From the NCBI GenBank assembly GCA_009787835.1, contig WQSN01000007.1, positions 1,561-65,560 of the forward strand: a stretch of 64,000 bases of DNA. Reading direction: 5' to 3'. The stretch comes from Treponema sp. Its GTDB lineage: Bacteria > Spirochaetota > Spirochaetia > Treponematales > Breznakiellaceae. How positions within the stretch are numbered: the first letter of the stretch is position 1; every line of letters starts with the position of its first letter. The notes beneath the pieces are model-generated. The model had not been told where the DNA came from. It ran no database searches and worked only from the letters and a program-made list of their open reading frames with translations. The translations under genes and the position numbers were made by a program. Positions 1-64,000 of this stretch are shown piece after piece.

Positions 1-833
1 TCGGTGTAATTATAATTAAGGTCTACCCCGCGTTCGAAAGTACTGGCAGAACCTTGCGCGGCACCCTGAACGTAAACTGAAAAGTAACCGCTTCTTACTA
101 CAATGCGGTCTAAATATACATTTATATCTACTCCTGCTCTCATAAAACGCGGACGAGGCCAGAATGTATATGTGCCGTTAGCGATTGCCGCTGGTGCTGG
201 TGCGGCCGCTGTACTGCCTCCTGAAGCTGCCGCGCCGCTTGTAGTTGCCGCCTGTCGGGCTCCAGCCGCAGTTGTCGCAGCCGGACCTCCCATTAACGCT
301 ACGATGGTTTCCCCCGCCGCTATATTTTTGTTGAACTGAGCCTGCACTTTAGCAGTTTCCACATCAAGAGCGCGCACTGTTATTCTGTACCGGCTGCCTA
401 ATGTACTTACCGAGCCTGTAACGATTGACTGCGCGCCGATAAACCGTCCTATCGACAGCGCCTGGTCATCGTCTACCTCTCCTGATGTCTGAAAGTTTTG
501 TTCCTTTCGTATTTCATCAAGACGCTGACGATCCACTACGGAAAAATTTTTGTCGTTTACAGCGTTAGCGATTAGCTCATCGATAATATAATCAGATAAC
601 GCAGCGGAACCGGATTGAATATTTAAAATGACAATAAAATTTCCGGCTGGCACATAGTTGTTAATATAGTCCGACGCTTCACGGATAGTTTCATCCAGTT
701 CATCAGGCGCTAATTGAGCGGATGATGCAGCGGATCTGTTGGTTGTAGCTGCCGGCGCGGAAGTGAAACCAACACAGCTTGCCAGTACGATTAACATGGT
801 TAATAAAATACCTGTTAATTTTAAATTTTTCAT
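1..833 (-). CDS. CsgG/LpoB-like lipoprotein, C-terminus cut off by window edge
   Basis: This is an open reading frame of 277 codons that runs off the left edge, so its C-terminus is not seen. It starts at an ATG at 833 with an AAGGAG-type ribosome binding site 7 bases upstream. The N-terminus is a lipoprotein signal with lipobox LASC and predicted lipidated Cys20. Residues about 50-170 (for example NFIVILNIQ, DRQRLDEIRKEQNFQ, GRFIGAQSIVTGS) resemble the CsgG/LpoB-like fold of treponemal lipoproteins, in which the 'FSVVDRQRLDEI' and 'GAQSIVTGS' signatures recur. An Ala/Thr/Gly-rich linker follows (about 180-220), then a region of possible beta structure. It lies 41 bp downstream of the Zn-ribbon gene and is probably its operon partner. 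The role is unknown; a periplasmic outer-membrane-anchored partner of envelope machinery is inference. Confidence 0.82.
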   Translation of the reverse strand, partial: MKNLKLTGILLTMLIVLASCVGFTSAPAATTNRSAASSAQLAPDELDETIREASDYINNYVPAGNFIVILNIQSGSAALSDYIIDELIANAVNDKNFSVVDRQRLDEIRKEQNFQTSGEVDDDQALSIGRFIGAQSIVTGSVSTLGSRYRITVRALDVETAKVQAQFNKNIAAGETIVALMGGPAATTAAGARQAATTSGAAASGGSTAAAPAPAAIANGTYTFWPRPRFMRAGVDINVYLDRIVVRSGYFSVYVQGAAQGSASTFERGVDLNYNYT

Positions 834-874
834 TTTATTCTCCTTTATTTTTACAACCTTTATGGGCCGTATGG

Positions 875-1189
875 TTACTGATTATTTATGCTAACAGTGC
901 AGCTTCCGGTTCTAGAATCAATACACTCATCGCAAACCCACTTTCCGCTTTCCGAACAGTGGTTAAAGTGAAAATGAGCTTCCAGATTGGCTCTGTCAAA
1001 CGCGGTTCTGTGTTCCTGCGCCCATACCAACTGGCGGGCTTCTTCATTTTCGATGACTGTAAAACCGCCCAGTTCAAAGGGAATTGGCTGGCTTTTCCAT
1101 TCCTTACCGCAGTTGTCGCAAAAAAAACTGAATGAAAATAATTCAACGCTGGAATGGTCGGTTGTCCGTGATGTAAGCGAAACGCTCAT
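875..1189 (-). CDS. Small Zn-ribbon-like protein, function unknown
   Basis: This is a 104-residue cytoplasmic protein without signal peptide or membrane segment. It carries CxxC pairs at Cys24/Cys27 and Cys86/Cys89, with a His/Cys-rich stretch between them (His72, His74, His77, Cys78), which looks like a zinc ribbon. The middle part (VWAQEHRTAFDRANLEAHFHFN) matches my recollection of a small uncharacterised family found in Firmicutes and spirochaetes; in relatives a further CxxC is usual around residue 78-81, and here it reads CSES. There is no convincing ribosome binding site, but a TATACA -10-like element lies only about 12 bases upstream of the ATG, so the transcript may be almost leaderless. 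It is followed 41 bp later by the lipoprotein gene and preceded by two lux-box-like palindromes. Confidence 0.72.
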   Translation of the reverse strand: MSVSLTSRTTDHSSVELFSFSFFCDNCGKEWKSQPIPFELGGFTVIENEEARQLVWAQEHRTAFDRANLEAHFHFNHCSESGKWVCDECIDSRTGSCTVSINNQ

Positions 1190-1224
1190 ATATTGATTTT
1201 TTGTATAAAAAGGATTGCCTTTCT

Positions 1225-1244
1225 ACCTGTTAATTATCATAGGT
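1225..1244. promoter_or_regulatory. Lux-box-like palindrome, promoter-proximal copy
   Basis: The 20-bp sequence ACCTGTTAATTATCATAGGT is an imperfect inverted repeat of the form ACCTRT-N8-AYAGGT, which resembles the classic LuxR lux box. Its centre is about 30 bp from a TATACA -10-like element (1202-1207, minus strand), so it would sit near -40 of a promoter reading into the Zn-ribbon/lipoprotein operon. Binding is inference. Confidence 0.5.
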
Positions 1245-1268
1245 TTGCTTGTTTTTGGGTTATTTTTT

Positions 1269-1288
1269 ACCTATTAATTCTAATAGGT
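1269..1288. promoter_or_regulatory. Lux-box-like palindrome, distal copy
   Basis: ACCTATTAATTCTAATAGGT is a perfect 8-bp inverted repeat with a 4-base centre. It is 44 bp from the proximal copy, about four helical turns, so both would face the same side of the DNA. It lies just downstream of the gene for a LuxR-type regulator and upstream of the Zn-ribbon operon. Confidence 0.52.
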
Positions 1289-1317
1289 ATGGCTGTTTAA
1301 AGGAATTTTTGACCTGT

Positions 1318-2787
1318 TTAGTTCTTGTACTTGGCGAACAGTTCCGCTCTGCTTTGTATTCCCAGTTTTCTGTACAGATTTGTAGTATGGAAATTAACTG
1401 TTGGATAACTTATTTTCAATGTAAAAGCGATTTCTTTGGGAGCCTTGCCTTTCAGCAGCATGGTAAATACTTCATGTTCTCTTTCTGTCAGATTTAAATT
1501 GTCCTTTATATTGATTACTTCCGTTTCCGCCAGGCTCTGGGAAAATTCAGCCATATTCTTCAGTTTTAGACCGTCTGTCCAGTCGGCTTCGAACAGTTTT
1601 TTCTGCAGGAATGGAAGGATCAAAATACATAATGAACTTAAAAAAACCACAATGCCAAGAGCTATTGTATGGTACGAGCCTTCATAACGATCAAAAACCT
1701 GAGATAAAAAACCGGAAACAAAAAAGTATTCAATAAATAAAATCACGCAAAAAAGCTGATACATTCTTTTTGATTTGCTTTTCTTAATCGCGCCTGAACA
1801 AAGATAATAAATAATTACATAACCCAGACCGTCTCCAAGGCCGTAAATAAGGGAGCCTGTAAAATGAGCCGCGTCCGAGTTATAGTTTACAATTGTGAGT
1901 CCCAATAATGAAAAAGCCAGAAACATCAGCCAAACATAAAGAGAGTTGCGGTTGCTTATCAGCATTATTAAAGTTATAACCAAAATGGAAGAGAACTGCC
2001 CAAGCCCGTAAGGCAGACTGAATATAATGTTTTCAGCTACTTCAATATAGTTGATCATGCACATTATCAGGTAATAAACGATATGAAGCCCAATTACTAT
2101 TATTACTGTGGAGTTTTTACCGCCCGCGACGGAATTTCTGTCTTCCGTGTTTAAATTGCGCAGCGTATCCTGATTGGTCTCTGATATTTCATTTTCATGC
2201 ACAGGTTTTTGGATATTTCTGTCCAGCAGAAAAACCATCGCCAGGTAGAATATCATTATTATAATGCCGCCCCATGTTTTATAAAAATCCTGCACAACCG
2301 GGAATGCCCTGTAGACTGTGTAATAAAGACTGTAATATAAAATTATCAGCGTTAGACCGGACAGCCTTTCAACATTATTCAGTTTGAAGCAAAAGATAAA
2401 AAAAGCGCAGGCTGCGCAAATGCCGTTAAAGAACTGAAAAGCCATGAATACCGCAAGCTTCGCGATATCCAATGTCAGCCATAATTGAACAGGAATCAGG
2501 ACAGCGCTGCATGCCGCCGCCGCTTTTAACATGGGAACAATCAGTTTCTCCGGCACAAAGGCAAGCGTAAGCCAGCCCAGACCCAGAGTATAAAGCATCA
2601 GTTCATAGGATTGTAATCCGGCGAATTCGATATTAAGGTTAAAATAGCGGAAATCACCGAGTATAACTGACAAAGGAAAAATCAACAGCGCGGGCCACAG
2701 ATCCTGTCTGAGATTCCTCAGGGACAGCTCGTCTCTTGTCTGTATAAATCTTTTAATACTGGTAATAAGACCTGACAAATTATACAC
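1318..2787 (-). CDS. Membrane-bound LuxR-type transcriptional regulator with about 12 TM segments
   Basis: This is a 489-residue protein. Residues about 30-395 form some twelve hydrophobic helices in two groups, separated by a hydrophilic loop (about 190-220), an MFS-like layout. Residues about 425-487 are a LuxR/GerE helix-turn-helix: 'LTEREHEVFTMLLKGKAPKEIA' contains the usual TxRExEV start and the segment 'SYPTVNFHTTNLYRKLGI' is the recognition helix. Such one-component regulators with a polytopic sensor are known, notably as small-molecule responsive regulators in Eggerthellaceae; they have no phosphoacceptor receiver domain. The ligand cannot be read from sequence. The likely target is the adjacent downstream operon, given the two lux-box-like sites in the 128-bp gap. 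Confidence 0.88.
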   Translation of the reverse strand: MYNLSGLITSIKRFIQTRDELSLRNLRQDLWPALLIFPLSVILGDFRYFNLNIEFAGLQSYELMLYTLGLGWLTLAFVPEKLIVPMLKAAAACSAVLIPVQLWLTLDIAKLAVFMAFQFFNGICAACAFFIFCFKLNNVERLSGLTLIILYYSLYYTVYRAFPVVQDFYKTWGGIIIMIFYLAMVFLLDRNIQKPVHENEISETNQDTLRNLNTEDRNSVAGGKNSTVIIVIGLHIVYYLIMCMINYIEVAENIIFSLPYGLGQFSSILVITLIMLISNRNSLYVWLMFLAFSLLGLTIVNYNSDAAHFTGSLIYGLGDGLGYVIIYYLCSGAIKKSKSKRMYQLFCVILFIEYFFVSGFLSQVFDRYEGSYHTIALGIVVFLSSLCILILPFLQKKLFEADWTDGLKLKNMAEFSQSLAETEVINIKDNLNLTEREHEVFTMLLKGKAPKEIAFTLKISYPTVNFHTTNLYRKLGIQSRAELFAKYKN

Positions 2788-2834
2788 CCTTAAAGACAGA
2801 AGTAAGATACAGCCTTCTTATAACCCGCGCCGCT

Positions 2835-2874
2835 AGTGTCCTGTTATATTCGGTTTCCAAAATAACAGGACACT
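2835..2874. repeat. Short copy of a MITE-like inverted repeat
   Basis: A 13-bp perfect inverted repeat (AGTGTCCTGTTAT / ATAACAGGACACT) flanks a 14-base centre. The first 24 bases from GTGTCC onward are identical to the left end of the 113-bp element at 36816-36928, so this appears to be an internally deleted copy of the same family. It also could act as a hairpin between the DUF115 gene and the regulator gene. Confidence 0.7.
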
Positions 2875-2943
2875 GGCTTGCTTGTTTTCATCTTCCTTTT
2901 ATCTTTTATTATATATTATGCTAAAGGTTAATTTTATTCAATC

Positions 2944-4878
2944 TTACCGTTTGCAGATTAGGTTGAATTCCGCCGCCTGCGCGAGGGATAAAAAGAACTT
3001 CCGCGAGGTTTTCATATATGTGCGGAAAGGATCATTTTGATCTCCTCCCAAGTTCACGTTTTTTTCATTATCAGGCGGCGGGAAAAGAAAGCTGGCTACT
3101 TCCTTCACTTCGCTGTCTGTTATGCGACACATCAGCGCGTCCAGTTTTTTTATTATTTTTTTCTGCTGTTCGGGGTTTGTCCTGTCCGCTGACGCCTGCA
3201 TTGTAATTGCCGCTCCTTCAATGGCGGCGTTTTTTATGTTTTTTAATCCGCGCGTTAAAACAGACACCGCTTTCTCATAACGTTCTGTTCTGCTGCGCGA
3301 TTCCTGCGTCTCATGGAAATCTGTTTCAATTTGGGAGAATCTCTCCTCAATGCGGCGATCAATTTCATCGCGGCGGTCCGCAAGGGAAAGGAAATCTTTC
3401 TCCTGTGCGGGGTTAAGCCCTGTAATTTCTATGCCGCTGCGGAAAAGGGAAAAGTTTTTAACTTCTTTATATTTACGGAATTGATTCTCAAACCATGCGG
3501 CATACAGGGAGAGTCTTCGATCTGTGAGTATCTTCTCGTTTGAACCGGAACGTGTTTTATACGGGATGCCGTCGCGCAGGATACGGGCGATCCATGTTTC
3601 CGCCGGGTTTAAGCGGCTGCAGCCAGCGTTGGAAAGTTCTTCAAAACGCGCGCCGCGGAAATGTGTTTTAAAATCGGGGTAGGCAAGATCCAATCCAGCG
3701 ATCCAAATCTCCCTTGCGCCGATGTTACGCGCAAAATCCCACGCTGTGGTAGCGACAGAACCTCCGGCTCCGAGCTTGCCTTTTGGATCAACCTGGTTTT
3801 CAATAAAAGTGCCAATCGGGAACAAGGAGCCGCAAAGAAAAATATTTTTAAACGGCAGCTTCATTACCGGCGGGTATACCGCCGATTCGGCAATAAGGGC
3901 TGTCTTTGAGCAATTACAGCGGTCAAGATGGCGGCTGTTCCAGAACTGCGGATCCACTACCAGAACAAAATCCGGCTCTACTTCGTTCCTTAAAAAAAAA
4001 CGCAGGCTTGTGTCAACCGCGACAATAATGCACCTGCGTTTGATTTCGCGTAACAAAGGCGTTATTTTATCCAGGCTTGGCCCTGCCGCCGCAAGAAAAA
4101 CAGGCAAGGTATCGCTTCTTGTTTTCATGCCTTCCGTGATGTTATTCAAAACGCCTTTGTTTGTATTACTGAAATCTCCCGAAGCGAGACCCGCGAGACG
4201 GGAAATACCCGGATAGTCGCGGATTGTTTCCATGTTACGCGATAGATTGCGCACCCAGCGCGCAGCGAATCGCCTGTGGGTAGCCATGTTAACTTCATCC
4301 CGCATCGCCCATGTGCGGATGCGATCTTCAACAGATTTGTACCATTCCTCATCAAGGGCTGTAAGCGCTCTGTTGCGGATAATGGAGGGAGCCGGTTTTT
4401 CATCATCGTTTTCCGCTGTAAAGGAATTCGCTATATTTAAAGCGTTTGTTATGCTTTCGCCTGATCCGCCCAGAACAAAAATTATATCATTTTGGGAAAG
4501 AAAGCCGCTTAAATCCCGCGATTCCAGCGCTTTTAACAGTAAATTTTTATATTTTTCTACAATTATGACAGGACGGCTGTCTTTCGCGGCGATTTTGGCA
4601 GCGGCGCACGCGGCGTAACCAAGACCGAAACCAAGGATAATAACCGCTCCGTTTGCGCTGTCCGCCATTTGCGCGATGCGCTGTCCTTCACGTAACGGGT
4701 CGCGCGGTGAATGCGCGTAATTTCCCCTGACGCAAAGCGATGGCTCTCCGCAGGGAGTTGTTTCAATTTTTATTTCATCATCCGCGAGAATATCGCCGTT
4801 ATCTGAAGACAGTTCTTCAAGAAGCCCGGGATAACACTTAACAAGAATATCCCTGTTTATCTCCCAATTGGATGCCAT
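2944..4878 (-). CDS. DUF115/Maf-type motility-associated glycosyltransferase-like protein
   Basis: This 644-residue protein belongs to the DUF115 family (6-hydroxymethylpterin pyrophosphokinase MptE-like fold), whose bacterial members include the Maf flagellin glycosylation factors. Typical features are the N-terminal Rossmann-like segment 'ILGFGLGYAA' (about 80-90), the central 'PVFLAAAGPSLDKITPLL' motif and 'IVAVDTSLRFFLRNEVEPD', then 'AGGSVATTAWDFARNIGAREIWIAGLDLAY'. The C-terminal part is helical and charged. The ATG overlaps the stop codon of the upstream PBP gene by one base (TAATG), so translation is probably coupled. In spirochaetes, whose flagella are periplasmic, a role in flagellin modification is plausible, but no flagellar gene lies in this window. 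Confidence 0.85.
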   Translation of the reverse strand: MASNWEINRDILVKCYPGLLEELSSDNGDILADDEIKIETTPCGEPSLCVRGNYAHSPRDPLREGQRIAQMADSANGAVIILGFGLGYAACAAAKIAAKDSRPVIIVEKYKNLLLKALESRDLSGFLSQNDIIFVLGGSGESITNALNIANSFTAENDDEKPAPSIIRNRALTALDEEWYKSVEDRIRTWAMRDEVNMATHRRFAARWVRNLSRNMETIRDYPGISRLAGLASGDFSNTNKGVLNNITEGMKTRSDTLPVFLAAAGPSLDKITPLLREIKRRCIIVAVDTSLRFFLRNEVEPDFVLVVDPQFWNSRHLDRCNCSKTALIAESAVYPPVMKLPFKNIFLCGSLFPIGTFIENQVDPKGKLGAGGSVATTAWDFARNIGAREIWIAGLDLAYPDFKTHFRGARFEELSNAGCSRLNPAETWIARILRDGIPYKTRSGSNEKILTDRRLSLYAAWFENQFRKYKEVKNFSLFRSGIEITGLNPAQEKDFLSLADRRDEIDRRIEERFSQIETDFHETQESRSRTERYEKAVSVLTRGLKNIKNAAIEGAAITMQASADRTNPEQQKKIIKKLDALMCRITDSEVKEVASFLFPPPDNEKNVNLGGDQNDPFRTYMKTSRKFFLSLAQAAEFNLICKR

Positions 4879-6725
4879 TATTCCAGTTCCAGAACAAGCG
4901 TCATACCGTCCGAAACGGGAGTTCCCGGCGGAAGGCTCTGGCGGCGCACCCAGCCGTCGCCGTATATTTCCACATTTACAGTTTCATGTAACAGAAGCGG
5001 AAGCAGTATTCTTTTCGCGATGCCTGTATAATCCGGCACTTTGTCAACAAGGGCTGGAAGGCTGCCTGTTGGAATGTTTATTACGGAAGGCTGGCTGATC
5101 TGCGGATTGCGTCCTCTTGGAATGCCTAAATAATTGATCAGGGTATCAGCGGCTTCCCTAATCGCCGGAGCCGCAATTCTTCCGCCGAAAATTTCTCCCT
5201 GCGGTTTTATGATTGCAAGATACAGAACAAGCGAAGGGGATTCCGCCGGCAGTAATGCGATACAACTGGCGATATAGTCGGTTTCGGAATATCTTCGCGT
5301 AACATTATCAGGCATCTGGGCGGTTCCTGTTTTAACAGCCAGAGACAGATCTCCAACGCCTGCGCGCCAGCCTGTACCCATTGTTGTAGCCGCATCCATC
5401 ATGTAGGAACGCATGGTTCTTGCGGTTTCCGCTTTCAGAATACGGCGGTTTTCGCCGTTTTCCCATTCAGTTTCGGTTTTGCCGTCAGCTGAAATTATTT
5501 TAGACACAATTCTCGGAGGAACCAGTACTCCGTCATTGGCGATTGCGGTAGCGGCCTGAAGCATCTGCCATCCGGAAACCGAAATTTCCTGGCCAAACGC
5601 AAGAGTAGGTTTGGATCTGTCAGACCATTGTTCGCTTGGCATAAAAAATCCTGCTGTCTCTCCGGGACTGCCCGCGCCTGTTCTGGAACCAAAACCATAA
5701 TTGATTAATAAATCATGGAATACCCTGTTATTAATATTATCTGATGCTTTGGCAGCGCCTACATTGCATGAAAGCAGAATTATCTCTCTGGCGGTAACAT
5801 TGCCATGAACATCAAGACAGTGTATCGGAGCACCCCTTACAGGAGTATAAACTCCATTGCAGTTAAAAACTGTATTACCGGAGATAACGCCGGACTCAAG
5901 AAGCGCGGCCAGTGAAAAAACCTTGAATACTGAACCAGGCTCATAAGCCCAGATAGCAGACCTGTTCATGCGGTTTTGTTCGTTTGAATCCCGGAAATTG
6001 TTAAGATCAAATCCGGGAATGGAAGCCGAGCCCAGAATATCTCCGCTTCTGGGATCCATCGCCAAAAACATTACAGCTTCCGCGCCTGTGTCATTCATTG
6101 TACGCGACGCTATCTGTTCCAGAATGAGCTGGATATTTATATCAATGGTCAGCACAATCTGCGAACCTTTGCCGTCATTATCCGCTCCATCAAGAATGCT
6201 GTTAAAAGCGTGTTCAATACCGTCAAGACCTCTGTTTCTGTCCCCGACAAAACCAATAATCTGGCTCGCGAGATTTTTTTCAGGATATACCCTGCCGACT
6301 ACAGGCTGAACCATCAAACCAGTGATTTTCTTTTTAATATCCTTATCATCAAGCATGGCGTTAAGACGCCTTGCGGTTGTATCATCAACCTGTCTTTTCA
6401 GATATAAAAAATCTGACGCGGACAGGTTTATCCTTTCGCGTATTTCCGAAGCGGACATATTAATAATAGGCGAAAGTTCACCGGATAAACTGTCAATGTC
6501 GGTAATTGACGGTTTCCAGACAGAGACATCCGCAAATCTTATTTGCATGGCAAGAATGCGGCCGTTTCGATCCAGTATTGCACCCCGCTCTGTCATGGCG
6601 GAAGCTGAATGGTAAACAGGCGTTATATCATTTTTAATAATTAAAACACTGTAATGTATAAGCAGGTATAATGCAAAACCGCCCAGAAAAATAAATAAAA
6701 TTATGTAGCGCCGGTTAAGATTCAT
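4878..6725 (-). CDS. Penicillin-binding protein, FtsI/PBP2-like transpeptidase
   Basis: This 615-residue class B PBP cross-links peptidoglycan in the periplasm. It has one N-terminal membrane anchor (about 7-30), a dimerisation domain beginning 'RGAILDRNGRILAM' (47-60) and a transpeptidase domain with the three penicilloyl-serine motifs: S265-VFK, S319-C-N, and K465-TGT. The last ~70 residues ('VPDYTGIAKRILLPLLLHETVNVEIYGDGWVRRQSLPPGTPV') resemble a single PASTA domain, as in sporulation/FtsI-type PBPs. Its start codon directly follows the stop of the signal peptidase gene, and its stop overlaps the start of the DUF115 gene. FtsI (division) is the most likely assignment, but no other division genes are adjacent. 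Confidence 0.92.
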   Translation of the reverse strand: MNLNRRYIILFIFLGGFALYLLIHYSVLIIKNDITPVYHSASAMTERGAILDRNGRILAMQIRFADVSVWKPSITDIDSLSGELSPIINMSASEIRERINLSASDFLYLKRQVDDTTARRLNAMLDDKDIKKKITGLMVQPVVGRVYPEKNLASQIIGFVGDRNRGLDGIEHAFNSILDGADNDGKGSQIVLTIDINIQLILEQIASRTMNDTGAEAVMFLAMDPRSGDILGSASIPGFDLNNFRDSNEQNRMNRSAIWAYEPGSVFKVFSLAALLESGVISGNTVFNCNGVYTPVRGAPIHCLDVHGNVTAREIILLSCNVGAAKASDNINNRVFHDLLINYGFGSRTGAGSPGETAGFFMPSEQWSDRSKPTLAFGQEISVSGWQMLQAATAIANDGVLVPPRIVSKIISADGKTETEWENGENRRILKAETARTMRSYMMDAATTMGTGWRAGVGDLSLAVKTGTAQMPDNVTRRYSETDYIASCIALLPAESPSLVLYLAIIKPQGEIFGGRIAAPAIREAADTLINYLGIPRGRNPQISQPSVINIPTGSLPALVDKVPDYTGIAKRILLPLLLHETVNVEIYGDGWVRRQSLPPGTPVSDGMTLVLELE

Positions 6726-7106
6726 TCAGTACCCCAATACTTTTCCTATTATATTATTAAACGGCACTTGCCCGTAAGAACGTGAATCATAGGAAGAATG
6801 AGCGTTATCTCCTTCAACGATGAAGCCTCCCCATTCGGTCATTTCAATACATCGTTTAACCGCAAGCTCGCCTGTGGGAGTATAAAAAACCAGCACTTCT
6901 CCGTTTTTTGGTTTTGCCCAGCTTATTAAGTAGTTCTGCCGCCACGGGAGGCGAAACCCGTATCTTAAACGGTTGATTACCAAAACAGCGCCATTTTCAA
7001 TCGCAGGTTCCATTGAATGTCCCTGAGCTATCATAAAATCCAAAACAAATAATTTTAAAACAAGCGCCGACGTGAGTGACAATATAATTGCTTTTGTACC
7101 ATTCAT
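6726..7106 (-). CDS. lepB: Signal peptidase I (S26 family), short form
   Basis: This is a 126-residue membrane-anchored S26 peptidase, much shorter than E. coli LepB. It has one N-terminal hydrophobic helix (about 6-27), then the catalytic serine in 'GHSMEPA' (Ser31) and the catalytic lysine in 'ELAVKRCI' (Lys84), followed by 'VEGDNAHSSYDSRSYGQV', the conserved SGDN-like and S-D-S-R box. It is the first gene of a minus-strand trio with the PBP and DUF115 genes and is divergent from the LysM/M23 gene, whose start lies 38 bp away. The short size is like the minimal forms in Gram-positives and some spirochaetes. It would cleave Sec signal peptides. Confidence 0.88.
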   Translation of the reverse strand: MNGTKAIILSLTSALVLKLFVLDFMIAQGHSMEPAIENGAVLVINRLRYGFRLPWRQNYLISWAKPKNGEVLVFYTPTGELAVKRCIEMTEWGGFIVEGDNAHSSYDSRSYGQVPFNNIIGKVLGY

Positions 7107-7144
7107 ATATAATCCTAATTACTTTTTTTGTCGATAAATCCAGT

Positions 7145-8509
7145 ATGGCTGTAACAATAGAAAACCAAAACATTGGAAAACGATACAAATCATCATCCGC
7201 AGGACATAATAATAAATCGGCAGGTTTTAATACGGGATTTATGAGCCAGTTCGATCAAAGACCAGTCCGTAAAAGAAAGAAAAGCCCGCATTCAGGCAGT
7301 TCTCCCTCTTTTTTCAATATGATTGGACAAAGAAACAAAATTAATGAAAGGCGCTCAGCATATCAGACATCGTATAGACGCGGAAGTTCATCAGATGCCA
7401 GGTACAGAAAACAGGAACAGCCGCAAAATAATAATAACAACAGTAATGAAAAAAATAACAGTAATAGCGGTTCAGGTTTCAGCTTTGCTGTTCCATCTGT
7501 AGCTACTCTTTTAGTAATCGCAGGTACAATATTTATAAGCTTGGTTGCGCTTAAATGGGATGATCTTAATATACAAATACCTCAAAATTATGTTTTTCAG
7601 CCTGCAGCCGGAGATAATACGGAAGAACGCGCCAGAAAATATGCCTCCACAGGCATTGTTAATGTTTTACAGCCGCATAATACGGCAGTAAAACCCGATT
7701 CACTTACGAATCCGGCCGATTCTATTGTTACCGGTACCGCTCCCGAGGCAACACACAATACAGAAACTGAATTTCTTGTTACCTTTCAATGGCAGCCTTA
7801 CAATGTTAAAAAAGGCGATACTGTTTCGGGAATCGCTCAAAGACACAGTGTTTCAGTAGGAGCGGTAATCGCTTCAAATGACATTAAAAATGCCAGGCGT
7901 TTACAGGAAGGAGCGGTTTTACGAATACCGAACATTGACGGTATCCCATACACCATTAAAAGAGGCGATAATTTATCAGGAATCGCGGCCTCTTTCAAGG
8001 TTCCGCTGGATGTAATACTTGATGTCAATGATATAAAGAGCGATATTATCAAAGCCGGAGAGATGATTTTTATCCCTGGCGCGCGCATGAATGATATGGA
8101 TCTAAGGCTAAGTATGGGTGATTTGTTTATCTACCCATTGCAGACCAGATATATCACCAGCAATTTTGGTCTGCGTAAAGACCCAATCAACGGTCATTTG
8201 GCTTATCACAATGGTATTGATTTAAGGGGAAGCACCGGTACGACAGTTATGGCGGCTTTGGATGGAACAGTCTCTGTAGTCAGTGAAAACTGGTTATATG
8301 GAAAATACATCATTATAACCCACACCAATGGTTATAAAACACTGTATGCTCATCTGAGTTCAACCTCCGTAAGGCAGGGTGACAGGGTGGTAACGGGCAG
8401 AAAAATCGGAGAAGTGGGGAATACAGGTTATAGCACAGGGTCTCATCTTCACTTCGGCATTTATAATAAAGAAGGAAAAGAGGTAAATCCGCTTGATTTA
8501 CTACATTAA
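7145..8509 (+). CDS. Membrane-anchored LysM/M23 peptidoglycan endopeptidase
   Basis: I place the start at ATG 7145 (MAVTIENQ), giving 454 residues; an ATG at 7088 is in frame but lies inside the divergent signal peptidase gene. The order is: a basic, Ser/Asn-rich cytoplasmic tail of about 110 residues, one membrane segment (about 113-136), two LysM domains (218-262 and 268-312, each with the 'KxGDxxSGIA' start) and a C-terminal M23/LytM domain (about 350-451). Metal and catalytic residues are present: HNGID (His355, Asp359), His403 in YAHLSS and HLHF (His434, His436), so the peptidase should be active. It would hydrolyse peptide cross-links in the periplasm. The long Asn/Ser-rich cytoplasmic tail is unusual for this class. 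Confidence 0.9.
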   Translation: MAVTIENQNIGKRYKSSSAGHNNKSAGFNTGFMSQFDQRPVRKRKKSPHSGSSPSFFNMIGQRNKINERRSAYQTSYRRGSSSDARYRKQEQPQNNNNNSNEKNNSNSGSGFSFAVPSVATLLVIAGTIFISLVALKWDDLNIQIPQNYVFQPAAGDNTEERARKYASTGIVNVLQPHNTAVKPDSLTNPADSIVTGTAPEATHNTETEFLVTFQWQPYNVKKGDTVSGIAQRHSVSVGAVIASNDIKNARRLQEGAVLRIPNIDGIPYTIKRGDNLSGIAASFKVPLDVILDVNDIKSDIIKAGEMIFIPGARMNDMDLRLSMGDLFIYPLQTRYITSNFGLRKDPINGHLAYHNGIDLRGSTGTTVMAALDGTVSVVSENWLYGKYIIITHTNGYKTLYAHLSSTSVRQGDRVVTGRKIGEVGNTGYSTGSHLHFGIYNKEGKEVNPLDLLH

Positions 8510-8542
8510 ACCTGATATAATCAGAACAGTTTGGGAGAGCTT

Positions 8543-8686
8543 ATGCGTAATTTAATATTGATTCTTTTAGCGTTTTTGGCCGTTTTTACGTATATCCGCG
8601 CATTTGACACGGCGGATTCCAGGGTAATGTCAGCAGAGGCTTCAATTGAGACTTTGATAGAGAAACCAATAGATATTATCCATTAA
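8543..8686 (+). CDS. Small exported or membrane protein (47 residues)
   Basis: A 48-codon frame starts at ATG 8543 with GGGAG 7 bases upstream. The product begins with a hydrophobic helix (MRNLILILLAFLAVFTYIRA), which could be a signal peptide cleaved after IRA or a membrane anchor, followed by a short acidic tail. It is in the same direction as, and 33 bp from, the LysM/M23 gene and ends 18 bp before the next small gene, so it is probably co-transcribed. I do not recognise it. The good ribosome binding site and the snug fit between neighbours are the support. Confidence 0.6.
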   Translation: MRNLILILLAFLAVFTYIRAFDTADSRVMSAEASIETLIEKPIDIIH

Positions 8687-8704
8687 ATTTATTACAATTA
8701 TATT

Positions 8705-8902
8705 ATGACATTCGGCGAAAAACCTGCGGTTGTATCACCTGTAATCTCGTTTAATAATGTGGTAGATGATGCGTGCGAAAGATTGATGGAGCGGCAGATA
8801 AAATATTCGATCAGGCATATTCAGGAAATGGAAGAGCGTCTTTCGTGTATTGAACGGGAACTTGATGATTTTCTTTCACAAAGAGGAAAAGGTTTGGAAT
8901 GA
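8705..8902 (+). CDS. Small coiled-coil protein (65 residues)
   Basis: This 65-residue protein is mostly charged and helical: residues about 20-58 (VDDACERLMERQIKYSIRHI onward) have heptad-like spacing of hydrophobics, which suggests a coiled coil. Its stop overlaps the start of the next gene by 4 bases (ATGA), a sign of translational coupling. I do not recognise the family. Together with the preceding 47-residue protein it fills the space between a cell-wall endopeptidase and a secreted propeller protein. Confidence 0.65.
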   Translation: MTFGEKPAVVSPVISFNNVVDDACERLMERQIKYSIRHIQEMEERLSCIERELDDFLSQRGKGLE

Positions 8903-11124
8903 TTTTACGGAAAATCATTTCTGTACTGATTCTTTCCCTCTTAACAATTTTTAACCTTTACGGAATTAATTTTTCTGATTTAAATCTGTCAGGCGACAGG
9001 CTTTTATTCAGGGCGGAATTTGAATCGCAGCAAATGCTTTTCCTCTCCCGTCTTGGATCTCAGTCCGGTTCCTCCGCCGGCGGCATGACTCTTCAGCAGC
9101 TTACAGCTTTTCCCGAAAAGCTCACATTGGTGGATAATGGAAGAACAATTCTGGCCCTCTCCCGCTTCGGTGCCGTTAGAATTCCTGCCGCCGGAGGATT
9201 GCCCATACCTCTGCCGGGACTTCCGTCTTTCGCGTCAGGGGATGTGCCTCTGAAAGGAAGAGGGCATGGATTTGCCGCTTCCGCCGATGGACGCTGGATT
9301 GTTTACGCGGAACCGACAAGCGCGGCTTACGGAAACCTGATGATGGTTGATATATCAAACGGCGTAAAGTGGAAAATATGCGAAAGAATGGAACTGCCTT
9401 CTCTGGATTTTCCCGCCTGCTGGAGTCCCGATTCAAGGTTTTTTATTTATGAAAAGGGAGGCAGGCTTTTTTATTATCCCATAATGAATGATCTCTCCGC
9501 GATGGCGGATGAACGTTTCAGGCAGATTGGAGCAGGCGGGATAACTTCGGTTGTATGCGGATCGCAGGGTGATTTTTTTTATTTTTCCGGCAATATCCTG
9601 TACCGTGTAATGCATTCTGAACTTTATACAAGAACAATTTACGGCGATTTTCTTTCCATCGGCACTGTGGAAGCCGCTCTTCCTTTTGATTTTGATCCGC
9701 GCTTTGACCGTTTCTGGATGGCCCCGGATTCGGGTTCTGTTCTGATAAACAAGATGGGAAAAAGCCTGTTCCTTTTTATGTTAGGTGAAAACCGCTACAG
9801 TGATTCTGTTCTTCCGCATGTTGCGCTTGGACAGGGGGCGTGTAATTTAAACGCGCTTTGGTCAGCTTCAGGTCAGTTGACCATTATCGCATCCATGCAG
9901 AATGAAACAAAAGTCTGGCGTTTTGAAATACGGGATAACTCCGTAAAAACAGCCGCGTCTGCCGGCATTCCGCTTTCTTCCGATGGAATTCTGTCTCCCG
10001 ACGGGACAAGGGTGATTTTCTGGGGAGAGAAAGGCCTTGAGCTATGGGATTATACCAATTGGCGGCTCATACAAAAGCTCAGCAGCGATCCGGTTTTTTC
10101 CTGCGTGTGGATTAACAACAGGCAATTTATAAGCGGGAACGGCAGGTTTATCGAAGAGATAAATATTACTGGAACAAATTATCTGCGCAGGAGAATTTGC
10201 CTTTCCGGCGCGGTAGATGAATTCGGTTTTGAAGAAAGTTCGCGCGAATCACTTCGGATTCTTGCGAAGGCCGGAACTGACTGGTTTGTCAGCGACGGAA
10301 GAAGTCCCTGGGCGATTATATCGAATCCTCAATTACGGAATGCTTCGCTTGCTTCGGAACGTTACCGCGTCTATCTTGAAAACCAGCCTTCCGGTCCTTT
10401 TAATAATGTCCCGATGATACGCAATATCAGCTCATTCAGTACATTCTCGCTTGTGTCAGGTTATTCGGTAAACAGCGTTTACGCGCATGACAGACAGATG
10501 CAGATTGCCCTTTGTTTCGATCTTTACGATGATGATACGGGCTTGTCTTCAACCCTGAACGCATTGAACCGTTTTAACATAAAAGCCACTTTTTTTATGA
10601 ACGGCGATTTTATACGCCGTAATCCCCTTGCAGCATCCGCGATTGCGCAGGCCGGCCATGAAACAGCTTCGCTTTTTTACGCTCCCATCGATCTTTCAGA
10701 TTCCCGTTACAGTGTTACGCCTGAATTTATCGCCCAGGGACTTGCACGTAACGAGGATGAGTTCTTCCGCGCTACCGCAAGAGAGCTGTCCCTGTTATGG
10801 CATCCGCCGTTTTACCGCAGTTCCGCTTTGGTAAACGAATCTGCGGCGGCTTCAGGATATGTCACGGCGGCAAGGGATATAGACATCGGCGACTGGTTAT
10901 CCAGGGATGACGCGCTGAGGCTGAATGTACGCCAGATGAGTCCAGGCGAAGCAATTGAGCTAATTATTGAAAACAGAAAGAACGGCGCTGTTGTTCCGGT
11001 TCGCCTTGGTCTGCTCTCAGGCGGCCGCGATGAATATATGTACCAGCGCATCGACGCCCTTCTGGACGCATTGATCCGCAGCGGCTGTGATATTGTTCCT
11101 GTTTCATCAGTTTCAGGCAGATAA
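8899..11124 (+). CDS. Exported beta-propeller protein with degenerate NodB/polysaccharide deacetylase domain
   Basis: This 741-residue protein has an N-terminal signal peptide (about 1-23) and a long region (about 30-480) rich in WD/TolB-like blades, for example 'YAEPTSAAYGNLMMVDI', 'CWSPDSRFFIYEKGGRLFYY' and 'LSPDGTRVIFWGEKGLELWD'. Residues about 534-741 have the NodB fold: 'ALCFDLYDDDTG' aligns with the ALTFDDGP motif and 'IKATFFMNG' and 'AGHETAS' are conserved. However, the second metal Asp is replaced and the HxxxH metal pair reads LxxxP, so the domain probably has no deacetylase activity and may bind glycan instead. The gene overlaps the upstream coiled-coil gene by 4 bases. Confidence 0.78.
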   Translation: MILRKIISVLILSLLTIFNLYGINFSDLNLSGDRLLFRAEFESQQMLFLSRLGSQSGSSAGGMTLQQLTAFPEKLTLVDNGRTILALSRFGAVRIPAAGGLPIPLPGLPSFASGDVPLKGRGHGFAASADGRWIVYAEPTSAAYGNLMMVDISNGVKWKICERMELPSLDFPACWSPDSRFFIYEKGGRLFYYPIMNDLSAMADERFRQIGAGGITSVVCGSQGDFFYFSGNILYRVMHSELYTRTIYGDFLSIGTVEAALPFDFDPRFDRFWMAPDSGSVLINKMGKSLFLFMLGENRYSDSVLPHVALGQGACNLNALWSASGQLTIIASMQNETKVWRFEIRDNSVKTAASAGIPLSSDGILSPDGTRVIFWGEKGLELWDYTNWRLIQKLSSDPVFSCVWINNRQFISGNGRFIEEINITGTNYLRRRICLSGAVDEFGFEESSRESLRILAKAGTDWFVSDGRSPWAIISNPQLRNASLASERYRVYLENQPSGPFNNVPMIRNISSFSTFSLVSGYSVNSVYAHDRQMQIALCFDLYDDDTGLSSTLNALNRFNIKATFFMNGDFIRRNPLAASAIAQAGHETASLFYAPIDLSDSRYSVTPEFIAQGLARNEDEFFRATARELSLLWHPPFYRSSALVNESAAASGYVTAARDIDIGDWLSRDDALRLNVRQMSPGEAIELIIENRKNGAVVPVRLGLLSGGRDEYMYQRIDALLDALIRSGCDIVPVSSVSGR

Positions 11125-11193
11125 AACGGTCTGTTATCTGCACATACAGCGACGCGTATTTTAACCATGTCCTGATAAGGAAATATTTACCGC

Positions 11194-12384
11194 ATGATTT
11201 CATTTAACGTATTGCAGCCCGAATGCAGACGAATTCTTGATTCTGTTCCCGCTTTAATAAATAAAATATTTCCTGTTCCCGGGAGGTTCCGAAGCTCTTT
11301 GCCTTCGCATATCGCGGAACTTTCCCGTTTGCTTACAGCCGAAAGGGGGGATCGCCGTCTTTCATATCTGTCCCGGCCTGAGTATCTTTCCGCGTATTTG
11401 CGTTATTTTTTACCGTGGAATCTGTACCGCCTATGCATTCTTCTTCCGGGGCTTGAATTATCTCTTTGCGCAGGCGGCACAGTTGTTGATATTGGCAGCG
11501 GCCCTCTTACTCTTGTTAGCGCGTTATGGATAACGTGTCCCGGTTTGCGCGGAGTACCTCTTGAGTTTTACTGCATAGACCGCTGCGCTCCCGCCCTTGA
11601 AGCGGGGAAGAAATTATTCGCAGCTATTGCGCCTGACAGTGAATGGAAAATTCATCTCGTGCGCGAAGACATTGATATCAGAAAAACTGATATTATGCGC
11701 AATAAAAACGCGGCTTCCCTTGTTTGTGCAATTAATATTTTCAATGAAGTTTATGAAAAATTACCGCACTCAAATACAGAAGGATTAAAACGAATGGCAT
11801 CTGACATAGCCCGTATTATGCATGGCTGCGCGCAGGATAACGCTTCCTTATTGACAGTTGAACCCGGCGTGCCGCAATCAGGACATTTTATTTCTTTTTT
11901 ACGAAACGCGTTTATGGATTTGGGCCGCCTTCCGTTATCGCCGTGCACCCATGCGGGAAAATGCGTGCTTCCCGGCGTAAAAAAACGCTGGTGCCATTTT
12001 GCTTTTGAGACTGAGAACGCGCCCATTGATCTTCATCGTCTTTCAGCGGCTGCGGGAATTCCTAAAGAACGCCTTGCGTTTAGTTTTCTGCTGACAGGCC
12101 CGGTGTGTTACGCGCATTCATCTGTTAACAAAACAGCTAACGCGGCGAAAAAAGGAACTGAAAAGGCAAGAGTTATTTCAGATGCTTTTCCCCTGCCTGG
12201 CTATGGAACAGCGGGTTCAAAGAGCGGCTGTTATGGACGCTACGGCTGTTCACAGGCAGGATTGATATTGCTTGCCGGAGAAAAAAAACGTATTGATAAA
12301 CTGGTTTGCGGCGCCGTTATTGATGTTGAAGTAACCGCAGACAAACACGACGCGAAAAGCGGCGCAGTAATTATTGAGGTATAA
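11194..12384 (+). CDS. Rsm22/METTL17-type methyltransferase-like protein with Fe-S cysteine set
   Basis: This 396-residue protein matches the Rsm22 family, bacterial relatives of the mitochondrial small-subunit factor METTL17. The Rossmann SAM-binding start is 'GTVVDIGSGPLTL' (about 94-106). Downstream are the family's cysteine motif 'PCTHAGKC' (Cys251, Cys257), 'WCHF' (Cys267) and C-terminal cysteines Cys346 and Cys352 in 'SGCYGRYGCS'; in METTL17 four such cysteines bind a 4Fe-4S cluster. The ATG at 11194 is preceded by AAGGAAA. It is 11 nt upstream of, and may be coupled to, the PHP-phosphatase gene. The likely role is in assembly or modification of the small ribosomal subunit; that is inferred from the family. 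Confidence 0.75.
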   Translation: MISFNVLQPECRRILDSVPALINKIFPVPGRFRSSLPSHIAELSRLLTAERGDRRLSYLSRPEYLSAYLRYFLPWNLYRLCILLPGLELSLCAGGTVVDIGSGPLTLVSALWITCPGLRGVPLEFYCIDRCAPALEAGKKLFAAIAPDSEWKIHLVREDIDIRKTDIMRNKNAASLVCAINIFNEVYEKLPHSNTEGLKRMASDIARIMHGCAQDNASLLTVEPGVPQSGHFISFLRNAFMDLGRLPLSPCTHAGKCVLPGVKKRWCHFAFETENAPIDLHRLSAAAGIPKERLAFSFLLTGPVCYAHSSVNKTANAAKKGTEKARVISDAFPLPGYGTAGSKSGCYGRYGCSQAGLILLAGEKKRIDKLVCGAVIDVEVTADKHDAKSGAVIIEV

Positions 12385-12385
12385 A

Positions 12386-13285
12386 ATGAACGAACAGCCG
12401 TTATTTTCCAGTATGCACACTCATACTTTATTCTGCGACGGACAGGATGATGTAGAAACAATGTGCCGCGCCGCTTATGAAAAAAAGTTATACGCAATCG
12501 GCTTCAGTTCACATGCGCCGGTTTATAAACAAACAGGCATGAAGACAGACTGGAACATGAGCGAAGAGCGTATTGATGAATATATCGCGGAAATTAACGC
12601 CGCAAAACGCCGCTGGCAGGGAAAATTAACTGTTTTTTTGGGACTGGAAGCCGATTATATCAAAGGCATGAGATCCCCCTCTGATAGTGATATAAAAAAT
12701 ATTAATGCGGATTATATTATCGGATCTGTTCATTATATAGTTCCGGCAAACGGCGCGCAGCCTTTTACAGTGGACGGTCCTCTTCAGGAGTTTGTAAAAG
12801 GATTAATCGAAGGTTTTAACGGAGACGGCGAAGCGCTGATGCATTGTTATTATGACGCGGTAGCGGAAATGATTGCGACAGGTGGTTTTGATATTTTGGG
12901 ACACGCGGATATTATAAAGAAAAATTGTATAAATAAAAGTTTTTGGCCGGCTGAAAGCGAATTATGCCGTCAAAAGGAAATAGCTTACGCTGTTAGCGGA
13001 AAACGCGCCTATAGTGAAACTTCCAATATAGCGGTAGAAGTTAATACTGGCGGCATTAACAGAAAAAAAATAAATGATGTTTATCCTTCATTTTCTTTTT
13101 TGCGTTTTTTGCGCGAGTGTGAAATCCCTGTTATTATTACTTCTGACGCTCACTGCGCGCAGGATATTGACGGTAATTATAATAAAGCGCTCGATGCACT
13201 TGTTCACGCTGGTTTTATGGAGCATGTTCTTTTTTACGGTAAAAAAAATGGAAATACAATCTGGAAAAAAGTAAAAATACTGTAA
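12386..13285 (+). CDS. PHP-domain phosphatase, histidinol-phosphatase-like
   Basis: I choose ATG 12386 (299 residues) with GAGG 6 bases upstream over an upstream in-frame TTG. The N-terminus 'MHTHTLFCDG' (His11, His13, Asp18) is the PHP metal-binding motif, 'GFSSHAPV' and 'GLEADYI' follow, 'IIGSVHYI' and 'DILGHADIIKKN' supply further metal ligands, and 'ITSDAHCAQDI' is near the C-terminus. This order matches HisK/HisJ-type histidinol phosphatases, but many PHP proteins have other substrates and no his genes are near, so the substrate is uncertain. Confidence 0.85.
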   Translation: MNEQPLFSSMHTHTLFCDGQDDVETMCRAAYEKKLYAIGFSSHAPVYKQTGMKTDWNMSEERIDEYIAEINAAKRRWQGKLTVFLGLEADYIKGMRSPSDSDIKNINADYIIGSVHYIVPANGAQPFTVDGPLQEFVKGLIEGFNGDGEALMHCYYDAVAEMIATGGFDILGHADIIKKNCINKSFWPAESELCRQKEIAYAVSGKRAYSETSNIAVEVNTGGINRKKINDVYPSFSFLRFLRECEIPVIITSDAHCAQDIDGNYNKALDALVHAGFMEHVLFYGKKNGNTIWKKVKIL

Positions 13286-13365
13286 ATTGCAGCGTAAATC
13301 GCTCGACTAATATTTATTTTTATATTATATTTTATAATAGTAATATTATATATTAAGGAGTTAAT

Positions 13366-13674
13366 ATGCCAAAAACACAAAAAACACCCGGATCGCTTCT
13401 TCTGGAATTCCTGGATAAGTATGATCTTAACTGCAATAGACTCGCAAAAGAAATCAATTGCAGCCAAACCGCATTAAGGCTTATCAGTCTTGATAAAAGC
13501 AGAATTACTACATCAATCGCTGTTCGTCTGGCAAAGTACTTTGATACGAAACCTGATTTCTGGTTGTTAGCACAAATGGATTATGATCTTGCGGCGGCAG
13601 AACAAAACAAAACATTAGCTAAACTATTAAAAGGTATTTCTAAAGCAGATAAATCAGCTTCCAAACGTAAGTAA
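13366..13674 (+). CDS. XRE/HigA-like helix-turn-helix protein without adjacent toxin
   Basis: This 102-residue protein begins 6 bases after a strong AAGGAG site. Residues about 8-75 are a HigA-like HTH ('LLLEFLDKYDLNCNRLAKEINCSQTALRLI', 'TSIAVRLAKYFDTKPDFWLLAQMDYDLAAA'), as in antitoxins of the HigBA group; the last 20 residues are basic and rich in Lys/Ser. There is no HigB-type toxin gene on either side: upstream is the PHP gene and an 80-bp AT-rich gap, downstream is a hairpin and the nth gene on the other strand. It may be an orphan antitoxin or an independent regulator. The local DNA is more AT-rich than the neighbours. Confidence 0.78.
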   Translation: MPKTQKTPGSLLLEFLDKYDLNCNRLAKEINCSQTALRLISLDKSRITTSIAVRLAKYFDTKPDFWLLAQMDYDLAAAEQNKTLAKLLKGISKADKSASKRK

Positions 13675-13682
13675 TCAGCTTT

Positions 13683-13711
13683 TGTCCGTAATGCGAAATA
13701 CATTACGGACA
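13683..13711. terminator. Perfect hairpin between convergent genes
   Basis: An 11-bp perfect stem (TGTCCGTAATG / CATTACGGACA) with a 7-base loop lies between the HigA-like gene and the convergent nth gene. A clear T run is missing directly after the stem, so a bidirectional terminator is likely but not certain. The rest of 13675-13870 is AT-rich and I see no gene in it. Confidence 0.55.
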
Positions 13712-13870
13712 GAATATATTTAAAAAAAATGTCGCATTACAAAAATATTTGTATTTTTTAAATTTGATTGTTTCTTAATACTACAAAATTAACTATTTAT
13801 ATTGGTATTATTCGGGATTCTGGCGTAATATCTCTTTGAATATCAATTTGTTTTTTTGTTTTTCAAAACC

Positions 13871-14560
13871 TTATCTTGATTTTTCCACTCCAAAATGGAC
13901 GCAGTATTTTACAAGCGTACAGCAGGAACAGAATGGGCTGACAGGGCGGCATAATTTTTGTCCGTACAGAACCAGAAGATAGTTGATCCTTTTCCAGTAT
14001 TTTTTTGGGAGTATTTCCCTTAATATCATTTCTGTTTCTTCCGGATTTTTACTTGAAAGCCATCCGCATCTGTTTGAAATTCGGTGAACGTGAATATCTA
14101 CGCATAATCCGTCAAGATCGAAGGCTTCAGTCAGTACAAGATTAGCGGTTTTCCTGCCAACACCCGGTAAAGAAAGCAATTCTTCCATGGATGCCGGAAC
14201 CAGGCCGTTATATTGTTCAAGTAAAATATGCGCAATTTTTTTTAATGAAGATGCCTTATTCCTGTAAAATCCCGCAGGATAGATCAATTTTGCGATTTTT
14301 TCTTCTTTCATGGCGTTTAATTCTGCAGGACTGCCCCCTCTTTCCAGCAGGCGGCTTGAAGCTAAAAGCGTTACATCGTCCTTTGTGCGCAGACTTATAA
14401 TTGTTGAAACAAGTACAGCCCAGGGATCCCGTCTGTAATGTTCCGCTACAGTATTTACTGATGGATCCTGAACAGATAAATCTCCGCGCCATTTTTCAAG
14501 AGCGTTAAAAATTGCGTCCCATTCAGGAATTTTTCGCATGACTTTAACCGTGTTTTTCAA
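13871..14560 (-). CDS. nth: Endonuclease III (DNA glycosylase/AP lyase)
   Basis: This base-excision repair enzyme of up to 229 residues has the helix-hairpin-helix 'LPGVGRKTAN' with catalytic Lys137, the catalytic Asp155 in 'VDIHVHR' and the intact 4Fe-4S motif C-x6-C-x2-C-x5-C (Cys204, 211, 214, 220). The longest frame begins at TTG 14560, overlapping the end of ispF by 17 bases; an ATG at 14539 (MRKIPEWD), 5 bases after the ispF stop, is equally plausible, and neither has a good ribosome binding site. It is the last gene of the minus-strand run oppA-like, ispF, nth. Confidence 0.93.
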   Translation of the reverse strand: MKNTVKVMRKIPEWDAIFNALEKWRGDLSVQDPSVNTVAEHYRRDPWAVLVSTIISLRTKDDVTLLASSRLLERGGSPAELNAMKEEKIAKLIYPAGFYRNKASSLKKIAHILLEQYNGLVPASMEELLSLPGVGRKTANLVLTEAFDLDGLCVDIHVHRISNRCGWLSSKNPEETEMILREILPKKYWKRINYLLVLYGQKLCRPVSPFCSCCTLVKYCVHFGVEKSR

Positions 14561-15023
14561 GCAGGCAGAGAGCTAAAACTTCAACAGCTTTTCCTTTGCC
14601 TGTGGATCCCATGCCCTCAGCGGTTTTTCCTTTCAGAAAAATTTGTTCAGGAGTAACCTCAAGCGCTTTTGCCATGGAACTGCGGATAACATCGCGGTAT
14701 GGAAGCACTTTGGGTTTTTCACAGATTATCACACAATCAAGATTTACAAGATGCCAGCCTGCCTGTTTTACCTTCTCATGCGCGTAACCTAATAGAACCA
14801 TTGAATCTGCGTCCCTGTATGCGGGATCGGAAGGCGGGAATAATTCGCCGATGTCGCCTAACCCGCTTGCGCCAAGCAGCGCGTCGCATACAGCATGGGC
14901 AAGCGCGTCCCCGTCAGAGTGGCCAAGCTCTCCCTTTAACGCGGGAATCTCAACGCCGCCCAGCAGAAAGATGCGCCCTTTTTTTAAAGGGTGGATATCG
15001 TAACCTAAACCGCATCTTAACAC
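14544..15023 (-). CDS. ispF: 2-C-methyl-D-erythritol 2,4-cyclodiphosphate synthase
   Basis: This 159-residue enzyme of the MEP isoprenoid pathway converts CDP-ME 2-phosphate to the cyclic diphosphate. The metal-binding 'GYDIH' (Asp9, His11) and 'GHSDGDALAH' (His43), as well as the 'KGKTAEGMGSTGKG' segment near the C-terminus, are all intact, and the length is usual. It starts 14 bp after the oppA-like stop codon and overlaps nth. ispD is not adjacent. It indicates that the organism makes isoprenoids by the MEP route. Confidence 0.95.
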   Translation of the reverse strand: MLRCGLGYDIHPLKKGRIFLLGGVEIPALKGELGHSDGDALAHAVCDALLGASGLGDIGELFPPSDPAYRDADSMVLLGYAHEKVKQAGWHLVNLDCVIICEKPKVLPYRDVIRSSMAKALEVTPEQIFLKGKTAEGMGSTGKGKAVEVLALCLLEKHG

Positions 15024-15037
15024 GCTTTTTCCTTTTT

Positions 15038-16780
15038 TTATTTCGCCAATACTACTCCGGGTAACGGAGTAAAAGTTCTGAAAGAAATATATTTAAATGG
15101 ATGAATGTCAAGCGCGTTGGGATACCAGCCTTCAAGTTCCGCTGTGTCCACAATGTTCAATGCCGGGCTGTATGAAATCGGCAGAACTACGCCCCTGTCC
15201 AGTAAAAGTTTTTCCGCGTTGGCCAGAGTGGTGAGACGGGCATTGCCTTCTTCCAGCATGGATTTTTCAATCAGCGCTTCATAATCTGCGTCATTGTAAC
15301 GGGCGTCGTTTAAATTTGAATCGCGGCGCCACATCTGCAGAAATGTGTAAGGATCGGCAAAGTCTCCTATCCATGTTGATGAGCCAATTGTATAACCGTT
15401 TTCCTTCATTGACTGAAAATATCGTTCATACGGAATCACTTCAACGCGTACGTTAAACCCAAGAATTTCTTTCCATGCGACAGCCATCAGTCCTCCTATT
15501 CGGGACGCTTCGCGCGAAGGAGTCAGTCTGATAACAAGATCCGGCATCCTCGCGCCGCCTGGATAGCCCGCTTCGGACATAAGCCTCTGCGCCTCCTCAT
15601 AGTTTGTTTCAGAAATTCCTTCAACTCTTGGATAACCGGTTATGGGAAATATTAATGTGTCGGCGGGCAGGGAATACGCGCTGCGAATCTCTTCCCAGGG
15701 CAGAACCAAAGTCATGGCGCGGCGGACTCTCGCGTCATTCCACGGTCTTATATCGCTGCGTATATAATAATAATGAGTGGCGAACATGACATTCACCTGA
15801 ATGCCGGATCTGTCTGTAAGGGATTCAACATTAACATCGCCCGCAATCCAGCGGGCTTCGCCGGTGTTCCACAGAACAGACGCTTCTTCCGCGGTTTCTG
15901 TCAGCTTAATGATTAATTTGTTAAGCGAAACATTTCTGCGATCCCAGTATTGTTCATTCTTTAAAAGTACAATGCTTTTTTCGTCCATTGTGTTAATGCG
16001 GAAAGGACCGTTTGAAACAGGCGGCGTCCAGTCAGATGTTTCTGACGGAGACCATTTCCTGTTCAGCATTGATGAGTGTATAGGGCTGAAAGAATGATGG
16101 CATAACATGGCGGGAAAGAACGAAGCCGGTGAATTTAATTTAACCACAAGCGTTCTTCTGTCGGAAGCGATGATGCCGACTTTCGCGGGGTCTTTTTCAA
16201 TGCCGTTGCGAAAATCGCGCGCGCCTTCAATTATATCGAATAAGCTTGAATACGGTGATTCGCGTTCCGGCTCAAGGAGTGAAATCCACGCTGCGCGAAA
16301 ATCTTCAGCTCTTACAGGATCTCCGTTCCAAAATCGTGCGGACTGCCTGAGCGTAAAAGTCCACTGCTTCTTGTCTTCGGAAAGCGCCCATCTTTCCGCT
16401 ACTGCCGCGACGGGTTCCAGAGTAAACGGGTGATAGGAAAAAAGTCCTTCATAAATTGCCGTATAGATCTGGGCTTCGCTCGCGAAATATGATTTTCTGA
16501 AATCCAGTTCTATATCCTGTTTTGAGAATGTAACAGTAAGCTCATCCCGCGCCTGAACATCAGGCCGTCTTTCTGCAAAATCCTGCTCTTCCTCTTCTTT
16601 CGGCGGTTCAACCGGTTTAAATGGATCTGTTGATTCTGGCTGCACTGGCGGCTCAAGAGGACGCGGAACCTGTGAAACCACTCCTGGAGCATCTTCAATA
16701 AACGGTTCCCGCACACTGGAACTCTGACATCCGGCAAATAAAACAAATACACATAACGCCAAAATGGATTTCTTTATCAT
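15038..16780 (-). CDS. Oligopeptide-type ABC transporter substrate-binding lipoprotein
   Basis: This 580-residue SBP_bac_5 protein has lipobox LFAGC (Cys18), a Pro/Glu-rich linker (about 25-70), then the family start 'ELTVTFSKQDIELDFRKSYFASEAQIYTAIYEGLF' and the landmarks 'WTFTLRQSARFWNGDPVRAEDFRAAW' and 'YHPFTLEPVAAVAERW'. It resembles OppA/DppA-type peptide binders. No permease or ATPase genes are nearby, so it must work with components encoded elsewhere. No ribosome binding site is obvious upstream of ATG 16780. The gene is 72 bp after the mscS gene on the same strand. Confidence 0.9.
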   Translation of the reverse strand: MIKKSILALCVFVLFAGCQSSSVREPFIEDAPGVVSQVPRPLEPPVQPESTDPFKPVEPPKEEEEQDFAERRPDVQARDELTVTFSKQDIELDFRKSYFASEAQIYTAIYEGLFSYHPFTLEPVAAVAERWALSEDKKQWTFTLRQSARFWNGDPVRAEDFRAAWISLLEPERESPYSSLFDIIEGARDFRNGIEKDPAKVGIIASDRRTLVVKLNSPASFFPAMLCHHSFSPIHSSMLNRKWSPSETSDWTPPVSNGPFRINTMDEKSIVLLKNEQYWDRRNVSLNKLIIKLTETAEEASVLWNTGEARWIAGDVNVESLTDRSGIQVNVMFATHYYYIRSDIRPWNDARVRRAMTLVLPWEEIRSAYSLPADTLIFPITGYPRVEGISETNYEEAQRLMSEAGYPGGARMPDLVIRLTPSREASRIGGLMAVAWKEILGFNVRVEVIPYERYFQSMKENGYTIGSSTWIGDFADPYTFLQMWRRDSNLNDARYNDADYEALIEKSMLEEGNARLTTLANAEKLLLDRGVVLPISYSPALNIVDTAELEGWYPNALDIHPFKYISFRTFTPLPGVVLAK

Positions 16781-16852
16781 ATATAAAGTATATTATTATA
16801 TTTTGATAATTACAATATGTTTCTTCTTATTGATAACAGGGCAGTTAAAAAA

Positions 16853-18037
16853 TCAGTTATTGTCGCTTGTAATAACCCTGTAATGCGCAGAAGTCATATC
16901 AATGCCGGCGTCACGGAAACCGTTTTGTATATTTTCGTACAGCATAGTGTAAATGCGCGGGACATGGCTTACATCTTTCGTGTAACAGTTTATCTGGTAG
17001 CAGGCGTAAAAATCATCCAGTTTTGTCTGAAGCACAAAAGGTTTGGGATTCTTCTGCACATTGGCGGTGGCAAGCGCGGCATTGATTAAAATATCATGAA
17101 CTGACTGCCAGGGAGTAGCGTAACCGAATGTAACTTCAGCGAAAATGATAAGACCCTCTTCATCTTCGTCGGATGATGTATTGTAGTTGACTATGTTTGA
17201 GCCGAGAATCATTGTGTTAGGGAATGTAATATATTCGTTTTTATGCGTTTTAAGACGGACTACCATCAGGTTTTTTTCCACGACAAAACCTGTTAAATCT
17301 TTTATTTTTACCCTGTCGCCGATTTTAAACGGGCGCATGTATGTGATAACAAATCCCGCGACAAGATTTCCGATAGCGTTTGTTGATCCAATTGAAAATA
17401 CAATGCCTACAAAAACCGATACGCCCTGAAAAGCCCTTGAATCGGAACCAGGAAGATAAGGATAAATAATCGCGACCGTAAAAGCCCACAGGAGCACCTG
17501 GAAAATCTTTAAGGTAGGATGCGCCCAGTCAGGATAGAAGCGGGGAATCGTCATTTTGCCCCTCTCTATCTGATTGGCCAAATATTTCAGTCCGCGAAGG
17601 GTATAACGGGTAATGGTAATTATTATAATGATTGTAATCAGATTGGGGAAAAACATTACTATGCCCATGCCGATATCTTTCAGCGTGGTTACAATATAGT
17701 TAATTAGCATCCAGGCAATATCCCTTGTAGCGGGAAAAAGACTGAATACAACTGGCAGCGTAAGAAATAGCAGAACCAGACTGATTAAATATTTCAGCCA
17801 TCGCAGTAAAAAAATTATTGCGCCTGCGACCTGTTTGGCGGTAAGAACGCGGAATTTATGTATTATAAAAGGTTTTATCAAATTTTTACCGGATGAACTC
17901 TCTATTTTTTTATTAAGCTGCCTGAATAATATCCAGACGAGCCAGATTAATAAAACCGATACAGCGATGATTCCAAGCGTTATGCCAATTTTCGGCAGTA
18001 AATGCAGGTTTTCAAATAACGTAAATAATTCACCCAT
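16853..18037 (-). CDS. MscS-family mechanosensitive channel
   Basis: This 394-residue inner-membrane protein has about five hydrophobic helices in the first 240 residues and then the MscS pore and beta domain: 'FVGIVFSIGSTNAIGNLVAGFVITYMRPFKIGDRVKI' carries the small-residue-rich pore helix, followed by 'GFVVEKNLMVVRLKTHKNEYITFPNTMILGSNIVNY'. It would release solutes on hypo-osmotic shock. It has a GGAG ribosome binding site and lies 17 bp downstream of thrC, likely in one transcript. The extra helices before the pore place it among the larger MscS-like channels. Confidence 0.92.
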   Translation of the reverse strand: MGELFTLFENLHLLPKIGITLGIIAVSVLLIWLVWILFRQLNKKIESSSGKNLIKPFIIHKFRVLTAKQVAGAIIFLLRWLKYLISLVLLFLTLPVVFSLFPATRDIAWMLINYIVTTLKDIGMGIVMFFPNLITIIIIITITRYTLRGLKYLANQIERGKMTIPRFYPDWAHPTLKIFQVLLWAFTVAIIYPYLPGSDSRAFQGVSVFVGIVFSIGSTNAIGNLVAGFVITYMRPFKIGDRVKIKDLTGFVVEKNLMVVRLKTHKNEYITFPNTMILGSNIVNYNTSSDEDEEGLIIFAEVTFGYATPWQSVHDILINAALATANVQKNPKPFVLQTKLDDFYACYQINCYTKDVSHVPRIYTMLYENIQNGFRDAGIDMTSAHYRVITSDNN

Positions 18038-18054
18038 TCTTATTACACTCCAAA

Positions 18055-19365
18055 TTAAAAACAGCTTGCTATCGCGCTTTCCAGCGCTTCAAGCTGAGGC
18101 TCAATAATCGCGACAGGCTCGCACTTTTTTTTCAATGCAAGAATCGATTTAGGTATATTAATTGATTTTTCAGCTGTTTTCCCGGTTAAATTTTCATCTC
18201 TTGCGGGGTGCCCCGTAGCCAGAACAATTGTATGAGCATGGCAGTTCCATTTGCGCTCTGTAATAATTTTCTGCGCGGCGGCAAATGCGACTGCGGTGTT
18301 TGAATCAATATGTATTTTATATTTACTGTACACAGCATCCTGTGTCTGCATGGTAAGCCCGTCGTTTATCGAGGCGGGGAAAACCATATTGCGCATAACG
18401 GCAGGCGCTTCTTCGTAAAAGGACGCCAGCCGCTCATAATTTAGCGGAACACTGACATCCAGCGCCTGTGAATTTGTGGAAACAAGCGGTTTTGGAACAA
18501 AAGGCTTTCCCAGAATATAATCGCCGAATGAATTGTTAATGTTCATTGCGGCTATAAAACCGTTTACCGGCATTCCGAATTTCCACGCATAAAGACCGGC
18601 AATCAGGTTGCCGAAATTTCCGCAGGGCACGCTGTAGAGTAAATCGCCTGAAAGATTATTTTTTATCTGAATGAACGCGTAAAGATAATAAAAAATTTGC
18701 GGTAAAAGTCTGCCCGCATTTATTGTATTGGCGCTTGTTACATTGTGCCGCCTGGAAAATTCCCTGTCATTGATTGTTTCAATAATTAACCGCTGGCAAT
18801 CATCAAATGTTCCTTTAATCTGAATGGGAATGATATTCCCTCCGTTTGGCGCAAAGGATGATGTATCCAAGCCCCGGATTTGCCCCGATGGATACAGCAG
18901 AACCAAAATAATGCCCTTCCTGCCGCTGAACGCGTGAGCCATGCTTACTGCCGTATCAGCCCTGGCGGCGCATAGAATCATGGCCTGCTGGCCTTCTTTC
19001 ATGAATTCTTCGAGCATTGCGGACAGGAAAGCAATGCCAAAATCCTTGAAAATTCCTGTAGGCCCGTTATACAGGTTTAATATTGAAAAATTTTCATCCA
19101 GCCTGATTAGTTCAGGCTTAAAATTGAAAGCGCTGCAAGCGATTCTTGAAGCGGATTCCTGGTTTAACTCTCCTTCCAGCAATGCCGGAGTTATGGATGC
19201 CACCATATCGTTGAAATCTGTTTTTTCGTTCATATACTTAATAAACTGCCTGATATCAGTCATCTGATCGGGAACATAAAGCCCGCCGTCTTCGGGCAGG
19301 CAATGGAATACCGCTTCTTTATACGAGACAGGAGGAAGATTGGATTTTGTAGAACGAAATTGCAT
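18055..19365 (-). CDS. thrC: Threonine synthase
   Basis: This 436-residue PLP enzyme forms threonine from O-phosphohomoserine. It begins with the family start 'MQFRSTKSNLPPVSYKEAVFHCLPEDGGLYVP', has the PLP lysine in 'GPTGIFKDFG' (Lys107) and the phosphate-binding 'PCGNFGNLIAG'. The length and this N-terminus match the E. coli-type (shorter-loop) ThrC. No good ribosome binding site is seen, so translation may start from a short leader. It is divergent from the tRNA-Thr/ribosomal operon across a 200-bp gap. Confidence 0.95.
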   Translation of the reverse strand: MQFRSTKSNLPPVSYKEAVFHCLPEDGGLYVPDQMTDIRQFIKYMNEKTDFNDMVASITPALLEGELNQESASRIACSAFNFKPELIRLDENFSILNLYNGPTGIFKDFGIAFLSAMLEEFMKEGQQAMILCAARADTAVSMAHAFSGRKGIILVLLYPSGQIRGLDTSSFAPNGGNIIPIQIKGTFDDCQRLIIETINDREFSRRHNVTSANTINAGRLLPQIFYYLYAFIQIKNNLSGDLLYSVPCGNFGNLIAGLYAWKFGMPVNGFIAAMNINNSFGDYILGKPFVPKPLVSTNSQALDVSVPLNYERLASFYEEAPAVMRNMVFPASINDGLTMQTQDAVYSKYKIHIDSNTAVAFAAAQKIITERKWNCHAHTIVLATGHPARDENLTGKTAEKSINIPKSILALKKKCEPVAIIEPQLEALESAIASCF

Positions 19366-19462
19366 TTGAAAATTATATACTTTTAATTAAAATATGTCAG
19401 GAATCATTTATTTTTCTATTTGCCGCAGTGAACGGAAAAAAAATAAAATATCCACAGACCTA

Positions 19463-19491
19463 TTGACCATTTTTTTTAATTTTGGTATCCT
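19463..19491 (+). promoter_or_regulatory. Candidate sigma-70 promoter of the tRNA-Thr/ribosomal block
   Basis: TTGACC (19463-19468), a 17-base spacer and TATCCT (19486-19491) with an upstream TG (extended -10) lie 75 bp before tRNA-Thr. This is the best promoter-like match in the 200-bp gap between thrC and tRNA-Thr; the rest of the gap shows no gene. Confidence 0.5.
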
Positions 19492-19565
19492 TCCAGAACC
19501 GCGTAAAATGCGCCGGTGCGGCAGCGCTGATATCTCCAATTGGCTTTTGGGGGGTTGCTGACCAC

Positions 19566-19638
19566 GCCCTTATAGCTCAGTTGGCAGAGCACATCCATGG
19601 TAAGGATGAGGTCATCAGTTCGATTCTGATTGAGGGCT
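19566..19638 (+). tRNA. tRNA-Thr (GGT)
   Basis: A full cloverleaf of 73 bases can be folded: acceptor GCCCTTA/TGAGGGC, D arm GCTC/GAGC, anticodon stem CATCC/GGATG with loop ATGGTAA (anticodon GGT, reading ACC), variable AGGTC, T stem ATCAG/CTGAT. The 3' CCA is not encoded. It starts the transcription/translation gene block. Confidence 0.95.
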
Positions 19639-19740
19639 TCTGACCGCTTGTGCCTTGTGTCAGATTAGGAGTTTTGCATGGCAAGACTTCAGATTTAATT
19701 GGATTTTAAGGGTTTACCCTGTACTTTTAAGAGGTTTAGT

Positions 19741-19914
19741 ATGGCGAGCAAAAAGAATGTTGTGGAATTAATTGCTTTACAGTGCACTGAATGCAAAAGG
19801 CGCAATTACACTACCAGCAAAAACAGGCGCAATATTCAGGAAAAACTGGAGTTTAAGAAATATTGTCCCCATGATCGAAAGCACACCCTTCACAAGGAGA
19901 CCAAGGTTAAATAA
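19741..19914 (+). CDS. rpmG: Ribosomal protein L33
   Basis: The start is ATG 19741 (MASKKN, 57 residues), with AAGAGG 8 bases upstream; a longer frame from 19699 is not needed. The protein has the family core '[18 protein letters not shown]' and '[17 protein letters not shown]'. The zinc-binding pairs are Cys15/Cys18 and Cys42, but the fourth position is Asp45 instead of Cys, so zinc binding may be lost or altered. It lies between tRNA-Thr and tRNA-Trp, a common bacterial order. Confidence 0.93.
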
Positions 19915-19915
19915 T

Positions 19916-19991
19916 AAATAAGAAACAGGAAATAAATGGCAAGGAATTTCACGGTCGATATTTCTTGCTTTTTATTTCATATCTCTTATTT
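19916..19991 (+). other. Long imperfect hairpin between rpmG and tRNA-Trp
   Basis: Two 31-base arms (19916-19946 and 19961-19991), about three quarters complementary, enclose a 14-base loop. The hairpin ends 4 bases before tRNA-Trp. It may be a processing site that frees the tRNA, or a weak attenuator; neither is shown. Confidence 0.5.
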
Positions 19992-19995
19992 ACCA

Positions 19996-20068
<73 letters not shown>

Positions 20069-20093
20069 GACGAAAAATATATAAGGGGATGAT

Positions 20094-20273
20094 ATGAAAA
20101 AGATCATTCAGTTTGTTAAAGAGTCCTATGCGGAACTCAGAAAAGTTATTTGGCCTGGCAGGGATGATGTAATAAGTTCAGTCAAGGTCGTTATTATCTC
20201 TACTGTAATCGTCGCGGCGATTCTGGGATTGATAGATATGTTGCTGCTCTTTGGAATAAGAGCCGTATTTTAA
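20094..20273 (+). CDS. secE: Preprotein translocase subunit SecE
   Basis: This 59-residue single-spanning membrane protein has the conserved amphipathic start 'MKKIIQFVKESYAELRKVIWPGRDD' (with KVxWP) and one transmembrane segment (about 30-55). AAGGGGA precedes the ATG by 7 bases. It stabilises SecY in the export channel. It sits between tRNA-Trp and nusG. Confidence 0.93.
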   Translation: MKKIIQFVKESYAELRKVIWPGRDDVISSVKVVIISTVIVAAILGLIDMLLLFGIRAVF

Positions 20274-20294
20274 TAGCTGGGAAAAAAGGAAGAA

Positions 20295-20858
20295 ATGGCT
20301 ACGGGCTGGTATGTCCTGCATACTTATTCAGGATACGAGAAAAAAATTGAAAAAACCATCCGCATGATGATTGATAACACGGAACTGGACAGGAATATCG
20401 TCCGTGATATTAAAGTCCCCTGTGAAGAAGTTGTCGAGGTTAAAGATGGAAAAAAACGCACACAAACCAAGAAATTTCTTCCCGGTTATATATTGGTTGA
20501 AATGGATCTCCCCGAAGCGGAAATGGGATGGAAGGCTCCCTGTTTAAAAATTAAAAAGATTCAGGGCGTTACAGGCTTTGTCGGGACGCCGGCGGACAGA
20601 AAACCTCAGCCTTTATCAGGCGATGAAGCCCGCGCCATTCTACAGAAATCAGGTGAAATCAAGGGAGAAAGGACAGTTCGCGCAAGGCAGTCTTTTACTT
20701 CCGGCGAGCAGGTAAAAATAATAGACGGGCCGTTTGAGTCCTTTACCGGAACTGTTGAGGAAGTTAATCAGGAAAAAAACAAACTCAAGGTGATGGTGGG
20801 GATTTTTGGAAGAAACACCCCTGTAGAAGTCGATCTTATGCAGGTGGAGAAAGTGTAA
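20295..20858 (+). CDS. nusG: Transcription elongation/termination factor NusG
   Basis: This 187-residue protein has the NGN domain start 'GWYVLHTYSGYEKKIEKTI', the 'KKFLPGYILVEMDL' and 'GVTGFVG' motifs and a C-terminal KOW domain ('GEQVKIIDGPFESFTGTVEEVNQEKNKLKVMVGIFGR'). It couples RNA polymerase with Rho or ribosomal S10. It follows secE by 21 bp. A giant hairpin made of heptad repeats begins right after its stop codon. Confidence 0.96.
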   Translation: MATGWYVLHTYSGYEKKIEKTIRMMIDNTELDRNIVRDIKVPCEEVVEVKDGKKRTQTKKFLPGYILVEMDLPEAEMGWKAPCLKIKKIQGVTGFVGTPADRKPQPLSGDEARAILQKSGEIKGERTVRARQSFTSGEQVKIIDGPFESFTGTVEEVNQEKNKLKVMVGIFGRNTPVEVDLMQVEKV

Positions 20859-20860
20859 TG

Positions 20861-20980
20861 TGGGGAGCAGGGAATCGGGAGTAGGGAATAAGGATTGTTG
20901 TTTATAATCTAAGCGTAAAAGATAACGCATAGATTGTTAACAACGAACCCCATTCCCGACTCCCCACTCTCTACTCCCAA
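20861..20980. repeat. Giant inverted repeat built from heptanucleotide repeats, between nusG and rplK
   Basis: The left arm (20861-20892) is a run of heptads of the type NNGGGAR and the right arm (20948-20975) is CCCCATT, CCCGACT, CCCCACT, CTCTACT; an inner pair of about 23 bases around an 8-base loop is also complementary. The whole can fold into one imperfect hairpin of about 55 bp. The same heptad family occurs at 32673-32700 and 33167-33194. It fills most of the 201-bp nusG-rplK gap. Confidence 0.75.
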
Positions 20981-21059
20981 TAAAAAATTAGTGGAAGAGG
21001 TTGAAAAACCTTGTTAGTCATGCAGACGCCAGGCATTGACACACCACGAAGGAGTAAAA

Positions 21060-21491
21060 ATGGCAAAAAAGAAAGTTGTAGCGTATGTTAAGCTGCAATG
21101 TCCCGCGGGAAAGGCCACTCCGGCTCCGCCCGTAGGACCCGCGTTAGGACCTCATGGGGTCAGTGCGCCGCAGTTTGTCCAGCAGTTCAATGACCGGACA
21201 AAAAGCATGGAGCCGGGATTGATCATTCCGGTAGTGATCACCATCTATGGCGATAAAACATTTACTTTTATCCTTAAAACGCCTCCCGCCTCTGTGTTGA
21301 TTAAAAAATCCATAGGGCTTGATAAGGGTTCCAAGGAGCCTCACAAGATAAAAGTCGGGAAAATTTCCAGAGCGCAGCTTGAAGAAATCGGCAAAACAAA
21401 AATGGCCGATCTTTCAGCTAATGATCTGGACGCCGCTGTTAAAATTATTGCCGGTACTGCCCGGTCTATGGGTGTAGAGGTGGAAAAATGA
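21060..21491 (+). CDS. rplK: Ribosomal protein L11
   Basis: I start at ATG 21060 ([13 protein letters not shown], 143 residues), 7 bases after GGAG; the longer in-frame start at 21036 would add non-family residues. The protein has the typical '[19 protein letters not shown]' N-terminal domain and '[14 protein letters not shown]' and '[13 protein letters not shown]' at the C-terminus. It binds the GTPase-associated centre of 23S rRNA. Its stop overlaps the rplA start by 4 bases. Confidence 0.96.
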
Positions 21492-22168
21492 AACGCGGAA
21501 AGAAATACACAGAAAGCGCCAAAAAATATAAACCCGGCAATACTTATGAACTTAACGAAGCGTTAACCCTTGTAAAAACCATGGCTTACGCGAAGTTTGA
21601 CGAAACAGTTGAATTATCAGTTAAACTTAACCTGAAAAAAAGCCAGTCTATCCGCGACACAGTAGTATTGCCCCACCAGTTCCGGGGCGAGAAAAAAGTG
21701 CTTGTCTTCTGTAAGCCTGAAAAAGAAAAGGAAGCCCAGGAAGCGGGAGCGACATTTATCGGAGCGGAGGAATTAATTGAAAAGATTAAAGGCGGCTGGA
21801 CAGATTTTGACGTAGCTGTCGCTACTCCAGACATGATGAAAGATGTCGGAAAACTGGGTATGATTTTGGGACGCAAAGGTTTAATGCCCAATCCTAAAAC
21901 AGGAACCGTAACCTTTGATCTTAAGGGTACGCTTGCAGAACTTAAAAAAGGCCGCGTAGAATTCAGGGCTGATAAAACCGGAGTAATGCACCTCGCTGTC
22001 GGCAAGGTATCAATGGAACCTGAAAAAGTCGCCGAAAACGTCAGAGTGGTAATAACAGAAGTCAGACGCAAACGCCCGGTAGATGTAAAAGGCGAGTTCA
22101 TACAGTCTGTTTCGGTGGCGTCTACCATGGGGCCCGGGGTATGGGTTGCCTTAAGGGATCAGGAATAA
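21488..22168 (+). CDS. rplA: Ribosomal protein L1
   Basis: This 226-residue protein has the signature regions of L1: '[19 protein letters not shown]', '[15 protein letters not shown]' and the C-terminal 'STMGPGVWV'. The start ATG overlaps the rplK stop (ATGA), so translation is coupled. In other bacteria L1 represses the rplKA mRNA; no L1-binding leader is identified here. Confidence 0.96.
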
Positions 22169-22178
22169 GGAGTAACAG

Positions 22179-22718
22179 ATGGCTATAATAGCAAAAAAAA
22201 TTCAGGAAAATAAAACCAAAGCCATTGGCGAATTAAAAGATACATTGGGAAAAGCCCAGGATTATATTTTTACCGATTACCGCGGGCTTACAGTTGAACA
22301 GATCACCAATTTAAGGAAACTGCTGCGCGCCAAGGATGTGAAATACAAGGTTATAAAAAACAACTTTGCCAGGATTGCCTTTGAACAGTTGTCAACACCG
22401 GATGTATCAAGCTATCTGGTCGGACCTACCGCGGTAGCGATTACTCCCAAAGACCCAAACGAAGTCGCTAAGATATTTTTTGAGTTTACAAAAGAGGTTC
22501 CCAAGCTTAAAGTAAAAGGCGCATTAATCGGCGGTACTGTATACGATGACGCCAAAACAGAAGCCTTCTCTAAACTGCCGGGCAGACTGGAACTTATTTC
22601 CATGCTTATGTCTGTAATGAACGGTCCAGCCCGCAATCTTGCCGCCGCGTTAAACGATGTTCCGGCGAGACTGGTAAGAACTATCAAGGCTATTGGGGAT
22701 AAAAAAGCGGAACAGTAA
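22179..22718 (+). CDS. rplJ: Ribosomal protein L10
   Basis: This 179-residue stalk-base protein begins 'MAIIAKKIQENKTKAIGELKDTLGKAQDYIFTDYRGLT' and has 'LRAKDVKYKVIKNNFARIAFE' and 'GPTAVAI'. AAGGAG is 7 bases before the start. Its C-terminal helix would carry L7/L12 dimers. It follows rplA by 10 bp. Confidence 0.96.
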   Translation: MAIIAKKIQENKTKAIGELKDTLGKAQDYIFTDYRGLTVEQITNLRKLLRAKDVKYKVIKNNFARIAFEQLSTPDVSSYLVGPTAVAITPKDPNEVAKIFFEFTKEVPKLKVKGALIGGTVYDDAKTEAFSKLPGRLELISMLMSVMNGPARNLAAALNDVPARLVRTIKAIGDKKAEQ

Positions 22719-22909
22719 ATCGTTAGCTTCAGTTTACGATTTATTTCCATATTGGATGGAACTGAACGGGTTCTCTCCAAAGACAAATCGTCAGGCTTCG
22801 GACGCTGCCGTTCCTGCCGGTTTATATAAACAATTGATTATAGGTCGGCGACCTATGATCAGAATGCGTTTCGTATGAAGCGCGTAACACACAATTAGGA
22901 GAAGATAAT
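22719..22909 (+). promoter_or_regulatory. rplJ-rplL gap with palindrome and small hairpin
   Basis: No gene is seen in these 191 bp. They hold a 17-bp palindrome (ATAGGTCG-G-CGACCTAT, 22840-22856) and a 7-bp hairpin (GCGTTTC-gtat-GAAGCGC, 22866-22883) just before the rplL ribosome binding site. The gap is longer than is usual between these two genes. A role in setting the L10:L12 ratio is speculation. Confidence 0.35.
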
Positions 22910-23293
22910 ATGGCAGCCACAAAAGAAGAAATATTGGAAGCGATTGCGTCCATGACGGTTCTGGAAGTATCAGAACTTGTAAAAATGATGGAAGAGAAAT
23001 TCGGCGTTTCAGCCGCCGCGCCAGTCGCGATAGCTGCCGCCGGCGCAGGAGCGGCCGCAGCGCCTGCTGTGGAAGAGAAAACAGAATTCAATGTTATTCT
23101 CAAAGCTTATGATGATACAAAGAAAATTGCGGTTATTAAAGAAGTCCGGGCTGTTACCGGTCTTGGGCTTAAGGAGGCTAAAGATCTCGTTGAAGGAGCG
23201 CCGAAACCGCTTAAGGAAGGTGTTTCCAAAGAGGAAGCTGCCAAGATCAAAGATGCAGTCACCGCAGCAGGCGGTACTGTTGAGGTTCAGTAA
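22910..23293 (+). CDS. rplL: Ribosomal protein L7/L12
   Basis: This 127-residue protein has an N-terminal dimerisation domain (about 1-35), an Ala/Gly-rich hinge (about 38-55) and the compact C-terminal domain ('[51 protein letters not shown]'). AGGAG precedes the ATG. It recruits translational GTPases to the ribosome. Confidence 0.97.
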
Positions 23294-23376
23294 AAAATCA
23301 ACCCTGAGTCCGGCGTTCAGGCGCTGGATTCCGGGCAGGCATAGAACACAGAAAACTTTTCTCGAGTTCATTGAAC

Positions 23377-23410
23377 AAAGACAGTTAAGGTAAACGCCTT
23401 AGCTGTCTTT
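23377..23410 (+). other. Strong hairpin in the rplL-rpoB gap
   Basis: A 14-bp stem (AAAGACAGTTAAGG / CCTTAGCTGTCTTT, one G-T pair) with a 6-base loop lies 70 bp before rpoB. No T run follows, so it is more like an RNase III processing site or attenuator, as known in the same place in E. coli, than a full terminator. The rest of 23294-23479 shows no gene. Confidence 0.6.
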
Positions 23411-23479
23411 GGCAGTTTGTAAACAGGGCTGTTATAATTATTTTAAAAATGTTATATTTTAGACTGGAAGGGGAGAGCG

Positions 23480-26400
23480 ATGACAAAATTAAGAGTAGCT
23501 GACAAGCGTAAGTATATTGGCAAAGACATTCAGGATGTTATGGACCTGCCGGATCTCATCGATATTCAACTTTGTTCCTATGAGCGTTTTTTACAGAGAG
23601 ATAAAGTCAGAAAAGGCGAAAAACTCAGTTCTCAGGGACTTCAGGATGTGTTTAAATCGACATTTCCGATAGAAAGCCAAAACGGCGACATGGTTCTTGA
23701 ATACGAATACTACACCTTTGATGAAGATAATGTCAAAGTAACGGAACTGGAATGCAAGCAAAAAGGTATTACTTTCGCAGTTCCGCTGAAAGCGCGCGTC
23801 AATCTTGTTTTCCAGCAAACCGGTGAAATTCGTCAGAAAGATATTTATATGGGCGATATACCTGTCATGACCGAGCGCGGCACATTCATCATTAACGGAG
23901 CGGAGAGGGTTGTTGTTTCCCAGATACACCGTTCACCGGGTGTTATATTCAGCCATGAAAAAGGCGTTTTCTCATCACGGATTATTCCCTACAGGGGCAG
24001 TTGGCTTGAATTTGAAATTGATCAGAAGAAGGAACTGATTTACGCGAAAATTGACAGAAAAAAACGCATTCTTGGAACAGTTTTCCTCCGTACATTGGGC
24101 TTTTCCAGCAGAGAGGAAATCATAAGCGCCTTTTATACTACCGAGACCCTAAAGATTAAGGATGACCGCGAAACAAAGGAAAAAATTTCAGGCAAGGTGC
24201 TTGCTCAGGCAGTTTCTGTCAAAGATGAGAATTCCGATGATGCGCGGGTGCTGTACAAAGCCGGAGAAAAACTACATCCGCATGATGTGGATAAACTTTT
24301 GGCAAACAATGTTAAAGAAATTAATTTTATTAATTTTGAAGCGGAAGGTTCGCTGAATTCACCCATGCTTCTTAATTGTTTTGAACGCGAAGAAATAAAA
24401 TTTGTTAAGGATGGATCTGGCTCGGAGCCTGCTAAAGATGAAGCCCTGATGGCGGTCTATTCTGTTTTGATGCCGGGTGAATCCATTACAGTGGAACAGG
24501 CGGAAAAAGATCTTTTGGGTATGTTCTTTTCCAGCCGCCGCTATGATCTTGGCAAAGTGGGCCGTTACAAATTAAATAAAAAATTTGATATTAAACCTCC
24601 CCTGGAAGAATTTACCCTTACCAAAACTGATGTTATCGCCACCATGAAATACCTTATCAAGGTATATGTAGGCGATGAAGCTTTTGACGATATCGATCAT
24701 CTTGGAAACAGGCGCGTCCGCTCTGTAGGCGAACTGATGACCAATCAGATGAAAACCGCTTTCAGCCGCATGGAAAGAATCGCCAAGGAAAGGATGAGCC
24801 TTAAGGAAACTGACACGATAAAACCGCAGGAACTGATTTCGATAAAACCGATTGTCGCGGCCATCAAGGAATTTTTCGGCTCAAGCCAGCTTTCGCAGTT
24901 TATGGATCAGGTAAATCCGTTAGCTGAATTAACCCACAAAAGACGCCTAAACGCCCTTGGTCCGGGCGGTCTTTCCCGCGACCGCGCGGGTTTTGAAGTG
25001 CGTGATGTGCATTACACCCACTACGGCAGAATGTGTCCGATAGAAACGCCGGAAGGACCGAATATCGGGCTGATTGTCTCGCTCGCGAATTACACGCGCG
25101 TTAATGAATACGGTTTTCTGGAAACTCCGTACCGCAAAGTCAGTAACGGCATCGCTACAGGAGACATTGAGTACCTTTCCGCCATGGATGAGGATCGCTA
25201 CTTTATTGCGCAGGCTTCCGCGAAAGTTAACAATAACGGCTCGTTTGCAGACGATCAAATTTCCTGCCGCCGTCAGGGCGATTATACAACCCGCGCCCCT
25301 GAGGATATTCAGTATATGGATGTCTCTCCCAAACAGATCATTTCAGTTTCCGCTTCCCTTATTCCGTTTCTGGAACATGATGACGCCAACCGCGCGTTAA
25401 TGGGTTCCAACATGCAGCGTCAGGCTGTACCGCTTGTATTCCCCGAAGCGCCGCGCGTCGGAACGGGAATGGAAGGAAAATGCGCATACGATTCGGGCGT
25501 TCTTGTAAAGGCGCGGCGCGGCGGAAACATTATTCGCGTAACGTCTAAAGAGATTGTCGTAAAACCGGAAAGAGCCGGTACTCCAAAACCAATGGCGCAG
25601 GTAGAACTGGACGATAACGGAAACGATGTTTATCAGCTTGTAAAGTTCCAGAGAACCAATCAGGATACATGTTACAACCAGCGTCCCATTGTTAAACCTG
25701 GCGAAAAAATCACCGCAGGACAGGTTATTGCCGACGGACCCGCTACCCAAAACGGCGAGCTTGCGCTTGGCCGCAATATCCTTGTGGGTTTTATGCCGTG
25801 GAACGGTTATAACTATGAAGATTCGATCCTTATCTCCCAGAAGGTGGTAAAGGACGATATGTTTACATCCATACATATAAAAGAATTTATTGTAGAGGTC
25901 AGGGAAACCAAACTGGGGCCTGAAAAAATAACGCGCGACATTCCGAATACTTCGGAAAAAAGCCTTGATAATCTTGACAGCGAAGGCATTATCCGCGTAG
26001 GTGCGAAAGTGCGCGCGCAGGATATTTTGGTCGGCAAGGTTACGCCAAAAAGCGAAACAGAGACAACGCCTGAATTTAAACTTTTAAATTCAATCTTCGG
26101 CGAAAAAGCAAAAGAAGTGCGGGATACATCCCTTAAAGTGCCGCACGGCATAGAGGGAACAATCATTGATATTCAGCGGCTCAAAAGAACAGAGCATGAT
26201 TCTTTAAGTCCCGGCGTTGATGAAGTTGTTAAGGTGTTAATCGCCACAAAGCGCAAGCTTCGCGAAGGCGACAAGATGGCTGGGCGTCACGGCAACAAGG
26301 GCGTTGTCGCGCGCATTCTTCCCGAGGAAGATATGCCTTTCATGGAAGACGGCACACCTCTTGATATCTGCCTTACGCCTCTGGGCGTTCCTTCGCGCAT

Positions 26401-27013
26401 GAATATCGGACAGCTTCTGGAAACCGAACTTGGCTGGGCGGGTTCCACTCTGGATGAATGGTATTCAGCGCCTGTTTTCCAGTCCCCTTCCGCTGAACAG
26501 ATAGAGGAAAAACTGAAAGAGGCGGGGTTGCCCATTACAAGCAAGGCGGTTCTGCGGGACGGCAGAAACGGCGAGCCGTTTGTGAATCAGATTTTCTGCG
26601 GCATAATCTACTTCCTTAAACTGCATCATCTTGTCGATGACAAGATGCACGCGCGTTCCACAGGTCCGTATTCGCTTGTGACACAGCAGCCTCTGGGAGG
26701 CAAGGCGCAGTTCGGCGGACAGCGGTTAGGTGAAATGGAGGTATGGGCGCTTGAAGCTTACGGGGCCGCGAATACTTTGCAGGAACTTTTAACGATTAAA
26801 TCAGATGATATGACGGGACGTTCCAAAATTTATGAGGCGATTGTAAAGGGAGAGCCTTCTACAACCGCCGGAATCCCTGAATCTTTTAACGTTTTGGTTC
26901 AGGAACTGCGCGGGCTTGCATTGGATCTGTCAATCTTCGATATCAAGGGAAAACAAATACCGCTTACGGAAAAAGATGAGGAATTGATTACCAAGTCCGG
27001 AAGTAATTTTTAA
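23480..27013 (+). CDS. rpoB: RNA polymerase beta subunit
   Basis: This is the 1177-residue beta subunit, with GGGGAG upstream of the start. The rifampicin pocket reads '[32 protein letters not shown]' in two pieces around residues 462-497. The position of E. coli Ser531 is Asn491 (codon 24950-24952), the substitution found in naturally rifampicin-resistant spirochaetes. Downstream are '[25 protein letters not shown]', '[11 protein letters not shown]' and the C-terminal '[26 protein letters not shown]'. It is 78 bp from rpoC. Confidence 0.98.
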
Positions 27014-27091
27014 TATGGGACAAGTTATAAAACTTCGTTTCTTATTCGATATAACTGTACGGTTATGCGGCCGTACTAAATAGGGGTTAAA

Positions 27092-30000
27092 ATGCGGGAC
27101 ATTCAGGATTTTGATTCGATTATGATTAGGCTGGCCTCGCCGGACATGATCCGGTCGTGGTCTTATGGCGAAGTAAAGAAACCGGAGACAATCAACTACA
27201 GAACGCTGAGGCCCGAAAAGGAAGGTCTTTTCTGCGAACGAATCTTCGGCACTACAAAGGAATGGGAATGTTACTGCGGAAAATTCAAATCAATCCGTTA
27301 CAAGGGCGTAATCTGCGACCGCTGCGGCGTTGAAGTTACTCACTTTAAAGTGCGCCGCGAAAGAATGGGCCATATTGAACTTGCCGCTCCTGTTTCGCAT
27401 ATTTGGTATTACCGTTCAGTTCCAAGCCGCATGGGACTTCTCCTGGATCTTACAACTAACGCATTGCGCTCTGTTCTATATTATGAAAAATACATTGTAA
27501 TTGATTCAGGCGATACCAATCTTAAAAAAGGGCAGCTTCTGACAGAGGAAGAGTACTACGCCGCTCTTGAACGTTTCGGCGGGGCGTTTAACGCCGGTAT
27601 GGGAGCTGAGGCAATCAGCACCTTACTTGAAAATCTTGACCTTGATCAGATGGCAGCGGATCTTCGCGCCAGAATGATCGAAAAGGGCAACAAGAGTGAC
27701 AAAAAACTGCTGAAACGGATCGAAATCGTAGAAAATTTCCGCAATTCAAACAACAAGCCGCATTGGATGATTTTAAATGTAATACCTGTAATCCCTCCCG
27801 AACTTCGCCCCATGGTGCAGCTTGACGGCGGACGGTTCGCAACAAGTGATCTTAACGATCTTTACCGCAGGGTAATTAACAGAAACAACCGCCTTAAGAG
27901 GTTACAGACCCTGAACGCGCCTGACATTATTATCCGCAATGAAAAGCGGATGCTGCAGGAAGCAGTTGACGCGTTATTCGACAATTCCAAGAAAAAGAAA
28001 GTTGTTAAAGGATCTTCAAACCGGGCGCTTAAGTCAATCAGCGATATGCTAAAGGGGAAACAGGGACGTTTCAGGCAGAATCTTCTTGGAAAACGCGTTG
28101 ACTATTCAGGCCGCTCCGTTATTACAGTCGGGCCGGATCTTAAAATGTGGCAGTGCGGGATTCCCACAAAAATGGCGCTTGAGCTGTTCAAACCCTTCAT
28201 CATGAAAAAACTTGTAGATAAGGATGTTGTGTTTAACATTAAAAAAGCCAAGATGCTGGTTGAACAGGAGACGCCTGAAGTTTTCGCGATACTGGATGAA
28301 GTTGTAAAAGAACATCCTGTGCTGCTAAACCGCGCGCCTACTTTACACAGGCTTGGCATTCAGGCGTTTGAACCTGTACTGGTAGAAGGAAAGGCGATTA
28401 AGCTTCATCCGCTTGTCTGCCATGCGTTTAACGCTGACTTTGACGGCGACCAGATGGCGGTGCATGTTCCGCTGACGCAGGCTGCGCAGATGGAATGCTG
28501 GACATTGATGCTTTCAGCCCGCAATCTTTTAAATCCCGCAAACGGAAAGACCATTGTGTTCCCGTCTCAGGATATGGTGCTTGGCATTAACTTCCTGACA
28601 CGAATAAAACCAAACGCCAAACGTCCCGGTTCCGCGAAACCTGAAACAAGGGACAGGATTCCATATTATTCATCTGTCGAAGAAGTATTAATGGCGGTTG
28701 AAAGCAAGGCATTGGAATGGGGAGCGGCAATCCGTGTCAAGGCTCCAAAAACCCCGATTTGGGACAAGGTTGGCAGCAGCTTTGATCCGGGGCCGGGCGG
28801 CGCGATTGTTACTTCCGCCGGAAGGCTTGTGTTTAACGAAGAAATGCCGCGCATTATTCCGTATATTAATTATGAATTAAAGGACAAGGGACTCGCAGCC
28901 CTTATAGAATTTGTTTTCAAGGACAAAGGCTCCTGGACTACCGTGCGGATGTTAGATGCCATTAAATCCACAGGCTACCGTTATGCGACAGTGTTCGGAG
29001 CCACAATCGGCGTTGAAGACATTGTAATACCGAAAGAAAAAACCGAAATGATCGACAAGGCCAACAGGGATGTTGATTCCATTCAGAAACAGTGGCGGCA
29101 GGGGCTTATCACAAACGAAGAGCGCTATAACAGGGTTGTTGAAGTCTGGACAAAAACAAACGAGGACCTTACCAATATTACGATGAAAACCCTGGAAGCT
29201 GACAAGGACGGATTTAACTCAATTTATATGATGGCAAACTCAGGCGCGCGCGGAAGCCGCAACCAGATACGCCAGCTTGCCGGCATGCGCGGTCTTATGG
29301 CAAAACCATCGCAGGAAATTATTGAACTTCCCATCAGATCCAACTTTAAGGAAGGTCTTTCCGTAATAGAATTCTTTATTTCAACTAACGGCGCGCGCAA
29401 GGGACTCGCGGATACCGCCCTTAAAACTGCTGAAGCCGGTTACCTTACCCGCCGTCTTGTAGATATTGCGCAGGACATGGTTGTAAATGAGGATGACTGC
29501 GGAACCATTAACGGTATTTCCTATTCCGCTGTTAAACAGGGCGAAGAAGTGGTGGAAGCGTTAAAAGATCGTATCATAGGCAGGTTTACTCTTGAGCGCG
29601 TAAAGCATCCGATAACAGATAAATTAATAATTGACGTAAACGAGGAAATTACAGAAGAGCTCGCAATCGCCATTGAAGCGGCTGATGTTGAAACAGTTCG
29701 TATCAGGACAGTGCTTACATGCGAATCAAAATACGGCGTCTGCCGTAAATGTTACGGACGCAATCTGGCTACTAACCGCACGGTTGACATCGGAGAAGCT
29801 GTCGGAACTATCGCGGCTCAATCCATCGGACAGCCCGGCACTCAGCTTACAATGCGTACATTCCATATCGGCGGTGTCGCCACGAAACTCAGCGAGGATA
29901 ACCATATCTCTCTGAAGTATCCGGTATACATAAGGGATGTTGTAGGAACGCATGTTCAGCTTGACGACGGGCTTCTGTTTACACGCCACGGTCATGCCGT

Positions 30001-31423
30001 AGTCAATAAGGTAATAAAAGAATATAAGCTTGAACCGGGAGATAATCTGCTTGTTACAGACGGCAAAAGAATCAACCGCGGAGACGCGATTATCAGCCGC
30101 ACGGGACAGGACATCATTTCTCCTGAAATTGCGTACGCGATGATTTTAAATAATACGGAAGGCGAATTCCTCTATCTTATCGGACAGGAACAGAAAATTA
30201 AAATCAGAAACGGTTCAAAATTTGAAGTTCAGAAAGGAACGGTTATTGACGCTGAAAAAAGAATCGCGACATTCGATTCATTGTCCGACCCGATTATTGC
30301 CGAAGCAAGCGGAATTGTAAAATACGAGGATATAATTCTTGGCACCACACTTAAAGAGGAAATTGATCAGGACACCGGCAATACGGAAAAACGCATAATG
30401 GAATTTCAGCATGAAAGCAAGCAGCCGCGTATTTTTATTGTTGATGACAATGATAATGAAGTCGCGTCGTACTTCATCCCCGGCGGTGCATACATTCAGG
30501 TTGATGAAGGCGAAAAGATAAACGCCGGACGCACAATAGCCAAGGAACTCAAAGAATCGGCAAAGACAATGGATATAACATCGGGCCTTCCGCGCGTAAG
30601 CGAACTTTTTGAAGCGCGCAAACCCAAGAATCCGGCCGTTCTGGCGGAGGTTTCCGGGACTGTGCATTTCCACGGCAATGTTAAAGGCAAGCGTAAAATT
30701 ATCGTAAAGGACGCGTTTGGCAGGGAAGTTTCACACTACATTCCCATCAACAAGAGGCTTTTAAAACGCGACGGCGATACTGTCGAAGCCGGAGAATTGC
30801 TGTGTATGGGAGCCATCAATCCCCATGATGTTCTTAAAATTCAGGGAGAAGGCAAGCTGCAGCGTTATCTGATGGATGAGATTCAGAATGTTTACCGTCT
30901 TCAGGGCGTTACGATAAATGATAAACACATCGGCGTAATTATCCGCCAGATGATGCGCAAGGTGGAAATACGGAAAGTGGGCGACACCAAGTTTATTTTC
31001 GGCTCTTCCGTGGATAAATACCGTTTCCATGAAGAAAACGCGCGCGTTATCGCCGAAGGCGGACAGCCGGCTATCGCGCAGCCGATGTTCCAGGGAATTA
31101 CAAAGGCATCTCTTAACATTGATTCATTCCTTTCTGCGGCAAGCTTTCAGGAAACGACAAAGGTTCTTACAAACGCCGCAATCGCCGGTTCCACGGATAA
31201 TCTGCGCGGCTTAAAGGAAAATATTATAATCGGTCACCCAATTCCCGCAGGGACGGGCATGAAGAGGTATCGAAACATAAAACTTTTTGATGAGGACAGT
31301 CAGGACCTGGATGAGTACATGCACGAAATCCTTGACAGGCGCAAACAGGAAGCTGAAGAAGCTCTTGTGGAAGCTGAAAATACCATCGAGGATTATTCAA
31401 ACAATGAAGATACCGAGGATTAA
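27092..31423 (+). CDS. rpoC: RNA polymerase beta' subunit
   Basis: This 1443-residue subunit carries the N-terminal zinc site (Cys60, Cys62, Cys75, Cys78 in 'ECYCGKF...VICDRCG'), the clamp '[13 protein letters not shown]', the catalytic 'NADFDGD' (447-453, Asp449/451/453), the trigger-loop region '[26 protein letters not shown]' and the second zinc site ('[14 protein letters not shown]'). The C-terminus ends in an acidic Glu/Asp-rich tail. It follows rpoB by 78 bp; a TTG-started reductase gene begins 2 bases after its stop. Confidence 0.98.
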
Positions 31424-31425
31424 AG

Positions 31426-32637
31426 TTGCAATACCGTATTGATAAAGTATCCGGTAATAAACTGTCTGTCCTCGGTTTTGGATGCATGCGCTTTCCCGGG
31501 ATTTTTGGCAGAATTGATCTTCCAAAAACCGAAGAAATGATAATGCGTTCCATTGAAAGGGGCGTTAACTACTTTGACACCGCCTGGGTATATCCCGGCA
31601 GCGAAGAGGTTCTTGGCGCAATCCTTGAAAAAAACCATGTGCGCGATAAGGTTTACATCGCGAGTAAACTTCCCCTTGTGATGATTAAAAAATCAGGCGA
31701 CAAACCTGTGGATTTTGATAAATACTTTAACCAGTCGCTTAAGCAGCTTAAAACAGATTATATTGATTATTACCTGCTGCACATGCTTACGGATCCGGAA
31801 CAATGGCAAAAGTTAAAAAGCTGGGGTCTTGCCGAATGGATTATACAGAAAAAAAAATCAGGTCAGATAAAACAGATTGGTTTTTCTTTTCACGGAAGCG
31901 GAAACGATTTTTTCAAGATACTTGATGATTACAACTGGGAATGCTGCCTAATTCAGTATAATTATTCGGATGAGAATTATCAGGCGGGCGTGAGGGGCCT
32001 TCGCGCAGCCGCCGCCAGAATGCCCGTGATGATTATGGAACCATTGCTTGGCGGAAAGCTCGCGACAGGCCTTCCAAAGGATGTTGTAAAAATTTTTCAT
32101 AAAGCGAACGCAGGACTTTCTCCCGCGGGCTGGGCCTTAAACTGGATCTGGAATCAGGAGGAAGTGACATTACTCCTTTCCGGCATGAGCGCCATGGAGC
32201 AGCTTGAAGAAAATTTATCATTAGCGGATTCCGCTTCTGCCGGAATGTCAGGTGACACTGAAAAAGCTGTGTACGCGAAAGTGATTGAAGCTGTAAACCG
32301 GGCTTGCAAGATTCGCTGCACGGGCTGCAATTACTGTATGCCGTGTCCTGCAGGCGTTAATATTCCTGGGTGTTTTGCCGCATATAACTCTGTATATTCC
32401 ATGGGTTATGTGGAAGGAATGAAACAGTTCGTTACCAGCACAGGTTTTACATCCCAAAAGGGAAGCGGACCCGGTCTTTGTATAAAATGCGGCAAATGCG
32501 AAAGCCACTGCCCGCAAAAAATTCCAATCATGAAAGAACTTGTCACTGTCAAAAGACGCATGGAACCGTTTTTCATTAAATTCATAGGTTTCTGCGCGAG
32601 AGCTTTTTTTGGTAACAAACGCAAAAAGATGCGTTAG
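31426..32637 (+). CDS. Aldo/keto reductase with C-terminal 4Fe-4S domain
   Basis: This 403-residue protein starts at TTG 31426, two bases after rpoC stops and 8 bases after GAGG in the rpoC tail. The N-terminal TIM barrel has the aldo/keto reductase residues Asp51, Tyr56 (FDTAWVYPGSE), Lys81 (ASKLP) and a His in 'YYLLHML'. The C-terminal part has the ferredoxin-like motifs 'CTGCNYCMPCP' and 'CIKCGKCESHCPQ' and ends in a basic tail. Such Fe-S aldo/keto reductases are common in anaerobes; the substrate is not known. Its stop is next to the first ATG of the znuA-like gene. Confidence 0.9.
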   Translation: MQYRIDKVSGNKLSVLGFGCMRFPGIFGRIDLPKTEEMIMRSIERGVNYFDTAWVYPGSEEVLGAILEKNHVRDKVYIASKLPLVMIKKSGDKPVDFDKYFNQSLKQLKTDYIDYYLLHMLTDPEQWQKLKSWGLAEWIIQKKKSGQIKQIGFSFHGSGNDFFKILDDYNWECCLIQYNYSDENYQAGVRGLRAAAARMPVMIMEPLLGGKLATGLPKDVVKIFHKANAGLSPAGWALNWIWNQEEVTLLLSGMSAMEQLEENLSLADSASAGMSGDTEKAVYAKVIEAVNRACKIRCTGCNYCMPCPAGVNIPGCFAAYNSVYSMGYVEGMKQFVTSTGFTSQKGSGPGLCIKCGKCESHCPQKIPIMKELVTVKRRMEPFFIKFIGFCARAFFGNKRKKMR

Positions 32638-32638
32638 C

Positions 32639-33676
32639 ATGATTCCTAATAACTTGTCACGGAGAGAAAACAGGGACTGGGGACTGGGGATCGTGGACTG
32701 GAAAACAAAGAAAGAAATTTCACTTTGTTTCCATAATGCTCAAATAAAAAACAATTACCCCATTCCCTTATTAATTTTTTCTCTTATATTTTTTATTTTG
32801 CAATTAACATCATGTGCGCGCAGGATTGTAGCAGATAACGCTATCTCAATCGCTGTAAGCATTCCTCCGCAGCAGTGGTTTGTATCCCGGATTGCCGGGG
32901 ATAATGTCAGGGTTACAACGCTTGCAGGACCCGGAGCAAATCCGCATAATTTTGAGCCAACCCCAGGGCAGATACAGAATCTTTCATCAGCTAACGCATG
33001 GATACTATCAGGCGCGGAATTTGAAATCAGTCTTCTACCAAAGGTAAAAAAACTTTTTCCAGACCTGCTCATTGTTGACGGAACGCAGGGAGTTCGTTTC
33101 AGAACGCTGGAGGAACATGATCATGACCATCTACATGAGTATAATATTAATGGTGATACTTCTGCTCCCCGCTCTCCACTCACCACTCCCTACTTAGACA
33201 GGCACACATGGCTTGGCAGGGAGCCAGCGAAAATATTGGCTTCGCATATTAAAGATACGCTGACAGTTATGGACGGTGACAATGAAGAACTGTATAACAG
33301 CCGCTATGAAGATGTTATTAAATTAATAGACAATGAATTTGATTTTTTATCAGCCGCTCTTGCGCCTTTAAAGGGAAAGAGTGTTTTTGTTTATCATCCC
33401 AGTTTTGGGTATTTTCTTGATGAGTTTGATATTCATCAGGAGGCTGTAGAAACGGGAGGCAAGGAACCGGGCCCGCGGCAGCTTAACAATTTAATGAAAA
33501 AAATTATTGAGGAACAGGCAGTAGCGGTTTTTGTACAGGCGCAGTTTCCAGTTAACGCCGCAAGGACTTTAGCAGCTTCCGCCGGCGTGCAGCTTATCAG
33601 CCTTGATCCTCTCGCGCCTGACTGGCTAGAAAATATCGGAAGAATGGGGCAGGCTCTCATGAAGGCCATGCCATGA
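32639..33676 (+). CDS. znuA: Zinc/manganese ABC transporter substrate-binding protein, ZnuA-like
   Basis: This cluster A-I metal-binding lipoprotein has the landmarks 'SIPPQQWFVSRIAGDNV', 'PGANPHNFEPTPGQIQNLSSA' (metal His), a short His-rich loop 'EEHDHDHLHEYN', 'DRHTWLGREPAKILASHI' (metal His) and 'VYHPSFGYFLDEF'. The start is uncertain: the ATG at 32639 gives 345 residues but a charged stretch of about 40 residues precedes the lipoprotein signal (lipobox QLTSC). That stretch contains four heptad repeats (32673-32700). Four further heptads (33167-33194) follow the His loop in frame. It is coupled to znuC by a 4-base overlap. Confidence 0.88.
   Translation: MIPNNLSRRENRDWGLGIVDWKTKKEISLCFHNAQIKNNYPIPLLIFSLIFFILQLTSCARRIVADNAISIAVSIPPQQWFVSRIAGDNVRVTTLAGPGANPHNFEPTPGQIQNLSSANAWILSGAEFEISLLPKVKKLFPDLLIVDGTQGVRFRTLEEHDHDHLHEYNINGDTSAPRSPLTTPYLDRHTWLGREPAKILASHIKDTLTVMDGDNEELYNSRYEDVIKLIDNEFDFLSAALAPLKGKSVFVYHPSFGYFLDEFDIHQEAVETGGKEPGPRQLNNLMKKIIEEQAVAVFVQAQFPVNAARTLAASAGVQLISLDPLAPDWLENIGRMGQALMKAMP
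32673..32700. repeat. Heptad repeats inside the 5' part of znuA
   Basis: GGGACTG, GGGACTG, GGGATCG and TGGACTG follow each other without gap; they are reverse-strand copies of the CCCCACT-type heptads found in the nusG-rplK gap. A small hairpin (GGAAAACAAAG ... CTTTGTTTCC, about 32700-32732) follows at once, as in the larger copy. Confidence 0.72.
33167..33194. repeat. Heptad repeats inside the metal-loop region of znuA
   Basis: CCCCGCT, CTCCACT, CACCACT and CCCTACT stand in tandem. The reading frame is kept and the repeat encodes the Pro/Ser/Thr stretch 'APRSPLTTPYL' directly after the His-rich loop of the ZnuA-like protein. Confidence 0.72.
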
Positions 33677-34467
33677 GCGGCGTTCCAAATGACGGCAATA
33701 TTGCCGTCAGATTCGATTCAGTATCCTTTTCCTACAGTGACGCGCAGGTTCTTGAAAACGCGTCGTTTCACATTCACCGCGGCGAGTTCGCGGCAATGGT
33801 AGGTCCGAACGGCTCCGGCAAGACTACGGTACTGAAACTGTTATTAGGCCTGGAAATTCCCCGTGCGGGGACAATTGAGATTTTCGGCCGCCGTTACGCG
33901 AATGGCGTTACGCGAAACAAACATGACTGCAATATGGCCTATGTATCCCAGCAAATGCCTTCTGACAATTTGTTTCCAATAATGGTGCGCGACATTGTAA
34001 GAATGGGCTTTTTACAGCCGCTAAAAGGGTATTCCGGTGATAGAGCCACTGCCGCGCGGGTGATGGAAGAGGCCGGTATCGCGGATATTGCCTTAAAGTC
34101 CTACCGTTCCCTGTCAGGAGGACAGAAACGCCGCGCCCTTGTCGCGCGTGCGTTAGCTGCAAAACCGGATCTACTTGTTTTAGACGAACCTGCTGCCAAC
34201 ATGGACGCTGATAGCGAAAAGAGGCTCTATGAAACGCTGGGTTCATATAAAGGAAAAACAACAATATTGATTGTTACGCACGACACTGAATTTGTGACAG
34301 TTCTTACAGACAGGGTATTGTGCCTGGGAGACGGCAGCCGCTCTGTTGTACAGCATAAAACGGAAATTGATACAGCGCTTCAGACGCGGGAACACCATAA
34401 TCTCGCGGGCCAGGAGGTGCGAGTGCTTCACGGGGAAAATGTATCAGGCGATGATTGCTGTTTATAA
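33673..34467 (+). CDS. znuC: Zinc/manganese ABC transporter ATPase, ZnuC-like
   Basis: This 264-residue ATPase has Walker A 'GPNGSGKT' (44-51), Q-loop 'AYVSQQMPSD', signature 'LSGGQKRR', Walker B 'PDLLVLDEPAA' and the H-loop His in 'LIVTHD'. The start overlaps the znuA stop (ATGA). The C-terminus is a longer variable tail, as in ZnuC/MntB ATPases. Confidence 0.93.
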   Translation: MSGVPNDGNIAVRFDSVSFSYSDAQVLENASFHIHRGEFAAMVGPNGSGKTTVLKLLLGLEIPRAGTIEIFGRRYANGVTRNKHDCNMAYVSQQMPSDNLFPIMVRDIVRMGFLQPLKGYSGDRATAARVMEEAGIADIALKSYRSLSGGQKRRALVARALAAKPDLLVLDEPAANMDADSEKRLYETLGSYKGKTTILIVTHDTEFVTVLTDRVLCLGDGSRSVVQHKTEIDTALQTREHHNLAGQEVRVLHGENVSGDDCCL

Positions 34468-34476
34468 TTTATAAGG

Positions 34477-35322
34477 ATGAGTAACATGCAGGAATTTTTT
34501 GACGCTCTTATCAATGTTAATTTTCCGTTTTTGCGTAACGCACTATTGGCAGGTCTTTTGTCATCCGCGCTTTTTGGAATACTTGGCTCTGTTGTAACAG
34601 TGCGCCGTATCGGCAGCCTGGCAGGAGCGGTTTCACACGCTGTGCTTGGCGGTATAGGGCTTGCGCTGTTCATCTCTTCGCGTTTCTTTCCCGTTCCGCC
34701 GATTGCAGGCGCTCTTGTTTTCGCGCTTCTTTCCGCTCTGGTTATCGCGCTTGTATCCTTAAAAGCGAAACAGCGCGAAGATACGGTAATTAACGCGATA
34801 TGGGTAATTGGCATGAGTCTGGGACTCATTTTTATGGCAAAGACTCCCGGTTATGCCGATCCCACAACATGGCTGTTCGGAAATATTCTGCTTATCTCAA
34901 ACGTGGATTTAATTTTAATGGCAATTCTTGTTTTCCTTACTGCCGCGCTTGCGCTGCGTTTTTACGCGCAAATTGAAGCCTCTTCTTTTGATGAAGAATT
35001 CGCGCGTACCCGTGGCGTTCCCGTACAGGGAATCTTTTTTATTCTGCTTGGTATTACGGCAGTCGCTATTGTTTTGCTTCAGACATTTATTGGCATTGTA
35101 ATGGTAATCGCCATGCTTACCCTTCCCGCAGGCTGCGCCGGCGTTTTTTCCCGCAGTCTTGGCAGTATGATGTTATCAAGCTGTTTATTCTCCGCTCTGT
35201 TTTCAGTATCAGGTCTTGTTACAGGCTGGTTCTTTGACTTGCCTATCGGAGCGATGACTGTAATAATCGCCGGTGTTGTCTTTTTGGGATTTTCAGTTTT
35301 TAGGGCTGTAAAGAAAACCTGA
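34477..35322 (+). CDS. znuB: Zinc/manganese ABC transporter permease, ZnuB-like
   Basis: This 281-residue integral membrane protein of the ABC-3 permease family has about eight hydrophobic helices, with 'FLRNALLAGLLSSALFGILGSVVTVRRIGSLAGAVSHAVLGGIGLA' at the start and 'ARTRGVPVQGIFFILLGITAVAIVLLQTFIGIVMVIAMLTLPA'. It is the third gene of the metal importer, 9 bp after znuC. No Fur/Zur-like gene or operator is recognised, so the metal (Zn or Mn) stays open. Confidence 0.92.
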   Translation: MSNMQEFFDALINVNFPFLRNALLAGLLSSALFGILGSVVTVRRIGSLAGAVSHAVLGGIGLALFISSRFFPVPPIAGALVFALLSALVIALVSLKAKQREDTVINAIWVIGMSLGLIFMAKTPGYADPTTWLFGNILLISNVDLILMAILVFLTAALALRFYAQIEASSFDEEFARTRGVPVQGIFFILLGITAVAIVLLQTFIGIVMVIAMLTLPAGCAGVFSRSLGSMMLSSCLFSALFSVSGLVTGWFFDLPIGAMTVIIAGVVFLGFSVFRAVKKT

Positions 35323-35394
35323 TTTTTTCCTGCGAATTTTCAATTTCAGTAAAGCATCTCTCACATACAACCCGTATATATGGTTGGAGGCTTT

Positions 35395-35751
35395 ATGAAA
35401 TACATTTTATTTTTTGCGCTGTCTATGATGATTTTTGTATCCGGCTGTGTAATTATGTCCGCTCATCGCGGCAATGATGACAGCGGGATAACATCAGACG
35501 ATGTTTATGAGGGAACGGGTCAGGGTTACCGCGGTCCTGTAAGTGTGCAGGTCCGCATGAACGACGGTAATATCAATGAAATTATCATTGTCGATTCCGC
35601 GGAAGATCATTTTATTGGAAGCGCTGCCATGGAAGAGTTAATCGAGATCGTAGTGGAGAATAACTCTACAGATGTAGACGCGGTTTCTGGCGCGACGCAA
35701 ACAAGCAGGGGTTTTCTTGAGGCTGTACAGAATGCTATACTTAAATTATGA
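35395..35751 (+). CDS. FMN-binding-domain lipoprotein
   Basis: I start at ATG 35395 (118 residues) with GGAGG 6 bases upstream. After a lipoprotein signal (FVSGC, Cys18) the protein is one FMN_bind domain: 'GYRGPVSVQVRMNDGNINEIIIVDSAEDHFI' and the flavinylation motif 'DAVSGATQTS' (Thr101 likely FMN acceptor through ApbE). Such small proteins carry electrons on the outer face of the membrane. It overlaps the HIT gene by 4 bases and is 72 bp after the metal importer. Confidence 0.88.
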   Translation: MKYILFFALSMMIFVSGCVIMSAHRGNDDSGITSDDVYEGTGQGYRGPVSVQVRMNDGNINEIIIVDSAEDHFIGSAAMEELIEIVVENNSTDVDAVSGATQTSRGFLEAVQNAILKL

Positions 35752-36089
35752 GTTGTATTTTTTGTAAAATAATAGCCGGAGAAATTCCCAGTAAAAAAAT
35801 CTATGAAGATGATGATATGCTGGCTTTTTCTGACATTAATCCCATGGCGCCTGTGCATTTTCTTGTTATTCCAAAGAAGCACATAGAGAACCTGCTTGTG
35901 ATGGAAGACAAGGACGCGCTTCTTATTGGTAAACTGCTCTGCAAAGCGAAGGAGCTTGCGAAACAGCAGGGATGTGAGGAAAAGGGAGGCCGTTTTGTGA
36001 TTAACGCAAAATCTGACGGCGGGCAGACTGTAGATCATCTGCACATTCATTTCCTTGGCGGCCGCTCTCTTGGATGGCCCCCGGGGTGA
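35748..36089 (+). CDS. HIT-family nucleotide hydrolase (HinT-like)
   Basis: This 113-residue protein has the HIT signature HxHxH at His97/99/101 in 'DHLHIHFLGG', the start 'CIFCKIIAGEIPSKKIYED' with Cys3/Cys6, and ends 'GRSLGWPPG', which is characteristic of HinT. It probably hydrolyses purine nucleoside phosphoramidates. The start overlaps the FMN-binding protein's stop (ATGA). Confidence 0.94.
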   Translation: MSCIFCKIIAGEIPSKKIYEDDDMLAFSDINPMAPVHFLVIPKKHIENLLVMEDKDALLIGKLLCKAKELAKQQGCEEKGGRFVINAKSDGGQTVDHLHIHFLGGRSLGWPPG

Positions 36090-36158
36090 ATGGTGTTGAG
36101 GTTTATTATACAGAGTATAAAAAACCTGATACAAAAACTTATAAAGAGAAAAAATTAA

Positions 36159-36815
36159 ATGGCTATTGAAAAACATATCAATTTTTTTGAGTTACAAAAA
36201 GCATCTGAAAAACCAGGATGCCCGCTTTGCCGTATTGTAAGCGACCGCGCTTACCGGTACATTGACAACACCTTGTTTGAACATGTTTCCGACCGGGGTT
36301 TTCGCGCCATGCACCGTGCGGCAGGCGGTTTCTGTTCTTTCCACGCAAGGCATCTGGTATCTTTCCGTGACGGTCTTGCAGTAGCGATTCTAAGCCGCGA
36401 TATTCTGGAAGACCGCATTGAATCATTTAAAAAGAAAAAAACGTGGAGTCCCAGGGGACGCTGTCCTGTTTGCGCTGAACGTGAAAAGATAGAACAGGAG
36501 TACCTTGATTTTTTAAGCCGTTCAGACGGAGATTCACAGGAAGAGAATGAACTGCGCTCATTCTTTACAGCTTCCTGCGGGTTATGCGCTCCTCATTACA
36601 ACGGCCTCCTGTTTCACCTGACAGGTAAAAAAAGAAACGTGCCTGACTGGATAATAAATTTTCAGGAGGCAAAATTCCGCGAGTTAAAAATCAGGCTTGA
36701 TCAGTTTATTGAACTTTCCGCTTATGGCAGGCAGAAAGAATTTGCCGCCCTCAGTGAAGAAGATCAGGTTGTATGGAAAGAAGCGGCCGCCTGCCTTTCT
36801 GAAAATATTGAGTAG
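36159..36815 (+). CDS. Cys-rich cytoplasmic protein, DUF6062-like
   Basis: This 218-residue protein has no signal or membrane segment. It holds four evenly placed metal-ligand-like pairs: Cys21/Cys24 (CPLC), Cys59/His62 (CSFH), Cys102/Cys105 (CPVC) and Cys140/Cys143 with His146 (CGLCAPH). The pattern looks like two repeats of 'CPLC...CxxH' (residues about 20-65 and 101-147). I believe it belongs to the DUF6062 group, known by architecture only; function is unknown. It follows the HIT gene by 69 bp. Confidence 0.7.
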   Translation: MAIEKHINFFELQKASEKPGCPLCRIVSDRAYRYIDNTLFEHVSDRGFRAMHRAAGGFCSFHARHLVSFRDGLAVAILSRDILEDRIESFKKKKTWSPRGRCPVCAEREKIEQEYLDFLSRSDGDSQEENELRSFFTASCGLCAPHYNGLLFHLTGKKRNVPDWIINFQEAKFRELKIRLDQFIELSAYGRQKEFAALSEEDQVVWKEAAACLSENIE

Positions 36816-36928
36816 ACTTGTGTCCTGTTATATTCGGTTTCCATTATTACAATATGCGTTAAATCCTTATTATATAAGGATTTAACTTAACATTTCATTC
36901 CGTCATTTGAATATAACAGGACACAAGT
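36816..36928. mobile_element. 113-bp MITE-like element with 20-bp perfect terminal inverted repeats
   Basis: The ends are ACTTGTGTCCTGTTATATTC (36816-36835) and its exact reverse complement (36909-36928). The centre has a second, 12-bp palindrome (TTAAATCCTTAT / ATAAGGATTTAA, 36859-36885). It has no coding capacity. A shorter relative lies at 2835-2874. I see no clear target-site duplication, so the element type and transposase family remain unknown. It fills most of the gap after the Cys-rich gene. Confidence 0.72.
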
Positions 36929-37020
36929 TCGACAACCCGGTAAGTTGTCCCGCATTTTATATCTATGGAAATACACATTGAAATCATGGTAAATTATTTT
37001 AATTATAGGAGAATTATTTT

Positions 37021-40000
37021 ATGAGAAAAATCACAAGCTTAACATCAGCCGCGGCAAGGCGCATTATGTGCCTTTTGTTTATGATGGGTTTGGTATTTTC
37101 CGCTGCGTGGGCGCACGGTCCAGGGGAAGGCGGCGATATTGAAAAATCCGTTTCTATCGCGCAGTGGGATATTGACCCGGCCGGTGCCGGCGTTACGCGA
37201 TTGGGTTCAGGCAATCATGTGCTAAAGCTCAATGTCAGTATCACTCCGGAAAACGCCGCAGCGATTCTTGCAGGCGGCGGCGCGAAACTGGATATCCCGT
37301 TCATTGTCGCGCATAATTCTCAAAGGCGTATCGCGGTATGGACTGACCTTAGCGGAACCGCTGCGGAAATCGGTGATTATACTTTCGCAACTCCAGCGAA
37401 TTTTGACGCGGGTAAAGTCGTTTGGACAGACCCGGCCTTAATGACAGGCAGCGTTTCGGCAAGCGTAAAAATTCCAAAAGCGCTGCTTTACAATGAGGCC
37501 GCAGGAAAAGCCGCGTCAGAGATTTATCTGATTTTTATTACTGATAATAAAAATGACATGAGCACAGAAACCGGAAACAGGGGCGGCTCATCCAGAAACA
37601 ATGTAAATGGCGTCAATCTTGTTACGGAATTCAATATATTTGAAAAAATCGCGTTATCGGCGATTTATACTGTTCCCTGCCCAGGCGATGAAGAAATCAC
37701 CATTGGGAAATGGTCAATTAATCCTGATGATGCTAACGCGGCGCGCATTGGCTCTGGTAATCATGTACTCAGGCTGGGAGTGAATATAGCGCCTGACGGT
37801 ATTGAAGCGATTCTTTCAGGCGGCGGCGGGACATTGGATATTCCATTTATTGTTGCGCATAACTCTCAGAGGCGTATAGCGGTATGGACAGACCTTAGCG
37901 GAACCGCCGCGGAAATAGGCGATTATACTTTCGCAACCCCTGCGAATTTTGACGCGGGTAAAGTCGTTTGGACAGACCCGGCCTTAATGACAGGCAGCGT
38001 CGCGGCAAGTGTTAAAATTCCAAAAGCGCTGCTTTACAATGAAGCCGCGGGAAAAACCGCGTCCGCCATTTATATCATTTTCATCACTGATAATAAAAAT
38101 GATATGAGTACTGAAACAGGAAACAGGGGAGGTTCATCCAGGAACAATGTAAATGGAGTTAACCTGGTTACTGAATTCAATATATTTAAGGAAATAAAAC
38201 TTTCAGGATTTATTCCATGTAACTGTGAAGGCGGAAAGTGGCTGGAAGAGACCATCTTCACGCATATCAATCTTGCTCCTGGAGCTAATCCTTCACAAAT
38301 AGGTTTCTCATGGTTTACGCCGAAAGGTTACAGCAGAACTGCAGTGCTCCAGCTTGCGAAAGTATCGGAACTGGTTGACGGTCAAATGCCGGTAAATCCA
38401 AAGTCGTTCAATGCAGTAATCAGCGCCGGCACCAATCTTTATGATGTCAATAAAGTCACTGTTACCGGGCTTGAACCAGACACGGCTTATGCTTACCGCG
38501 TAGGCAATGGCGCAGAATGGAGCAGCAATGTTTTCACTTTTAATACGCAAAACCCGGATAATATATACAAAGTAATCGTATTTGGCGACCCGCAAGTTGG
38601 CTCTTCAACTGCCCTGTGGGAGAGTACAGTCAGAACAGCGGTCAGAAGCGCGCCTGACGCGGCATTTATAATCAGTGCGGGCGATCAGACAAACAGCAAC
38701 ACCTTAAATGAAATTGACGGTTATGTAATGCCGCCGCAGCTGCGCAGTTACCCTGTCATGGCAATTGTCGGCAACCATGATAATGATTTAAACTCCGCTT
38801 CAGAACCGGACAAGGTTGATGTAGGATATCTGGCCCTGCTTTATCAGTGGCCCAATGATGGAATGAAAGCGGGAAAACAGCTTGGCGGCTGGGATTACTA
38901 TTTCAGCTATGGCAATACACTGTACATTTCCATCAACTCAAACGAAAAAGACATTGAACAGCACAGGGCGTTTATGAGACAGGCTGTATCTTCGCATCCT
39001 GAAGCGGCATGGAAGGTCGCGGTCTTCCATCATGATCTTTACGGCACAGGCGATCATGCCGGAACCGGATACGGGGACGCGGCGCAGATGCAGGCGGACT
39101 GGTCTCCCTTTATCGACGGGTTCGGCATCGATGTTGCGTTTAACGGACATGATCACATTTACGCAAGATCAAAATTTATAAAGGGCGATGAGATTCGCAA
39201 GCTTCAGATGACTGCGGTTTTTGATCAGAATCTAAACCAGGCGAGTCCCGGCGCTGTTATCCTGCCTGACGGCGTACAGTACATAGCTCTTTCAACAGCC
39301 GGTGATAAGTTCTACGATCCTGAAGCTCAGGATTGGGTCGCGTATACTCCGGGCAGACTCGGTAATCCCGGCGCTTCTCCTGCCGTGCCGGATGTGCCGG
39401 AATATACGATCATGACCATCGACGGCATGAATTTAATTCTTGAAACATACCGTGTTGATACCAATAAGTTAACCGACAGCATCACATTGCGCAAAACAGC
39501 GTTGAGGGAAGATCTGGCGATTGCTGTTCCCGGAGCAAAAGCGATTGAACGCGGCGATATTCAGGAGCCGGGCTGGTCTCTTTTCCAGGGCGCGATTGCC
39601 GCGGCGGAAACGGTCCTTGCTTCAGGAACAGCGGATGTTCACAATACATTTGTCGCTCTGTATGAATCATACTTCGCCCTCAGAGTTCCAACGAACAAAG
39701 GGCCTCTTGGGAATTTAATAACGCAGGTCACAAATAAACTGTCCTCAGCGACAGAAGGAAAATGGGAAGGCCAATACCCCGCAGGATCAAAAGCTGAACT
39801 GAAAGCTGTTCTTGACACAGCTCTTCCAGTTTATGAAAAGAGGCTTGAAACGCAGCGAGCGACTGATGTGGCGTTTAACGCTTTAGATTCCGCGTTTAGG
39901 AATTTCCAGAGCATGGTAAGCAATATTCCCATCCCGTGGATATTCGTCCATAATGTCGCAGCGCAGGGCGTAACGACAGTCGATTTGGTTGACTGGATGG

Positions 40001-41286
40001 AAGACGGAAGAACTTATGTCATCGGCAATGAGACCAAATATTTCACGCATCACACAAAACAGGAATTCGCATCAGGCGGCTTCGGAGGTCCGCGCAGCGA
40101 GCCTGTTTTCGGTCCTGCCAACGGCAATGGAGGCCGCGGACATAACGGCGCGCATATTACAAAGACCCATATAGGCGAGTGGATTCGTTATGAATTAAAT
40201 GTAACGCAATCAGGATCATATAGAGTGAGGCTTGGAGCAGCCAATAAAACCAGCACCGCCCAGAAAATTCTGCTTAGGGATACAGATCAAAGGACATTGG
40301 CTGCGTTTAACGTACCCGCAAATAACCCGCTTCCTGCCGCCGGCTGGACAAGCGCTCTTATGGTGAACGCGGATAAAGAGATCTATCTGCCTGCCGGCAA
40401 TTATGTCATAGAGCTGTTCTTTGTAAATGACGGTTTGAATGTTAATACCAGAAATGATCTTTATCCTGACGGCGCGGATATTGATATACTTACCTTTGAG
40501 CGCACCGGCGCTGCGGCTGCGCCGGTAATAACAGCAGATCCGGCAGTTTATCGCCTGCCGATGCCTCCGCTAATCGCGGCGGGAGCGCCTATCCGTCAGC
40601 AGGGCTGGGGTACTCCAGGCAGCGTAATCGATCAGGATGAGGCCTCCGCGATTAACATGGGCGCGAACAGGGAAGGAATTCCTGTTGAAGTTTTCAAAGC
40701 TGCTACCCATCTTGTGCTTGAACTTGCGGCAAAAATAATCAACGCCAACTTCCAGATTCAAATTCAGTCTGATGTTGATATGGACTGGCTCCCGAATCAA
40801 TCTGAATTACATGGAGCGACATTGGATAAATACTGGGACGGTGAAAAGCTGATAATTCCATTGGAAGATCTGGCTGGTTATGAACGCTGGAAAAACATGG
40901 AATCAAGGGGAAGGTTGTTCGTCAGTTTCTACAATTACGGATGGAACGAGCTTAATGTTATGGGCGCATACTTCATTGTAGATCCCGCTAAATTGTCTTC
41001 TGTGTCTGCTCAGGCTGTAACAGTACCCGCAAATATAGCGTCCGCTCTTGACGCTGTAGTAATGCCTAACGGTCAGAGTCTCAATTGGCGTAACTCGGTT
41101 GTTGATCTGATGAAAGCGCTTGGTCTTAACAGCAGCCTAGCGGCGCGCATTCAGTTAGCCGCTAATTTAAAATACAGCGGCGCTGACGCTGATGGTTCCG
41201 CAGCGAAGAATACCTGGCTGCACGAAGAACTGATGAGGATTCTTGTTGCGAACGGAGGCAGACTACCGCCTGATATTCGTAATTAG
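37021..41286 (+). CDS. Large secreted metallophosphoesterase with duplicated N-terminal module and CBM6-like domain
   Basis: This 1421-residue protein has a cleavable signal (about 1-31, ending AWA). Residues 44-225 and 226-407 are a tandem duplication with a period of exactly 182 residues. Then come a Fn3-like purple-acid-phosphatase N-domain (about 412-505) and a calcineurin-type metallophosphoesterase (about 515-740) with ligands FGDPQ (Asp523), SAGDQ, GNHD (585-587), FHHD and GHDH (710-712). Two helical FIVAR-like segments (about 800-960), a CBM6-like beta sandwich (about 985-1165, 'GEWIRYELNV...GSYRVRLG') and an unassigned C-terminus follow. GGAGAA precedes the ATG. An extracellular phosphatase bound to glycan is inferred; the substrate is unknown. 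It stands alone between a MITE and a convergent gene. Confidence 0.88.
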   Translation: MRKITSLTSAAARRIMCLLFMMGLVFSAAWAHGPGEGGDIEKSVSIAQWDIDPAGAGVTRLGSGNHVLKLNVSITPENAAAILAGGGAKLDIPFIVAHNSQRRIAVWTDLSGTAAEIGDYTFATPANFDAGKVVWTDPALMTGSVSASVKIPKALLYNEAAGKAASEIYLIFITDNKNDMSTETGNRGGSSRNNVNGVNLVTEFNIFEKIALSAIYTVPCPGDEEITIGKWSINPDDANAARIGSGNHVLRLGVNIAPDGIEAILSGGGGTLDIPFIVAHNSQRRIAVWTDLSGTAAEIGDYTFATPANFDAGKVVWTDPALMTGSVAASVKIPKALLYNEAAGKTASAIYIIFITDNKNDMSTETGNRGGSSRNNVNGVNLVTEFNIFKEIKLSGFIPCNCEGGKWLEETIFTHINLAPGANPSQIGFSWFTPKGYSRTAVLQLAKVSELVDGQMPVNPKSFNAVISAGTNLYDVNKVTVTGLEPDTAYAYRVGNGAEWSSNVFTFNTQNPDNIYKVIVFGDPQVGSSTALWESTVRTAVRSAPDAAFIISAGDQTNSNTLNEIDGYVMPPQLRSYPVMAIVGNHDNDLNSASEPDKVDVGYLALLYQWPNDGMKAGKQLGGWDYYFSYGNTLYISINSNEKDIEQHRAFMRQAVSSHPEAAWKVAVFHHDLYGTGDHAGTGYGDAAQMQADWSPFIDGFGIDVAFNGHDHIYARSKFIKGDEIRKLQMTAVFDQNLNQASPGAVILPDGVQYIALSTAGDKFYDPEAQDWVAYTPGRLGNPGASPAVPDVPEYTIMTIDGMNLILETYRVDTNKLTDSITLRKTALREDLAIAVPGAKAIERGDIQEPGWSLFQGAIAAAETVLASGTADVHNTFVALYESYFALRVPTNKGPLGNLITQVTNKLSSATEGKWEGQYPAGSKAELKAVLDTALPVYEKRLETQRATDVAFNALDSAFRNFQSMVSNIPIPWIFVHNVAAQGVTTVDLVDWMEDGRTYVIGNETKYFTHHTKQEFASGGFGGPRSEPVFGPANGNGGRGHNGAHITKTHIGEWIRYELNVTQSGSYRVRLGAANKTSTAQKILLRDTDQRTLAAFNVPANNPLPAAGWTSALMVNADKEIYLPAGNYVIELFFVNDGLNVNTRNDLYPDGADIDILTFERTGAAAAPVITADPAVYRLPMPPLIAAGAPIRQQGWGTPGSVIDQDEASAINMGANREGIPVEVFKAATHLVLELAAKIINANFQIQIQSDVDMDWLPNQSELHGATLDKYWDGEKLIIPLEDLAGYERWKNMESRGRLFVSFYNYGWNELNVMGAYFIVDPAKLSSVSAQAVTVPANIASALDAVVMPNGQSLNWRNSVVDLMKALGLNSSLAARIQLAANLKYSGADADGSAAKNTWLHEELMRILVANGGRLPPDIRN

Positions 41287-41318
41287 GAAGAAAGAAAATT
41301 AACCACAAAGGTGAAAAA

Positions 41319-41365
41319 GGCGCACAAAGGAATGAATACTATGATTTTGCTTTCCTTCGTGCGCC
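41319..41365. terminator. Hairpin between convergent genes
   Basis: A 14-bp stem (GGCGCACAAAGGAA / TTCCTTCGTGCGCC, one mismatch) around a 19-base loop separates the large phosphoesterase from the convergent protease gene. It resembles the dispersed 'CTTCGTGC' type extragenic repeats of many bacteria. A bidirectional terminator role is likely. Confidence 0.6.
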
Positions 41366-41400
41366 TTCGTTATGCCTTCAGGTGAATTAATTTTATATCA

Positions 41401-42072
41401 CTATCTCTTGCGGGAAATTAAAACAAGTCGGATTAAATTTGCCATTGCTGTAAGAGCAGAAGCAACATAAGTTAACGCCGCGGCGCTTAAAACTTTTTTT
41501 ACTCCTTTAAGTTCTTCTTCTGTCAGCACATTGCATGAGCGAAGAATTTCTATGGCTCTGTTTGAAGCGTTAAATTCCACGGGCAGCGTTATTATGTAAA
41601 ACAGCACGGCGCCGCAAAATAGAATTATCCCGATATTAATTATGAGAGGGAAGGACAGAAAAATACCCGCCATCGCCATCCATGGCCCAAGCGATGAGCC
41701 GATATTCGCAACCGGCACAAGCGCGCTTCTGAGTCCAAGCGGTCCATAATGCACCGCATGCTGAATGGCATGGCCTGTTTCATGCGCTGCGACGCCGACT
41801 GCGGCGATTGACGATGACCCGAATACCGGCTCGGAAAGGCGCAGCATTTTTGTCGATGGCGCGTAATGATCCGTAAGCGAACCTTTTACCGGCTCGATTT
41901 TCACATCTTTAATTCTGTTTGCGTCCATTAAAAGGGCCGCGGCTCCCTGTCCCGTAATATGACGCGAGCAGGATATTTTTGAATATTTCGTAAAAGTAGA
42001 TTTTACCTTAAATTGCGCCCACATGGAAAGAAGAAGAGCCGGAACAACCAAAACTAAATAGTATAAATCCAT
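41401..42072 (-). CDS. Membrane zinc metallopeptidase, YugP-like
   Basis: This 223-residue protein has an N-terminal membrane helix, the zinc motif HETGH (His97, Glu98, His101) and two or three hydrophobic segments in the C-terminal half. The start 'MDLYYLVLVVPALLLSMWAQFKVKSTFTKYSK' and 'LTDHYAPSTKMLRLSEPVFGSSSIAAVGVAAHETGHA' match the YugP/neutral zinc metallopeptidase 2 family. The substrate is unknown. It follows ppk1 by 24 bp on the same strand with AGGGAG before the ATG. Confidence 0.9.
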   Translation of the reverse strand: MDLYYLVLVVPALLLSMWAQFKVKSTFTKYSKISCSRHITGQGAAALLMDANRIKDVKIEPVKGSLTDHYAPSTKMLRLSEPVFGSSSIAAVGVAAHETGHAIQHAVHYGPLGLRSALVPVANIGSSLGPWMAMAGIFLSFPLIINIGIILFCGAVLFYIITLPVEFNASNRAIEILRSCNVLTEEELKGVKKVLSAAALTYVASALTAMANLIRLVLISRKR

Positions 42073-42096
42073 ATAATTCTCCCTGTTAATATATTA

Positions 42097-44325
42097 TTAT
42101 GTCTGGACACTGCCAGTCGACGGGCTTCTGCGCACTGTGTATTCCATCTTTGCATGCCCTGCATTTTTTTTTGTTCTGGAAACGCGCGAAAGCGTCTCCT
42201 TTTGAACGCGAAACTCTTTTTCTCCCTTTGCAGGAACCAGATGCGTCCACTTTCCTGTATTGTCAAGTGATGACGCTTTGCAGTTGTCACGGAAATAATT
42301 GCACAGAATGACATACAGTTCCGCGCTGAGTTTTTCATCCTGAACGGGGAATAAAATTTCTACGCGTTTTTCCAGATTGCGCGGCATCCAGTCTGCGCTG
42401 GCAAGATAGATCTCTTCTGCGCCTCCGTTGGAAAAATAAAAAATGCGCGAATGTTCAAGATAGTGATCGATCACGCTGATTACCCGGATGTTATCTGAAA
42501 CTCCGCTCATACCCGGAATTAATGTGCATATACCGCGCACGCATAGCGATATTTTCACTCCGGCTTCTGAGGCAGCGTAAAGCGCCTTTATTATGTCAAC
42601 ATCTGTCAGGGAATTCATTTTCGCCATAATTTTCGCGGGGTATTTTTGCCTTGCCCTGTTCGCTTCTCTTTCAATAAGATCCAGAAATTTCCGCTTTAAT
42701 CTGACAGGCGCGATTGTCAGTTTCAGCATTGTCTGAACCGCGGAGTAACCTGTCAGCATGTTGAATATCAGGCTGGCGTCGTAGGCTATATCCTCACGGC
42801 AGGTAAAAAGGCACAGATCTTCGTAGATTTTGGCTGTTCTGTCATTGTAGTTCCCGGTAGAAAGGTGCACATAACGCTTTATAATATCGTTTTCGCGGCG
42901 CATTACCATGGAAATTTTTGAATGCACTTTCAGGCGTGAAAGACCGTGTACGACAATTACTCCGGCTTTTTCCAGCCTGTTTGCCCATGAAATGTTGCGC
43001 TCTTCGTCAAAACGCGCTTTCAGTTCCACAACTACCGTTACATGTTTGCCGTTCATCGCCGCCTGTTCCAGAGCGCGGACTACAGGAGAAAATGACGAGG
43101 AGCCGGACTGTAAAATTCCTGGAATTGCGCCGCCTGTTCTGTACAGCGCTGTCTTTATTGAAATAACCTGCGAGTCATTTGCAGCTTCCCTGAAAAAACG
43201 CACAACAGGATCAAATGACTGGTACGGTAAATGCAGCATTACATCGCCCTGGCTTATGCGATCCCATACAGGCGTTTCCTCATTGAAATCCGGCGATTTA
43301 TAGATTGTCCACGGTTTTTCCGTTAAATTTTCAAGACCGGCGACATTTGCGAGTTCCAGGAAATCGGAAGGATTGATGGGGCCGTTTACCTGATAAAGAT
43401 CATCATCTTCCAGCGAAAAACGCCGCGCAAGATCATCTCTGAGCCTGACGCTTCCGGGCGAATAAATCATCCTGATAACATCGGATCTTCCCCTGCCTTC
43501 CAGTACTTCTACCATTGCTTCAACAAAATCTTCGTCTCTCTGTTCATCAACAGAAAAGTCTGCGTCCCTGTTGATTTTAAATAACATGCTCTCCTTGATG
43601 CGGTAACCCGGAAAAAGATATGCGCCCCATGTAATTATCACATCCTCCAGCAAAACCAGCTGTAATTTATTGATTTTTTCAGGGGACGCTGTTTCCGCTG
43701 CCGCGCTGTCATCAGATGGCACCCAGATAATTCTGTTCAGCGCCGGAGGCAAAGGTATAATAACCTTTTGTTCCATCTGCCCGGAATCAGCAGAGACGTT
43801 TTCAGGTTCAAGGAGAAAGACGGCGTTCAGTGATCTGCTGTCTACAAATGGCAGCGGTTTATCGTCTTCAAACCGCAGGGGCGTTAAAACAGGATATATC
43901 TGTCTTACAAAATATGAGTCCAGAAAATCAAGCTGCGGTACAGAATAAGAATCGGGGTGAAGGATTGTAAGCCCGTTTTTTGCGAGTCCGGGAAAAATTT
44001 CTCTGCACATACATTTATACTGCCTGTCTATAATTGAATGCGCTTTTTCCGAGATTGCCTTTAGCTGCTGTGCGGGCGTTAAACCGCACGCGTCAATTGC
44101 AGCTCCGGCCTTGTCCGATTTGCTCATGCGTTTCAGAGCCGCGACTCTTACCATGAAAAATTCATCAAAGTTTGATGTTACAATTGATAAAAAACGGAAA
44201 CGCTCCAGCAGCGGCAGTTCTTCCTTTAAGCCTTCTTCCAGCACCCTTTCGTTAAAATCAACCCAGGAGAGATCGCGGCTCAGAAACGGCATGGAATTAA
44301 CATTAGTATCGCTGGCATCGCTCAT
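42097..44325 (-). CDS. ppk1: Polyphosphate kinase 1
   Basis: This 742-residue enzyme polymerises ATP gamma-phosphate into polyphosphate. It starts 'FLSRDLSWVDFNERVLEEGL' and contains the two catalytic histidines: His487 in 'KRYVHLSTGNYND' (autophosphorylated) and His625 in 'LEHSRIFYFSNGG'. 'VELKARFDEERNISWANRLEKAGV' is also typical. The length is slightly beyond that of E. coli Ppk, with a basic C-terminal tail. AAAGGAG precedes the ATG. It lies downstream of ppx by 31 bp, so synthesis and breakdown enzymes are linked. Confidence 0.96.
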   Translation of the reverse strand: MSDASDTNVNSMPFLSRDLSWVDFNERVLEEGLKEELPLLERFRFLSIVTSNFDEFFMVRVAALKRMSKSDKAGAAIDACGLTPAQQLKAISEKAHSIIDRQYKCMCREIFPGLAKNGLTILHPDSYSVPQLDFLDSYFVRQIYPVLTPLRFEDDKPLPFVDSRSLNAVFLLEPENVSADSGQMEQKVIIPLPPALNRIIWVPSDDSAAAETASPEKINKLQLVLLEDVIITWGAYLFPGYRIKESMLFKINRDADFSVDEQRDEDFVEAMVEVLEGRGRSDVIRMIYSPGSVRLRDDLARRFSLEDDDLYQVNGPINPSDFLELANVAGLENLTEKPWTIYKSPDFNEETPVWDRISQGDVMLHLPYQSFDPVVRFFREAANDSQVISIKTALYRTGGAIPGILQSGSSSFSPVVRALEQAAMNGKHVTVVVELKARFDEERNISWANRLEKAGVIVVHGLSRLKVHSKISMVMRRENDIIKRYVHLSTGNYNDRTAKIYEDLCLFTCREDIAYDASLIFNMLTGYSAVQTMLKLTIAPVRLKRKFLDLIEREANRARQKYPAKIMAKMNSLTDVDIIKALYAASEAGVKISLCVRGICTLIPGMSGVSDNIRVISVIDHYLEHSRIFYFSNGGAEEIYLASADWMPRNLEKRVEILFPVQDEKLSAELYVILCNYFRDNCKASSLDNTGKWTHLVPAKGEKEFRVQKETLSRVSRTKKNAGHAKMEYTVRRSPSTGSVQT

Positions 44326-44345
44326 TTTTCTCTCCTTTAAAAATT

Positions 44346-44365
44346 TTTAGTTTAGTTTAGTTTAG
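44346..44365. repeat. Short tandem repeat (TTTAG)x4
   Basis: Four copies of the pentanucleotide TTTAG span the stop codon of the ppx gene and the ppx-ppk1 gap. Changes in repeat number would alter the last residues of Ppx and the spacing to ppk1, but no promoter element is evident. Confidence 0.6.
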
Positions 44366-45889
44366 TATAACTTTATATCCAAACACATCCTGAAACATTT
44401 TCCCCTTTTCTTCTATGGTTGTTACCTCAGTGGAAAGATCATAGGCATTGGCTGTATGAAGCACTACTGTTTCAAGGCGGCGTTCAACAGTTATATTTTT
44501 TATTCGCTGTGAATGGCTGCTATCCAGAGAATCGGCGACTCTCAGAATGGATGCCATTTTAAGCACGAGGATTCTGTCTTCGCGCTGCAGTTTTATATAT
44601 TCTATATCGGCCTGTGAAGGCGGATTTCCCCTGTGATAGTTGATAACATTTCCGATTATGCCGAGTTCGTCCTGATGCAGGCCGAATACTTCCGAGTTTG
44701 TGACAATGTACTGTCCGTGTTTCTGATGATTGGATGTCTTGATAAATGTTCCGATGTCGTGCAGTATCGCCGCTGTTTCCAGCATTACACGGTGACGGCG
44801 GTTCATTCCGTGTTCCTTAACAAGCGCGTCAAAAATTGTCATGCACAGATTCGCGACATAGATTCCGTGAGATTCATCGAAGTGAAACCTGCGGCCCAGG
44901 CTTACCGCGGACGCGATTGTCTGCGTAAAGAATTCATCCTGAAGGGACGCGTCAACTCCTGAAGCCAAATCCGCGAGATAACCGTCGCGGAGAGTAACCT
45001 GCGGAACCACAATATTTTCCGTTCCCGTATTTTCCAGAAATAATTTTAACAGCATTAAACCGGGAATAATACCTTCAGCGTCAGCGTAAGGAATCCTGAA
45101 TTCCTGAACGCAGTCATCAACGGTGAAGTCGCGTACATTTTCCGTAAACGACATAAAATCGCCGCGCTCAATGATACGGCAGTCCTTGTTTAATTCTTTG
45201 CCAACACGCTCTGCTGCAAGCCGCATGTCAGTGCCGGCGGCTACCATGGTACGCACATGAGTCAGGTCCATATTTGCGGACAAAAGACTAAGTATGTTTT
45301 TTATATTTTCACTGAGATAACGCTCGTAAAATATATTAGCTCCCAGATTGTAACGCGAACGCTGTTCAATAATAATTGTTCCAAGCTTGAGGCTGTGTGC
45401 CGCTACCATCTGTCCGCGGCGCAGTAACATAATTTCTGTTGAACCGCCGCCGATCTCTATAATCATGGAGTTGGCGCGCCAGAATACGGGCAGATCCTGT
45501 TTAAGCGCGAAACGAACCGCCATATACATCAGTCTGTTTTCCTCGATTCCTTCAACTATATTCAGGTTAAAACCCGTTTCCAGTTTCACGCGATCTATGA
45601 AAACATCCCTGTTACGCGCGGCCCTGAGGGCGCTTGTGGCGATTACATGGATATTGTTATCTGAAATGCCCCATCCCGATAAAAGCTCACGGTAATTCTG
45701 AAGGACAGCCAGACACTCCAGCATTGATTCCCTTGAAAGGGAACCGGATGTAAATACATCGCGTCCCAAAACCGCCGGCATTACCGCGCGATCTACCACC
45801 TGCCACCCGCCGCTGGAATTAATTTCCGCCACATTAAGCCTTATTCCTGTTGAGCCGATTTCAATAATGGCGACAAGTGTTGTACTCAT
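44357..45889 (-). CDS. ppx: Exopolyphosphatase/pppGpp phosphohydrolase with HD domain
   Basis: This 510-residue Ppx/GppA protein has the ASKHA phosphatase core: 'AIIEIGSTGIRLNVAEI' (about 7-23), 'ATSALRAARNRD', 'IVEGIEENRLMYMAV' and 'SMIIEIGGGSTEIMLL'. A C-terminal HD domain includes 'ETAAILHDIGTFI' and 'SNHQKHGQYIV'. It may remove terminal phosphates of polyphosphate and/or act on pppGpp; sequence alone does not separate these. It begins 4 bp after the GH63/trehalase-like gene and precedes ppk1. The stop lies in a TTTAG repeat. Confidence 0.92.
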   Translation of the reverse strand: MSTTLVAIIEIGSTGIRLNVAEINSSGGWQVVDRAVMPAVLGRDVFTSGSLSRESMLECLAVLQNYRELLSGWGISDNNIHVIATSALRAARNRDVFIDRVKLETGFNLNIVEGIEENRLMYMAVRFALKQDLPVFWRANSMIIEIGGGSTEIMLLRRGQMVAAHSLKLGTIIIEQRSRYNLGANIFYERYLSENIKNILSLLSANMDLTHVRTMVAAGTDMRLAAERVGKELNKDCRIIERGDFMSFTENVRDFTVDDCVQEFRIPYADAEGIIPGLMLLKLFLENTGTENIVVPQVTLRDGYLADLASGVDASLQDEFFTQTIASAVSLGRRFHFDESHGIYVANLCMTIFDALVKEHGMNRRHRVMLETAAILHDIGTFIKTSNHQKHGQYIVTNSEVFGLHQDELGIIGNVINYHRGNPPSQADIEYIKLQREDRILVLKMASILRVADSLDSSHSQRIKNITVERRLETVVLHTANAYDLSTEVTTIEEKGKMFQDVFGYKVILN

Positions 45890-45893
45890 TTCA

Positions 45894-47357
45894 TTACAGC
45901 TTATCTATCAGCATGGAACACTTTCCGGACGGAATGGGCAATGTTTTTTTCTTTTTGCCCAATATGTTAATGGTAAAATAATAGAGTTTCTCGCTTTCCA
46001 TTTGAATTTCCCAGCCCCTTCCGCTTTTATTGGAAAGTATTGTAATCATGTTGTTTTTAAGGGACAGGTTCTCAACGCCCATTATCTCCAGATTGGGAAT
46101 AACCCAGTCCACTGTTTTGCGCGGAAGTGAAATTGAAAGCCCTACAATATTTTCAATTGTCAGGCAGATGGTGGATAATGCGTCATAACTTAAATACTGC
46201 GGGCGCGGGAATGCGCTCTTGCCGGGCCATTTGGCCGGCCCTTCCTTATTGGGCATATACGCTTCCCAAAGATTACCCCTGTGATGACTGCCGTCCGGGT
46301 TCATTGAATCCAGCATGAAGTACATGTGCCTTATTGCGCATTCCCTGGCCAAATCCCACCTTTGATAACGCTCAAGTCCCTTGATCACCATAAATGTAAG
46401 GTGAGGGTAAACCGAACCGCGGTAGCCGCGTCCTGTTTCATCATAATCCTTTTCTGATACGGAAAGGGAAGGGAAGGGATGAGCGGTGCCGAAAAATTTC
46501 GGATCTGAAAGTTTTTGTATTATTTGTTCGGCTTTTTCATCGTTGGGAATTTCAGCTAACAGCGGCCAGTAGCCTGCTATGGTCTTGACGGGGATTTGCT
46601 TTTCACTCTTGTTGATATCGTAATAAAAACCGTCCGCCGCGCTGTACATTAGAGAATTGATTCTGGTTTTCAGTGAAAAATACTGCTTCTTGTACTGAAA
46701 ACTGGTTTCTTTATCGTTCAGAATGTCGGCAAGCGCGGATATGTACAGCATATTTATGGCCATCATTGTGTTAAAATCCATAGCGTAATATGCGTCGCTT
46801 CGCGGAGAGTTGGTCATGCCGGTCGCGCCAAGGGGAGTTTTGTAAAGACCGTTTGGTTTTTTAAATACCGATTCAATCCAGACCGAATATTTACACAAAA
46901 TGGGAAGCACGTCTTTTACGCGCTTCTTGTTCGCGGACTTGTGGTAAATATTGTATTCAGCCCATGCAAACAGCGGAATTCCCAAACCTTCAGGATTTTC
47001 CCTGTCAGTTACGGGAGCGCCTGAATTTATATCATAAGCGCAGCGGATAGCCCCGTTTGGCTCCTGCCGGCTGTAAAACAAATCCAGTGAAGGATGGGCC
47101 TGGTATATTTTATTTGAATATACTAAAAAGAATGAGGATAGAATTGCGTCGCTCTGATAAACCGCCTGCGCCTGCGGATATGAGAAAAATTTTCCTTCCA
47201 GCGATACCGGAAGTATATTTGAAGCGGAATTCGTGCCGGAATTGCTTTTTTCACCTCCGCTGTTCCAGCAATCCTGAATCCATGCCCATGTTTTATCGTA
47301 AATATCTACAAAATCCTGATCATAAAAATGGATTTTAGGGAAATCGTGCTTTATCAC
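45894..47357 (-). CDS. (alpha/alpha)6-barrel glycoside hydrolase, GH63/trehalase-like
   Basis: I choose GTG 47357 as start because AAGGAG stands 5 bases before it; an in-frame TTG lies one codon upstream. The product (487 residues) has no signal peptide. Typical helical-barrel landmarks are 'YSRQEPNGAIRCAYDINSGAP', 'DAYYAMDFNTMMAINMLYISALADIL', 'GYWPLLAEIP', 'YRGSVYPHLTFMVIKGLERYQRWDLA' and 'GNLWEAYMPNKEGPAKWPGKSAFPRPQYLSYDAL', as in GH63/MGH-type enzymes. It probably acts on a short alpha-glucoside or mannosyl compound; the substrate is not known. It is oriented with ppx and ppk1 and lies some 2.5 kb from the GH65 genes. Confidence 0.78.
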   Translation of the reverse strand: MIKHDFPKIHFYDQDFVDIYDKTWAWIQDCWNSGGEKSNSGTNSASNILPVSLEGKFFSYPQAQAVYQSDAILSSFFLVYSNKIYQAHPSLDLFYSRQEPNGAIRCAYDINSGAPVTDRENPEGLGIPLFAWAEYNIYHKSANKKRVKDVLPILCKYSVWIESVFKKPNGLYKTPLGATGMTNSPRSDAYYAMDFNTMMAINMLYISALADILNDKETSFQYKKQYFSLKTRINSLMYSAADGFYYDINKSEKQIPVKTIAGYWPLLAEIPNDEKAEQIIQKLSDPKFFGTAHPFPSLSVSEKDYDETGRGYRGSVYPHLTFMVIKGLERYQRWDLARECAIRHMYFMLDSMNPDGSHHRGNLWEAYMPNKEGPAKWPGKSAFPRPQYLSYDALSTICLTIENIVGLSISLPRKTVDWVIPNLEIMGVENLSLKNNMITILSNKSGRGWEIQMESEKLYYFTINILGKKKKTLPIPSGKCSMLIDKL

Positions 47358-47496
47358 CAATACTCCTTAATGTGCAAAACTAGCGTATCCTAATAAATAT
47401 AATATAAAACCGGTTGATTTACCATGTTTTTTTTAATAATTTTTTATTTTCTGGTTAAAAAACTGTATAATTTCCATGTTATGCGATTACTTTACA

Positions 47497-49602
47497 TTAA
47501 TTTTTTGTTTTTTCGCTTAGTTCAAGATAGTATTGCGCTGTGTCAGGGTTTTTCCATGCGGCCATCCAAGGCATTGGAATTTTACTGTCAGGAAGACCCG
47601 CGTAAAATTCATAAAGGGCGTAACAGTACACAGCGGATCCTTCCTTTGCCAAACCTTCCATATATTTCAGGGCTGCGTCAACATCCGCGCCGCGTTTGTA
47701 TAATAGCGTTACAATGCCCGCTCTCTCGTTTCCGCGGCCGTATGTAATAGCCTGCGCCAGAGGAGTCAGCCCTTCATTATCTGCATTAACATCCGCGGAC
47801 CCTTCGATAAGCAGCCTGGCCTTTTCCGCGTCGACTGCCCTGTAAGGCGTAAATGTTTGCTGCTCTTCATTAAATTCGCCTGGAAACAATACAAGCTGAA
47901 GAGGTTTTATTGAATACCCCCCCGATGTTGTGTCGGCATTCGAATTGGCTCCGCAGTCAAGAAGCGCTTTCATTATTTCAGGCGATCCGTTTAAAGTGCA
48001 TTGATTCCCTAGAGGCGTATCGCCTTCGATGCTCGCAAGATCAAAATCGGCCTTGTTTTTTTTAAGATAGTTAAGCATCTTTACCGGATCTTTCATTAAA
48101 TACCATATTTTATTTAAAGTGATGTAAAAAAGCGGAGTAGGCTGCCATGACTTAAAGTACCAGCCAACCCTTTCATTCAGTGATACGCCTTCGGCGGCGC
48201 ATTTATCCAAAAGCCTGTAATCTTCTTCCCTGACAAGGATTGACGCAAGGTTGGGAAGATCGTCCCTTGCAATAACATCCTTAACAGGTTTGTCCGCGTT
48301 TGCGCGTAACATAGACGCGAGGGATGTGAAAAGCAGGTAGCCGTCCGTGCATATATCCTGCGCTGAATCGAGTGAGATGTTTTCAGGCAGAAGGCGGACA
48401 GGGGAGCGGTATTCCCTGATTACGCTTTTATTTATGCTGTCGTCTTTCTTTTTAATGTCCGGCAGAAATTCCGCGACATGAATTTCCTGCGTTTTGCTTA
48501 ACGTTTCACGGGCGTCCTTGTTTATATCGCTTATTAATACATATTGATCCATCCGCCGCCGCACAAGAGCGTTCTTTCCTCCGGAGTAAAAAATTTCAGG
48601 CAGCCTTGCCTCGCCTTCGCGGTTTCTTATGCACAAAAGCGGCTTGCCGTCCTTTTTTCTCAGTATGTTATGCCATTTATCGGTTTCAATCAGCGGTTTT
48701 CTTTGTCCAAGCCCCAGCTCGCTCTCCCATTCTCCTTCATAAATTCCTGAGTCAACCTGATTGTTGTTGTTGATAATATCAAGGAGTTTCGCGCGGAAGA
48801 GATCGTAATCGGCCGCCGTGTCATTGCCTATGGCTTTGCGGATAACAGAACGGAAGTGGAAAAAGGCGGCTTCGCTGTTTTCAGTTTCCAGCAGATTGCT
48901 GAAATGATCCAGCGCTTCCCTAAATTTTCCGTCCCTGTAACGCGCAAGCCCGCTGTACATCAATGAAATTGTTCCTTCATTCAGGGCTGGATCGTCGTCT
49001 AACGGATCTTCGGCGCGGAGATTTGGGTAAGCGCTTTTTGGCTTTTCATTGAACCCTGCCAGTAAATCTTCAATTTCATTATTGCTTGTCGGGCTCTCAA
49101 AATCCTTTAAGCTGCCGTAAATTATTTTTTTCACTTTGGCGGCAAAGCTTTCCTTTTCACCGTCTGTCTGCCCGTGATTTGAACGGCGGAATCCTTCAGT
49201 CCATTCCGCTGTTATATAAATACTTTCGCCGTTTATGGGATTCGTTGTCAGTTCGCAGGTAAAATATCCTGCCTTCTCCTGAATACACGGGATGGCGATA
49301 AACCGGCAGTCGCCGTTTTTATTACAGTACGGCATGGAGATAACAGTTATATTTTTTCCATGATCGCCTGAAACCTCTATTTTGAACTGTTCTATGGAAG
49401 CCCAGTCAGGATTTTTGCCAGGTTCAATTTCCGGATTTTTTTTTGTAATTTCAATCGCGGTTTTTACGCAATTCTGCATGAATAACTGAATGTTTTTGGG
49501 ATTAGTCATTATTTTTTCGTAAAAGAGACTTAAGTTTGAATAAAATTTGTGAGGTATTATTTTGGAGGTCAGCAGGCAGTTAAACGTGGTTTTGTACGGC
49601 AT
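47497..49602 (-). CDS. Ankyrin-repeat protein, function unknown
   Basis: This 701-residue protein has no signal peptide. Its N-terminal 170 residues are unrecognised; about 200-285 look like TPR-type helices ('ISLMYSGLARYRDGKFREALDHFSNLL'). The C-terminal part (about 470-660) has ankyrin-like units, for example 'EGDTPLGNQCTLNGSPEIMKALLDCGANSN' and 'EGLTPLAQAITYGRGNERAGIVTLLYKRGADVD'. A strong AAAGGAG precedes the ATG at 49602. It could be a protein-interaction scaffold; no toxin or effector domain is seen. The gene precedes the GH63/trehalase-like gene by about 140 bp and is divergent from the GH65 genes. Confidence 0.82.
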   Translation of the reverse strand: MPYKTTFNCLLTSKIIPHKFYSNLSLFYEKIMTNPKNIQLFMQNCVKTAIEITKKNPEIEPGKNPDWASIEQFKIEVSGDHGKNITVISMPYCNKNGDCRFIAIPCIQEKAGYFTCELTTNPINGESIYITAEWTEGFRRSNHGQTDGEKESFAAKVKKIIYGSLKDFESPTSNNEIEDLLAGFNEKPKSAYPNLRAEDPLDDDPALNEGTISLMYSGLARYRDGKFREALDHFSNLLETENSEAAFFHFRSVIRKAIGNDTAADYDLFRAKLLDIINNNNQVDSGIYEGEWESELGLGQRKPLIETDKWHNILRKKDGKPLLCIRNREGEARLPEIFYSGGKNALVRRRMDQYVLISDINKDARETLSKTQEIHVAEFLPDIKKKDDSINKSVIREYRSPVRLLPENISLDSAQDICTDGYLLFTSLASMLRANADKPVKDVIARDDLPNLASILVREEDYRLLDKCAAEGVSLNERVGWYFKSWQPTPLFYITLNKIWYLMKDPVKMLNYLKKNKADFDLASIEGDTPLGNQCTLNGSPEIMKALLDCGANSNADTTSGGYSIKPLQLVLFPGEFNEEQQTFTPYRAVDAEKARLLIEGSADVNADNEGLTPLAQAITYGRGNERAGIVTLLYKRGADVDAALKYMEGLAKEGSAVYCYALYEFYAGLPDSKIPMPWMAAWKNPDTAQYYLELSEKTKN

Positions 49603-49829
49603 TTAAGACTCCTTTACCTGACCGCGATCAGGCGGCGTTAAGTATATTATGACATGAGGATCAAAAAAATCCTACAGGAGCTTAACCAATATACATTTAA
49701 CGGATAACATAAAAATTTTTAAAATATTTATCATTTGTGTCTGTTTTTTCCGGTAATATTTTCTGAATGATATTAGTGAAAACAGGATCAGTTTATTTTT
49801 GTAAATAGTATTTTTTTTCAATTTTCCTG

Positions 49830-49858
49830 TTGACAATTCTGAAAATTCAATGTAAGTT
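49830..49858 (+). promoter_or_regulatory. Candidate promoter of the GH65 operon in a 308-bp gap
   Basis: TTGACA (49830-49835) and TAAGTT (49853-49858) stand 17 bases apart, 52 bp before the GH65 start codon. The rest of the divergent gap 49603-49910 is AT-rich, and I see no gene or operator in it. Confidence 0.45.
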
Positions 49859-49910
49859 GGAAATTGTGATTTTGCGTTAAACCATAAAATAATATAAGGT
49901 AGAATTTAAA

Positions 49911-52205
49911 ATGACAAAAAGCGCTGATTTATATCTTGTCTGTGATCCATGGCGGATCATTGAAGAGGGCTGGAGCCGGGAACGTAACAAGGTTTCTGAA
50001 TCAATTTTTTCCCTTGGGAACGAGTACATGGGCGTCCGCGGTTATGCGGAAGAAGGCGTTAACGAAGATTCTTTACAGGGCAGCTATTTTAACGGCATTC
50101 ACGAAGAAACTGATCTTGAAAAAAGTTACAAAGGCATAATTTCCAAAACGCATTTTATGGTGAATGCCGCCGACTGGCTGCACATGCAAATCCGCGCCGG
50201 AGATGAAGTGCTTGATATGGCATCCTGCAAGATCGATAATTTCCGCCGCGTGCTTGATATGCGCGAAGGAGTTCTGAACCGGAGTTTTAACTGGTATACA
50301 AAAGAAGGGCCTGTTGTTCACATTGAGTTTATCCGTTTTCTGGACATGGAAAATGCGAACATGGCTTATCAAAAAGTAGTATGTTCCGTAACAGGCGGTG
50401 ATATATTTCTGTCTATTGTTATTGCTAATACTTTTAATACAACTCATGGCCCGAAAAAAAAGAATTACTGGAATCTTATACGCAGGGACTGGTTTGACAA
50501 CGGAGCCGCTGTGCTTGGACAGACAGCGCGTTCAGGGCAGCAGGTTTTTTCGGGGTTTACTTTCAGGGCAAGTGAAGGTTCTCAATGCGGTAAAAAGGTA
50601 ACGGATAAAGCAGCCGGTTTCGAGATTATTCTGCCTTTAAAAGACGGTTCAAGCGGCTGGATAGAAAAAAGCGTCTATAATTTAGCTGTAAAAGAACGCA
50701 AGAGCGCATCTGATTCTGTCTGGAAAAAAAACTGGGCGCATTTAAAAAACGGTCTGCCTGATTTTAATACAGCGCTTGAAAAGCAGCGCGGTTACTGGAA
50801 CGCGTTCTGGATGAACGCTGATATCCGCATCGAAGGCGATCCGCTTAACCAGCAGGGAATAAGATTCTGTATCTTTCAGATGCAGCAGACATACAATGGT
50901 TATGATCCTTCCAATAATATCGGAGCGAAGGGGCTTACGGGCGAAGTATACGGCGGCCATACTTTCTGGGATACTGAAACCTACTGTCTTCCGTTTTATC
51001 TTTTTTCCAGCCCGCAGGCAGCGCGGAATCTGCTCGCTTACCGTTATGCGACATTGAACCACGCCAGGGAAAGGGCGAAGCAGCTTGATTGCAGGGGAGC
51101 TTGTTATCCGATTGCCACCCAGAACGGCGAAGAAGCCTGCGGTCTTTGGCAGCATGCGAGCCTTCAGTTCCAGCCAAGCACTGCGGTAGCGTACGCGATT
51201 GAACATTATTATAATTTATTCGGCGACAATGAATTTCTTTTCGGCCAGGGCGCAGAAATGCTTATAGAGATCAGCAGGTTTCTGTTATCGCGCGGTTCCT
51301 GGAACAATGAAGGCACCGGCTTTGGCTATTATGCCGTAATGGGACCGGATGAATTTCACATGATGGTTAATCACAACTGTTATACAAATTACATGGCAAA
51401 AAAAACATTTGAGTATACCGAGAAAACCCTTAAAAAAATGGAAAAAGAAGAGCCTTCAAAATTTTCCGCTGTCTGCAAAAGCGTTTCTCTTTCTACTGAG
51501 GAAAGAAAAGACTTCATCCTTTGCGCGAAAAAAATGATCATCCTGTACGATAAAAAAACAAAACTCTATGAACAGCATGAAGGTTATTACGCTCTTCCGC
51601 GAATAAAAATTTCTGATATACCCGTTACCGATTTCCCGCTTTATCACAACTGGTCATACGACCGCATCTACCGTACCAGTATGATAAAGCAGCCGGATGT
51701 GTTAATGTTCCAGTTTTTGTACAATCAGGAATTTTCCGCGGAAGTCAAACGGGCAAACTATGAATTTTATGAGCCCAATACAATCCATGAATCTTCGCTT
51801 TCCCCTTCAATACATTCCATTTTTGCACAGGAACTTGGTAAACATGAGGACGCGTTCAACTTCTTCGGTTTCGCGACAAGAATGGACATGGATAACTACA
51901 ACCGCAACACCGCCGAAGGATTGCACACAACAAGCATCGCGGCAGCCTGGATGAATATTATTTACGGTTTCAGCGGACTTCGCAGCGACGGTCCCGTTCT
52001 TGCGCTTAACCCTTCGCTGCCCGCGAAATGGACAGAGTATGAGTTTGGCATTCTTTACCGCAATGTTCACATCCGCGTTAAAGTATCAAAAAGCGAAGTA
52101 ACCATATCAACTAACGATCAGGTAAACGAAACGATACCTCTTTGCATATACGGCGAACGCCATGATTTCGGCTCCTGCGCCCTTTATGTTCCGCTTAGAG
52201 TATAA
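49911..52205 (+). CDS. GH65 disaccharide phosphorylase, maltose-phosphorylase-like
   Basis: This 764-residue cytoplasmic enzyme of glycoside hydrolase family 65 splits an alpha-glucobiose with phosphate to glucose and beta-glucose 1-phosphate. It has the family regions 'SLGNEYMGVRGYAEEG', 'GAKGLTGEVYGGHTFWDTE', the general acid in 'GPDEFH' (Glu481) and the phosphate/specificity loop 'IHESSLSPSIHSIFAQELG', whose HESSLS form I associate with maltose phosphorylase. AAGGTAG stands before the ATG. The stop overlaps the start of the second GH65 gene (TAATG). Substrate assignment is inference from the loop. Confidence 0.9.
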   Translation: MTKSADLYLVCDPWRIIEEGWSRERNKVSESIFSLGNEYMGVRGYAEEGVNEDSLQGSYFNGIHEETDLEKSYKGIISKTHFMVNAADWLHMQIRAGDEVLDMASCKIDNFRRVLDMREGVLNRSFNWYTKEGPVVHIEFIRFLDMENANMAYQKVVCSVTGGDIFLSIVIANTFNTTHGPKKKNYWNLIRRDWFDNGAAVLGQTARSGQQVFSGFTFRASEGSQCGKKVTDKAAGFEIILPLKDGSSGWIEKSVYNLAVKERKSASDSVWKKNWAHLKNGLPDFNTALEKQRGYWNAFWMNADIRIEGDPLNQQGIRFCIFQMQQTYNGYDPSNNIGAKGLTGEVYGGHTFWDTETYCLPFYLFSSPQAARNLLAYRYATLNHARERAKQLDCRGACYPIATQNGEEACGLWQHASLQFQPSTAVAYAIEHYYNLFGDNEFLFGQGAEMLIEISRFLLSRGSWNNEGTGFGYYAVMGPDEFHMMVNHNCYTNYMAKKTFEYTEKTLKKMEKEEPSKFSAVCKSVSLSTEERKDFILCAKKMIILYDKKTKLYEQHEGYYALPRIKISDIPVTDFPLYHNWSYDRIYRTSMIKQPDVLMFQFLYNQEFSAEVKRANYEFYEPNTIHESSLSPSIHSIFAQELGKHEDAFNFFGFATRMDMDNYNRNTAEGLHTTSIAAAWMNIIYGFSGLRSDGPVLALNPSLPAKWTEYEFGILYRNVHIRVKVSKSEVTISTNDQVNETIPLCIYGERHDFGSCALYVPLRV

Positions 52206-54475
52206 TGTATAAATTAAACTGCTGGGATATAAAAGATGACGGCTCGCCATCAGGCGAAGGTTCCCCTCAGGATGATGTTCTGCAGAACGGCAACCGGCTT
52301 CTTACAGGCAACGGTTATCTGGGCCGCCGCGGAGTAGCGGATGAAGCAGATGCAGGTGATATGCCCGCAACAATTCTTTCCGGCATTTATGACAAGCGCG
52401 GAGATCTCTGGAGAGAGCCTGTAAATTCCCCCGATCCTCTTTATATTCTTGCAAGTATGGACGGTCAGCCCCTCAAAGCAGGTAATGAATGCACAGTCTC
52501 CCATGAACAGGCTCTTGATTTCCGTTACGGAATATATTCGCGCAATACAAGCTGGCTCGCCGGCGGTAAAACGGTAACAGTAAAGGCGCAGCGTTATGCG
52601 CATATGGAAGATGTGCATCTTCTGTGCATGCGTTACGTGATCAGCGCTGATAAGCCGTGCGGCATTGCTGTTAAGCAGGGGATAAACTGCGCCGTAAAAG
52701 ACCTTAACGGTCCTCATTTGGGGAATTTTAAATATATAAAGCCTCCGGATCAGAATCAAAATGCGCGTGTTTTGGGGCTGTCATGTTCAACCCTTGAAAA
52801 GAAAATACCGTTAGCTGTTTATTCAGCTCTTGCCGTGTCTGATAACGGGGTTGATTTACAGTTTGATACGGTTTATGAAGAAGACAGTATATTTTTCAAT
52901 ATTGTTGTCTCTCCTTACAGCAAAAAAGAAGTTGAATTATTCATTTACGGTGCGATTTTTACCGCTCTTGATACAGGCGATCCGGACGCCGCCGCGAGGG
53001 AACAGATTTTAAAGGCATTTAACGAAGGCTGGGAAAGCCTGCTGCAAAGACACAAAGCGCAGTGGGATAAAATCTGGCAGAAGGGAGACGTCATAATTGA
53101 AGGCGATGAATACGCTCAGGCGGCGCTTCGATACAGTTTGTATCATCTATGGATAATCGCTCCGCGTCATTGCGAAGGCAGCGCGCAGAGGGCTTTATCA
53201 ATACCCGCGCGCGGATTATCGGGACAGACTTACAAGGGCGCGATTTTCTGGGACACGGAAATGTTTATCGCTCCCTATTTCCTTGCGGTAAGACCGGAAA
53301 TGGCGGCGCAGTTTATACGCTACAGAATACAAACATTGCCAGGCGCGAAGCGTAAGGCGGCGGAGTACGGTTTTCGCGGCGCGTTTTTCGCGTGGGAAAG
53401 CCAGGAGAACGGAGATGATGCCTGCTCAGACTACAATGTTACAGATGTATTTACGGGGCGGCCTGTGCGCACATACTTCAGGGACAAGCAAATTCATATT
53501 AGCGCAGATATTGTTTATTCCATAAAAAAATTTGTTGATCAGACAAACGATTTTTCAGTCCTCACAGACGGAGGCATGGAACTGATACTGGAAGCCGCGC
53601 GCTTTTATTTATCATACCTTTACTATTCGCCTGAGCGCAAACGTTATGAAGTGCTGGATGTAATAGGACCTGATGAATACCATGAGCGCGTAAACAATAA
53701 CGCCTTTACTAACAGAATAATACTTGCGGCGTTTGAAATCGCGCGTGACTACGTGGAAATGTTCAGGGAAAAAGATACTTCATTCATTGATAATCTGATT
53801 AAAAGAATTTGTTTTAATGATGATCTTGAGTTTATGAAGACTGTAATTGAAAGGTTTTACATGCCGCAGCCCAATGACAGCGGGGGCGCGGTACACGGAG
53901 TTATAGAACAGTTTGACGGTTATTTCAGGCATGAAGACTGCTCTCTTGAAACTGTCAGGTCGCGGCTGAAAGATCCAAAGGAATACTGGGGCTGCAGTAC
54001 AGGCGTCGCGACTCCTACCCAGATCATCAAACAGGCCGATGTGATTACAATGCTTGAGCTTTTTGGTTCCGATTATTCAACAGAAATAAAAAAGGCGAAC
54101 TTTGACTATTATGAGCCGCGCACAGAACACGGTTCCAGTTTATCATCGTGCATGTACGCGCTTCTCGCTTGTGAAACGGGATCAAGCGATCTGGCGTATC
54201 CTTTCTTTATTCAGACTTCTGAAATTGACATAACAGGAAAATCGAAACACTTCGCGGGTCTTGTTTACATTGGCGGCACTCACCCCGCCGCCAACGGCGG
54301 CGCATGGTTAACAGCTATACGCGGCTTTTGCGGTTTTTCCATTGAAAATGGAAATATAATAATTAAACCCCGTCTGCCGTCGTCATGGAAAAAAGTAAAG
54401 TTTAATGTTGTTTTGCGCGGCATTGAATATGAAATTACGGTTACAAAGGATAATTTTTCAATATGCAGGATATAA
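52205..54475 (+). CDS. GH65 disaccharide phosphorylase, kojibiose/nigerose/trehalose-type
   Basis: This 756-residue GH65 enzyme has 'LLTGNGYLGRRGVADE', 'IPARGLSGQTYKGAIFWDTEMF', the general acid in 'GPDEYHERVNNNAFTN' (Glu491) and the phosphate loop 'TEHGSSLSSCMYALLA'. The HGSSLS form and 'GGTHPAANGGAW' differ from the first gene's loop, so it should have another linkage preference (kojibiose, nigerose, trehalose or glucosylglycerol are possible). An insert of about 8 residues ('CEGSAQRA') stands just before the conserved 'SIPARGLSG'. The start overlaps the stop of the first GH65 gene by 1 base, the end overlaps pgmB by 13 bases. Confidence 0.88.
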   Translation: MYKLNCWDIKDDGSPSGEGSPQDDVLQNGNRLLTGNGYLGRRGVADEADAGDMPATILSGIYDKRGDLWREPVNSPDPLYILASMDGQPLKAGNECTVSHEQALDFRYGIYSRNTSWLAGGKTVTVKAQRYAHMEDVHLLCMRYVISADKPCGIAVKQGINCAVKDLNGPHLGNFKYIKPPDQNQNARVLGLSCSTLEKKIPLAVYSALAVSDNGVDLQFDTVYEEDSIFFNIVVSPYSKKEVELFIYGAIFTALDTGDPDAAAREQILKAFNEGWESLLQRHKAQWDKIWQKGDVIIEGDEYAQAALRYSLYHLWIIAPRHCEGSAQRALSIPARGLSGQTYKGAIFWDTEMFIAPYFLAVRPEMAAQFIRYRIQTLPGAKRKAAEYGFRGAFFAWESQENGDDACSDYNVTDVFTGRPVRTYFRDKQIHISADIVYSIKKFVDQTNDFSVLTDGGMELILEAARFYLSYLYYSPERKRYEVLDVIGPDEYHERVNNNAFTNRIILAAFEIARDYVEMFREKDTSFIDNLIKRICFNDDLEFMKTVIERFYMPQPNDSGGAVHGVIEQFDGYFRHEDCSLETVRSRLKDPKEYWGCSTGVATPTQIIKQADVITMLELFGSDYSTEIKKANFDYYEPRTEHGSSLSSCMYALLACETGSSDLAYPFFIQTSEIDITGKSKHFAGLVYIGGTHPAANGGAWLTAIRGFCGFSIENGNIIIKPRLPSSWKKVKFNVVLRGIEYEITVTKDNFSICRI

Positions 54476-55173
54476 AGGAAAATAAACCGGATCTTTTTGG
54501 ATTGGGTAATGTAAAAATTGAAGGCGCGATTTTTGATCTGGACGGTGTGCTGGTTGATACCGCGAAGTATCACTATCTTGCCTGGAAACGTCTTGCGGCG
54601 GAACTTGGATTTCATTTTACTGAAACTGACAATGAACGTCTTAAGGGAGTAAGCCGCGTCCGCTCCCTTGAAATTCTTCTTGAGACAGGAAAGGTTACAA
54701 TGACGGCGGAGCAAAAGGAAAAAGCCGCTTCCCGAAAAAATACCTGGTATGTGGAATACCTCTACACTCTCGATGAAGATGCAATTTTATCCGGCGCGAA
54801 AGAGTATCTTCTGCTTCTGCGGGAGAACGGCATACGCACGGCCATTGGTTCAGCAAGTAAAAATACAGCGCTCATCCTGGATCGTTTAAAAATAGCTTTT
54901 CTTTTTGACGCTGTGATTGACGGCAATACAGTGTCAAAGGCAAAGCCCGATCCGGAAGTTTTTCTGAAAGGCGCTGAAGCATTGGGTCTTCCGCCGCAGA
55001 GATGCGTAGTTTTTGAAGACGCTCTCGCCGGTATTGAAGCCGCCAAAGCGGGCGGAATGCCGGCAATAGCGGTCGGAAAACCGGAAAACCTTCCCGGTGC
55101 GGATCGTTATATTTCATCTTTAGCTGATATGTTTAATATTAGTGATTTAACTATTCAATGCGGATGTTCTTAA
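54463..55173 (+). CDS. pgmB: Beta-phosphoglucomutase
   Basis: This 236-residue HAD-family enzyme converts beta-glucose 1-phosphate to glucose 6-phosphate. Motif I is 'FDLDGVLVDTAKYHYLAWK' (Asp25 nucleophile, Asp27 acid/base), with the pgmB-typical substrate segment 'LKGVSRVRSLEILL' in the cap, 'IGSASKNTALIL' (motif II) and 'KAKPDPEVFLKGAE...VVFEDALAGIEAAKAGG' (motifs III/IV). It completes the GH65 pathway. Its start lies within the end of the second GH65 gene (13-base overlap), so translation is probably coupled. Confidence 0.94.
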   Translation: MQDIKENKPDLFGLGNVKIEGAIFDLDGVLVDTAKYHYLAWKRLAAELGFHFTETDNERLKGVSRVRSLEILLETGKVTMTAEQKEKAASRKNTWYVEYLYTLDEDAILSGAKEYLLLLRENGIRTAIGSASKNTALILDRLKIAFLFDAVIDGNTVSKAKPDPEVFLKGAEALGLPPQRCVVFEDALAGIEAAKAGGMPAIAVGKPENLPGADRYISSLADMFNISDLTIQCGCS

Positions 55174-55273
55174 CATTTACCTGTTAGCTCTAATACAATG
55201 TGAGTGATTTTTATGCCAATGTACGGAATCTTACAATATGCTTACTAAAATATTCAAATATTGATTTTTTCCC

Positions 55274-55302
55274 TTGCTTTCACAATAAAGCGATATTATA
55301 AT
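55274..55302 (+). promoter_or_regulatory. Candidate spoVG promoter
   Basis: TTGCTT (55274-55279), 17 bases, then a perfect TATAAT (55297-55302), 40 bp before the spoVG start. The preceding gap from 55174 has no gene. Confidence 0.55.
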
Positions 55303-55342
55303 GAAAGGGTAGATTTAGGACCTCAAAAGCAAGGAGGACGTC

Positions 55343-55630
55343 ATGGAAATCACAGATATCAGGGTCCGTAAGGTAGCGGGTGGCGGTAAGCCAAAGGCCT
55401 ATGTAACGGTAACATTTGACGATTGTTTTGTTGTTCACAATATAAAGATCATTGAGGGTAAAACCGGTATCTTTATAGCAATGCCAAGCCGGAAAACACG
55501 GGCTGGGGAATATAAGGATGTTGCTCATCCTATCCATCCTGAATTCCGGGCGGAACTTCAAAAACGTATTTTGGATAAGTACGAATCCGGTGATGTGGAT
55601 GTACAAGATGATCCATCAGATGACATCTGA
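55343..55630 (+). CDS. spoVG: SpoVG family nucleic-acid-binding regulator
   Basis: This 95-residue protein has the SpoVG core '[39 protein letters not shown]' and '[35 protein letters not shown]', then an acidic tail. SpoVG proteins bind DNA and RNA; in Borrelia they act as regulators. AGGAGG precedes the start. It has its own promoter and a strong terminator. Confidence 0.95.
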
Positions 55631-55658
55631 TGTAAAAGTCTGGTAAACCACTAGTGAT

Positions 55659-55708
55659 AAAGGCGTTCAAAGGGATTGGCGACACTTCCTTTTGAGCGCC
55701 TTTTCTTT
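55659..55708 (+). terminator. Rho-independent terminator of spoVG
   Basis: A stem of about 16 bp (AAGGCGTTCAAAGGGA with TTCCTTTTGAGCGCCTT, small bulges) is followed by TTTTCTTTT. It separates spoVG from tRNA-Gln. Confidence 0.85.
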
Positions 55709-55819
55709 TACATTGCATTTCTGATAACTTTTCCGTATAAACCATATCAATCCGCGGTATTCAAAATGTCTTGATTATTTCATGTAAATTTGCTACGCTG
55801 TTATCCAATAATGGAGTAA

Positions 55820-55891
55820 TGGGATGTCGGCAAGTGGTAAGCCACCGGTCTTTGGAGCCGGTATTCACAGGTTCGAATCCTGTCGTCCCAA
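55820..55891 (+). tRNA. tRNA-Gln (TTG)
   Basis: A 72-base cloverleaf: acceptor TGGGATG/CGTCCCA, anticodon stem CCGGT/GCCGG with loop CTTTGGA (anticodon TTG, reading CAA), T arm with GGTTCGAATCC. CCA is not encoded. It lies 79 bp before rplY. Confidence 0.93.
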
Positions 55892-55970
55892 AAGGGATAC
55901 TTCCGGCGAACCTGAAACAGAGGTTCAAAAGCATCCGGCAATATCCGTAATTTATATAATGAGGTAAATA

Positions 55971-56636
55971 ATGAGCAAGGTTGTATTACAGGCAAAGAAT
56001 CGTCAAAAAGCAGGTTCAGCGGAATCCCGCCGTATCAGGAGAGGCGGCCGCATCCCTGCGGTAATTTACGGAAGATCAGGCAAGGCCGTTTCCATCGATC
56101 TGGACGCCGTGGAATTTATCAAAGGTACAAAGGGTATCTCCGAAAGTACAATTGTCAAGGTAGATGTTGAAGATAAATCTTATGACGCCTTTGTAAAAGG
56201 CACTCAGAGAAATATTATCGACGGAAATATTCTTCATATAGATTTTTATGAAGTGGAAAGCGGCGTCGCTCTCCGCGCGAAGGTTTCGCTCATTCTTCAG
56301 GGAAATCCAATTGGAGTGCGCGAAGGCGGTATGCTTGAAAATCCCCTGCATGAAATCGAAGTTGAATGTTTACCGAAAGATCTGCCTGAACGGATCGAGA
56401 TTGATGTATCAGGATTAAAAGCAAATCAGTCAATTCATGTGCGTGATATTCCTCTGGGCGAAGGCGTCAGGGTTCTTTCCAACCCGGATATGGTTGTCGC
56501 GCTGGTCAAGTTTGCCAAAGCTGAAGCCGCAGCCGCTACAGATACTGCCGCAGCCGCAGCAGCCGCTCCTACCGCCGCCGCTCCGGCTGCAACTGACAAG
56601 AAAGCGCCGGAGAAGAAAGCGCCTGAAAAGAAATAA
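55971..56636 (+). CDS. rplY: Ribosomal protein L25/Ctc, long form
   Basis: This 221-residue protein has an N-terminal 5S-rRNA-binding L25 domain ('RRIRRGGRIPAVIYGRSGKAVSIDLDAVEF') and the C-terminal TL5/Ctc beta domain ('EVECLPKDLPERIEIDVSGL'). It ends in an Ala-rich stretch and a repeated 'KKAPEKKAPEKK', a low-complexity tail that is usual in this group. GAGG precedes the start. pth does not follow, as it often does elsewhere; tilS does. Confidence 0.95.
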   Translation: MSKVVLQAKNRQKAGSAESRRIRRGGRIPAVIYGRSGKAVSIDLDAVEFIKGTKGISESTIVKVDVEDKSYDAFVKGTQRNIIDGNILHIDFYEVESGVALRAKVSLILQGNPIGVREGGMLENPLHEIEVECLPKDLPERIEIDVSGLKANQSIHVRDIPLGEGVRVLSNPDMVVALVKFAKAEAAAATDTAAAAAAAPTAAAPAATDKKAPEKKAPEKK

Positions 56637-56665
56637 AATATTTTATTTGAGCAGTTTACAATGTA

Positions 56666-57784
56666 ATGATCTGTGAAGAAAATTCATCAGAAATTACTCA
56701 TCCACTGTTTCCTGTTTCAGGGTATGGCGCCGCTGAATTTGAAAATTCAGTTTCTTCCATTTTATTAAATCGTCCGCCGCGGACTTTATTTCTCGCCGCT
56801 GTTTCTGGCGGCGCGGATTCAATTGCAATGTTATGCGCCATTTCTGCCGTTATTCCCAAAGAGAGGCTTTGCTGTCTGCATGTTGATCACGGAATAAGGT
56901 CGCCTGAAGAAAGCTCATCTGACGCGGTTTTTGTCCGTGATTATTGCCGAAGCCTGGGAATAGAATGCCGCGTTAAATCCATCCCTCACGGAAAAATAAC
57001 TTCCTTTGCGCGGAGAAAAAAAGCGGGTATTGAGGCGGCCGCCCGTTTCTTCAGGCGCAAAGCGCTATTCAGCGAAGCCGCTGGATTAGGTGAAAATGCC
57101 TGCATTTTAATTGCGCATACAAAAGACGATATGCTGGAGACGGTTTTAATGCGTTTCCTTCGCGGCTGCGGCCCCGCAGGTCTTGCGGCGATGTCTGCGG
57201 AGAAAAAAAACAGCAAAGAACAAGCAATAATTCTGCGTCCTTTGTTATCTGTAAGCCGTGAAGATGTTTTGTGTTATCTGAAAGCAAAGGGCGTTTCCTG
57301 GCGGGAAGATTCTACCAATAGTGATGAAAAATATTTGCGCAACAGGATTAGGCGGCATCTTGTTCCTCTATTAAATGAGGCGTTCCCATCATGGAAAGCA
57401 GGAGTTTCCGCAATGGCGCAAACCCAGTCGCTTGCTTCGGACTTCATCGCAGATGAGGCCGGAAAGCGAATACAATGGGACTTTGAATACAGGCAACCTT
57501 CCGGTTCCCCGGTTCATGTTCACTGCATTTCGACTAACGAAGAAAACTTTTTCGCCCAGACGCAAATCATACGTGAAGAGTCGGTGTTTATAGCGCTAGA
57601 CAAATTATTAAAAGGTAAAAATTATATTAAATCCATTAAACGTTCCGTTATAAGAAATTTCTGCCGAGGGAATATAATCGCATCTGTTTTAGGTCCTGCG
57701 CAGATCAGGCGCAAAGAAGGTAAGGTTTTACTGCTGCGAAAACAAAAAGAATTTTTCGAAAGGGGAGTATCCATTTTAATATAA
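56666..57784 (+). CDS. tilS: tRNA(Ile)-lysidine synthase
   Basis: This 372-residue PP-loop ATPase makes lysidine at the wobble C of tRNA-Ile(CAT). The P-loop 'AVSGGADSIAML' has Ser47-Gly-Gly-Ala-Asp-Ser52, and further motifs are 'LCCLHVDHGIR', 'CILIAHTKDDMLETVLMRFLRG', 'ILRPLLSVSREDVLCYL' and 'REDSTNSDEKYLRNRIRRHL'. No clear ribosome binding site precedes ATG 56666; an upstream start is blocked by a stop. The order tilS-ftsH is common in bacteria. Confidence 0.93.
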   Translation: MICEENSSEITHPLFPVSGYGAAEFENSVSSILLNRPPRTLFLAAVSGGADSIAMLCAISAVIPKERLCCLHVDHGIRSPEESSSDAVFVRDYCRSLGIECRVKSIPHGKITSFARRKKAGIEAAARFFRRKALFSEAAGLGENACILIAHTKDDMLETVLMRFLRGCGPAGLAAMSAEKKNSKEQAIILRPLLSVSREDVLCYLKAKGVSWREDSTNSDEKYLRNRIRRHLVPLLNEAFPSWKAGVSAMAQTQSLASDFIADEAGKRIQWDFEYRQPSGSPVHVHCISTNEENFFAQTQIIREESVFIALDKLLKGKNYIKSIKRSVIRNFCRGNIIASVLGPAQIRRKEGKVLLLRKQKEFFERGVSILI

Positions 57785-58003
57785 AACGCTCATGCCTGCG
57801 CCTGACGGACAGAACAGAAACGGAGTTAGATTTCTTAATATTATCACGGTTCTTCTTTTCATCCCATATAAATTTGACCATATATATACTCCTAACAAGT
57901 TTTCATGTCAAATGTCCGGGTTCTTGATTAAAAGCTTTAAAATATATAAAATTCCATATTCTATTTATATCTGCCCCTTCATTCACGGGTAAACGGAGTG
58001 CTG

Positions 58004-59890
58004 ATGTTCAATTTCAATGATAAAAATAAATTGCCTGACAAAGGGCCATTACAGGGGAAACGGCCCGGAGGGTTTGCTCTGGTTTTCTTCCTGATAATGG
58101 CGGTGTTATTTTCCGCGTATTTCTTCAGGAGCGATTCTACTCCAATAAGGGAGGTCGCGTATTCGGATTTTTACCGTTTTATGGACCAGAATCAAATAGA
58201 ATCTGTTACTATTTATGAAAATAATACTATGGATGTTCTCCTCAAAGGCACTTCAAACAGCACCGCCGCTCAAATAAGAACCCGCATTCCTTACTCGGAT
58301 CCGTATCTTTTAACAAATCTGCAGGATAGAAATATTAAGTATTCGGGCGCAGCCGCGAAATTCAGCCTTATGCGTCTGCTTATTGATTTGCTTCCATGGA
58401 TTATCGGCTTCAGCATTATCATGCTTATGTTCAGAAATATGCAGGGCGCGGGAAATAAAACTTTTCAGTTCGGCAAGAGCAGGGCGAAGCGTTATCAGGA
58501 TGAGGATAAAAAAAAGATCAGCTTCGCCGATGTTGCGGGGCAGAAAGACGCGAAATATGAGCTTGAAGAAGTAGTTGAGTTTTTAAAAAGCCCTCAGAAA
58601 TTTACAAAAATGGGTGCGCGAATCCCAAAGGGCGTGCTTCTTGTCGGCATGCCCGGTACCGGAAAAACATTAATGGCGCGTTCTGTAGCGGGAGAGGCCG
58701 GAGTTGCTTTCTTTCATATGTCCGGTTCTGATTTTGTGGAAATGTTTGTCGGCGTCGGAGCAAGCCGGGTCCGCGATCTCTTTGATCAGGGAAGAAAAAG
58801 CGCTCCCTGTATTATTTTTATTGATGAGCTGGACGCTGTAGGGCGAACCCGCGGAGCCGGTTACGGCGGCGGACATGATGAGCGCGAGCAGACATTGAAT
58901 CAGCTTCTTGTTGAAATGGACGGTTTTGATTCAAAGGACGGAGTGATAATTTTAGCCGCCACTAACCGCCCTGATGTTCTGGATCCGGCTCTTCTGCGTC
59001 CCGGACGCTTCGACCGCCAGGTGGTTGTAGCGATGCCTGATATTAAAGAGCGCGAGGCTATCCTTCAAATTCACGCAGCAAAGATTCCGCTGGATAAAGG
59101 CCTTGATCTGTCCCGTATAGCGAGGGCGACGCCGGGAATGAGCGGCGCAGATATCGCCAACCTTGTTAACGAAGCGGCGCTGTTTGCTGCCCGCAAGGAT
59201 AAACCCGAGGTACAGATGAGCGACTTTGAGGAAGCCAGGGATAAGGTGCTTATGGGCGTCGCGCGGAAAACTCTTGTTGTATCCGACAAGGAACGCCGCA
59301 TGACTGCCATCCATGAAGCCGGTCATGCCCTTCTTCATTACTACCTGAAGAACGCCGACCCTTTGCATAAAGTTACAATTGTTCCGCACGGACGCGCTTT
59401 GGGCATGGCTCTTTCCCTTCCCGAAGAGGACAGCTACAGCCGCGCCAAAGGCTGGATAGAGGATCGCATCGCAATCTGTTACGGCGGCTGGCTCGCTGAA
59501 AAACTCTTTTACAATGAAACCACCACGGGAACCAAGAACGATATTCAGCAGGCTACTGAAATGGCGCGTAACATGGTTTGCGAATGGGGCATGGCAGGCG
59601 ATCTGGGACCTGTCGCTTACGGGCAGGAAGATGAACCTATCTTCCTTGGCAAGGAAATCGCGCGCCACAAGGATTATTCCGAAGATACCGCACAGCGCAT
59701 AGACAGGGCAATCAGGGAAATACTTGACCGCGCCCTTAACAATGCCAATGACATTATAGAAAGCCATAAAACTGAACTTGAAAATCTTGCTGATGCGCTT
59801 CTTGCGCGTGAAACACTGATTGACGATGAAGTGCGCCATATACTCGGTCTTCCTGCAAAAGAAAGCGCCGCAGCATTGCTCGGGAATTAA
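58004..59890 (+). CDS. ftsH: ATP-dependent zinc metalloprotease FtsH
   Basis: I prefer ATG 58004 (628 residues), 5 bases after CGGAG, to an in-frame GTG at 57998. There are two N-terminal membrane helices (about 20-40 and 120-145) around a periplasmic domain, an AAA module (Walker A 'GMPGTGKT' 215-222, Walker B '[11 protein letters not shown]', SRH '[17 protein letters not shown]') and the M41 peptidase with HEAGH (437-441). The protein degrades misfolded membrane proteins. The gap 57785-58003 holds no convincing gene. Confidence 0.97.
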
Positions 59891-59902
59891 TTTATACAGG
59901 TT

Positions 59903-61711
59903 ATGAAGGCGCTCAATAGCATAAAAAAAATTAACCGAAAGGCATCTCATGGTTTTACGCGGAGTGTTCTTCTGTTTCTGATATTATTTCTTTTTCTTAC
60001 AGGAACTTCCTACGCGCAGGAAATTATACGGGATGATTCAGATGCCGCGCTGCGGTATGTAAACTGGGCGCAGCAGGCGATTGATGAGGAAAAGTGGGAG
60101 GAAGCGTTAGCTGCATTGGAACGCGCCGCCGATTTTTCCGGTGTCTCTTCAGATATTTCCTACATGCTGGCTGTTGCCCGTTTGCATGAAGGAAAGGACA
60201 GGCAGCTTATCCTTGACGCGCTGGATAAAGCGATAGATGTTAACCGCTGGGTGAAATACAGCGAAAATCAGGCTTTGCTGCTTAAAGCTGAACAGCTAAT
60301 TGTTATGCGAAACTTTTACGGCGTTCTGGCCGCTTTGGACAAAATCGGCGAGGGCGAAGCGTCCATGCAGGCGGACATGGCGATGCTGCGTCTCCTGGTT
60401 TACAGGGGGCTCGCGTTGGGCAATGATGTTCAGGCGCTTGCGCGTTTTCGCAGTCTTTTGATGACGGCGATGGACAGGTATCCGCGCGATCCGTGTCCCC
60501 TGCGAATCTTTTTTGAGTACGCGCGGAACAGAAACCCGGAACCTCAGGCATCCGCTCCGCGTGAAAGCGACGCTAATCTGCTTGATCTTGCGTTAAGACG
60601 GCTTCCTTTTTTACTGGAAACCGATCCTGATCTCGCGTGGATGGCGGCTCCTTTTATCAGGGATGATGATACAGCCAGAAGGCATGTCGCATCTTACAGA
60701 GCCGGAGGATTATTCGGCGAAGCGGTTAAAAATTTTAAGCCATCTTATAATTCCATTCCCATTGCGCTCAATCTGGGGCTTATCGATGATTTCGCGGCTG
60801 CCGAAGAGCTTTTCGCTGTTGCAGCTAACGAACGGCCTGTTCTGGATGATACAATAATCGCTGATGTTTACAGTCTTCTCCGCAGCGCCGAAGGGCGCGT
60901 GTTTTTTACGCAAAAACTTCACGAATTTACGGGCATTATCACCCATGATGACGACATGGACGGATATATTGACAGGCGCGCTCATTACAGTTCAGGCGCG
61001 CCGAGAATGCTGGAATTTACCGCGAATAAAAACAATGATATTAATTTTATTGTTTTTTTTGACATGAATGGAATTCCCGTATCCGCTGAATGTCCTGTGC
61101 AGGGGCAGAAAAACAAAGCGCAAATACTGTGGGAACGTTATCCTTCTGTAAGGGAAGTCAGGCTGGGAAAGGAAATATTTCAGTTTCGTCCGGCGGATTT
61201 TCAGTTCGCACCTGTTGCGTTTAACGTTCTTGGCGGCGGCGGTTATCTGGAAGGTCTCCGCCTGCCTGTTCCGTCATATAACAATATTAACCTTACCTAC
61301 CGTTCTCTTGTTTCATTCAGCGAAGGTTTCAGCCGTCCCAGTTCCGAGTTTGAAGGAGCGGTTGAGCAAATATTCCTTGAACGAGGGATACCGTATCAGG
61401 CTGTAGAGACATTAAACGGAAGGGTGGTTTCCATTACTGAATTTCAAATGGGAGCGCCTGCAATTCAGCGCGTCGATTTTGACTTGGACGGAAGGATGGA
61501 AACAATACGCCGTTTCCGCCGTCCATCCTCCGGTTTCAGTGAAACGTTTGATTTTCGCAGCCTTATCGCGTCTTCCGAAAGCGACTGGTCAGGGGACGGG
61601 CGGTATAAAACGATGGAGATGTATCTGCCGGACGGTTCAGTTGTTTATTTATATGATATGGACGGCAGCGGAGAGTTCAATTATTCACATACCGGGACAG
61701 GAATGGAATGA
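59903..61711 (+). CDS. Exported TPR-like protein, function unknown
   Basis: This 602-residue protein has a signal peptide (about 1-39, ending SYAQ). Residues about 45-170 look like TPR/SEL-type helices ('YVNWAQQAIDEEKWEEALAALERAADFSG'). The C-terminal half (about 330-600) is beta-rich and contains short acidic turns such as 'DDDMDGYID', 'DFDLDGRME' and 'DMDGSGEF', reminiscent of Ca-binding or FG-GAP-like loops. I do not recognise the family; it looks treponeme-type. Its stop overlaps the next gene's start by 4 bases (ATGA), which couples it to an HtrA-like protease. Confidence 0.8.
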   Translation: MKALNSIKKINRKASHGFTRSVLLFLILFLFLTGTSYAQEIIRDDSDAALRYVNWAQQAIDEEKWEEALAALERAADFSGVSSDISYMLAVARLHEGKDRQLILDALDKAIDVNRWVKYSENQALLLKAEQLIVMRNFYGVLAALDKIGEGEASMQADMAMLRLLVYRGLALGNDVQALARFRSLLMTAMDRYPRDPCPLRIFFEYARNRNPEPQASAPRESDANLLDLALRRLPFLLETDPDLAWMAAPFIRDDDTARRHVASYRAGGLFGEAVKNFKPSYNSIPIALNLGLIDDFAAAEELFAVAANERPVLDDTIIADVYSLLRSAEGRVFFTQKLHEFTGIITHDDDMDGYIDRRAHYSSGAPRMLEFTANKNNDINFIVFFDMNGIPVSAECPVQGQKNKAQILWERYPSVREVRLGKEIFQFRPADFQFAPVAFNVLGGGGYLEGLRLPVPSYNNINLTYRSLVSFSEGFSRPSSEFEGAVEQIFLERGIPYQAVETLNGRVVSITEFQMGAPAIQRVDFDLDGRMETIRRFRRPSSGFSETFDFRSLIASSESDWSGDGRYKTMEMYLPDGSVVYLYDMDGSGEFNYSHTGTGME

Positions 61712-63600
61712 CAGAAAAGGCTGAATCTATCTCCGTTTCCTCATTGTTTTTTTTAAACAGATTCGATTTTAAATTCATCAAACCGCCGCAGTTAGCTGTT
61801 TTTTGCATAATTTTTTCAATGGTAACCGCAGGATGCGCCAGCAAGAAGGACGATTACAATTACATGTCGCAGCCTGCAATTTCTATCAGGCTGGGTGAAA
61901 TAGAAAAACAGAAAAATGAAAATCCTGTTGCCGCCCTAAATTTAATTTATATATTCAGGGAAGTGTATGTAACCCAGCAGAACGGTGATGACGCCAACCT
62001 GCGTTATCTGGCGCAGCTTGAAAATGAATCGCTTGAAAAGTTATGCGCCATGCAGAAAAAGGCAGTCGAAGAAGAACGGTGGGAAGACGCAATTTCCCTT
62101 GGCAGGTCTCTTGCAAGCCTTGGAATTACGGTGGAGAATACCGGGCTGGAACCTGATTTTATTCTTTCTGACGCAAAGAAAAAATTATCCTCAGGCGATA
62201 TTCTGGGCGCTTTTTTGGCTGCTGTCAAATCGCAGGAAATGCAGCCAATGGATTTTGAAAGTGCTTATCTGTTTCTTGAAAAAGCGGTAAATGTAAAGCA
62301 GCGCCGGGCTGCTGCATTTTTTCTTTCCGCAGCGGAAACGGCAGGAGACGGAGAAATTCCGGATGAATACCGTGAATACACCAGGGGCCGTGACAGCGTT
62401 TCTGACATGATAAAGGGAGTCGCGACAGTTTTGGTAGACAGGGGAATAAGGATAGAGAAGGGCAGAGGCATACCGGACAGGATTTTAGGTTCCGCGTTTT
62501 TCATTGATTCTTCCGGCCTTTTAATTACCAATTACCATGTAATAGAAAGCGAAGTGGATCCAAAATACAACAGTTATTCCAGGATGTATATCCGCATGGG
62601 AGACGCGGCAAGCCCCCGCATTCCCGCCCGTGTTATCGGCTGGGACAAGGCTTTGGATCTGGCCTTGATTAAAACCGAACATGAAACTGAATATGTGTTT
62701 TCGCTGATTGATCGCGTAATTCCGCAGGTAGGCGATATGGTAATGGCCATTGGATCTCCTTTGGGGCTGGAAAAAACTGTGACATTGGGAATCGTTTCGG
62801 CGCTCAGCAGGCGGTTTCTGCAGATAGGCGATGTTTATCAGATTGACGCCGCGGTAAATCAAGGCAATTCAGGCGGACCTGTTGTAGACAGCGAAGGGCG
62901 GCTTGTAGGCATTGTTTTCGCCGGTATTCAATATTATCAGGGATTAAATTTCGCTGTTCCCGCAGAGAGACTTGCCGCGGCCCTGCCCGCGATGATAAAA
63001 GGAGGAAAGGCTGAACGTCCGTGGCTTGGCATTACGTTAAGCGAAACTTTTTCCGGGGCGGAAATTATCTATACCGCACCCGGCACTCCGGCAAGGCAGC
63101 ATCTGGTAAATGAAGGTTCCTATATTAAAACAATTAATGGCAGGGAAATAAAGGCTCCCCAGGGAGGACTCATCCCCGCCATGCAGGACGCGATTTTTCA
63201 GTTTAATCCCGGCGAACTTGTGGCGCTTGAGACAGTTGATGATGAAGGCATTGTCAAAAAAAATATTTTAATGACTGTAGCGCGCCCTGAGATTCCCCTG
63301 ATTGACGCGGTAAAGACCGATAAACGCGAAAGGATCGCCGCTCCCCTTTTCGGCATGGTTTTAACTCCGCTTCCCAGCAATGTTTTTTCATCAAACTTTT
63401 TGGTAAGAAAAATTGTCCGCGGTTCAATTGCCGACGAAGCCGGTATTTCCGAAGATGATCCTATTTCAATTTATCGTATGCGCATAATGGAAAATGACGG
63501 TTACGCGCTGCTTGAGATTTCCGTAAAAAAACGCCGAATGGGTTACATGGAAACAAACATGCAATTATCCGCGTGGCTCGATTCGCCTGATACGCTGTAA
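61708..63600 (+). CDS. HtrA-like serine protease lipoprotein with N-terminal helical domain
   Basis: This 630-residue protein has lipobox VTAGC (Cys43), a helical region (about 50-225), then a trypsin-like domain with intact triad His277 (NYHVIE), Asp317 (ALDLALIK) and Ser388 (GNSGGP), and PDZ-like modules (about 435-530 and 555-625). Its domain order differs from classical DegP in the lipid anchor and the long N-terminal helical part. It probably degrades or senses envelope proteins. It is coupled to the 602-residue exported protein by a 4-base overlap. Confidence 0.9.
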   Translation: MTEKAESISVSSLFFLNRFDFKFIKPPQLAVFCIIFSMVTAGCASKKDDYNYMSQPAISIRLGEIEKQKNENPVAALNLIYIFREVYVTQQNGDDANLRYLAQLENESLEKLCAMQKKAVEEERWEDAISLGRSLASLGITVENTGLEPDFILSDAKKKLSSGDILGAFLAAVKSQEMQPMDFESAYLFLEKAVNVKQRRAAAFFLSAAETAGDGEIPDEYREYTRGRDSVSDMIKGVATVLVDRGIRIEKGRGIPDRILGSAFFIDSSGLLITNYHVIESEVDPKYNSYSRMYIRMGDAASPRIPARVIGWDKALDLALIKTEHETEYVFSLIDRVIPQVGDMVMAIGSPLGLEKTVTLGIVSALSRRFLQIGDVYQIDAAVNQGNSGGPVVDSEGRLVGIVFAGIQYYQGLNFAVPAERLAAALPAMIKGGKAERPWLGITLSETFSGAEIIYTAPGTPARQHLVNEGSYIKTINGREIKAPQGGLIPAMQDAIFQFNPGELVALETVDDEGIVKKNILMTVARPEIPLIDAVKTDKRERIAAPLFGMVLTPLPSNVFSSNFLVRKIVRGSIADEAGISEDDPISIYRMRIMENDGYALLEISVKKRRMGYMETNMQLSAWLDSPDTL

Positions 63601-63613
63601 AAACCCGGTAAAA

Positions 63614-64000
63614 TTATAATGAAGCGATGGCTTCCTGCGTCATGCGGTCGCAGCGTTCATTGTATTCATGTCCAGCGTGTCCGCGAACCCATTCCCATTT
63701 TACCGTAAATTCTCCGGCAAGCAGATCCAGCTCTTTCCACAGATCCTGATTTTTAACAGGTGATTTGTCGCTTGTTTTCCATGAGTTACGCTTCCAAAGA
63801 TGTATCCATTCTGTTATGCCTTTCTGCACATACTGGGAGTCTGTATATAAAGCTGCCTGATGCGGGACATCATCCATTGTTTTAAGCGCTTTAAGGGCGT
63901 TAATGACAGCGGACAGCTCCATCCTGTTGTTGGTTGTGTTTCTCTCCATGCCCTTTTCCTGAGCTATAATTTTTTTGCCCTGAAATGTTTCCAGCACCAT
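63614..64000 (-). CDS. rnhA: Ribonuclease HI, N-terminus cut off by window edge
   Basis: The frame is open to the right edge, so the first 20-30 residues of the enzyme (with the first catalytic Asp) lie outside. Visible are '[18 protein letters not shown]' (catalytic Glu), '[18 protein letters not shown]' (catalytic Asp) and '[21 protein letters not shown]' (His and last Asp). It removes RNA from RNA-DNA hybrids. It is convergent with the HtrA-like gene, 13 bp apart. Confidence 0.95.

Follow-up and report, generated by a model that had tools for sequence, protein, structure and literature searches.

Genes and palindromes at the locus

The analysed window, a 64,000-nucleotide stretch of a Treponema sp. 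contig, carries a luxR-type regulator gene, a Zn-ribbon gene and a lipoprotein gene, all on the minus strand (Table 1). A sequence-only reading had placed two lux-box-like palindromes between the regulator gene and a Zn-ribbon/lipoprotein operon. This placement holds, with one clarification: since all three genes lie on the minus strand, the palindromes are downstream of luxR, whose stop is at 1318, and upstream of the Zn-ribbon ORF. Both proposed 20-mers match ACCTRT-N8-AYAGGT exactly, so that the window has two exact sites with the 20-bp length and ACCTRT/AYAGGT arms of a lux box, and the distance of 44 bp given for them is correct when measured from start to start.

Table 1. Features of the regulator–operon locus, in window coordinates
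Feature	Position	Strand	Description
CsgG/LpoB-like lipoprotein gene	3..833	-	Second gene of putative operon; start at 833, 3' end outside window
Zn-ribbon gene, 104 aa	875..1189	-	First gene of putative target operon; ATG 35 bp from proximal site
AAAAAT	1196..1201	-	Weak -10-like hexamer in conserved slot; offset 23; poor match to TATAAT, candidate by position
TATACA	1202..1207	-	Earlier -10 candidate; offset 17, 5 bp closer than relatives' -10
Proximal palindrome	1225..1244	-	Minus strand ACCTATGATAATTAACAGGT; exact ACCTRT-N8-AYAGGT match; predicted promoter-side operator half of pair
24-bp linker, two A-tracts	1245..1268	-	Minus strand AAAAAATAACCCAAAAACAAGCAA; 11-bp A-tract phasing as in relatives' linkers
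Distal palindrome	1269..1288	-	Minus strand ACCTATTAGAATTAATAGGT; exact ACCTRT-N8-AYAGGT match; 42–44 bp spacing class
Regulator gene (luxR)	1318..2787	-	12-helix MFS-like membrane domain and C-terminal GerE/LuxR HTH, residues 432–483
Recognition-helix codons	1363..1407	-	Residues 461–475, YPTVNFHTTNLYRKL; 462, 465 and 466 associate with operator half-sites across relatives

The C terminus of the regulator matches Pfam GerE with an E-value of 2.6e-16, and the closest solved relatives of this HTH include GerE, NarL and VraR. An AlphaFold2 model built from a 35-sequence alignment (mean pLDDT 83) contains twelve long helices in two groups of six ahead of the HTH, in agreement with the twelve membrane helices proposed earlier; a simple hydropathy scan detected 8 helices only. 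By architecture, the GerE match and the helix number place the protein among the 10–12-TM LuxR one-component regulators. The best matches in a Foldseek search of the PDB are MFS transporters. Since their TM-scores are moderate (about 0.4–0.66), the MFS likeness is a resemblance of fold and no evidence of transport. As modelled, the sensor is an MFS-like 12-helix fold and not an autoinducer domain. The predicted lack of such a domain is borne out by Pfam, as PF03472 was found neither in the regulator nor in the window genome, while the same search was positive in an E. coli control. The LuxI synthase domain PF00765 gave no match in the genome, nor in any control genome. By the domains tested, the palindromes resemble lux boxes, yet the system is not LuxI/LuxR quorum sensing.

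The Zn-ribbon protein has a conserved Cys pattern and a predicted structure with a pLDDT of 85; no curated family matched it in Pfam and NCBIfam searches. The lipoprotein matches Pfam CsgG (1.5e-11), and its NCBIfam LpoB match falls below the cut-off.

Pattern searches of the 3.08-Mb genome retrieved the window pair as the only two exact ACCTRT-N8-AYAGGT matches. Sites with at most one mismatch numbered 15, versus 31 for a reversed-pattern control, and single sites with one or two mismatches are frequent by chance. Because near-matches are no commoner than the control, single sites represent background and the exact pair does not; a scattered single-site regulon in this genome was dropped on the same grounds. 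One further operator pair exists in the window genome (C71, L005:4849-5045), flanked by a truncated luxR tail on one side and a GH5 cellulase gene on the other. It is a decayed cassette with a surviving operator.

A recurrent promoter layout in relatives

Among 200 genomes of the family, the exact pair occurs in the window only. The site sequence is not fixed in relatives and drifts along with the recognition helix, so it is the layout that reveals conservation. A looser pattern (two copies of CCTRY-N8-RYAGG) yielded about 21 pairs with A+T linkers, plus a few GC-rich or tandem-repeat matches; by our count from tables, 15 of these pairs with A+T linkers have a LuxR-HTH gene no more than 1.4 kb away. 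A sequence-blind palindrome scan of 44 regulator loci returned 22 pairs at 41–45 or 52–55 bp, while a Markov control gave 0 and wrong spacings gave 2; both scans were run after the first pairs had been seen, and their spacing windows are not independent of the data. Almost all named relatives are MAGs of Treponema or Spirochaetaceae, with isolate names that we take to denote termite-gut samples; two more are Clostridiales Family XIII MAGs. The refuting condition attached to the earlier reading, loss of the palindromes in relatives with an equal gene order, was checked and did not hold: in G171, G179, L095 and L099 the regulator is followed by palindromes and then by the Zn-ribbon gene. The design is not confined to this locus; the same promoter layout recurs across related genomes. 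By these comparisons, the window palindromes are an instance of a conserved promoter design in which such sites usually come in pairs. About a quarter of the 12-TM regulators, by our own count, have no recognizable pair, including a paralogue in the window genome (C42, L017:528-2009) that has a VNSH helix and no recognizable palindrome pair downstream.

Two other loci are of separate interest. In one Clostridiales Family XIII genome (L126:3624-3800), a perfect ACCCATAAACTTTTATGGGT site lies downstream of a regulator with 39% identity, and TAGATT comes 22 bp further on; transfer between phyla is possible. At L077:4923-6005, the N-terminal part of a LuxR gene is replaced, as judged by eye, by a transposase-like stretch, which suggests an insertion into the regulator gene.

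The start-to-start spacings (n = 32) are 42–44 bp in 21 pairs and 53–54 bp in 10, with one pair at 51 bp. The two main classes are consistent with one helical turn gained or lost, and the suggestion that both window sites occupy the same helix face is thereby upheld. The linkers consist of 51% A, and their A-autocorrelation has maxima at 11 and 22 bp and minima at 6 and 16. For a hand-picked set of 19 linkers, chosen to thin close relatives, the phasing amplitude was 0.38 compared with a maximum of 0.13 in 2000 shuffles. Phased A-tracts bend DNA, and the linker DNA is probably bent.

The position of the -10 element is similarly constrained. TAnnnT starts exactly 22 bp from the proximal 20-mer in 30 of 45 promoters and at 21 bp in 5, while every other offset is seen in at most 6, the 45 entries including some duplicates or close relatives. 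With this offset, the site would have its centre near -44 and reach as far as the -35 region, and the class II geometry originally proposed is thus recovered as a class II-like position in the relatives, the window's own -10 being poor. TATACA had been described as lying about 30 bp from the proximal copy. The figure is right from centre to centre (17 bp edge to edge), but the hexamer is out of register with the conserved -10 slot, which starts 22 bp from the site.

These features raise the prospect that the family circuit is real and the window copy has decayed, so that it no longer drives transcription or does so from a shifted start. TATACA is 5 bp too close, the conserved slot has no leading T, and the same genome harbors the decayed cassette with its truncated luxR tail. 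Against this, the window retains its two palindromes, its two A-tracts, a full-length regulator and the ATG distance, and the sister genome G171 has the same AAAAAT hexamer, there at offset 22. We therefore regard decay as improbable, though it is the most serious of the alternatives, and the window's own copy is presumably active.

A Zn-ribbon gene follows such sites at six loci, the window and five others, with two sensor types; L090, where the Zn-ribbon gene sits behind a divergent promoter with degenerate sites only, was left out of this count. Other putative targets behind such sites encode OB-fold (BOF) proteins, lipoproteins, HlyD-type proteins and small HTH proteins, and envelope functions predominate. 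The recurrence of the layout and of the Zn-ribbon target favors, as a prediction, the proposed local control of an envelope lipoprotein operon. The Zn-ribbon start codons are 34–38 bp from the site in five loci (35 in the window), for which reason the mRNAs may be leaderless. In the window (1189) and at L095, L099, L097, L098 and L125, the start codons are located 34–35 bp from the site, near the expected transcript start. At L006:266-2393, the Zn-ribbon gene is followed by two tandem, closely similar CsgG/LpoB-like lipoprotein genes; the second copy lies beyond the window edge.

Covariation of recognition helix and operator

Among 33 regulators with an assigned operator, operator similarity correlates with similarity of the recognition helix (r = 0.41) and not with that of the sensor (r = 0.04). 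Each operator was attributed to the closest regulator, in part by eye, and the relatedness of the sequences makes the correlations not fully independent. For the 23 12-TM regulators, the helix–operator correlation is 0.55, and 0.47 as a partial correlation given the sensor (0 of 3000 label permutations, which leave shared ancestry in); the sensor–operator correlation given the helix is -0.02. Of the helix positions tested, 462, 465 and 466 alone show an association with the half-site, and 465 and 466 presumably fall on base-contacting positions of NarL. Five tabulated regulators with a VHHH helix have CTCACC..GGTGAG-type sites on the same contig, located upstream of an OB-fold operon in the inspected cases. 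The regulator L069 matches the 12-TM regulators L102, L105 and L124 in its helix and almost completely in its operator, although it carries an unrelated, extracytoplasmic sensor domain with a single TM helix.

Five regulators share this other architecture (L069:3652-4995, L073:3310-4695, L074:141-1487, L075:37-1515 and L090:5468-6967). Each starts with a signal-peptide-like segment and continues with a glycine-rich repeat domain of about 310 residues, a single strong TM helix and, at the cytoplasmic C terminus, a LuxR HTH, which is the only part that Pfam detects.

Across these relatives, the operator sequence appears to follow the HTH recognition helix and not the sensor. Together with the sensor swap in L069, this tracking indicates that the regulator most likely has its own operator in the palindromes, which supports the earlier prediction of a lux-box-like operator for the neighboring membrane LuxR protein. 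The helix and the sites changing together hint at how target choice is set in a little-known receptor family. A different HTH protein with the same helix, either a small stand-alone LuxR protein or a LuxR paralogue with an extracytoplasmic sensor, could in principle own the sites and make the neighboring regulator incidental: at L097 and L098, a small LuxR-HTH gene with the same VLYH helix comes after the sites, and one-TM-sensor regulators in other genomes share the operator type. In the window genome, however, the other full-length relatives have different helices (VNSH, VHHH), and across loci the sites track the helix of the adjacent regulator. We thus consider this assignment unlikely.

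Proposed mechanism and relation to known systems

Taken together, the comparisons lead us to propose, with a probability of roughly 80%, that the palindromes are a tandem operator of the adjacent membrane LuxR protein and serve local, class II-like activation of the Zn-ribbon/lipoprotein operon. The MFS-like 12-helix domain would sense a ligand, and the cytoplasmic NarL/LuxR-type HTH would bind both sites as dimers. With the two sites on one helix face and joined by phased A-tract DNA, the proximal dimer would abut the -35 region and activate the operon from a class II-like position.

We infer activation rather than repression. The sites could conversely be operators for repression, or mainly for luxR autoregulation, rather than for activating the Zn-ribbon operon: in L073 and L075 the pair is situated between divergent regulator and target genes, and in L070 one pair precedes the regulator itself. 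At most loci, however, the pair follows luxR and precedes a different gene, and the site reaches the -35 region without covering the -10 element or the start; the characterized 12-TM LuxR proteins of Coriobacteriia are activators (PMC9734109). Such a role is accordingly given little weight. Chance palindromes, a terminator or a dispersed repeat can practically be dismissed: chance often yields single sites with one or two mismatches, but the window genome has no second exact pair, relatives repeat the layout with a fixed -10 spacing, and the A+T-rich arms are not followed by a T-run, so that composition and copy number rule out the terminator and repeat readings.

A more speculative extension of the tandem-operator model, which we put forward as tentative, is that two receptor dimers grip the promoter with its A-tract-bent linker and hold the DNA at the membrane. 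The HTH and the operator pair might then constitute a constant output unit, in which one sensor has been exchanged for another, unrelated one (an MFS-like or an extracytoplasmic repeat domain), with a readable code between helix residues and half-sites.

The individual elements have counterparts in well-studied regulators. In the LuxI/LuxR promoters of Vibrio fischeri, a 20-bp lux box of the ACCTGT..ACAGGT type abuts the -35 region in a class II-like manner. The window palindromes are of this type, and the proximal one would take a similar position, but the regulator is membrane-bound and lacks an autoinducer-binding domain, and the sites are paired with A-tract linkers. The HTH belongs to the same fold family as that of the NarL/FixJ response regulators, whereas the window protein has no receiver domain or phosphorelay and its sensor is fused directly to the HTH. 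Activators of the ToxR/CadC type have an N-terminal OmpR-type winged helix and one TM helix. In the window regulator, too, the sensor anchors the DNA-binding domain at the membrane; in contrast, this protein carries a C-terminal LuxR-type HTH after 12 helices. The L069-type relatives also have one TM helix, but with a C-terminal LuxR HTH.

The nearest known counterparts are DadR, HcdR and CadR of Eggerthella lenta, which belong to the 10–12-TM LuxR regulators of Coriobacteriia; membrane LuxR regulators abound in some gut bacteria, with 83 in one E. lenta strain, the TM domains share low identity, and catechol dehydroxylases are the targets of the characterized members (PMC9734109). Common to these proteins and the window regulator are the N-terminal 12-helix membrane domain, the C-terminal LuxR-type HTH, the apparent lack of a LuxI partner and a gene adjoining its presumed targets. 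The window regulator differs in coming from another phylum, in having envelope targets instead of catechol dehydroxylases, and in its proposed operator of two palindromes at a fixed distance. Neither palindromes nor inverted repeats are described in the main text of that study (PMC9734109), no published operator for membrane LuxR proteins was found in the literature searched, later papers included, and searches on Treponema or termite LuxR proteins and spirochaete lux boxes returned nothing beyond the Coriobacteriia work. The spirochaete set offers a natural series of regulators with matched predicted operators. It opens operator recognition, spacing rules and targets to direct tests, and it could allow orphan sensors to be coupled to known promoters as reporters for ligand discovery. 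The feature is real and its parts are ordinary in comparison with these systems; the novelty is that membrane LuxR proteins of these spirochaetes have a conserved, putative operator system.
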